Positions 1 to 32,064 of a stretch of DNA of 32,064 nt are shown one piece after another (position 1 is the first letter of the stretch; the number at the start of each line of letters is the position of its first letter). The DNA is from Oscillibacter sp. Its GTDB lineage: Bacteria > Bacillota > Clostridia > Oscillospirales > Oscillospiraceae. The notes beneath the pieces are model-generated. The model saw only the letters and a program-made list of their open reading frames with translations, was not told the DNA's origin and made no database searches. The stretch spans positions 1 through 32,064 of the forward strand of contig JAGBDS010000099.1 in the NCBI GenBank assembly GCA_017937405.1, read 5' to 3'. A program made the translations under genes and the position numbers.

Positions 1-749
1 ACGGCCTCGATAGCCTGCATCATCCCACACAGGCCGTCCGTGCAGAACAGATATACATCCAAAACGCCCCTGCTTTTGAGGTCATTCAGCACATTCAGCC
101 AGAATTTGCTGTTTTCGTGCTCTCCAATCCAGACTCCCAGAATGTCCTTCCTGCCATCCATGGTGACGCCCAACACCACATAGGCTGCCTTGGTCACGTA
201 CCGCCGGTCTTCCCGAACCTTGTAGTGAATGGCGTCCATAAACACAAACGGATACACCGGCTCCAGCGGACGGTTCTGCCAGGCTGTGACCTCCGGCATG
301 ATCTTTTCGCCGATCTTCGTTACCAGCTCTGGAGAGATCTCCACGCCGTACAGCTCCTTGATCTGCTCAGCGATATCCCCCTGGCTCATGCCGCAGGCGT
401 ACAGAGCCAGAATCTTATCCTCCATCCCGTCCGCATTCCGGTCATACTTGCCGATGATCTTGGGCTCGAAAGAGCCGTTCCGGTCCCGGGGCACCTTGAT
501 GTCCACCTCGCCCAGCTGGGTCTTGACGGTCTTCTTCGTATAGCCGTTTCGGTAGTTTCTGGGGGCTCCCTCCGGCTCGTCTGAGCGCTCGCAACGCTCA
601 CGACCAAGCTCCTCGTCCATCTCCACTTCCATGACGGTCTGGATGACATCCCGGAACATTTCCTTCATGGCCTCCATGATCTCCGTCGTGCTGGTGAAGT
701 GCTGGCTCTGAACGTATTCCTTCAACAAATCCTGTGGTACCGGCTGCAT
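1..749 (-). CDS. IS256-family transposase, partial (C-terminus outside window)
   Basis: About 249 residues are visible, starting MQPVPQDLLKEYV. The family (Mutator-like, DDE/RNase H fold) excises and reinserts the element. The N-terminal part contains the segment RNYRNGYTKKTVKTQLGEVD followed by VPRDRNGSFEP, characteristic of IS256 proteins. The first catalytic Asp lies in the motif FMDAIHYKVR and the second in CTDGLCGMMQAI; the third catalytic Glu would lie beyond the window edge. The start ATG at 747-749 matches the start of the second copy at 31753. No frameshift is seen in the visible part, so the gene may be functional. Confidence 0.9.
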   Translation of the reverse strand, partial: MQPVPQDLLKEYVQSQHFTSTTEIMEAMKEMFRDVIQTVMEVEMDEELGRERCERSDEPEGAPRNYRNGYTKKTVKTQLGEVDIKVPRDRNGSFEPKIIGKYDRNADGMEDKILALYACGMSQGDIAEQIKELYGVEISPELVTKIGEKIMPEVTAWQNRPLEPVYPFVFMDAIHYKVREDRRYVTKAAYVVLGVTMDGRKDILGVWIGEHENSKFWLNVLNDLKSRGVLDVYLFCTDGLCGMMQAIEA

Positions 750-824
750 AATCTTCGTCTCCTTCGTCTTGAATGTTTATTCTCATTCTTGACTTAGTCG
801 AAGATTTTCATACTGTCGAGGAAC

Positions 825-854
825 GTCGATTACACAGAATTTTCTGCGGTCTCC
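825..854. repeat. Terminal inverted repeat of the left IS256 copy
   Basis: These 30 bases are the exact reverse complement of 31649-31678. Read inward the end begins GGAGACCGCAG and contains a short palindrome centred on AAATTC. Identity between the copies continues into the transposase leader with a few substitutions, so the true functional repeat length cannot be read from one end alone. Confidence 0.7.
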
Positions 855-856
855 AA

Positions 857-1462
857 TCACAGTTCCTCGGCCTTGAAGATCGCATAACCCTCATAGTAGT
901 AGCTGTGGTCGATACCTTTCATATAAACTTCACGGCTGTCAATTTCGTCTGTAAGTGCATTTCGCAGGATGTGCTTGATTTCTGTATCCCGGATAGGACT
1001 GCGTTCCATGGCCAGCAGATAGTCCTCTTTATCCACGCGGCTCCAGTCTACCACCTGGTGCAACTCGGCTTTCAGAAGCAGATCCAGCCAGATGCGTGTG
1101 CTACGCCCGTTGCCTTCACGGAAGGGGTGGGCGATGTTCATCTCCACGTACTTCTCAATGATCTCATCAAAAGTGGACTGCGGCATCTTTTCAATATTCG
1201 CAAGCGCTGCTTCCAGGTACATCACCGGAGCAAAACGGAAGTTGCCCTTGGCGATGTTAACTGTGCGGAGTTCGCCGGCAAAGTCGTAAATCTCCTCAAA
1301 GAGGTACTTGTGGATGGCTTGCAGGGAGGAGAAGGTTCCGGCCTCCAGCTGATTCAGCAGACCTTTCTCAAAAAGCTCGACAGCTTTCTTTTTGCTGATT
1401 CGCTCTTCCTCACGGGCGAGATCAGCAGAGGATGTGAGTCCCAGTTTATTCTCAAGAGCCAT
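857..1462 (-). CDS. Fic/DOC family protein, class III (self-inhibited AMPylase-type)
   Basis: A 201-residue Fic-domain protein. Such enzymes usually transfer AMP from ATP to a hydroxyl side chain of a target protein; the target here is unknown. The active-site motif [12 protein letters not shown] spans residues 112-123, with catalytic His112 and all phosphate-binding positions intact. The C-terminus carries SYYYEG (187-192), matching the (S/T)xxxE(G/N) inhibitory motif. Its position after the Fic core places the protein in class III (NmFic-like), where the inhibitory helix is part of the same chain and no separate antitoxin is needed; indeed no small antitoxin gene is adjacent. The start is preceded by AAAGGAGGT at good spacing. 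The stop codon lies 2 bp from the end of the IS256 copy, so the IS landed just behind the gene. Confidence 0.92.
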
Positions 1463-1491
1463 GGCGAAACCTCCTTTGCCTAAATTAAAAC

Positions 1492-1521
1492 AAAAGGCAC
1501 TTACTTTCGCAAGTGCCTTTT
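1492..1521 (-). terminator. Rho-independent terminator of the tRNA-Arg transcript
   Basis: An 11-bp perfect stem (AAAAGGCACTT / AAGTGCCTTTT) with an 8-base loop lies 2 bases beyond the CCA end of the tRNA. Read leftward it is followed by a T-rich stretch, so it would stop tRNA transcription before fic. Confidence 0.85.
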
Positions 1522-1523
1522 AG

Positions 1524-1600
1524 TGGTACGCCCGACTGGATTCGAACCAGCGGCCTTCAGAGTCGGAGTCTGACGCGCTATCCAACTGCGCCACGGGCGC
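1524..1600 (-). tRNA. tRNA-Arg, anticodon CCG
   Basis: On the minus strand the 77 bases fold into a complete cloverleaf: acceptor GCGCCCG pairing with CGGGCGT, D arm GCGC/GCGC, anticodon stem TCAGA/TCTGA with the 7-base loop CTCCGAC, and T arm GCTGG-TTCGAAT-CCAGT. The anticodon is CCG (reads CGG, arginine). The discriminator base is A and the CCA end is encoded. The gene appears to be an integration hot spot: two orphan copies of its 5' 39 bases lie upstream. Confidence 0.95.
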
Positions 1601-1643
1601 GTATCAAAACGGTATGAACTTGTGGGGAAGTGCTATTTTTCAA

Positions 1644-1665
1644 AATAGTGGTCAAATAGTAGTCA
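1644..1665. repeat. Two adjacent 11-bp direct repeats, possible integrase arm sites
   Basis: AATAGTGGTCA is followed at once by AATAGTAGTCA (one mismatch), a spacing of one helical turn. The position between the intact tRNA and the first orphan half fits an arm-type recognition site of a tyrosine recombinase. Confidence 0.5.
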
Positions 1666-1751
1666 ACGGCGGAGGAGATTTTCCTCTGCATTGGCTGGAA
1701 GCCACTGATTGCAAGGGGTTGCGCCGGTTCGCTGCGGATAGGGCCTGAAAC

Positions 1752-1790
1752 GTCGGAGTCATGCACTCTATCCAACTGAGCTACGGGCGC
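1752..1790 (-). pseudogene. Orphan 5' half of tRNA-Arg, copy 1
   Basis: Thirty-nine bases from the acceptor stem GCGCCCG through the anticodon loop CTCCGAC, then abrupt loss of similarity. The D arm reads GCTC/GAGT instead of GCGC/GCGC, so the copy is a diverged or different-source tRNA-Arg half. It cannot form an anticodon or acceptor stem. The breakpoint is at the same base as in the other orphan half and in register with the intact gene, which argues for a recombination crossover in the anticodon loop. Confidence 0.8.
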
Positions 1791-1847
1791 ATATAATGTT
1801 TTTTTGTTTAGCGAATTAAAGAAAATGGTGGTAATTGGGGAAAAATT

Positions 1848-1875
1848 GCTAACAAAATGCTAACGGTTTGCTGAC
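1848..1875. repeat. Three 6-bp repeats at 11-bp spacing, possible integrase arm sites
   Basis: GCTAAC begins at 1848 and 1859, and GCTGAC at 1870, exactly 11 bp apart. Like the repeats at 1644-1665 they lie between two copies of the tRNA half, but the motif differs, suggesting a second, unrelated element. Confidence 0.5.
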
Positions 1876-1937
1876 GAAAAGGAAGTTGAGTTGGGAAAGT
1901 ATTGAAAAATGGGTGTTTTTCAGGTGTGACCCCATGT

Positions 1938-1976
1938 GTCGGAGTCTGACGCACTATCTAATTGCGCCACGGGCGC
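1938..1976 (-). pseudogene. Orphan 5' half of tRNA-Arg, copy 2 (probably the original 5' end)
   Basis: Again 39 bases from GCGCCCG to CTCCGAC. Differences from the intact gene are few and lie in the D region. A consensus-like promoter sits just upstream (2010-2038), which suggests that this is the ancestral 5' end of the gene, displaced from its 3' half by insertions. Confidence 0.8.
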
Positions 1977-2009
1977 ATTTACCAAGACGTGCTTCACACA
2001 TCGATTGGT

Positions 2010-2038
2010 AGTATAGCAGAGATTTGACTGGGTGTAAA
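2010..2038 (-). promoter_or_regulatory. Sigma-A-type promoter in front of the orphan tRNA-Arg 5' half
   Basis: On the minus strand TTTACA (2033-2038) and TATACT (2010-2015) are separated by 17 bases. The predicted start lies about 27-30 bases before the orphan half, normal for a tRNA leader. No terminator is evident between here and the intact tRNA, so it could still drive it by read-through. Confidence 0.7.
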
Positions 2039-2069
2039 GAGAATCTTAAAAAATTTTCCCACAAAAAGA

Positions 2070-2110
2070 TTGTTAAAAAAATTGACAAGATAGGCGATTT
2101 GGTCTAAACT
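2070..2110 (+). promoter_or_regulatory. rex promoter with overlapping Rex-like operator
   Basis: TTGACA (2082-2087) and TAAACT (2105-2110) are 17 bases apart. The -35 box is embedded in TTGTTAA-N5-TTGACAA (2070-2088), an imperfect inverted repeat resembling a Rex box. The classical Rex box has four central bases; here there are five, so the match is suggestive only. Position over the -35 box would fit autorepression. Confidence 0.6.
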
Positions 2111-2155
2111 AAGTCTGAGAATATTTTAACAAGATTCCAGATAGGAGTGAGTGTT

Positions 2156-2785
2156 TTGAAAAAGGAGAATATCTCTGATGCTGTTATCCGGCGGCTTCCC
2201 CGGTATTACCGCCAGCTGACAGATCTGTGCGCCCGCGGCGTCGTGCGCATTTCCTCTCATTCGCTGGGCCAGGAAATGAATATCACCGCATCCCAGATCC
2301 GGCAGGATTTCAGCTGCTTCGGCGAGTTCGGCCAGCAGGGATATGGCTATAATGTGGAGGAACTGCGGGCTGAGATCGGTCACATTTTGGGCGTGGACAA
2401 TGACCACCATCTGGTGATGATCGGCGTGGGCAACCTGGGACGAGCCCTGCTGCGGAACTTCCCGTTTTCTCAGACCGGTTTTTCTGCCGACGCAGCCTTT
2501 GATGTATCTCCCAATGTGATCGGCTCCACTGTCAATGGTGTGCCGGTATATGCCATGAGCGAGTTGGAGAACTATATCGAGACCCACAGCGTGGATGTTG
2601 TGGTTTTGACCATTCCGCAGGATGTGGCGCAGGACACGGCTGACCGGCTCATTGAGATGGGCGTTCACGGCTTCTGGAATTTTACCAATGTGGAGCTGGC
2701 CAGCGCTAACCCGGATGTGAAGTTCGAGAATATCCACTTCGCGGACAGCCTGCTGACCCTCAGCTACCGTATCGCCAACCGCTGA
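2156..2785 (+). CDS. rex: Redox-sensing transcriptional repressor Rex
   Basis: A dimeric repressor that reads the NADH/NAD+ ratio and controls fermentation and respiration genes; NADH binding releases it from DNA. The N-terminal winged helix contains SQIRQDFSCFGEFGQQGYGY, a strong family signature. The C-terminal Rossmann domain has the dinucleotide motif GVGNLG near residues 90-95. Length (209) is normal. I place the start at the TTG at 2156 because AGGAG (2143-2147) lies 8 bases before it; a GTG at 2147 in the same frame would overlap that ribosome binding site and have none of its own. It is monocistronic or weakly linked to the SLH gene 53 bp downstream. Confidence 0.92.
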   Translation: MKKENISDAVIRRLPRYYRQLTDLCARGVVRISSHSLGQEMNITASQIRQDFSCFGEFGQQGYGYNVEELRAEIGHILGVDNDHHLVMIGVGNLGRALLRNFPFSQTGFSADAAFDVSPNVIGSTVNGVPVYAMSELENYIETHSVDVVVLTIPQDVAQDTADRLIEMGVHGFWNFTNVELASANPDVKFENIHFADSLLTLSYRIANR

Positions 2786-2838
2786 ACGCGCCGCCCTGGT
2801 GGAGGACACCGGGCTGACGAAAGGATACTTATCCGCTT

Positions 2839-3927
2839 ATGAGCAAAAAGCTATTGATCTTGCTTCCGCTTTGCCTGGCACTGTTTGCAGCAGTGTGGGG
2901 ATTTGCGGCGGGTGACGCCAGTGATCCGCTGGCGTCGCTGTCTTATCTGAAGGGTACATTCTCCGATGCGGTGGACAGCCGGGTGGAGGAAAAGCTGAAC
3001 GCATCTGACGCCGCACTGTTGTCCGGTACGGACACTGGAACGGCGGTCCCCTCTGGGGCCGGCTTCGTATGGGCGGAGGACCGTCTGAAGCAGGGGGATG
3101 TCCTGTACGGTACCACCGGCGTCACCGTGATGCTGCTGGCAGGACAGGGAACTGTGACCTATCCCTCCGGCACGGTGGTTGACGCCACCGACGGCAAGGC
3201 AGTCCCTAGCGGTGCTGCTCTGCAGGCGAACCACCGCTACATCGTGGCAGAGGATACCACAGCCGGATTTACCGTTACCTCCAAAACGGCAGTGGTGGAC
3301 CATGAGGGCGGGACCTTCACATATTCTGCTGAGACGGATTACAATGCCATGGCCGCCGCATTGAAGACCATGCACCTGTTCAAGGGCAGTTTTACCGGAT
3401 ACGGCCAGGGCTTCGATTTGGAAGTTGCCCCTACCCGGCTCCAGGCCCTCATCATGTTTATCCGGGTCCTGGGGGAGGAGGAGCAGGCCCTTGCCTGGAC
3501 GGGCACCACACCTTTTACAGACATCCAGAAGGGCTCTCAGGCGGAGAAGTACGTGGGCTATGCATACAGCATGGGCTATACCAATGGCTACAGCGCCACG
3601 CAGTTCAAGCCCGCGGGGGCGGTGAACGCCTGGCAGTACACGGAATTTGTGCTGCGTGCCATGGGGTATAGCTCCGTCGCCAACACGAACCTGTCCGACA
3701 CTCTGACCCGCGCCCAGACCGCCGGAGTGCTGACCGCTGGCGAGGCGGAGATGCTCCAGCGGGACAAATTCCTGCGGGCGGAGCTGGTGTACGTCTCCTA
3801 TTACGCGCTGGACGCCTGGCTGCCTGACGGCAGCCGGACTTTGGGCGACCTCCTTCAGGAGAAGGGCGTGTTCACGTCCTGGGAGCGGGAGGAGGCCCGG
3901 TCTATGGTGACGGGCTGGCGGCTGTGA
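2839..3927 (+). CDS. Secreted S-layer homology (SLH) domain protein
   Basis: A 362-residue exported protein of unknown specific role. Residues 1-24 form a signal peptide (KK followed by a hydrophobic stretch ending AAG). Residues 30-165 are a beta-rich region with no family I recognise. Residues 175-212 and 224-278 resemble SLH repeats: LFKGSFTGYGQGFDLEVAPT followed by the second unit with FTDI, YVGYAYSMGYTNGY and FKPAGAVNAWQYTEFVLRAMG. SLH domains bind pyruvylated secondary cell-wall polymer in Bacillota. The last 80 residues contain a third, degenerate SLH-like stretch. AAAGGA lies about 13 bases upstream of the ATG, a loose ribosome binding site. Function as an envelope-anchored protein is inferred. 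Confidence 0.8.
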   Translation: MSKKLLILLPLCLALFAAVWGFAAGDASDPLASLSYLKGTFSDAVDSRVEEKLNASDAALLSGTDTGTAVPSGAGFVWAEDRLKQGDVLYGTTGVTVMLLAGQGTVTYPSGTVVDATDGKAVPSGAALQANHRYIVAEDTTAGFTVTSKTAVVDHEGGTFTYSAETDYNAMAAALKTMHLFKGSFTGYGQGFDLEVAPTRLQALIMFIRVLGEEEQALAWTGTTPFTDIQKGSQAEKYVGYAYSMGYTNGYSATQFKPAGAVNAWQYTEFVLRAMGYSSVANTNLSDTLTRAQTAGVLTAGEAEMLQRDKFLRAELVYVSYYALDAWLPDGSRTLGDLLQEKGVFTSWEREEARSMVTGWRL

Positions 3928-3970
3928 GCGCGCAGGAACCTCTATAGCGGGACCGCATAATATGGATTGA

Positions 3971-3987
3971 GACCGGTAAGCCCGGTC
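3971..3987 (+). other. Small hairpin in the leader of the Cys-rich peptide gene
   Basis: GACCGG and CCGGTC pair around a 5-base loop, between the SLH gene stop and the ribosome binding site at 3998-4004. No T-run follows, so it is not a typical terminator; it may be a processing or stability element. Confidence 0.4.
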
Positions 3988-4010
3988 AACAACTCATAGG
4001 AGGTTCCGGT

Positions 4011-4139
4011 ATGTGTAACAATGGTTGGGGCGGCGGAAACTGCTGCTGGATCATCATTCTCCTGATCATCATCTTCTGCTGCTGCGGCAACAGCTGGGGC
4101 GGCTGCAACGGCGGCTGCAACAACAATTCCTGCTGCTGA
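4011..4139 (+). CDS. Cys-rich 42-residue membrane peptide
   Basis: A short gene with a strong ribosome binding site (ATAGGAGG, 7 bases before ATG) and its own strong terminator directly behind. The product starts MCNNGWGGGNCC and then has one uninterrupted hydrophobic helix of about 10 residues (WIIILLIIIF), followed by CCC, GNSWGGC, NGGC and a terminal SCC. It has 10 Cys among 42 residues, with Gly, Asn and Trp making up most of the rest. It resembles in style the tiny hydrophobic spore-associated peptides of Bacillota (YjcZ-like), but the Cys content is much higher and I do not claim homology. Metal or disulfide chemistry at the membrane or spore surface is a guess. Confidence 0.75.
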   Translation: MCNNGWGGGNCCWIIILLIIIFCCCGNSWGGCNGGCNNNSCC

Positions 4140-4159
4140 TCTTTCATAAGAGAACGGCG

Positions 4160-4194
4160 CGCGCCGGGGTGAAAGCCCCCGGCGCGTTTCTTTT
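4160..4194 (+). terminator. Strong rho-independent terminator after the Cys-rich peptide gene
   Basis: A 10-bp GC stem (CGCGCCGGGG / CCCCGGCGCG) with a 7-base loop is followed by TTTCTTTT. It ends the SLH/peptide transcript before the mrnC promoter. Confidence 0.9.
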
Positions 4195-4203
4195 CCGTTC
4201 GGG

Positions 4204-4232
4204 GTGACAAACAGAAGAAGCTGTGGTATAAT
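4204..4232 (+). promoter_or_regulatory. Sigma-A-type promoter for mrnC-rqcH
   Basis: GTGACA (4204-4209) and a perfect TATAAT (4227-4232) are 17 bases apart, just after the terminator and 36 bases before the mrnC start. Confidence 0.8.
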
Positions 4233-4268
4233 CCTCCTCAAATCGCAAACAACTTCAGGGAGGTCCCT

Positions 4269-4676
4269 ATGGACAACTATTTCGACATCCAACTGACTGA
4301 CGACCAGCTCCGGTCCATCAGCTCCATCGGCCTGGCCCATGTGGGGGACGCGGTGTTTGAGCTTTTGGTCCGTACCTGGCTCTGCGCCCACGGAAAAGCC
4401 ACCGGCAAGGGCCTACACCAGGCCACCATCCGTTTGGTGTGCGCCGAGAGCCAGGCGGAAAAGGCGGAGCGCATCCTGCCTCTGCTGACAGAGGAGGAGA
4501 CGGCGGTGTTCAAGCGGGGCCGTAACGCCCAGGTCCACTCTGTCCCCGGTCACGCCAGCCGTGCCCAATATGGAGAGGCCACGGCATTGGAAGCGCTGCT
4601 GGGCTGGCTGTGGCTGAAAGGTCGGAAGGACCGGGTCAATGAACTATTCTGCGCGATGATGGAGGAGGCGGTCTGA
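4269..4676 (+). CDS. mrnC: Mini-ribonuclease III
   Basis: A 135-residue RNase III-like nuclease without the double-stranded RNA binding domain; in Bacillota Mini-III trims the 3' and 5' ends of 23S rRNA precursor. The catalytic signature GLAHVGDAVFELLVR (residues 21-35, acidic D27 and E31) and the second acidic patch YGEATALEALLGWLWLKGR (E108) are intact, and FKRGRNA (81-87) is the family's conserved basic motif. Length is normal. AGGGAGG precedes the ATG. The stop TGA shares one base with the start of rqcH, so the two are translated together. Confidence 0.93.
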   Translation: MDNYFDIQLTDDQLRSISSIGLAHVGDAVFELLVRTWLCAHGKATGKGLHQATIRLVCAESQAEKAERILPLLTEEETAVFKRGRNAQVHSVPGHASRAQYGEATALEALLGWLWLKGRKDRVNELFCAMMEEAV

Positions 4677-6421
4677 TGCCACTGGACGCCATTTGCTTAC
4701 AGGCTGTGGTGGAAGAACTGCGGCCCCAGTTATTGAATCTGCGGATCGACAAGGTACAGCAGCCCGCCCGGGACCAGGTCATCCTGCTGCTGCGGGGCAA
4801 TAAGCGGCTGCTGCTGAACGCCGGAGCCAATGCCCCCCGCATCCAGCTGACGGAGACGGCCCGGGACAACCCGGCGGAGCCGCCCATGTTCTGTATGCTG
4901 CTGCGCAAGCATCTGGTGGGCGCCCGGGTAGCGGATATCACCCAGCCCACTCTGGAGCGGCTAGTACGGCTGGAGCTGGACATCACCGATGACTTCGGCC
5001 AGCCGGGAAAGCGGACGCTGGTGTTGGAGGCCATGGGCCGCCGCTCCAATCTGATTCTCTTAGATGGCGAGGGCCGCATCATCGACTGTATGCGCCGGGT
5101 GGACGCCGATATGTCTGCCCAGCGGCAGGTCCTGCCGGGGCTTTATTACGAGCCGCCCGCCTCTGTGGGCCGCCTGCCGGTAACGGAGGAAACGGAGGAG
5201 GGATTCTGGGAGAAGCTAGCCGCCGCCAACCCGGAGCGGCAGCTGGATGCCTTCCTGCTGGACAGCTACTTCGGCATTTCTCCGCTGATGGCCCGGGAGC
5301 TGGCGTTTCGCACCGCCGGAGCCACCGATGTGCGGCTGTTTGAGCTGACTGAGACGGCGAAGGACACCTTCTGGCTGGAAATCTCTGAATTTGCAAATGC
5401 TATCAGGGAAAACCACTTTACGCCTATTATGCTGACAAAGGATGGGAAACCGGAGGAATTTGCCTGCCTGCCCATCCTGCAATACGGTGGTATCGTGGAG
5501 ACGGAGCGCTTCGACAGCTTTTCAGCGCTGATGGACAGCTTCTATGAGCAGCGGGAGCGGCAGGAGCGGGTGCGCCAGCGGGGCGCGGACCTCATCCGCA
5601 CCGCCACCACCGCCCGGGACCGCCTGCGGCGGAAGCTGGCCCTCCAAGAGAAGGATTATGCCGAGACCCAGGACCGGGATAAACTCCGGGTCTGCGGCGA
5701 CCTCATCACCTCCAACCTCTACCGCATGGAGCGGGGCAGCAGCAAGCTGACCTGCGAGAATTTCTATGAGGAGGACTGTCCCTCCGTCACCATCCAGCTG
5801 GACCCGCTGCTGACGCCCCAGCAGAACGCCGCCAAGTATTACAAGCGCTACATGAAGGCCAAGACGGCGGAAAAATACCTGCGGGAGCAGATGGAGATCG
5901 CTCGGCGGGACATGGAGTATCTGGAGAGCGTGCTGGAGGAGATCAGCCACGCGGAGACGGAGCAGGACTTCATCGACATCCGCAATGAGCTGAAAGACGC
6001 CGGGTTCCTCCGCAAGCAGGGGAAGAAGGAGATCAAGCATGCGGCGAAGCCCCGGGCGTTCCGCACCACCAGCGGCTTCCGGGTGCTGGTGGGCCGCAAT
6101 AACCGCCAGAACGACCAGCTCACCATGAAGGAGGCCGACCACCGGGACCTCTGGTTCCACACCCAGAAGATCCACGGCTCCCACGTTATCCTCCGCACGG
6201 AGGGCCGGGAGGTGGATAACGATACCATCGTGGAGGCCGCCAAGCTGGCGGCGTACTACTCCCAGGCCCGGGAGAGCGGCAACGTCCCCGTGGACTATAC
6301 CCGGGTGAAAAACGTAAAAAAGCCCACCGGAGCACGGCCGGGCATGGTCATTTATACCACCTGCCGGACGGTGAACGTCACGCCGGAGGAAGCGCTGGTC
6401 AAGCAGCTTCAGGAGAAATAA
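4676..6421 (+). CDS. rqcH: Ribosome quality control protein RqcH (NFACT family)
   Basis: RqcH binds 50S subunits blocked by peptidyl-tRNA and recruits tRNA-Ala to add a C-terminal alanine tail that marks the stalled chain for degradation. The 581 residues show the order NFACT-N (1-150), helical and coiled-coil middle (about 290-440) and NFACT-R. The last holds the diagnostic segments VGRNNRQNDQLTMKEADHRD and LWFHTQKIHGSHVI. Older names call this a fibronectin-binding protein. By my alignment the conserved Asp-Arg pair of NFACT-N needed for tailing corresponds to E94-R95 here, a conservative change. It overlaps mrnC by one base (TGATG), coupling rRNA maturation and ribosome rescue in one transcript. 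Confidence 0.93.
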   Translation: MPLDAICLQAVVEELRPQLLNLRIDKVQQPARDQVILLLRGNKRLLLNAGANAPRIQLTETARDNPAEPPMFCMLLRKHLVGARVADITQPTLERLVRLELDITDDFGQPGKRTLVLEAMGRRSNLILLDGEGRIIDCMRRVDADMSAQRQVLPGLYYEPPASVGRLPVTEETEEGFWEKLAAANPERQLDAFLLDSYFGISPLMARELAFRTAGATDVRLFELTETAKDTFWLEISEFANAIRENHFTPIMLTKDGKPEEFACLPILQYGGIVETERFDSFSALMDSFYEQRERQERVRQRGADLIRTATTARDRLRRKLALQEKDYAETQDRDKLRVCGDLITSNLYRMERGSSKLTCENFYEEDCPSVTIQLDPLLTPQQNAAKYYKRYMKAKTAEKYLREQMEIARRDMEYLESVLEEISHAETEQDFIDIRNELKDAGFLRKQGKKEIKHAAKPRAFRTTSGFRVLVGRNNRQNDQLTMKEADHRDLWFHTQKIHGSHVILRTEGREVDNDTIVEAAKLAAYYSQARESGNVPVDYTRVKNVKKPTGARPGMVIYTTCRTVNVTPEEALVKQLQEK

Positions 6422-6425
6422 ACGA

Positions 6426-6459
6426 AACGAGCGGAGCACGGTAGCTCCGCTCGTTTTCT
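6426..6459 (+). terminator. Rho-independent terminator after rqcH (may act both ways)
   Basis: AACGAGCGGAGC pairs with GCTCCGCTCGTT (12 bp) around a 6-base loop, followed by TTCTGT. The A-rich left flank gives T residues on the other strand, so it may also end the convergent DUF378 gene. Confidence 0.85.
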
Positions 6460-6475
6460 GTATCAGCGTCCGCCA

Positions 6476-6697
6476 TCAGGCGGTGTGGGGCGCGTGTCCC
6501 TGTTCCTCGTCGGTGCGGAACAGCAGGGTGATGCACCACAGTCCGGCCAGACCTACCAGGGTGTAAATGATGCGGGACAGGAGCGCCAGCTGTCCGCCGA
6601 ACAGGAAAGCCACGGTGTCGAAGCCGAACAGGCCGATACCGCCCCAGTTCAGAGCGCCGATGATGGCCAGCAGCAGCGCGAGCTTGTCAATGAACAT
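6476..6697 (-). CDS. DUF378 family small membrane protein
   Basis: A 73-residue protein with two membrane helices (about residues 4-24 and 36-59) separated by a Gly-rich turn. The first helix contains LLAIIGALNWGGIGLFGFD, the hallmark of the DUF378 (YuzA-like) family. No function is established. I use the ATG at 6697 because GGAGG lies 8 bases upstream; an upstream in-frame ATG (6712) has no such site. The last 10 residues are polar and acidic/His-containing. It is convergent with rqcH and divergent from thrH. Confidence 0.85.
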   Translation of the reverse strand: MFIDKLALLLAIIGALNWGGIGLFGFDTVAFLFGGQLALLSRIIYTLVGLAGLWCITLLFRTDEEQGHAPHTA

Positions 6698-6774
6698 GGT
6701 CAAAACCTCCATTCATGCCCGTATAAGGGACTTGCAGATAGCGTGTCCGAAATGGTTTCCCATTATGCACTGAT

Positions 6775-6788
6775 ATAGGTCGACCTAT
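6775..6788. promoter_or_regulatory. Perfect 14-bp palindrome, candidate operator
   Basis: ATAGGTCGACCTAT is its own reverse complement. It sits between the divergent DUF378 and thrH genes, 24 bases upstream of the thrH -35 box. The dyad fits a dimeric repressor or activator site; no regulator is identifiable from it. Confidence 0.45.
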
Positions 6789-6811
6789 TTTTGATATTTT
6801 TCCGATTTTGA

Positions 6812-6840
6812 TTGAAAGCGCCGCCGGAGTATTGTATAAT
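6812..6840 (+). promoter_or_regulatory. Sigma-A-type promoter for thrH
   Basis: TTGAAA (6812-6817) and a perfect TATAAT (6835-6840) are 17 bases apart, about 60 bases before the thrH start. Confidence 0.8.
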
Positions 6841-6899
6841 CAAAACAGAAATGACATCCGCCCGCTGGGGTGGGAAAAACAGGAATAGGAGAAAACAGT

Positions 6900-7499
6900 A
6901 TGAATATTGTATGCCTGGATATGGAGGGTGTTCTAGTGCCCGAAATTTGGATCGCCTTCGCGGAGGCCAGCGGCATCCCGGAGCTGAAGCGCACCACCCG
7001 TGACGAGCCGGACTATGACAAGCTGATGCGCTGGCGCCTGGGAATTTTGAAGGAGCATGGCCTGGGCCTAAAAGAAATTCAGGCCACTATTGCCAAGATC
7101 GACCCGCTGCCCGGTGCCAAGGCGTTCCTGGACGAGCTGCGTTCCATCACCCAGGTCATCATCCTCAGCGATACCTTTGAGGAATTTGCAAAGCCCCTGA
7201 TGGAGAAGCTGGGCTGGCCCACCATTTTCTGCAATTCTCTGGAGGTGGCCGAGAGCGGTGAGATCACCGGCTTCAAGATGCGCTGCGCGCAGTCCAAGCT
7301 GACCACGGTAAAGGCGCTGCAGTCCATCGGCTATGAGACCATTGCCTCCGGCGACAGCTATAACGACCTCGGCATGATCCAGGCCAGCAAGGCAGGCTTC
7401 CTGTTCAAGAGCACGGAGAAGATCAAGGCGGACCACCCTGAGCTGCCCGCTTACGAAGAGTTCGGCGATCTGCTGGGTGCCATCAAGGCCGCACTATAA
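6900..7499 (+). CDS. thrH: Phosphoserine phosphatase / homoserine phosphotransferase ThrH
   Basis: A 199-residue HAD-superfamily enzyme. ThrH removes phosphate from phosphoserine and can pass it to homoserine, linking serine and threonine synthesis. HAD motif I reads CLDMEGVLVPEIW, with nucleophile Asp7 and Glu9 in place of the usual second Asp; this DxE form and the following VPEIW are typical of ThrH. Motif II is ILSDT and motif IV is GDSYNDLGM. The start at 6900 has TAGGAG 8 bases upstream; an upstream in-frame ATG at 6870 lacks a site. It precedes a membrane peptide gene and a DUF1015 gene at short spacing (15 and 22 bases), so the three are probably one transcript. thrC lies 15 kb away. 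Confidence 0.93.
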   Translation: MNIVCLDMEGVLVPEIWIAFAEASGIPELKRTTRDEPDYDKLMRWRLGILKEHGLGLKEIQATIAKIDPLPGAKAFLDELRSITQVIILSDTFEEFAKPLMEKLGWPTIFCNSLEVAESGEITGFKMRCAQSKLTTVKALQSIGYETIASGDSYNDLGMIQASKAGFLFKSTEKIKADHPELPAYEEFGDLLGAIKAAL

Positions 7500-7514
7500 A
7501 ACGGGGAGGGGCAA

Positions 7515-7673
7515 ATGGAACAGTTGACGGGCGACCTGAATCTTTTGGCAGGCTTTTTCCTGGAGTCCGTGGGCGGTCTGCTTGGCGGAGCGTTCCTGTT
7601 GCCCGCTATTGCCGCGCTGGTGGTCGGCCTTGTGGTCCTTACAGTTATGATTATTCGGGAACTTAAAAAATAA
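7515..7673 (+). CDS. 52-residue membrane peptide between thrH and DUF1015
   Basis: This short gene has a good ribosome binding site (GGGGAGGGG, 4-5 bases before the ATG) and fits snugly between its neighbours. The product starts MEQLTGDLNLLAGFFLESVG, has one long hydrophobic helix (about 27-47, PAIAALVVGLVVLTVMII) and ends in the basic tail RELKK, so an N-out or single-pass topology with cytoplasmic C-terminus is likely. No family recognised. Spacing and codon use suggest a real gene. Confidence 0.65.
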   Translation: MEQLTGDLNLLAGFFLESVGGLLGGAFLLPAIAALVVGLVVLTVMIIRELKK

Positions 7674-7695
7674 CAAATTGAAAGGGAGATGCCGT

Positions 7696-8976
7696 ATGAA
7701 CGAGAAATTCAAGAACCTGGGCTTTTACCCCGCTGACATCCTGCTTCCCAAGGAAGCGGACATGACCAAGTGGGCCGTGGTGGCCTGCGACCAGTTCACC
7801 TCTCAGCCGGAATACTGGCAGGCGGTGGAGGAGACGGTCCAGGATGCGCCCTCCACGCTGCGGCTGATCCTGCCGGAAGCCAAGCTCAACGGCCCCGATG
7901 TGGACAAGGACATTGCCGCCATCAATGCTTCCATGGAGAAGTATTTGGGGGCGGACGTGTTCAAGACCCTGACGGATTCCCTGATTTATATCGAGCGCAC
8001 CCAGTCCGATGGAAAGGTCCGTCACGGACTCATCGGCATGGTGGACCTGGACCAGTATGATTTCACCCCCGGCTCCGGCGCCCTTATCCGGGCCACTGAG
8101 GGCACGGTCCTCTCCCGCATCCCGCCCCGGGTGAAGGTGCGGCAGGACGCGCCCATCGAGCTGCCCCATGTTATGCTGCTGATCGACGACCCGGACAAGA
8201 CTGTCATCGAGCCCCTGACTGCCGCCAGCGGCGATATGGAGAAGCTGTACGACTTCGACCTGCAGCAGGGCGGCGGCCACCTGACGGGCTGGAAGCTGAC
8301 AGACGGCCAGATGGACGGCGTGGCGGACGCTTTGACGGGCCTGTGCGCCGATTCCGAGATGCAGAAAAAGTACGGTATGAGCGGCGTGGCGCCTTTGCTG
8401 TTCGCCGTGGGAGACGGCAACCACTCCCTGGCCACCGCCAAGCAGTGCTATGAAAATCTGAAGAAGGTCACGCCGGAGAGCGAGTGGGCCGGCCTGCCTG
8501 CCCGATACGCACTGGTGGAAGTGGTGAACAACCACGACGATGCCCTGGGCTTCGAGCCCATCCATCGGGTCCTGTTCGATGTGGACCATGAGGACTTCAT
8601 GGCTGCTTTTAAGGCGGCTTATCCCAATGCCCACGCGGGCAAGGGCGAGGGCCACGTCATCGAAGTGGTGTGGGACGGCTTCGACGACTTCATCACCGTT
8701 CCCGACCCCAAGGTGCAGCTTGCCGTTGGCACCCTCCAGGGTGTCATCGACGAGTACCTGAAATCCCACGGCGGCGAGGTGGACTACATCCACGGCGACG
8801 AAGTGACGAAGGAATTGGGCAGCAAGCCGGGCAACATGGGCTTCCTGCTGCCTGCCATGGGCAAGGAGCAGCTCTTTAAAACCGTCATGGCCGACGGTGT
8901 GTTGCCGAGAAAAACCTTCTCCATGGGCCACGCCCAGGATAAGCGGTATTACGTGGAGGCCCGGAAGATCAAGTAA
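7696..8976 (+). CDS. DUF1015 family protein, possible serine-metabolism enzyme
   Basis: A 426-residue cytoplasmic protein of the DUF1015 family (COG4198). Family features seen: WAVVACDQFTSQPEYW near the N-terminus (residues 26-41) and FAVGDGNHSLATAK (236-249), the equivalent of the family's DGHHR-like motif, here with Asn-His-Ser. Members have a ParB-like fold. In other clostridia the gene neighbours serine biosynthesis genes, and here it follows thrH, a phosphoserine phosphatase, which supports a role in serine or phosphoserine metabolism; the reaction is not established. The ATG at 7696 has AAGGGAG upstream; an alternative upstream TTG at 7678 is less likely. A strong terminator follows. 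Confidence 0.85.
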   Translation: MNEKFKNLGFYPADILLPKEADMTKWAVVACDQFTSQPEYWQAVEETVQDAPSTLRLILPEAKLNGPDVDKDIAAINASMEKYLGADVFKTLTDSLIYIERTQSDGKVRHGLIGMVDLDQYDFTPGSGALIRATEGTVLSRIPPRVKVRQDAPIELPHVMLLIDDPDKTVIEPLTAASGDMEKLYDFDLQQGGGHLTGWKLTDGQMDGVADALTGLCADSEMQKKYGMSGVAPLLFAVGDGNHSLATAKQCYENLKKVTPESEWAGLPARYALVEVVNNHDDALGFEPIHRVLFDVDHEDFMAAFKAAYPNAHAGKGEGHVIEVVWDGFDDFITVPDPKVQLAVGTLQGVIDEYLKSHGGEVDYIHGDEVTKELGSKPGNMGFLLPAMGKEQLFKTVMADGVLPRKTFSMGHAQDKRYYVEARKIK

Positions 8977-8988
8977 AGAACACGGTAA

Positions 8989-9022
8989 AACGTCCCGGCG
9001 GTCTTAACCGCCGGGACGTTTC
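8989..9022 (+). terminator. Rho-independent terminator after DUF1015
   Basis: A 13-bp perfect stem (AACGTCCCGGCGG / CCGCCGGGACGTT) with a 6-base loop lies 12 bases behind the stop. The T-run is short. Confidence 0.88.
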
Positions 9023-9027
9023 TGTGC

Positions 9028-9329
9028 TTATTCCAATCCCTCCGCCACATGGAAGGTCTTCATAATAATCTGGCCGCCGCTGCATTCCAGTACCACATCC
9101 AGGTGACCCATCAGGCCATCGGGGATCTGCCAGGAAAACAGGGTAAACGCATTTTCGTCGGGAACGGCCTTTACCGCCGGCTGTTCCTACCCTTGTGAGT
9201 TCCGGTTCTTTCGGCGGCCAGCCGTTTTTATTCATGAAGGTCCACAGCAGAGCCAAACCGACGATGGAGTCCAGAAGCAACCCAAGGCTGATATATGAGG
9301 CAATCTTCCAGCTCGTTTTGATGGCCCCA
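9028..9329 (-). pseudogene. Decayed gene for a small membrane-anchored protein, frameshifted
   Basis: The minus strand has two reading-frame pieces that look like one former gene. The upstream piece encodes a hydrophobic segment (SYISLGLLLDSIVGLALLWT) and a polar linker ending near KEPELTR. The frame then shifts by one near 9185-9195. The downstream piece encodes a beta-rich stretch (DENAFTLFSWQIPDGLMGHL, then ECSGGQIIMKTFHVAEGLE) ending in TAA at 9028-9030. No ATG with a ribosome binding site is found in front. Product family unknown. A sequencing indel could explain the frameshift but not the missing start. The 5' limit is approximate. Confidence 0.55.
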
Positions 9330-9344
9330 TTATAGCGAAACCGC

Positions 9345-9396
9345 CCGGTTGCGTCCACCAACTTTCCGCAACCGGACGGTTGCGGCTTCTCTTTTT
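9345..9396 (+). other. Mutually exclusive hairpins resembling a terminator/anti-terminator
   Basis: CCGGTTGCG (9345-9353) can pair with CGCAACCGG (9367-9375), or the latter region as CCGCAACC (9366-9373) can pair with GGTTGCGG (9378-9385). The second hairpin is followed by CTTCTCTTTTT and so looks like a terminator in the ispE direction. The two foldings exclude each other. A promoter to the left on the plus strand is not obvious, so the role is uncertain. Confidence 0.45.
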
Positions 9397-9406
9397 GGGC
9401 TTCCTG

Positions 9407-9415
9407 TGCTATACT
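9407..9415 (+). promoter_or_regulatory. Extended -10 promoter for ispE
   Basis: TGCTATACT provides a TGn extension and a near-consensus -10 box 26 bases before the chosen ispE start. No good -35 box is present. Confidence 0.55.
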
Positions 9416-9440
9416 GAGGGCACGAATGGGGGGAATGGGC

Positions 9441-10298
9441 ATGAAAAAAAGGACAGCTCCGGCTAAGGTCAATCTGGCGTTGGACATTCTGGGCACCCGG
9501 CCTGACGGCTACCACGATATGCGGATGGTCATGCAGACCATCTCGCTTTGCGATACCGTTGCCGTTGAAGAAACGGCGGCGGGCTTTGAACTGCGCACGG
9601 ATGGAGATTTCATTCCGGCGGGGAAGAGGACTCTGGAACAGCGGGCGGCGGAAGCATTTTTCGAGGCTGCCGGACGGCCCATGCCGGGCCTTCGGGTGAC
9701 GCTGGAAAAGGTGACGCCCGCCTACGCGGGCCTTGGCGGCGGCAGCGCCGATGTGGCGGCTTTGCTGCGCATCCTGCGGGATGCTTATGCCCCTGAAATG
9801 TCCACAGAGAAATTGGAGCGCATCGGCTTCACCGTGGGCAGCGATATGCCCTTCTGCGTCCGGGGCGGCACCGCCCTGGCGGAAGGCCGGGGCGAGGTGC
9901 TGACGGACTTGCAGCCCTTGCCGGACTGCTGGTCCGTCCTCTGCAAGCCGGACTTTGGCATCCCCACGCCGTCCCTGTTCGCCCGGGTAGATGGCGGCGA
10001 GTTGACCCGCCGCCCGGACATCAGCGGTATGCAGCTGGCGCTGGAGGCCGGAGACCTTGCGGGTGTGGCTGCCCGGCTCGGCAATGTGTTCGAGGAGGTC
10101 CTGCCGGAGGAATATCAGGAGGTATTTACCATTAAAAACCGCCTTTTGGAGTTGGGCGCACTGAACGCCGCCATGAGCGGCTCCGGTCCCACGGTATTTG
10201 GTATCTTTGCGGAACAGGCGGCTGCACGGAGGGCGGCAGCGGTGCTGAAAGAGACGTACCGGCAGACGTATTTGGCGGCTCCGGTGAAAAAATTCTGA
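9441..10298 (+). CDS. ispE: 4-diphosphocytidyl-2-C-methyl-D-erythritol kinase
   Basis: IspE phosphorylates CDP-methylerythritol in the MEP pathway of isoprenoid synthesis. The 285-residue product is a GHMP kinase: N-terminal APAKVNLALDILGTRPDGYH, the ATP-binding glycine-rich motif PAYAGLGGGSADVAALL, and the C-terminal motif MSGSGPTVFGIF. All are intact and length is normal. The start at 9441 has GGGGGG 7 bases upstream; an in-frame ATG at 9426 would precede that site and is less likely. spoIIR follows 81 bases downstream, probably with its own promoter. Confidence 0.93.
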   Translation: MKKRTAPAKVNLALDILGTRPDGYHDMRMVMQTISLCDTVAVEETAAGFELRTDGDFIPAGKRTLEQRAAEAFFEAAGRPMPGLRVTLEKVTPAYAGLGGGSADVAALLRILRDAYAPEMSTEKLERIGFTVGSDMPFCVRGGTALAEGRGEVLTDLQPLPDCWSVLCKPDFGIPTPSLFARVDGGELTRRPDISGMQLALEAGDLAGVAARLGNVFEEVLPEEYQEVFTIKNRLLELGALNAAMSGSGPTVFGIFAEQAAARRAAAVLKETYRQTYLAAPVKKF

Positions 10299-10304
10299 AA
10301 ATTT

Positions 10305-10334
10305 GTATAAATCACAGCGGTTTTGTCTATGATT
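10305..10334 (+). promoter_or_regulatory. Possible sigma-F-like promoter for spoIIR
   Basis: GTATA (10305-10309) matches the sigma-F -35 consensus and lies 15 bases before GTCTATGATT, a partial match to GGNNANNHTR. spoIIR is a sigma-F gene in Bacillus. The -10 match is weak, so this is a candidate only. Confidence 0.3.
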
Positions 10335-10379
10335 CCATCAAAGGCTCCTGGGCCTACATACGAAAAGGATGGAAATCAT

Positions 10380-11015
10380 ATGAAAACCGCTGAGAAAAGT
10401 TATGGATATCAATTTAAAGCTTTTGAGATTGCCTTGCTCATCGGGATGGCGGTGTTCCTGACCTCCGGGGCTTTGGCCCTGCGGACGCAGGATGATTTGG
10501 CAGACAAGGTGGTGCGGCTTCACGTCCTGGCAAATTCGGATTCCGAGGAGGACCAGGCGCTGAAGCTCCGGGTACGGGATGTGGTGCTGGAACGGGCCAC
10601 CGCCATCCTGGAGCAGTCCGCCGACCGCCGGGAGGCGGAAAGCCGCCTCCGGGGCCAGCTTCTGGAGCTGGAACGTGTCGCAGCTGCGGAGATCAGCGCT
10701 GCCGGATACAGATATCCCGTGACGGTGGAACTGGAGAACACGGATTTCCCCACCAAGGAGTACGACGGCTTCACCCTGCCCGCGGGGGAGTATCTGGCCC
10801 TGCGGGTCATCATCGGGGAAGGACAGGGACAAAACTGGTGGTGCGTGGTGTTTCCACCGCTTTGCACCGCCGCGTCCGCGGATGTGCCCGCCTCCGCACT
10901 GGCAGCCGGTTTTTCTGAGGAGGAAGTGAGCCTCATCACGGAGGAAAACCAGGGCTATGTGCTGAAATTCAAGGCCGTGGAGTGGTGGGAGACACTGAAA
11001 GAGAAATGGGATTGA
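10380..11015 (+). CDS. spoIIR: Stage II sporulation protein R
   Basis: SpoIIR is made in the forespore, secreted into the intermembrane space and triggers SpoIIGA to process pro-sigma-E in the mother cell. The 211-residue product has one N-terminal hydrophobic segment (about 15-34). The conserved core follows: RLHVLANSDSEEDQALKLRV, FPTKEYDGFTLPAGEYLALR and GQGQNWWCVVFPPLC. The start at 10380 follows AAAGGATGG; an upstream TTG (10323) would add 19 unlike residues. Its presence is the window's direct evidence that the organism belongs to a spore-forming lineage. Confidence 0.93.
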   Translation: MKTAEKSYGYQFKAFEIALLIGMAVFLTSGALALRTQDDLADKVVRLHVLANSDSEEDQALKLRVRDVVLERATAILEQSADRREAESRLRGQLLELERVAAAEISAAGYRYPVTVELENTDFPTKEYDGFTLPAGEYLALRVIIGEGQGQNWWCVVFPPLCTAASADVPASALAAGFSEEEVSLITEENQGYVLKFKAVEWWETLKEKWD

Positions 11016-11028
11016 GAGAGGGTTGGAT

Positions 11029-11502
11029 ATGGGATTGAAAGCGGGCGGCCCGTTGTTCGCGGTGCGGGATATGGAGCGCTCCCTGGCGTTTTACCGGGAT
11101 ATGCTGGGTCTGGAAGTGGTCAATGATTTCGGCGCCAATGTGGTGCTGACGGGTGGTTTGTCCCTCCAGACGCTGGAGACCTGGGCGGAATTTCTGGACA
11201 AGTCGTTGGACGGTATCCGCTTCGGCGGGAACGACGCCGAGATGTACTATGTGGCGGAGGACTTCGACGCTTTTCTGGGCGTCCTGAAAGATCATCCGGA
11301 GGCAAAGCTGGTGCGCTCACCTGTGGAGCATCGCTGGGGCCAGCAGGCCGTGCGGCTGTACGACCCGGACGGCCATATCATCGAGGTGGGGGAGAGTCTG
11401 AACAAAGTGGCGAAACGGTTCCGTGACAGCGGTCTGAACGAGGAGGGCGTTGCCCGTAGAATGGACATCAGCCTGGAATTCGCCAGGGAATTGCTGAAAT
11501 AA
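11029..11502 (+). CDS. VOC (glyoxalase/dioxygenase-like) family protein
   Basis: A 157-residue protein with a single vicinal-oxygen-chelate module. The N-terminal half reads FAVRDMERSLAFYRDMLGLE and the second half VRLYDPDGHIIEVGESL, the two standard edges of the fold with the metal-type Glu. The C-terminal 40 residues add a helical tail (VAKRFRDSGLNEEGVARRMD) that looks like a small DNA- or protein-contact helix pair and is common in such proteins of clostridia. Substrate unknown: such proteins range from lyases to antibiotic-binding proteins. It follows spoIIR by 13 bases and shares its terminator-bounded transcript. Confidence 0.85.
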   Translation: MGLKAGGPLFAVRDMERSLAFYRDMLGLEVVNDFGANVVLTGGLSLQTLETWAEFLDKSLDGIRFGGNDAEMYYVAEDFDAFLGVLKDHPEAKLVRSPVEHRWGQQAVRLYDPDGHIIEVGESLNKVAKRFRDSGLNEEGVARRMDISLEFARELLK

Positions 11503-11507
11503 ATGCG

Positions 11508-11542
11508 AAACCGCCGTTGGAGCATCTCCAACGGCGGTTTTT
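11508..11542 (+). terminator. Bidirectional terminator between VOC and DUF1643 genes
   Basis: AAACCGCCGTTGGAG pairs perfectly with CTCCAACGGCGGTTT (15 bp) around the loop CAT, with TT following on the plus side and A residues on the other. It serves the two convergent genes; its right end touches the DUF1643 stop codon. Confidence 0.9.
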
Positions 11543-12153
11543 CAGCGTTTCAAATAGGCGGTGATGTCAAAATCCAACAGCTTGGTATCCTTTTTTAGGT
11601 ACAGGGGATGATGGGGATGGCCGGATTTTAGCAGAGGGCCGGCAGTGTACCACCGGGCGCCCACGGCCTGACTGTCGGCGGCGAAATCCCGCATACAGTC
11701 CATGAGATAGTCCCGCTTTTCGATGATATTTCCCCAGGCGGCCCACACCGCCGGATGCTCCGACAGGGAGAGCAGATAACGGAAAGCTTTCCGGTTTTCC
11801 GCATGGAGCAGGGGGTTGAGGGACGGCTCCATATCGTTGGGCCGGGTGGCCCGCTGAGCGTAGACGTTGAACATCAAAAAGCTGTCGTAGCCGTTAGCTA
11901 AGGCAATGCGCTGGGCGGACTGCAGAGTGGGGTCCAGAGCGTCCGGCGCGGCGGTGGAGGGGTTGATGCCCACGCAGATAAGAGGCTTTTCACCCCGGGT
12001 ACCCAGGATGTAACGGTATTCGGAGTAGATATTGGGAACATACAGCCAGCGGCTGACATCGTAGTCCGGCGAGGGCCGGAGAGCGGCTTCCAGAGCTGGG
12101 TCAAACAGTTCCAGTGTCAGTGTATCGGTTGTTCCCTGTGGGATATGGGGCAT
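11542..12153 (-). CDS. DUF1643 domain-containing protein
   Basis: A 203-residue protein of the DUF1643 family, function unknown. The signature segments are visible: YRYILGTRGEKPLICVGINP, then STAAPDALDPTL, and LMFNVYAQRATRPNDM. Family members are scattered in bacteria and phages, often as single genes. The ATG at 12153 has GAGGAGG upstream; a longer in-frame start at 12195 is less likely. It is divergent from addB with 126 bases between start codons. Confidence 0.85.
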   Translation of the reverse strand: MPHIPQGTTDTLTLELFDPALEAALRPSPDYDVSRWLYVPNIYSEYRYILGTRGEKPLICVGINPSTAAPDALDPTLQSAQRIALANGYDSFLMFNVYAQRATRPNDMEPSLNPLLHAENRKAFRYLLSLSEHPAVWAAWGNIIEKRDYLMDCMRDFAADSQAVGARWYTAGPLLKSGHPHHPLYLKKDTKLLDFDITAYLKR

Positions 12154-12238
12154 GACGGTGCCTCCTCTTTCGACGTTTTTTTCAGAATAGCACACCGAAT
12201 GAAAAAAGGCAACCGGGGCTGTTATTGGGACTGGAATT

Positions 12239-12248
12239 GTGGTATCAT
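12239..12248 (+). promoter_or_regulatory. Possible extended -10 promoter for addB
   Basis: GTGGTATCAT contains TGG-TATCAT, an extended -10 type signal, 31 bases before the addB start. No convincing -35 box. A nearly identical GTGGTATCATG occurs in front of clpP. Confidence 0.4.
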
Positions 12249-12279
12249 GTCAGTCAGGAAAACAAAAAGGAGAACGCCT

Positions 12280-15200
12280 ATGCTGACGATTCTGATGGGC
12301 CGGGCCAAAACGGGAAAATCGGATATGGTGCTGCGCCGCATTTCGGAGCTGGGGGATTCCAGCCAGCAGATCTTGCTGGTACCCGAGCACGCCTCCCACC
12401 AGGCGGAGGTGGACCTGTGTCGGGCCTGCGGCCCTACCGCCAGCCGCCATGCGGAGGTCTTAAGCTTCCGGCGGCTCAGCGACCGGGTGCTGACCATCAC
12501 CGGCGGCATTGCCCAGGTGACGCTGGACGCAGGAGGCAAGCTGCTGACGCTGCAAAAGGCGCTGATGGAGGTCATGCCCTCCCTGACGGTTTACCGCCGT
12601 CCTTCCCAGAAGTCCGCCTTTTTGCAGCAGTTATTGGACTTATTTGACGAGCTGCGGTGTTATGAGGTCTCGCCGGAGAATTTGTATACCCAGGCCCAGG
12701 AAATCACGGGAGCGACTCACGACAAGCTCTGTGACCTGAGCCTGCTGTACGGCGCTTATGAGGCCCGTCTGCGGCGGCCCGGTATCGATGCCCGGGACCG
12801 GATGACCAAGCTGTGCGACAGTTTGGAGGACTCCGGCTATGTGGCGGGGAAGGATATTTTTATCGACGGTTTTACCTACTTCAATGCCCAGGAGCGGCGG
12901 GCGCTGTCCATCCTCCTGCGGCAGGCCCGGTCTGTCACCGTGACGCTGCTGGGAGAGCCGGACAGCCGGGAGGAAATTTTTGAGGCGAGTCTCAAAACAC
13001 TGGGCCAGCTGCGCCGCGTGGCGGAGCAGGAGCGGTGTCCGGTGGAAATTGAGGTGCTGAAGCGCCGGGACGACACCGCCTTGGGCCATGTGGAGCGGTA
13101 TTTCTTCGGTGATAATTTGCCCTTTGAAGGGGACAGCAGCGCTGTCCGCCTCCGGGAGGCGGATAACGTGTTCTCCGAGGTGGAGCAGACCGCGGCGGAT
13201 ATCCTGCGGCTGGTGTCGGCGGGGAAGTGCCGCTACCGGGACATCACCGTGGCGGCCCGGAACATGGGAGACTATGAGGGCGTTATCGAGACGGTGTTCG
13301 AGCGGTACGGTATCCCGGCTTACTTGAGCCGCCGCAGCGATATTCTGGAAAAGCCGGTACTGAGCCTGTTAACGGGTGTATTGGCAGCTATCGGCAATGG
13401 ATACGAATATGAGGATATGTTCCGCTGGCTGAAAACCGGGCTGGCTGGATTGACGGCGGCGGAGTGCGACGAGTTGGAAAACTATGTCCTGAAATGGGAA
13501 GTTCACGGGAAAATGTGGCTCCGGGACGTGGACTGGACGGAAAACCCGGAGGGCTACGGCGCTCCCTGGAACGAGGAGCGGCAGGCCCGGCTGGAGCGGG
13601 TCAACGAGCTGCGCCGCCGGGTGCGGAAGCCGCTGCTGACGCTGGCGGAAGGGCTGAAATCCGAAGAAACTGCGGGGGAGAAGGTGGATTCCCTTTACAG
13701 CTTTATGGAGACGCTGGGGCTTCAGGACGCCCTGAAGAGCCAGATGAAGGCCCAGGCCGAGGCGGGAAGGCTCCAGGACGCGGAGGAGACGGCCCAGCTT
13801 TGGGAAATCCTCTGCGGCGTGCTGGACCAGTTCGTGGAGATATTAGGCGACGAACCCATGAGCCTGGACGAGTTCACCCGGCTGTTCCGCCAGGTGGTGA
13901 CCCAGTACAGCGTGGGCACCATTCCGGTGTCCCTGGATCAGGTATCCGTCAGCGAGATCACCCGCAACGACCGCCATACGGACAAGTACCTGTTTCTGCT
14001 GGGGGCCAACGACCATGTGCTGCCGGCCCCGGGACAGAGCGGAGGCATCCTGAACGACGATGACCGGGACGAGCTGGCCCAGCGGGGCATCGAACTGGCG
14101 CCCACGGGTATGGACCGCATGAGCATCGAACTGCAGAACCTCTACGCGGCTCTGGCCCAGCCTACCGATGGGTTGACGCTTAGCTACCCGGTATCGGATG
14201 TGTCCGGAGCGGAGCTGAGGCCCGCTTTCGTCATCGACCGTTTGCTGAACTTATTCCCGGCGGCGAAAGTTGAAAAAGAAAGCAATGACAAGGTGTATCG
14301 CTTAACAGCAACCATCCCCGCACTGGAGGCGGCAGGACAGCGGCCCCAGGGGGCGCTGTGGCGGTATTTTGCGGAAAATCCGCAGTTTTCGGACCGTTTG
14401 ACGGCTATGGAGCGGGCAGCTTCCATCAAGCGGGGCAGTTTATCCCGGAGCGCCGTGCGGGCGCTGTACGGCGACCGGGTGTCCATGTCCGCTTCCCGGC
14501 TGGAGCGGATGCGCTCCTGCCACTTCGCCTATTTCATGGAGTACGGTTTGAAGGCGAAGCCTAGGACTCCGGCGGCGTTTGACGCACCTCAAATCGGCAC
14601 CTTCCTCCACTTCCTGCTGGAAAACGTCACCCGGGATGTGCTGGGCATGGGCGGCTTTGCAAGTGTAGACGACGAGGAGCTGCACAAGCTGGTGCGAAAG
14701 TACATCGACCTGTATGTGGAGAAGGAGCTGCATAACTTCCAGGAGCGGAATGCACGGTTCAAGTACTTGTTTGCCCGGTTGCGGAACACGGCCTACGCCG
14801 TCATCGACCAGGTAGCGGAAGAACTGCGTCACTCGGACTTCATCCCTCTGGAATTTGAGCTGTCTTTCGGCGACAACGGCACCCTACCTGCCGTGGTGGT
14901 GTCTGAGCCGGATGCCGAGCTGCGGGTGGGCGGCAAGGTGGACCGGGTGGACGGCTGGGTGAAAGACGGCAAGCTGTACCTCCGTGTGGTGGACTACAAG
15001 TCCGGCAAAAAAGCCTTTGACCTGTCGGCGGTGAAGATGGGGCTGGACATCCAGATGCTGCTTTACCTCTTTACCCTGCAAAAAGAGGGGAAGGCCCACT
15101 TTGGCCATGAAATTGAACCGGCGGGGGTGCTGTATCTGCCCGCCCGGGATGAGATTTTGAGTATGGAGCGCAACATCCCGCCGGAAAAGCTGGCAAGTGA

Positions 15201-15591
15201 GCGGCAGAAGCAGCTGAAGCGCTCCGGGTTGCTGCTGGCGGAGCCTGCCGTGCTGGAGGCCATGGAGCACGATTCCCTGCGGGAGCCTCACTACCTGCCC
15301 CTGCGGGTGGGCCGGGACGGCAGCCTGTCCGGCAGCATAGCGTCGGCGGCCCAGTTGGGCAAGCTGGGGAAGTACGTGGAAAAGCTGCTGCATCAAATTG
15401 CAGCCGAAGTGCGGCAGGGGAACATCGACGCCGACCCCTGCTGTCACAGCGAGGACGACAGCTTCTGCAAATACTGCGACTGGGCAGACGCCTGCCACTT
15501 TCAGGACGGGCGGGACGGCGACCATTTACGCTATATCCTGCCGGTGAAGCTGCAGGAATTCTGGGGAATGCTGGACGGGGAGGAAAACTAA
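12280..15591 (+). CDS. addB: ATP-dependent helicase/deoxyribonuclease subunit B
   Basis: AddB is the partner of AddA in the double-strand-break resection complex of Bacillota, the functional counterpart of RecBCD. The 1103-residue product has an N-terminal Walker A motif (MGRAKTGKSD, residues 5-14). The C-terminal RecB-type nuclease contains GGKVDRVDGW and VVDYKSGKKAFDL. Four Cys for the 4Fe-4S cluster lie at about 747 and 1063, 1066, 1072; their spacing equals that in Bacillus AddB (C, then CxxCx5C). The start at 12280 follows AAGGAG; an upstream frame extension has no site. The stop is one base before the addA start, so translation is coupled. Confidence 0.95.
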   Translation: MLTILMGRAKTGKSDMVLRRISELGDSSQQILLVPEHASHQAEVDLCRACGPTASRHAEVLSFRRLSDRVLTITGGIAQVTLDAGGKLLTLQKALMEVMPSLTVYRRPSQKSAFLQQLLDLFDELRCYEVSPENLYTQAQEITGATHDKLCDLSLLYGAYEARLRRPGIDARDRMTKLCDSLEDSGYVAGKDIFIDGFTYFNAQERRALSILLRQARSVTVTLLGEPDSREEIFEASLKTLGQLRRVAEQERCPVEIEVLKRRDDTALGHVERYFFGDNLPFEGDSSAVRLREADNVFSEVEQTAADILRLVSAGKCRYRDITVAARNMGDYEGVIETVFERYGIPAYLSRRSDILEKPVLSLLTGVLAAIGNGYEYEDMFRWLKTGLAGLTAAECDELENYVLKWEVHGKMWLRDVDWTENPEGYGAPWNEERQARLERVNELRRRVRKPLLTLAEGLKSEETAGEKVDSLYSFMETLGLQDALKSQMKAQAEAGRLQDAEETAQLWEILCGVLDQFVEILGDEPMSLDEFTRLFRQVVTQYSVGTIPVSLDQVSVSEITRNDRHTDKYLFLLGANDHVLPAPGQSGGILNDDDRDELAQRGIELAPTGMDRMSIELQNLYAALAQPTDGLTLSYPVSDVSGAELRPAFVIDRLLNLFPAAKVEKESNDKVYRLTATIPALEAAGQRPQGALWRYFAENPQFSDRLTAMERAASIKRGSLSRSAVRALYGDRVSMSASRLERMRSCHFAYFMEYGLKAKPRTPAAFDAPQIGTFLHFLLENVTRDVLGMGGFASVDDEELHKLVRKYIDLYVEKELHNFQERNARFKYLFARLRNTAYAVIDQVAEELRHSDFIPLEFELSFGDNGTLPAVVVSEPDAELRVGGKVDRVDGWVKDGKLYLRVVDYKSGKKAFDLSAVKMGLDIQMLLYLFTLQKEGKAHFGHEIEPAGVLYLPARDEILSMERNIPPEKLASERQKQLKRSGLLLAEPAVLEAMEHDSLREPHYLPLRVGRDGSLSGSIASAAQLGKLGKYVEKLLHQIAAEVRQGNIDADPCCHSEDDSFCKYCDWADACHFQDGRDGDHLRYILPVKLQEFWGMLDGEEN

Positions 15592-15592
15592 A

Positions 15593-18500
15593 ATGGCAAA
15601 ATTGACATTGACTCCCCAGCAGCGCTCTGTGGTGGAGAACCGGGGCGGCAGCCTGCTGGTGTCCGCCGCCGCCGGCTCCGGCAAGACGAAGGTGCTGGTG
15701 GAGCGGCTGTTCCGCTATGTGACGGAAGAACACTGCAATGTAGATGATTTCCTTATCATTACCTATACGAAAGCCGCTGCCGCGGAGCTGCGGAGCAAGA
15801 TCGCCTCGGAGCTTTCCAAGCGTCTGGCGGGGACACCCAACGACACCCACCTGAAACGGCAGCTTCTGCGGGTGTATCAGGCGGACATCAAGACCGTGGA
15901 CGCTTTCTGTACGACGCTGCTGCGGGAAAACACCCATCTTTTAGCTCAGGAGGGAGACCGCCATGCCCTGACGCCGGATTTCCGGGTGCTGGATGACAGC
16001 GAGGCAAAGTTGGTGCGGCAGCGGGTGCTGTTCCAGACGCTGGAGGGGTTTTACGACACCCTGGATGCGGGCAAGGAGCAGCTGGCGGACACCCTGGGCG
16101 CGGGCCGGGATGACCGGGCGCTGGAGGAATTGGTGCTGGAGCTGTACGACAAGCTGCAAAGCCATGCCTATCCCGCCAAATGGCTGTCGGAAAACCGGAA
16201 AACCTGGGAGGAACTGGACGGGGAGTTTGATGGCACGCCCTATGCCCGGGAGCTGCTGGGCATGGTGCGGCGGCAGGCGGCCCACTGGGCGGCTCTGCTG
16301 CGGCAGGGCGCCGGACGGACAGACGGCGACGCGGCGCTGTCCGCCGGATACGGCAGTAAATTTCTGGTGGCCGCCCAGGGTTTCCTGGAGTTGAGCGAAA
16401 GCGCCGACTGGGAGATGGCCCGGCAGCGGGAAACGATGATCGAATTTCCCAAGCTGACCACGCCAAAGGGGCGAAAGGACGACCCGGCAGTAACGGCACT
16501 GAAGCAGATCTGGGACGGCGCCAAGGCGGCCCTGAAAAAGCTGGACGGCCTGCTGGACGTCAGCGGGGAGGAGGCCATGGAGGATCTGCGGGCGGTGGCC
16601 CCGGCCATGGTGGCCCTGCTGGACCTGACGGCGGACTTTGGCGAGGCTTACCGGGCGGAAAAACTGCGGCTGAACGCCGCCGATTTCTCCGACCAGGAGC
16701 ACCTGGCCCTGCGGCTGCTGGTGGCAGAAGACGGTTCCCCTACGGAGCTGGGTACTCAGGTAGCGGCCCGGTATCAGGAAATTCTGGTGGACGAGTATCA
16801 GGACACCAACGAGGTGCAGAACGCTATCTTCCGGGCGGTGAGCAAGCAGGGGCAGAACATCTTTACTGTGGGCGACGTGAAGCAGAGCATCTACCGCTTC
16901 CGTCTGGCGGACCCCACGATTTTCCTGGGAAAATACAACCGGTTTAAGTCCTGGGAGGACGCGGAGGACGGCGAGGAGCGAAAAATTCTGCTCTCCAAAA
17001 ACTTCCGCTCCCGGAAAGAGATTCTTGACGCCACCAACTTTGTTTTTGAGAATATCCTGTCTGTTGAGATGGGAGAGATGGCCTACGGAGATGACGAGGC
17101 CCTCCATTTCGGCGCGGAGTATTACCCGGAGCGCCATGACTGTGACACGGAATTCCACCTGATCTCCGCCCAACGGAAGTCAGCGGACAACGACCACCCG
17201 GTGAAAAAGCTGACGGCGGAGGCCCGGTTTGTGGCCCAGCGTATCCGGCAGCTTTTGGACGAGGGCTATCCTGTTACCGACAGCGACGGCTCTCTACGCC
17301 CCTGCCGGCCGGAGGATATTGTCATTCTGATGCGGTCTCCCGGCAGCCGGACGGCGGCCTTTTCCGAGGCCCTGGCGGAACGGGACATCCCCTGCTCTTT
17401 TGAGGAGAGCGGAGACTTCTTCCGCACCATGGAGATCTCCGTCATGCTGGCATTGCTGGAGCTGGTGGACAATCCCCGGCAGGATGTGCCGCTGATCTCT
17501 GTGCTGCGGTCCCCGGTGTTTGGCTTTACGCCAGACAGGCTGGCGGAAATGCGGGGAAAGACCCCGGCTGGTGATTTTTACGACGCGGTGGAGGCCGACG
17601 GCGGGGAGGACTGCCTCCACTTCTTGGAGACGCTGGAGGAATTGCGTCTGGCGGCCAGGGACATGAGCGTGCACCGCCTGGTGTGGCATATCTACAACAA
17701 GCTGAATATCCTGGGCATTTTCGGCGCTATGGACAGCGGCGGGGAACGGAAGGAGAATCTCATCACCCTCAGCAGTTACGCCGAGAAATTTGAGAGCAAC
17801 GGCTACAAAGGCCTGTTCGCCTTTGTTACCCAACTCCGGCGGCTGCTGGACGCGGGGCAGGAGCCTGCCATCAAGGGCGGCGCTGCGGTGAACGGTGTGC
17901 GGCTCATGAGCATCCACAAGTCCAAGGGCCTGGAATTTCCCATCGTCATCCTGGCGGACCTGGATCACGCCTTCTCCCGGCAGGACTTCGACACGGCGGT
18001 GCTGGTGCATCCCAACATGGGTCTGGGGCCCCGGCGGGTAGATTTGAAGCGGAAGATCAAATATCCCACCCTGGCCCGGCTGGCGATCGAAGAAAAGCTC
18101 CGCCGGGAGAATCTGGCGGAGGAGCAGCGCATTCTGTATGTGGCCATGACACGGCCCAAGGAGAAGCTGATTCTGGTGGATACCATGTACAGTACGGCGG
18201 GACGGCTGCAAAAGTTGGCTGCGATGGCTTCCTGCCCGGTGCTGCCGGAGACGGTGGCGGAGTGCAAGACCTTCGGCGACTGGCTGTTGCTGCCTCTGCT
18301 GTGCCGCAGCGAGGCGGCGCCCCTGTGGGCTTATGGCGAAGCGGAAGTGGAGCGGCTGTATGGGGGGGATACCAGCCCTTGGAAAGTATTTCTCCATGAC
18401 AGCAAGGATTACCGGGAGCGGCCCGGCAGAACTGCTTTGATGGCGGAGACGGCGGGGGAGGAGCAGCCTTTCGACCCGGCGCTGCTGGAATTTCAATATC

Positions 18501-19153
18501 CCTACCGTCTGGAAACGGGCCTGCCCGCCAAGGTAACGGCTACCCAGCTCAAGGGCCGGGCGCTGGATGAGGAGATCGCGGAACATGCGGCCCATACGCC
18601 GTATATCCGGACTCTGTCCCAGCCGAAATTCCGGCAGGAGCGCCACGGCCTGACCCCGGCGGAGCGGGGCACCGCCACCCACCTGGTGCTGCAATACCTG
18701 GACTTTTCTGATCGGGATGTGGCGGGCCAGGTGGAGCGGTTGCGCCTTGCCGACAAGCTGACGGGGGAGCAGGCCGGGACTGTGGACGTTCGGGCACTGG
18801 AGCGTTTTTTGGCATCGCCGTTGGCGGAGGAAATTCGCCGGGGTAAAAACGTCCGCAGGGAGTACCGATTTACCCTGCTGATGGACGCCCGGGACTACGA
18901 CCGGGAAGCCAGTGGGGGAGATGCAATGTTGCTTCAGGGTGTGGTGGACTGCTGCTTTGAGACGGAAGCAGGCATCACCGTGGTGGATTTCAAGACGGAC
19001 CATGTCCGCACGACGGAAGAAGTAGCGGAACGGGCTGCTCATTACCGTTCCCAGTTGGAGGCGTACAGTTTGGCATTGGAACGGGTATTGGAGAAAAAAG
19101 TAACTCGGCGGACGCTGTACTTTCTCAATGCCGGTGAAACAGTGGATATGTGA
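15593..19153 (+). CDS. addA: ATP-dependent helicase/nuclease subunit A
   Basis: AddA supplies the superfamily 1A (UvrD-like) 3'-5' helicase motor and one of the two nuclease sites of AddAB. The 1186-residue product begins with the Q motif LTPQQRSVV and Walker A AAAGSGKT (25-32). Motif II is ILVDEYQDTNEVQ (D400, E401), with further helicase motifs QSIYRFRLADP, LMSIHKSKGLEFP and RILYVAMTRPKEKL. The C-terminal nuclease shows HLVLQYLDF, the segment GVVDCCFE and DFKTDHV with D1132 and K1134. All key residues are present. The gene starts one base after the addB stop with GGGGAGG inside addB. A terminator follows at 19217. Confidence 0.95.
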   Translation: MAKLTLTPQQRSVVENRGGSLLVSAAAGSGKTKVLVERLFRYVTEEHCNVDDFLIITYTKAAAAELRSKIASELSKRLAGTPNDTHLKRQLLRVYQADIKTVDAFCTTLLRENTHLLAQEGDRHALTPDFRVLDDSEAKLVRQRVLFQTLEGFYDTLDAGKEQLADTLGAGRDDRALEELVLELYDKLQSHAYPAKWLSENRKTWEELDGEFDGTPYARELLGMVRRQAAHWAALLRQGAGRTDGDAALSAGYGSKFLVAAQGFLELSESADWEMARQRETMIEFPKLTTPKGRKDDPAVTALKQIWDGAKAALKKLDGLLDVSGEEAMEDLRAVAPAMVALLDLTADFGEAYRAEKLRLNAADFSDQEHLALRLLVAEDGSPTELGTQVAARYQEILVDEYQDTNEVQNAIFRAVSKQGQNIFTVGDVKQSIYRFRLADPTIFLGKYNRFKSWEDAEDGEERKILLSKNFRSRKEILDATNFVFENILSVEMGEMAYGDDEALHFGAEYYPERHDCDTEFHLISAQRKSADNDHPVKKLTAEARFVAQRIRQLLDEGYPVTDSDGSLRPCRPEDIVILMRSPGSRTAAFSEALAERDIPCSFEESGDFFRTMEISVMLALLELVDNPRQDVPLISVLRSPVFGFTPDRLAEMRGKTPAGDFYDAVEADGGEDCLHFLETLEELRLAARDMSVHRLVWHIYNKLNILGIFGAMDSGGERKENLITLSSYAEKFESNGYKGLFAFVTQLRRLLDAGQEPAIKGGAAVNGVRLMSIHKSKGLEFPIVILADLDHAFSRQDFDTAVLVHPNMGLGPRRVDLKRKIKYPTLARLAIEEKLRRENLAEEQRILYVAMTRPKEKLILVDTMYSTAGRLQKLAAMASCPVLPETVAECKTFGDWLLLPLLCRSEAAPLWAYGEAEVERLYGGDTSPWKVFLHDSKDYRERPGRTALMAETAGEEQPFDPALLEFQYPYRLETGLPAKVTATQLKGRALDEEIAEHAAHTPYIRTLSQPKFRQERHGLTPAERGTATHLVLQYLDFSDRDVAGQVERLRLADKLTGEQAGTVDVRALERFLASPLAEEIRRGKNVRREYRFTLLMDARDYDREASGGDAMLLQGVVDCCFETEAGITVVDFKTDHVRTTEEVAERAAHYRSQLEAYSLALERVLEKKVTRRTLYFLNAGETVDM

Positions 19154-19216
19154 GAAGAATGTGTATCCGGGTGTTTTGCACCTGAGAAGCGAACATCTGC
19201 AGATCAATATTGTGCG

Positions 19217-19257
19217 AAAAAATCTCTCCGGTCCCTTGTGAACTGGAGAGATTTTTG
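19217..19257 (+). terminator. Rho-independent terminator after addA
   Basis: AAAATCTCTCC pairs with GGAGAGATTTT, the stem extending by flanking A/T pairs, with a T-run forming the 3' arm end. The lepB promoter is built into its 3' half. Confidence 0.85.
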
Positions 19258-19264
19258 TTATACT
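19236..19264 (+). promoter_or_regulatory. Sigma-A-type promoter for the lepB operon
   Basis: TTGTGA (19236-19241) and TATACT (19259-19264) are 17 bases apart and overlap the loop and 3' arm of the addA terminator. CTAAC-AC-GTTAG, a short dyad, covers the likely start site. Confidence 0.7.
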
Positions 19265-19416
19265 AACACGTTAGATTCCCTAATTATGCGTTTAGGGGAG
19301 GCGTCCTCTGGTGAAGAGTGGGCGTCAACAAGCAGGCGGATATGAATATCGACTCTGATGCGGCCCCGACCTGGGAGTCACGTTGGGATTATGAATGGAT
19401 CTGAGGAGACAGAGAT
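19265..19416 (+). other. 150-base leader of lepB with two tiny upstream reading frames
   Basis: The leader between promoter and lepB is long for a housekeeping gene. It contains a 19-codon frame from ATG 19286 (MRLGEASSGEEWASTSRRI) and, overlapping its stop, a frame that can start at GTG 19318 or ATG 19342 and ends at 19404 inside the lepB ribosome binding region (MNIDSDAAPTWESRWDYEWI, with three Trp). Neither has a good ribosome binding site. Several short pairings are possible (AGAGT/ACTCT, CCCGAC/GTTGGG). I recognise no known riboswitch in it. Confidence 0.35.
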
Positions 19417-20013
19417 ATGCAGGAGAAGAAACCGGAAGCAAAAGAAGAGCAGAAGATCCCTGGGCGGGAAATGTATGAGTGGGTACAGGCGCTGGTCTGC
19501 TCTGTGCTGGCTGTGGTGGTGCTGTTTACCTTCGTTATCCGGATGATTGGCGTAGACGGTCATTCCATGGTGCCGACGCTCCAGGACAGAGACCGTTTGC
19601 TGGTGTTGAACTCCATGATTTATGACGATTACAAGTACGGCGATATCGTGGTACTGCGGAAATCTTCCTTTTTGACGGAGCCCATCGTGAAGCGGGTCAT
19701 CGCTACAGAGGGCCAGACGGTGGACATCGACTTTTCCACCGGCAGCGTCTATGTGGACGGTATGCTGCTGAAAGAGGACTACATTAATGAGCTGACCTTT
19801 ACCGAGGAGGGCACGGCGTTTCCTCTGACAGTGCCGGAGGGCAGCATCTTCGTCATGGGTGACAACCGCAACCACAGCAACGACAGCCGGGATTCCCGGC
19901 TGGGTACGGTGGATGCCCGCTATGTCATTGGCAAGGCGGTGTTTCTGGCCTTTCCGGGGCCGGACATCGTGACCGAAAAATGTGATTATAGCCGAATTGG
20001 AGTGATCGAATGA
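19417..20013 (+). CDS. lepB: Type I signal peptidase
   Basis: The membrane enzyme that removes signal peptides from exported proteins. The 198 residues show a cytoplasmic N-terminus rich in Lys/Glu, one membrane helix (about 24-43), and the serine-lysine catalytic domain. Ser50 lies in GHSMVPTL, Lys92 in VKRVIATEGQ, and box E reads GDNRNHSNDSRD (148-159). This is the short, single-helix Gram-positive form. GAGGAG lies 8 bases before the ATG. Its stop overlaps the rbgA start by 4 bases (ATGA). Confidence 0.95.
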   Translation: MQEKKPEAKEEQKIPGREMYEWVQALVCSVLAVVVLFTFVIRMIGVDGHSMVPTLQDRDRLLVLNSMIYDDYKYGDIVVLRKSSFLTEPIVKRVIATEGQTVDIDFSTGSVYVDGMLLKEDYINELTFTEEGTAFPLTVPEGSIFVMGDNRNHSNDSRDSRLGTVDARYVIGKAVFLAFPGPDIVTEKCDYSRIGVIE

Positions 20014-20882
20014 ATATCCAGTGGTATCCCGGCCACATGACAAAGACCCGGCGGATGATCGCCGAGCAGATCAAGAACGTGGACGCCGTGTGTGAAATTC
20101 TGGACGCCCGCATCCCCATTTCCAGCCGGAACCCGGACGTGGATGAGCTGACGGCGGGAAAGCCCCGGCTGGTGGTGCTGAACCGGGTGGACCAGGCGGA
20201 CCCGGAGGCCACGAAGCAGTGGTCGGTGTATTTCCGAGCAAAGGGCTATGCCGTTCTGGAATCCGACGCCAAGGGCGGTCAGGGGACGGCGAAGTTTGCC
20301 GGAGCCGTCCGGGAGCTGCTGGCGGACAAGCTGCGTGCCTACGCTGAAAAAGGCATGGCAGGCCGGGTGGTCCGGGTGATGATTTTGGGTATTCCCAACG
20401 TGGGCAAGTCTACCTTTATCAATAAGGTGGCGGGCCGCAAGACCGCCAAGACTGAGGACCGGCCCGGCGTCACCCGCTCCAAGCAGTGGGTGCCTATCGA
20501 CAAGGGGCTGGAGCTGCTGGACACGCCGGGTATTCTATGGCCGAAATTCGAGGACCAGAGCGTGGGACTGAATCTGGCCTACACCGGAGCGGTGAAGGAC
20601 GACATTCTGGACACCGAGACCCTGGGCTGCCACCTGATGGCCTATCTGGGGGACAAATACCCAGAGGCCCTGAAAACGGGTTACAAGCTGCCCGCTCTGC
20701 CGGAGAGGGAGGAAGAGGAGAACGATGTCGCCTACGGCTACCGCCTGCTGGCAGCGGCGGGCCGGAAGCGGGGCTTCCTGATCTCCGGCGGTGACGTGGA
20801 CACGGAGCGTATGGCGAAGATTTTGCTGGACGAGTTCCGGGCCGGCAAGCTGGGACGCTTTACGCTGGAGCTGCCGGAGTGA
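20010..20882 (+). CDS. rbgA: Ribosome biogenesis GTPase RbgA (YlqF)
   Basis: A GTPase needed for a late step of 50S subunit assembly (incorporation of L16 and others in Bacillus). The 290 residues have the circularly permuted G-motif order: G4 NRVD (58-61), then G1 GIPNVGKS (127-134), then G3 DTPG (171-174). G4 has Arg in place of the common Lys. The N-terminus MNIQWYPGHMTKTRR is typical of the family, and the C-terminal helical domain is complete. It overlaps lepB upstream by 4 bases and the next gene by 4 bases (GTGA). Confidence 0.94.
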   Translation: MNIQWYPGHMTKTRRMIAEQIKNVDAVCEILDARIPISSRNPDVDELTAGKPRLVVLNRVDQADPEATKQWSVYFRAKGYAVLESDAKGGQGTAKFAGAVRELLADKLRAYAEKGMAGRVVRVMILGIPNVGKSTFINKVAGRKTAKTEDRPGVTRSKQWVPIDKGLELLDTPGILWPKFEDQSVGLNLAYTGAVKDDILDTETLGCHLMAYLGDKYPEALKTGYKLPALPEREEEENDVAYGYRLLAAAGRKRGFLISGGDVDTERMAKILLDEFRAGKLGRFTLELPE

Positions 20883-21370
20883 CGAAAGAACAGCGGCAGG
20901 ACCGAATGTTGGGAAGATGTATCCTGACTGGTGTTCTCTGGTTGGGACTGCATCTTTATGTGGCGTGTCGAAATATTGGAGACAGCCTGTATGTGACCTT
21001 TAACGGCTGGACGTTCTTTTGGATTGCAGTGTATACGCTCACGCTGCTTGCTCTGGATGTGCTGGTGTATTTTCTGAATAGCCCCAATGCGGCAAAGAGC
21101 TGGGCGAGGTACTGGACATTTTGCATGGTGATTTGCGCACTGACGCTTCTGTGCTCATATTTTAAGGTGCGGATTGGACTGTGGGCAGTGTTCCCGATGG
21201 CAGCCACACCACTGGTACACTGGATTCCACTGTGGGATGTGATGTTTTCGCGGAACAGCATTTTGGGCATCGGATGCACACTATTACTGTGCGCTGCGCA
21301 TTTGATCTACTTCCTCTGGCTGATGCGCCGGGGGAATAAGGAGGAAATCCATGGACCTGTGGACCTATGA
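20879..21370 (+). CDS. Hypothetical integral membrane protein
   Basis: A 163-residue protein I do not recognise. Four or five hydrophobic helices are visible (about 12-30, 44-66, 76-95, a weaker one 98-118, and 127-149), with a basic N-terminus and a short polar C-terminus RRGNKEEIHG. It contains several Cys within helices. The start is a GTG that overlaps the rbgA stop (GTGA), and the end overlaps rnhB by 20 bases, so the gene is translationally embedded in the operon. Its AT content is slightly higher than that of the neighbours. Function unknown. Confidence 0.75.
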   Translation: MTKEQRQDRMLGRCILTGVLWLGLHLYVACRNIGDSLYVTFNGWTFFWIAVYTLTLLALDVLVYFLNSPNAAKSWARYWTFCMVICALTLLCSYFKVRIGLWAVFPMAATPLVHWIPLWDVMFSRNSILGIGCTLLLCAAHLIYFLWLMRRGNKEEIHGPVDL

Positions 21371-21974
21371 GCAGGAACAATGGAATCAGGGCTTTGACGC
21401 CATTTGCGGCGTGGACGAGGCTGGCGCGGGCCCCCTGGCGGGGCCGGTGTATGCCGCCGCTGTCATCCTGCCCCGGGAGCTGGACATCCCCGGTCTGAAC
21501 GACTCCAAGAAGCTGACGGAGAAGAAGCGGGAAGCCTTGTTTGACGTTATCACCGCTCAGGCGGTATCGTATATCATTCAGCGCGTAGAGGCGGCGGAGA
21601 TCGACGAGATCGACATTCTGAACGCCCGGATGAAGGCTATGCAGCTTGCCATCGACGGGTTGAACGTCCGGCCGGATATGGCCCTCATCGACGGCAACCG
21701 GGACCACGGCAGTCGCTTCGCCGTCACCGCACCCCACATCACCATTGTGGGAGGCGACGGGAAAAGCGCCTCCATCGCGGCGGCGTCCATTCTGGCGAAG
21801 GTCAGCAGGGACCGCTATATGTCCACGGAGCTGGACGCCCAGTACCCCCAGTACCAGTTTGCCAGGCACAAGGGATACGGTACCAAATTGCATTATCAGA
21901 TGTTAGACCAATACGGCCCCTGTCCGGCCCACCGGGTCACCTTTTTGAAAAAGTGGGAGGCGCGGAAGCCATGA
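21351..21974 (+). CDS. rnhB: Ribonuclease HII
   Basis: RNase HII removes ribonucleotides misincorporated in DNA and RNA primers. The 207 residues include the N-terminal catalytic pair D22-E23 in CGVDEAGAGPLAGPVYAAAV, D114 in ALIDGN and a probable fourth acid D136 in GGDGKSASIAAASILAKV. The family motif Gly-Arg-Gly after the catalytic pair, which recognises the RNA-DNA junction, reads Gly-Ala-Gly (25-27). Otherwise length and motifs are normal. AAGGAGG lies 6 bases before the ATG inside the preceding gene; the end overlaps yraN by 4 bases. Confidence 0.94.
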   Translation: MDLWTYEQEQWNQGFDAICGVDEAGAGPLAGPVYAAAVILPRELDIPGLNDSKKLTEKKREALFDVITAQAVSYIIQRVEAAEIDEIDILNARMKAMQLAIDGLNVRPDMALIDGNRDHGSRFAVTAPHITIVGGDGKSASIAAASILAKVSRDRYMSTELDAQYPQYQFARHKGYGTKLHYQMLDQYGPCPAHRVTFLKKWEARKP

Positions 21975-22330
21975 GCGGACGGAAATCTGCCGGAGACCGG
22001 GGTGAAGCGGAGGTGGCCCGCTATCTGCGAAAGAAGGGATACATCCTCCTTGCCAGCCAGTGGCGCTGCCGGTTCGGAGAGCTGGACTTAGTGGCAAGGG
22101 ACAAACGCGGCACCGTCTGTTTTGTGGAGGTCAAGCTGCGGAGCGCCGGGGCCATCGCCCTGCCCCGGGAGTTCGTGGACGCCCGGAAGCAGGAACGGCT
22201 GCGGACTGCCGCCGCGGCTTATCTCAGTACACATGATATGGACGCCCCCGCCCGGTTCGACGTGGCGGAGGTCTACGCGGAAAACGATGGCGCCCTCCGG
22301 GTGGAATACCTGGAGAACGCCTTTGAATAG
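21971..22330 (+). CDS. YraN family endonuclease-like protein (UPF0102)
   Basis: A 119-residue protein of the PD-(D/E)xK nuclease-like UPF0102/YraN family, function not established; it is often next to rnhB, as here. The signature is complete: GDRGEAEVARYLRKKGY, CRFGELDLVARD and VCFVEVKLR, giving the acidic residues and Lys of a possible active site. The ATG overlaps the rnhB stop by 4 bases (ATGA); GGGAGG lies 10 bases upstream. thrC follows 31 bases downstream. Confidence 0.9.
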   Translation: MSGRKSAGDRGEAEVARYLRKKGYILLASQWRCRFGELDLVARDKRGTVCFVEVKLRSAGAIALPREFVDARKQERLRTAAAAYLSTHDMDAPARFDVAEVYAENDGALRVEYLENAFE

Positions 22331-22361
22331 AGAATCTTCCCTTGAAAGTGAGGAAATAACA

Positions 22362-23849
22362 ATGAAGTATTACAGCACACGGGACAAGGCCGTCCGCATG
22401 GAGTCCGCCGAGGCTATCAAGATGGGCCTGAGCCGGGACGGCGGCCTGCTGACGCCGGAGTCCATCCCCCAGATCGACGAGGCTTTTCTGACAGGGCTGG
22501 TGAACGCCAGGTATCAGGAGCGGGCCGCCAAGGTCATGGGCCTGTACCTGACTGACTACACCTATGAGGAGCTGATGAGCTTCGCGGAGAACGCCTATGG
22601 CCCCGACAAGTTTGATACCGACGCCGTGGCCCCCGTCCGCAAGGTGGACGGCGCCACTCACTGCCTGGAGCTGTGGCACGGCCCCACCAGCGCCTTTAAG
22701 GACATGGCGCTGCAGATGCTGCCCCAGCTGCTCTTCGCCGCTCTCCGCAAGACCGGCGAGGACAAGACCGTCTGCATCCTGGTGGCGACCTCCGGCGACA
22801 CCGGCAAGGCCGCCATGGAGGGCTTTGCCGACGTGCCTCAGACCAAGATCATGGTGTTCTACCCCAAGGACGGCGTGTCCAAGGTCCAGGAGACCCAGAT
22901 GGTCACCCAGGACGGCGCCAACGTGGGCGTCTGCGCCGTGGTGGGCAACTTTGACGATGCCCAGGCCGGCGTGAAGCGCATTTTCTCCGACGAAAAGATG
23001 CGGGCCACCCTGGCGGACCGGGGCTACTTCCTGTCCTCCGCCAACTCCATCAACTGGGGCCGCATTCTGCCCCAGGTGGTGTACTACATCTCCTCCTACT
23101 GCGATCTGGTCCGGGACGGCGAGATCCAGATGGGCGACAAGGTGAATTTCTGCGTCCCCACCGGAAACTTCGGTGACATTCTGGCGGCTTATTATGCCAA
23201 GCGCATGGGCCTGCCCGTGGGCAAGCTCATCTGCGCCAGCAACCGCAACGATGTGCTGACGGACTTCCTCCGCACCGGCGTGTATGACCGCAACCGGCCT
23301 TTCCACACCACCATGAGCCCCTCCATGGACATTCTGGTGTCCAGCAACCTGGAGCGGCTGCTGTTCGACCTCTCCGGCGAAAACGACGAAGAGGTAAAGG
23401 GCTACATGACCGCCCTCAGCAAGGACGGCAAGTACGAGGTCTCCGACGATATCAAGGCGGCCTTGGAGGAGCAGTATTGGGGTGGCTTCTGCGACGAGGA
23501 CGGCACCGCCGCCACCATCGCGGATTACTACAAGAACAAGGGTTACCTCATTGATACCCACACCGCTGTGGCAGCTAACGTCATGGAGCAGTACCGCAAG
23601 GCCACTGGCGACGAGACGGTGACGGTGCTTGTCTCCACCGCCTCTCCCTACAAGTTCTGCAACCACGTGCTCACCGCCATCGGGGAGACTCCGGCCGACG
23701 ACGGCGTGGAGCTGCTGGACCAGCTGAACAGCGTGTCCGGCGTCACCGTGCCCCGGCGGCTGGCGGCTTTGAAGGGCAAGCAGCGGCGGTTTGACCTGAC
23801 CGCCGAGAAGCAGGAAATGGACAATGTGGTGCTGGACTTCCTGAAATAA
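22362..23849 (+). CDS. thrC: Threonine synthase
   Basis: The PLP enzyme that converts O-phosphohomoserine to threonine. The 495-residue protein has the conserved N-terminus MKYYSTRDKA, a typical long-form start. The PLP lysine is K113 in HGPTSAFKDMALQMLPQLL, the phosphate-binding segment ATSGDTGKAA follows, and VPTGNFGDILAAYYAKRMGL is also present. The frame is open upstream but only the ATG at 22362 has a ribosome binding site (GTGAGGAAA) and the right N-terminus. It is the last gene of the lepB operon or has its own unseen promoter. With ThrH (6900) it completes the phosphohomoserine-to-threonine step. Confidence 0.95.
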   Translation: MKYYSTRDKAVRMESAEAIKMGLSRDGGLLTPESIPQIDEAFLTGLVNARYQERAAKVMGLYLTDYTYEELMSFAENAYGPDKFDTDAVAPVRKVDGATHCLELWHGPTSAFKDMALQMLPQLLFAALRKTGEDKTVCILVATSGDTGKAAMEGFADVPQTKIMVFYPKDGVSKVQETQMVTQDGANVGVCAVVGNFDDAQAGVKRIFSDEKMRATLADRGYFLSSANSINWGRILPQVVYYISSYCDLVRDGEIQMGDKVNFCVPTGNFGDILAAYYAKRMGLPVGKLICASNRNDVLTDFLRTGVYDRNRPFHTTMSPSMDILVSSNLERLLFDLSGENDEEVKGYMTALSKDGKYEVSDDIKAALEEQYWGGFCDEDGTAATIADYYKNKGYLIDTHTAVAANVMEQYRKATGDETVTVLVSTASPYKFCNHVLTAIGETPADDGVELLDQLNSVSGVTVPRRLAALKGKQRRFDLTAEKQEMDNVVLDFLK

Positions 23850-23870
23850 TCGAGTAGGGGGAGAGACGGA

Positions 23871-24179
23871 ATGAAGCTGAAACGGAAATACGCCCGGCTT
23901 ATCATTGTGCTGTTGGCTGTGGATGTTCTGCTTGTGCTTCTGGTGCCGTTGCTGTTTCGCTGGGACGCACCCATGTTTTTGGTGACTGCGGACTTCTGCG
24001 CTGTTGTCACACTGAGCTTGTTGATACCATACCTGCGGATGCGGTTGCTGTTGTGTCCCCATTGTGGGCGGGGCGTTGCGCAGCCTTACTGGAATGCTGG
24101 TACGGGCCATGAGCAATTCTGCGTCAAGTGCGGCCAGCCTTTCGTATTCGACGACGACCCCGACGAGAACAAAAATTAA
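23871..24179 (+). CDS. Small membrane protein with C-terminal zinc ribbon
   Basis: A 102-residue protein with two hydrophobic helices (about 10-28 and 34-57) followed by a soluble tail with CPHC and CVKC, spaced about 21 residues apart, a typical zinc ribbon. The very C-terminus is acidic (DDDPDENKN). The start has GGGGAGAG at good spacing. No family recognised; similar TM plus zinc-ribbon proteins are frequent in clostridia. It lies between thrC (21 bases) and a metallophosphoesterase gene (18 bases), probably in one transcript. Confidence 0.75.
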   Translation: MKLKRKYARLIIVLLAVDVLLVLLVPLLFRWDAPMFLVTADFCAVVTLSLLIPYLRMRLLLCPHCGRGVAQPYWNAGTGHEQFCVKCGQPFVFDDDPDENKN

Positions 24180-24197
24180 ACAGAAGGGAGGGGTATT

Positions 24198-24878
24198 ATG
24201 GCCCTCTATGCCATCGGGGATCTGCACCTCTCCCTGACAGCCAACAAATCCATGGAGGTGTTTGGCCCCGCCTGGGAGAACTACCACGCCCGCATTGAGG
24301 ACGGGCTGTCCGTCCTGACGGAGGACGATACCCTCATCCTGGCGGGGGACACCTCCTGGGGCATTGACCTTAACGAGGCGGAGGCGGACTTCCGCTTTCT
24401 GGAGAGGTTCCCCGGGAAAAAATATCTCATTAAGGGAAACCACGACTACTGGTGGACCACCGCTGCCAAATTCCGTGCCTTCTGCGCCGAAAAAGGTTTT
24501 ACCACACTGGAGCTGCTCCACAACAACTGCGCTTTTTACGGGGACTACGCCCTTTGCGGCACCCGGGGCTGGTTCATGGAGGAGGATGCCCACAACGTCA
24601 AGGTCCTGAACCGGGAGGTCATGCGGCTGGAGACCAGCCTGAAGGCGGCGGGGGAGAAGCCCATTTTGTGCTTCCTCCACTATCCGCCCATTTATCAGGG
24701 CTACCAGTGCCCCGAGATTTTAGCGGTGCTGGAAAAGTACCATGTGGAGCAGTGCTGCTATGGCCACCTCCACGGGCCAACCATCCGGCGGCGGCTGGAA
24801 GGGAAGTGGGGAGAAACGGAGTTTTCCCTCATATCCGCGGACTATTTGGGATTTCAGCTAAAAAAATTTTGCGAATAA
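24198..24878 (+). CDS. Calcineurin-like metallophosphoesterase
   Basis: A 226-residue cytoplasmic phosphoesterase with the five conserved metal-binding blocks: GDLH (D8, H10), AGDTSWG (D51), GNHD (N81, H82), LHYPP (H161) and GHLHG (H190, H192). The TSWG after the second block places it in the group of uncharacterised clostridial phosphoesterases. Substrate unknown: candidates are nucleotides, phosphoproteins or RNA ends. AAGGGAGGGG precedes the ATG. It ends the thrC-side gene group; tig has its own promoter. Confidence 0.88.
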   Translation: MALYAIGDLHLSLTANKSMEVFGPAWENYHARIEDGLSVLTEDDTLILAGDTSWGIDLNEAEADFRFLERFPGKKYLIKGNHDYWWTTAAKFRAFCAEKGFTTLELLHNNCAFYGDYALCGTRGWFMEEDAHNVKVLNREVMRLETSLKAAGEKPILCFLHYPPIYQGYQCPEILAVLEKYHVEQCCYGHLHGPTIRRRLEGKWGETEFSLISADYLGFQLKKFCE

Positions 24879-24910
24879 TCGAAAAAAGACTAGCATTTTC
24901 AAGATTTTTC

Positions 24911-24919
24911 TGTTAAAAT
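24911..24919 (+). promoter_or_regulatory. Extended -10 promoter for tig
   Basis: TGTTAAAAT gives a TGn extension and a -10 box 49 bases before the tig start. A -35 box is not clear. Surrounding sequence is AT-rich in contrast to both genes. Confidence 0.5.
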
Positions 24920-24968
24920 ACCTATTTGCACCGGCATTTGACTGGTGATGAACGGAGGAGTTAACGTA

Positions 24969-26402
24969 ATGAGTGTCAAAAGCTGTGAAAAAGTTGAAAA
25001 AAGCCAGGTTGCGCTGACCATTGAGGTCGGCTCTGCCGAGTTCGAGGCTGCCATCGAAAAAGCATATCAGAAGATGCGCAAGAAGATCAACGTGCCGGGC
25101 TTCCGCCCTGGCAAGGCCCCCCGCAAGATCATTGAGGGCATGTACGGCGCAGAGGTGTTTTTCGAGGAGGCCATCAATATCGCGTTCCCCGAGGCCTATG
25201 AGGCCGCTGTGAAGGAGCAGGAGCTGCAGGTCGTCGGCTATCCCAGCGTTGAGATGGTGGGCGAGGTCACCAAGGAAGGCTTCACCTTCAAGGCTACCAC
25301 TCCCGTGTATCCCGAGGTCACTCTGGGCGAGTACAAGGGCCTGTCCGCTCCCAAGGACGAGGTCAAGGTCACGGCTAGCGATGTGGACGAGCGCCTCAAG
25401 CAGCTCTCTGACCGCAATACCCGTCTGGTGAGCGTGGAGCGCGAGGCCAAGGAGGGTGACACCGCTGTCATCGACTTCGAGGGCTTCCTGAACGGCGAGC
25501 CTTTCGACGGCGGCAAGGGCGAGAATCACAGCCTGGAGCTGGGCTCTCACAGCTTCGTTCCCGGCTTTGAGGAGCAGGTCATCGGCATGAAGGCCGGCGA
25601 CGAGAAGGACATCGACATCACCTTCCCCGAGGACTATCACGCTGACCTGGCCGGCAAGGCTGTGGTCTTCAAGGTGAAGGTCCACGAGGTCAAGGAGAAG
25701 GAAGTCCCCGTCATGGATGACGAGTTTGCCAAGGACGTCAGCGAGTTCGACACCCTGAAGGACCTGAAGGCTGACCTGAAGAAGAAGATCACCGAGGAGC
25801 GCCAGAAGGAGGCCGACCGTGCCTTTGAGGATGCCTTGATGGAGCAGGTGGCCGCCAATATCACCGCTGATGTGCCCGACGCCATGATCGAGACCCAGGC
25901 CCGTCAGTTCCTGGACAACTTTAAGATGCAGATCGCCCAGAGCGGCATTCCCTATGACCAGTACATGCAGATGACCGGTATGGACGAGGGTAAGCTGCTG
26001 GAGGACGCCAAGGAGCCCGCCACCCGTCAGGTGCGGATGGACCTGGCTGTTGCCGCCATCATCAAGGCTGAGAACCTGGACGCCACCGATGAGGAGGTCG
26101 AGGCCGAGTTCAAGCGTCTGGCTGAGCAGTACGGTATGGATGTGGAGATGGTCAAGAAGTATCTCCAGGCTGAGCAGGTGAAGGATCAGCTCATCAGCCA
26201 GAAGGCTGTGGCCGTGGTAGTGGACAGCGCCACTGCTACCAAGCCCGAGAAGAAGACCGCCAAGAAGGCCGCTAAGAAGGCCGAGGATGAGGCTGAGGCT
26301 GCTGAGGGCGAGGAGAAGCCCGCCAAGAAGCCTGCCGCCAAGAAGAAGACCACCAAGAAGGCTGAGACTGAGGAAGCCCCCGCTGAGAAGGACGCCGAAT
26401 AA
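24969..26402 (+). CDS. tig: Trigger factor, with a histone-like C-terminal tail
   Basis: The ribosome-bound chaperone that receives nascent chains. The 477 residues have the ribosome-binding loop GFRPGKAPRKIIE, a complete FKBP-type prolyl isomerase domain (GDTAVIDFEGFLNGEPFDGG to FKVKVHEVKEKE) and the helical C-domain. Beyond the usual end (about residue 423) is an extra tail of about 54 residues made almost only of Lys, Ala, Glu, Thr and Pro, with repeated KKAAKK and EEKPAKK units, resembling histone H1. The tail is encoded in frame and rich in AAG and GCC codons. The ATG at 24969 has GGAGG upstream; an upstream in-frame start is unlikely. Confidence 0.95.
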   Translation: MSVKSCEKVEKSQVALTIEVGSAEFEAAIEKAYQKMRKKINVPGFRPGKAPRKIIEGMYGAEVFFEEAINIAFPEAYEAAVKEQELQVVGYPSVEMVGEVTKEGFTFKATTPVYPEVTLGEYKGLSAPKDEVKVTASDVDERLKQLSDRNTRLVSVEREAKEGDTAVIDFEGFLNGEPFDGGKGENHSLELGSHSFVPGFEEQVIGMKAGDEKDIDITFPEDYHADLAGKAVVFKVKVHEVKEKEVPVMDDEFAKDVSEFDTLKDLKADLKKKITEERQKEADRAFEDALMEQVAANITADVPDAMIETQARQFLDNFKMQIAQSGIPYDQYMQMTGMDEGKLLEDAKEPATRQVRMDLAVAAIIKAENLDATDEEVEAEFKRLAEQYGMDVEMVKKYLQAEQVKDQLISQKAVAVVVDSATATKPEKKTAKKAAKKAEDEAEAAEGEEKPAKKPAAKKKTTKKAETEEAPAEKDAE

Positions 26403-26441
26403 GCACGAATCTTTTCCCAACGATTTTTTACAGATTCGACA

Positions 26442-26478
26442 CATTCTCTCATGGTGCCTGTGGTATCATGAGAGAATG
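26442..26478. promoter_or_regulatory. Perfect 12-bp inverted repeat upstream of clpP
   Basis: CATTCTCTCATG (26442-26453) and CATGAGAGAATG (26467-26478) are exact reverse complements separated by 13 bases. An extended -10 signal (TGGTATCAT, 26461-26469) overlaps the right arm. The dyad is 33 bases before the clpP start. It could be a repressor site, an mRNA leader hairpin or a weak terminator for tig; there is no T-run. It matches neither CIRCE nor the CtsR heptad repeat. Confidence 0.6.
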
Positions 26479-26511
26479 GTTTATAGGCACAAATGATTGG
26501 AGGTTTTTCTC

Positions 26512-27093
26512 ATGAGTTTAGTCCCTTACGTCGTCGAGCAGACCAGCCGGGGCGAGCGTTCCTACGACATTTTCTCCCGCCTTCTGAACGACCGCATCAT
26601 TTTCCTGGGCGAGGAGGTCAATGCCACCACCGCCAGTCTGGTGGTGGCCCAAATGCTGTATCTGGAGGCTCAGGACCCGGACAAGGACATCCAGTTCTAT
26701 ATCAACAGCCCCGGCGGCTCTGTCACCGACGGCATGGCCATCTATGATACCATGCAGTATGTCAAGTGCGACGTGTCCACCATCTGCGTGGGTATGGCCG
26801 CCAGCATGGGTGCGTTCCTGCTGTCCTCCGGCGCCAAGGGTAAGCGTTTTGCCCTGCCCAACGCGGAGATCATGATCCATCAGCCCTCTGCCGGCACCCA
26901 GGGCAAGGTGACGGACATGGAGATCGACGTGGAGCATTTCCTGCGGATCAAGAAGAAGCTGAACCAGATCCTGGCGGAGAACACCGGCAAGACCGCCGAG
27001 GAGATCAAGGTCGCCTCCGAGCGGGACCACTGGATGACTGCCGACGAGGCCAAGGAATTCGGCCTGGTGGATAAGATCATCATCAAAAAGTAA
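26512..27093 (+). CDS. clpP: ATP-dependent Clp protease proteolytic subunit
   Basis: The barrel-forming serine protease partner of ClpX (and ClpC). The 193 residues contain the catalytic triad Ser98 ([11 protein letters not shown]), His123 (IMIHQPSAG) and Asp172 ([10 protein letters not shown]). The N-terminus [20 protein letters not shown] is typical and a short propeptide is not evident. GGAGG lies 8 bases before the ATG at 26512; an upstream TTG at 26497 overlaps that site. clpX follows 25 bases downstream. Confidence 0.96.
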
Positions 27094-27118
27094 CTAAGCG
27101 AGAACTGAGGTAACGACC

Positions 27119-28435
27119 ATGAGCGACGACGGCAAAAAGTCCCTGCGGTGCTCGTTCTGCGGCAAGCACGAGAACCAGGTCCACCGCATGATCCAGGGTC
27201 CTGGCGTGCGCATCTGCGACGAGTGTGTGCAGCTTTGCATGAGCATCCTGAGCGACGGGTTTGACAGTCCTTCCGACCCTATGGAGGACATTCCTGACCA
27301 GCTCCCCACGCCGCGGGAGATCAAGGACGTTCTGGACCAGTACGTCATCGGGCAGGAGGAGGCCAAGGTGGCCCTGTCTGTTGCAGTATATAACCACTAT
27401 AAGCGCATTTTCTTCGGCGGCGACGAGGATGTGGAGCTCCAGAAGAGCAATATCCTGATGCTGGGCCCCACCGGCTCCGGCAAGACGCTGTTCGCCCAGA
27501 CCCTGGCCCGCATTCTGAAGGTGCCTTTCGCCATTGCCGACGCCACCACTCTCACCGAGGCCGGCTATGTGGGCGATGATGTGGAGAACATCCTCCTGCG
27601 TCTGCTCCAGGCCGCTGATTTCGATGTGGAGCGGGCTGAGCACGGCATCATCTATGTGGATGAGATCGACAAGATCGCCCGGAAGAGCGAGAACACCTCC
27701 ATCACCCGGGACGTGTCTGGCGAAGGTGTGCAGCAGGCGCTGCTGAAGATCGTGGAGGGTACCGTCGCCAACGTGCCGCCGCAGGGCGGCCGGAAGCACC
27801 CCCATCAGGAGTTCATCCAGGTGAACACGAAGAACATTTTGTTCATCTGCGGCGGCGCTTTCGACGGGTTGGAGAAAATCATCGAGCGCCGTCTGGACCA
27901 GAAGAGCATCGGCTTCGGCGCCAATGTCCAGGGCAAGAAGGACAAGGACATGGATAAGATCCTCCATGAGGTCCAGCCTCACGACATTCTGAAGTTCGGC
28001 ATTATCCCCGAGCTGGTGGGCCGTCTGCCGGTCATCGCGCCGCTGAATGCGTTGAAGCGGGAAGACCTGGTACGCATCCTCCAGGAGCCGAAAAACGCCC
28101 TGGTGAAGCAGTACAAGAAGCTGCTGGAATATGACGACGTGGACCTGGAGTTCACGACGGAGGCGCTGGACGCCATCGCAGACAAGGCCATTGAGCGCAA
28201 TATTGGCGCCCGGGGCCTGCGGGCTGTGATGGAGGGTATCCTGACCCAGGTCATGTATGACATCCCCTCTGACCCCACCATCGTCAAGGTCGTCATCACG
28301 AAGGACTGCGTGGAGGGCAAGGGGACCCCGGAGCTGACCCGGGACCCTGAGAAAATCAGCTATTCCGTGAAACTGAACACCGGCAAGGGCGAGAAGTCCG
28401 CCAAGGGCGGCTCCGCTCCTAAGTCGGCGTCTTAA
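27119..28435 (+). CDS. clpX: ATP-dependent Clp protease ATP-binding subunit ClpX
   Basis: The AAA+ unfoldase that feeds substrates into ClpP. The 438 residues have the N-terminal zinc domain (C11, C14, C33, C36), Walker A GPTGSGKT (116-123), Walker [10 protein letters not shown], sensor and arginine-finger regions, and the ClpP-binding region around [14 protein letters not shown]. The C-terminus ends in a basic, Ser/Lys-rich stretch ([16 protein letters not shown]), a mild echo of the tig tail. GAGG lies 8 bases before the ATG. Confidence 0.96.
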
Positions 28436-28440
28436 ATCAG

Positions 28441-28474
28441 GAGGGAGGGACGTCGAAACGCCTCTCCCTCTTTT
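28441..28474 (+). terminator. Weak hairpin terminator or attenuator between clpX and lon
   Basis: GAGGGAG (28441-28447) pairs with CTCCCTC (28464-28470), followed by TTTT. The loop is long (16 bases), so termination is probably partial and lon would be read through in part. Confidence 0.5.
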
Positions 28475-28501
28475 CCATTTCCAAGAAAGGAAATCGATCC
28501 T

Positions 28502-30919
28502 ATGGAACCCATGACGATGAATATTCCCGTTCTGGCTCTCCGAGGCCTGACGGTTTTCCCCCATATGACTCTGACCTTCGATGTGGAGCGCCCCATCTCC
28601 ATTACCGCCCTGCAGCGGGCTATGGAGGCGGACCAGGAAATTTTCCTGGTTACGCAGCGGGAGATCGGCGTCAACGCTCCTGTTGAGAAGGACCTGTATG
28701 AGATCGGAACGGTCTCCCACATCAGCCAGATCCTGCGGCTGTCTGCCACCTCCATGCGGGTGATGGTAGAGGGCCGCTATCGGGCGCGGCTGCGCCGCCT
28801 GTGGCAGACGGAGCCCTTCCTGCAGGCCAACGTGGAGACGCTGGCGGAGGAGGAAGACTCTGAGGCGTTCCGCCGCAGTCCCCGGACCGAGGCGCTGCTC
28901 CGCCAGACCTGGAATTTGTTCAGCGAATACGCGGAGCTGGCTGGAAGTGTGCCGGATGAGATTATCACCACGGTGATGGACTGCCGGGATGTGGGATATC
29001 TGGCGGACTTCATTACCCAGAATATCGCCCTGCGCCATACCGACAAGCAGGAGATTTTGGAGGAGATGGCGCCTTTTATCCGCCTGCGGAAACTGAACGG
29101 CTTCCTGGCCCGGGAGTGCAACGTCCTGGGCTTTGAGCATGAGATGGAGGGCAAGGTACGGGATCAGCTGGCCCGTTCCCAGCGGGACCAGATCCTGCGG
29201 ACACAAATTCGTGTCCTCCAGAACGAGCTGGGGGAGGAAGATGGCGACGATGAGATCGACACCTACCGCCAGAAGATCATGGCCCTCGAATTGGACGAGG
29301 ATACCCAGAAGCATTTGATGAAGGAGGTCAACAAGCTCTCCAAGCAGCCCTTCGGCAGCGCCGAGGGCGCCGTCATCCGCAACTACTTGGATGTGTGCCT
29401 GGAGATGCCCTGGAAGACCTATACGAAGGAACGGGTCAGCGTGGACGCTGCCCGCAAGGTTCTGGACAAGGACCATTTTGGCCTGGAAAAGGTGAAGGAG
29501 CGCATTCTGGAGACCATTGCGGTCCGCCAGATGAACCCGGAGGGGAAGGGGCAGATCATCTGCTTGGTGGGCCCTCCCGGTGTGGGTAAGACCTCTATTG
29601 CTATTTCCGTCGCCAAAGCGCTGAACCGGAAGCTGGCCCGCATTTCTCTGGGCGGCGTCCGGGATGAGGCGGACATCCGGGGCCACCGCAAGACGTACAT
29701 AGGCTCCATGCCCGGCCGCATCATTGAGGCCATCAGCCGTAGCGGGTCTATGAATCCCCTTTTGTTGCTGGACGAGATCGACAAGTTGGGCAATGACTAC
29801 CGGGGCGACCCGGCGTCCGCCCTGCTGGAGGTGCTGGACAGCGAGCAGAACTACGCGTTCCGGGACCACTTCCTGGAAATTCCCGTGGATTTGAGCAAGG
29901 TCATGTTTATCACCACTGCCAATACCAGCGATACCATTCCAAGACCTCTGATGGACCGTATGGAGGTCATCCAGCTCTCCAGCTACACCGACGAGGAAAA
30001 GGTGCAGATCGCCAAGCGGCATCTGCTGCCCAAGCAGATGGAGGAGCATGGACTGAAGAAGGGCACCATTCGTATGAGCGACGATGTGCTGCGGGCCATC
30101 ATCCGGGACTACACCCGGGAGTCCGGCGTGCGTCTTCTGGAGCGGCGGCTGGCTGCTGTCTGCCGGAAGACAGATATGCGCCTGATTGCAGGGGATGTAA
30201 AGCGAGTCACTGTTACAGAAAAAGACTTGCCCAAGCTGCTGGACTGCCAGCCCTATCCCCCTGCCCTCCACACGGAGAAAGAGGAGACCGGCGTGGTGAA
30301 CGGCCTGGCCTGGACCGAGGCCGGCGGTGAGATTTTGGAAGTTGAGGTCAATGTGATGGAGGGCTCCGGCAAGCTGGAGATGACCGGAAACCTGGGCGAC
30401 GTAATGAAAGAATCTGCTCAGGCGGCCCTGAGCTGCCTGCGGAGCCGGGCGGCGGTGCTGGGCATCGAGGCCGATTTCTACAAGACCAAGGACATCCACG
30501 TCCACTTCCCGGAAGGCGCTGTGCCCAAGGACGGGCCCTCTGCCGGTATCGCCGTTACCACCGCCATGCTGTCCGCTCTGACAGGCCGGAAAGTCAAGGC
30601 AGGCGTTGCGATGACAGGTGAAGTCACTTTACGGGGACGGGTGCTGCCCATCGGCGGCTTGAAGGAAAAAAGCATGGCCGCTCTGCGGAATCACATCGGT
30701 ACGGTGCTGATCCCGAAGGACAATGTCCGGGACCTGGAGGAGATCGACCAGACCGTCCGGGCCGCTTTGCGGTTCGTGCCTGTGGAGACGGTGGACCAGG
30801 TGTTTGTTGAGGCCCTGTGCCCGGAATCTGACCCAGTGCGGGAGGAGATCGCCGGGCGGGTAGCCGCTTTCGCCCCCATCAACCGGGAGACGGTGAGTGA
30901 CGCAGGACTGCGTCAGTAA
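28502..30919 (+). CDS. lon: ATP-dependent Lon protease
   Basis: A AAA+ serine protease that degrades damaged and regulatory proteins. The 805 residues have the LON N-domain (start NIPVLALRGLTVFPHM), the Walker A GPPGVGKT (357-364), Walker B PLLLLDEIDKLG, and the protease domain with Ser680 (KDGPSAGIAV) and Lys723 (GGLKEKSMAA). The 43-residue distance between Ser and Lys equals that in E. coli Lon. AAAGGA precedes the ATG. The stop is 16 bases before the engB start. Confidence 0.96.
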   Translation: MEPMTMNIPVLALRGLTVFPHMTLTFDVERPISITALQRAMEADQEIFLVTQREIGVNAPVEKDLYEIGTVSHISQILRLSATSMRVMVEGRYRARLRRLWQTEPFLQANVETLAEEEDSEAFRRSPRTEALLRQTWNLFSEYAELAGSVPDEIITTVMDCRDVGYLADFITQNIALRHTDKQEILEEMAPFIRLRKLNGFLARECNVLGFEHEMEGKVRDQLARSQRDQILRTQIRVLQNELGEEDGDDEIDTYRQKIMALELDEDTQKHLMKEVNKLSKQPFGSAEGAVIRNYLDVCLEMPWKTYTKERVSVDAARKVLDKDHFGLEKVKERILETIAVRQMNPEGKGQIICLVGPPGVGKTSIAISVAKALNRKLARISLGGVRDEADIRGHRKTYIGSMPGRIIEAISRSGSMNPLLLLDEIDKLGNDYRGDPASALLEVLDSEQNYAFRDHFLEIPVDLSKVMFITTANTSDTIPRPLMDRMEVIQLSSYTDEEKVQIAKRHLLPKQMEEHGLKKGTIRMSDDVLRAIIRDYTRESGVRLLERRLAAVCRKTDMRLIAGDVKRVTVTEKDLPKLLDCQPYPPALHTEKEETGVVNGLAWTEAGGEILEVEVNVMEGSGKLEMTGNLGDVMKESAQAALSCLRSRAAVLGIEADFYKTKDIHVHFPEGAVPKDGPSAGIAVTTAMLSALTGRKVKAGVAMTGEVTLRGRVLPIGGLKEKSMAALRNHIGTVLIPKDNVRDLEEIDQTVRAALRFVPVETVDQVFVEALCPESDPVREEIAGRVAAFAPINRETVSDAGLRQ

Positions 30920-30935
30920 GAAAAGGAGGGCACTG

Positions 30936-31532
30936 ATGCCTTTGAATTTTGGAAAAGCCGCATTCAGCCGTTCCGCCGGGGCGCCCAAGGACTTTTTGAA
31001 AGACGGTCTGCCTCAGTTTGCTTTCGCGGGCCGGTCCAATGTGGGAAAGTCCTCCGTCATCAACCGCTTGCTGAACCGGAAAAATCTGGCCTATGTGGGT
31101 GCCTCTCCCGGAAAGACCACCCAGATCAACTATTTTTTGGTGGATGACCGGGCTTATCTGGTGGACCTGCCGGGCTACGGCTACGCCAAGGTCAGTCAGG
31201 CGGAGAAGGAACGCTGGGCAAAGCTGATGGAGACCTATTTCCAGGAGGGCGCCGACGCCATCACCGCTGGCGTGCTGATCGTGGATATTCGCCACAAGCC
31301 CACAGAAAACGACAAGGTCATGCACGGCTGGTTCCGGGAGAGCGGCTGCCCGGAGATCATCGTGGCGAACAAGCTGGATAAGCTGAAAAAGAGCCAGGTG
31401 GAGCCTGCATTGGCACTGATTCGGGAGACGCTGGAGCTGACAGACGAGGACATTCTGATTCCTTTTTCCGCGGAAAAAGGAATGGGTAAGGATGAGCTGA
31501 TCGGCTTGCTGAACAAAGCCTGTGAATCATAA
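30936..31532 (+). CDS. engB: Ribosome biogenesis GTP-binding protein EngB (YsxC)
   Basis: An essential GTPase of 50S subunit assembly. The 198 residues carry G1 GRSNVGKSS (32-40), the switch I Thr in SPGKTTQINYF, G3 DLPGYGYAK (77-85), G4 NKLD (145-148) and G5 FSAEKG. The ATG at 30936 has AGGAGG 6 bases upstream; an earlier in-frame ATG at 30897 overlaps the end of lon without a site. Position after lon is the standard Bacillota order. It is the last chromosomal gene before the right IS copy. Confidence 0.95.
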   Translation: MPLNFGKAAFSRSAGAPKDFLKDGLPQFAFAGRSNVGKSSVINRLLNRKNLAYVGASPGKTTQINYFLVDDRAYLVDLPGYGYAKVSQAEKERWAKLMETYFQEGADAITAGVLIVDIRHKPTENDKVMHGWFRESGCPEIIVANKLDKLKKSQVEPALALIRETLELTDEDILIPFSAEKGMGKDELIGLLNKACES

Positions 31533-31648
31533 CCACCGGCCGTGCCGGTGGTATGCACAAGCCCCCTTGGGGCATGTCCCGGGCAGAGCCTATAGGCTCG
31601 TCGAACGGTCTGCCAATCGCGCAGATTTTCCGGGCACGCCCCTAAAGG
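31533..31648 (+). other. Hairpin-rich spacer between engB and the right IS copy
   Basis: CCACCGGC and GCCGGTGG pair around a 3-base loop directly behind engB (31533-31551), possibly its terminator though no T-run follows. Further on, CCCCTTGGGGCATG with TCCCGGG pairs imperfectly with CCGGGCACGCCCCTAAAGGG near the IS end, enclosing AGCCTATAGGCT (a perfect 12-bp palindrome) and GCAGA/TCTGC. No reading frame is convincing. It may be a structured RNA or DNA element. Confidence 0.45.
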
Positions 31649-31678
31649 GGAGACCGCAGAAAATTCTGTGTAATCGAC
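31649..31678. repeat. Terminal inverted repeat of the right IS256 copy
   Basis: Exact inverted match to 825-854. The preceding bases (AAAGG) differ from those beside the left copy (GATT), which sets the element boundary at 31649 within one or two bases. Confidence 0.7.
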
Positions 31679-31752
31679 GAACCTCGACAGTATGAAAATC
31701 TTCGACTGAGTCAAGAATGAGATCAAACATTCAAGACGAGGAGACGAAGATT

Positions 31753-32064
31753 ATGCAGTCGGTACCACAGGATTTGTTGAAGGAATACGTTCAGAGCCAG
31801 CACTTTACCAGCACGACGGAGATCATGGAGGCCATGATGGAAATGTTCCGGGACGTCATCCAGACCGTCATGGAAGTGGAGATGGACGAGGAGCTTGGTC
31901 GAGAGCGTTGCGAGCGCTCGGACGCGCTGGAGGGAACCCCCAGAAACTACCGCAACGGCTACACGAAGAAGACCGTCAAGACCCAGCTGGGCGAGGTGGA
32001 CATCAAGGTGCCCCGGGACCGGAACGGCTCCTTCGAGCCCAAGATCATCGGCAAGTATGACCGG
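31753..32064 (+). CDS. IS256-family transposase, partial (C-terminus outside window)
   Basis: The first 104 residues (MQSVPQDLLKEYVQSQ...) match the left copy with a few changes, for example P3S, K29M and EPEGAP to ALEGTP. The RNYRNGYTKKTVKTQLGEVD segment is intact. The catalytic Asp residues lie beyond the window. No break is seen in the visible part. Confidence 0.88.
   Translation, partial: MQSVPQDLLKEYVQSQHFTSTTEIMEAMMEMFRDVIQTVMEVEMDEELGRERCERSDALEGTPRNYRNGYTKKTVKTQLGEVDIKVPRDRNGSFEPKIIGKYDR

Follow-up and report, generated by a model that had tools for sequence, protein, structure and literature searches.

Successive integration of tRNA-carrying elements as a proposed origin of orphan tRNA-Arg(CCG) halves in Oscillibacter and its relatives

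The tRNA-Arg(CCG) gene on a contig of Oscillibacter sp. is preceded by two partial copies of itself, both of which break off in the anticodon loop. How did these orphan halves arise, and where did the intact gene come from? The window (the whole stretch of DNA that was analysed, 32,064 nucleotides) contains exactly one tRNA-Arg(CCG). The locus is composed as follows; the terms inner and outer refer to the two elements proposed below.

3..749, minus strand: Mutator-family transposase gene, presumably IS256-like, 107 bp past the Fic gene and cut off by the edge of the contig
857..1462, minus strand: Fic/DOC family gene immediately following the tRNA; its protein is 99.5% identical in G013
1491..1522, minus strand: terminator-like hairpin 3' of the intact tRNA, with close counterparts in G013, G385 and G214
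1524..1600, minus strand: intact tRNA-Arg(CCG), identified by ARAGORN and Rfam
1562-1600, minus strand: 5' half within the intact tRNA-Arg(CCG)
1562-1568: loop CTCCGAC of the intact tRNA-Arg(CCG), a putative fresh integration target
1601..1751, minus strand: left attachment arm of the inner element, beginning with GTTTCAGG after the core
1643..1666, minus strand: arm-type repeat TTGACTACTATTTGACCACTATTT of the inner arm, 11-bp spacing
1752..1790, minus strand: middle orphan 5' half, stem CATGA, core at 1752-1758
1791..1937, minus strand: left attachment arm of the outer element, of a different arm type
1847..1864, minus strand: arm-type repeat GTTAGCATTTTGTTAGCA of the outer arm, 11-bp spacing
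1938..1976, minus strand: outermost orphan 5' half, core at 1938-1944
2010..2038, minus strand: promoter TTTACA-17-TATACT upstream of the outermost half

Orphan halves and arms in the window

According to the initial annotation, three segments of the locus share the first 39 bases of the tRNA. Three 5' halves are indeed present, but they are not identical, the orphans matching the intact half at 32/39 and 36/39 positions. The best other match to the 39-nt half in the window reached 23/39 (both strands, outside 1501-2000) and the maximum in 20 simple shuffles of 8 kb was 24/39. The likeness, though not literal identity, is therefore far beyond chance. As had been described, all three halves terminate at CTCCGAC and similarity is lost immediately afterwards. 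The two spacers, said to be unrelated and to carry repeats at 11-bp spacing, do differ from each other (71/116 aligned positions) and contain the two repeats listed above, and the promoter was found at the outermost half (2038-2010). Beyond the promoter, on the opposite strand, lies a rex-like gene with CoA_binding and Put_DNA-bind_N domains, which is annotated as Rex in relatives. The stem of the middle half, CATGA, pairs incompletely with the present 3' half (TCTGA).

Units and split host alleles in related genomes

Comparison of the locus across relatives had been suggested as a check. The genus sample comprised 86 genomes; many of the genomes compared are metagenome bins. Orphan 5' halves, one or more, with an arm of 142-153 bp and then another half behind them, were present in 19/86 genomes (that of the window and 18 relatives), and a decayed unit was recognized by eye in two more (G371 and G373). 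These 21 unit-bearing genomes are a lower bound, because upstream DNA was viewed in part of the 86 genomes. Units, each consisting of half and arm, were 181-192 bp long. G369 carries two of them in tandem (145/151 identical), and in some relatives, such as G028, no unit is found at the tRNA and the native promoter lies directly before it. The relatives thus have zero, one or two tandem units, and neither the same three-part structure in insertion-free genomes nor three full genes in decay, either of which would have spoken against integration, was seen.

Elements in sister strains with ends matching the two spacers had also been named as possible support. The inner arm (1601..1751) is 94-98% identical in 7 relatives, whose identity over the promoter and rex flanks is 74-88%. 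Among 8 genomes the arms (92-98%) are more alike than the rex 5' regions (77-88%), showing that the arm moved between species. The outer arm (1791-1937) had no match beyond its own genome in 300 genomes drawn from the family. In three genomes measured, an arm-type repeat TTGACTACTATTTGAC begins 85 bp inside the left core, and in G013 a similar repeat is found some 156 bp inward of the right core.

Several further observations concern related sites. In L041, L042, L043 and L129, mostly with arms starting GTTTCTGACA, another gene takes the place of Fic after the tRNA; judging from its translated start, we take its product to resemble rubrerythrin. Orphan halves starting with CGCCCGTAGCTTAAGCTGG or nearly so occur in L212, L213, L219, L221, L223, L244 and L247, with no intact tRNA within 400 bp. 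Three such sites belong to Lapin-002 bin97 (L213, L232, L242), and two lie on one contig (L225 and L247). Contig 48 of G007 (L038 1577-1653) has a tRNA-like copy whose 5' half is only 26 nt long, perhaps reflecting another junction.

The anticodon stem makes it possible to ask which parts of the intact gene are new. Import of a 5' half only would leave an intact gene in which the 5' stem is new and the 3' stem is old. When named genomes were scanned with a sequence pattern, 51 sites turned up in 50 stretches, whose titles all name Clostridia, Clostridiales, or families or genera therein; the 39 sites with an intact tRNA within 400 bp were kept, no such tRNA having been found for the other 12. 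The stem differed between orphan and intact gene at 9/39 sites. At all nine, the intact 3' stem pairs at 5/5 positions with the new 5' stem and at 3-4/5 with that of the orphan, which contradicts the import of a 5' half only. A displaced 3' half with the stem partner of the orphan was found in 5/9 stem-changed genomes, namely G357 and G407, where both halves lie on one contig, and G358, G406 and G409, where they lie on different contigs; a search of the other 4/9 genomes revealed none.

On one contig of G357 (L210, O. valericigenes An411) the orphan stem reads TTAGA and the displaced 3' stem, at 19441, TCTAA (element 1, 15.5 kb), and the intact tRNA between these host halves has ACAGA/TCTGT. 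Likewise, on one contig of G407 (23.4 kb) the outer halves pair with each other and the intact tRNA is another allele. When the host halves of G357, G407 and G358 were joined, each read as tRNA-Arg(CCG) in ARAGORN. The joined alleles of G357 and G358 occur intact, identical over 74 nt, at other fetched loci, and that of G407 is at most one mismatch from several intact loci. In G407 the intact and displaced 3' halves have a common unusual T-loop base, so some exchange between copies may take place. The stem test, the paired outer halves and the joined alleles together show that in these relatives the host tRNA is cut in two, with a complete foreign gene between the pieces.

Element bodies and proposed mechanism

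The initial annotation had also called for elements with a tyrosine integrase bounded by the 5' half, and these were found in relatives. In G013, the orphan 5' half is followed in turn by the arm, the intact tRNA, Fic, a pair of tyrosine integrases (412 and 414 aa), a MobA-type relaxase, NikA/MobC and an AAA_25 protein. The displaced 3' half follows 16.2 kb past the first core, with GGCCTGATAA in front. Integrases and relaxase were assigned by Pfam; IntA and IntB denote the Phage_integrase proteins beside the tRNA. Wherever an element is visible in a relative, its body is on the far side of the intact tRNA, and 7 bp, CTCCGAC, are common to both element ends, the junctions sitting in the anticodon loop. 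The 16.2-kb element of G013 has integrase and relaxase; a lack of full conjugation machinery could be judged only from 12 scanned ORFs, and no phage structural families were among these 12. Such elements are taken to be integrative and probably mobilizable. Displaced 3' halves of this kind (at most 3 mismatches) were found at 18 sites in 15/86 genomes.

Integrases with 60% or more identity to IntA were present in 19/86 genomes, the query genome included, among the matches listed. Among these matches, the unit occurs in 15/19 genomes with such an IntA and in 6/67 others, the counts not being independent as the genomes are related; 6/21 unit-bearing genomes thus have no close IntA among the matches listed. 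In G360, G379, G394 and G380, integrase and tRNA share one contig and the upstream unit is absent, which means either that units can be lost or that some elements have only a 3' half; these elements may be of the standard type. In G369, IntA/IntB matches are absent from the 38 kb downstream of the two units. This suggests loss of the body with arms and tRNA kept, for example via recombination between the 45-bp 3' halves.

A pair of neighbouring tyrosine integrases, with about 30% identity to each other, is seen in L032 (1504-4046) and its relatives, i.e. in G013 and most others seen. A second element of G357, 16.2 kb long and in tandem, begins at its left end with a 3' half (L136 19441-19999, L276); it is perhaps of the standard type or has lost the unit. 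TG in place of AA/GA precedes the 3' halves in L280 (1989-2033), L266, L270 and L272, with stems TCACA, TCCGA and TCTGA, perhaps owing to another integrase type acting at the same loop.

The circular junction expected of an excised element (right end, core, left arm) had no exact match in the 86 genus genomes. Five matches in viruses were read as chance, and viral scans for two arm repeats gave 1 match and 0 matches. The two best records of a phage collection look like chromosomal pieces rather than elements. We take their ORFs to be rex, era and transporter genes; a Pusillibacter plasmid record also contains rex. Around the core, right ends match left arms as inverted repeats at 84/120 positions over 12 pairs. 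Within genomes the match was 54/80, compared to 49.9 by permutation (8 genomes, P 0.087), and at this P value the covariation is weak and not significant.

We propose that the elements carried a whole tRNA which replaced the split host gene, and that a second element repeated this in the window; we consider this reading very probable. Each orphan 5' half would mark one integration by a tyrosine integrase at the 7-bp core in the anticodon loop. The host gene would be split and not rebuilt, leaving its 5' half and promoter upstream and its 3' half at the opposite end of the element. Immediately inside the left arm of about 150 bp with its arm-type repeats, the complete tRNA-Arg(CCG) of the element would then stand in for the broken one. 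Because the imported tRNA is a fresh target, a second element can integrate and 5' halves can pile up. In the window, an outer element with the other arm type would have split the host tRNA, giving the outermost half, and an inner element of the G013 type would have split the tRNA of the first, giving the middle half, and brought the present tRNA together with Fic. The two scars are thus presumed to have arisen as in the relatives, with IntA using the 7-bp core. Attachment scars from two successive crossovers in the anticodon loop, with the outermost half as the oldest and in possession of the native promoter, had been suggested from the start, and this part of the initial annotation is supported.

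In the window itself, the mismatch between the middle stem and the present 3' half fits the prediction; decay of the orphan could also cause it. Several results speak against the proposal, among them the circular junction that was sought and not found, the four integrase-bearing genomes with no upstream unit, the four stem-changed genomes in which no matching 3' half was found and the weak inverted-repeat match. Searches of the window's own genome, whose assembly is about 89% complete, likewise found no displaced 3' half, no predicted TCATG partner of the middle half and no close IntA (best 32% among the matches listed). The DNA beyond Fic showed no similarity to the stretch between Fic and IntA of G013. 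As the contig ends inside an insertion sequence beside Fic, the body of the inner element may be missing or unassembled. The Fic/DOC gene seems to be the first cargo gene of this element and might have a role in its maintenance. On the tRNA strand, the native promoter is the only sigma-70-like match in both the window and G358. It is predicted to drive the imported tRNA of the window through both arms. The arm of the decayed unit in G371 (L067 1624-1651), unlike those of the window, has a TTGCAA-16-TATAAT match toward the tRNA, so some arms may have a promoter of their own.

Other origins of the locus were weighed against replacement by a whole carried tRNA. The initial annotation held that each incoming element supplied a new 5' half only, displaced the old one and later lost its interior, leaving the spacers as scars of about 150 bp. 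The window taken alone, with one 3' half to three 5' halves, would agree with this, as would G369 with its two units and no IntA/IntB match in the 38 kb downstream. We nevertheless regard it as improbable: the 3' half was replaced as well at all nine stem-changed loci, and displaced 3' halves stand at the right end of the elements. Nor would independent interior deletions be expected to leave arms within the range of 142-153 bp in 18 relatives, and where elements are visible their body lies beyond the intact tRNA, not in the spacer.

Alternatively, half and arm could form a miniature mobile element of about 190 bp, moved in trans by a resident integrase. Its narrow length range, the near-identical tandem units of G369 and the unit-bearing genomes that have no close IntA among the matches listed are all in line with such an element. 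It would leave the replaced 3' halves unexplained, however, and the unit tracks IntA (15/19 versus 6/67 genomes, among the matches listed), which makes this origin similarly unlikely. Decay of three tandem tRNA genes, with no mobile element involved, would account for three similar 5' halves in a row, but hardly for two orphans that stop at the same base. Further 3' halves were sought near the orphans and none was found, relatives differ in having zero, one or two units, and genomes such as G028, where the native promoter immediately precedes the tRNA, contradict it. We therefore consider it extremely improbable.

Relation to known systems and implications

Cis-mobilizable elements are attachment-site remnants without an integrase of their own; the remnant described here differs in consisting of one arm and half a tRNA. 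Replacement by a carried tRNA resembles tRNA-dependent lysogeny, which is described, with genetic tests, for phages of Actinobacteria (Guerrero-Bustamante and Hatfull 2024, PMC10865867). As far as that description goes, the likeness lies in the short core, the tRNA that is not rebuilt and the cognate tRNA on the element. Here, a tyrosine integrase lies beside the tRNA and attB is in the tRNA gene, action by IntA/IntB being presumed; both host halves are left broken in G357 and G407 around a 7-bp core, and an intact foreign tRNA-Arg(CCG) stands between them. The elements do not look like temperate phages, as relaxase, NikA/MobC and AAA_25 were found instead (12 ORFs of one element, G013). Compared to the phages as described in PMC10865867, they belong to Oscillospiraceae, have relaxase genes and a tRNA directly behind the left arm, nest repeatedly, and are characterized from sequence.

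In Sinorhizobium meliloti, prophages and islands are described whose integration inactivates a tRNA that is replaced by a carried-in one (PMC11476347). The imported tRNA is more like those of unrelated bacteria, and the authors speak of tRNA gene diversification (PMC11476347). That case is phage-related and concerns an alphaproteobacterium, and relaxases and strings of 5' halves are unmentioned in the passages available to us (PMC11476347). For one group of S. meliloti prophages, a later study reports no features of tRNA-dependent lysogeny (PMC12429752). Prophage Lj965 of Lactobacillus johnsonii reportedly does not rebuild the tRNA and encodes the cognate one; it is a prophage, and the likeness rests on its description in PMC10865867. 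The genomic islands treated by Islander, as outlined there, likewise use tyrosine integrases and tRNA genes, a fragment marking their end (PMC4383910). In that outline, a standard island restores the gene and displaces a single fragment, whereas here a full gene stands between 5' and 3' fragments of another allele (PMC4383910). By the stem test, and in G357 and G407 directly, the intact allele differs from both displaced halves, so the host gene was not restored.

The portions of the literature on this strategy that were available contained no mobilizable-element case, and other papers naming tRNA-dependent lysogeny could hold one. What is new relative to the known systems is the relaxase-bearing elements, the tRNA behind the attachment arm and the nested reuse of the imported tRNA as a target. 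In a wider reading, for and against which we see about equal grounds, tRNA-Arg(CCG) in Oscillospiraceae would repeatedly be swapped for element-borne copies. Such a replacement ratchet would confer mobility on a host tRNA and make its bearer difficult to shed, with each element in turn breaking the resident copy, imposing a putative dependence, using the promoter already in place and presenting a new target to the next.

Programs that look for islands on the assumption of a single fragment each may mis-map such elements. For the bacteria, the proposed replacement offers a simple cause for the turnover of tRNA alleles and for strings of 5' fragments. Our data suggest that breaking the host tRNA and supplying a whole replacement apparently occurs also in elements with mobilization genes in common gut bacteria, and not in phages only. 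They further suggest a possible route by which an element could make its host dependent on it.
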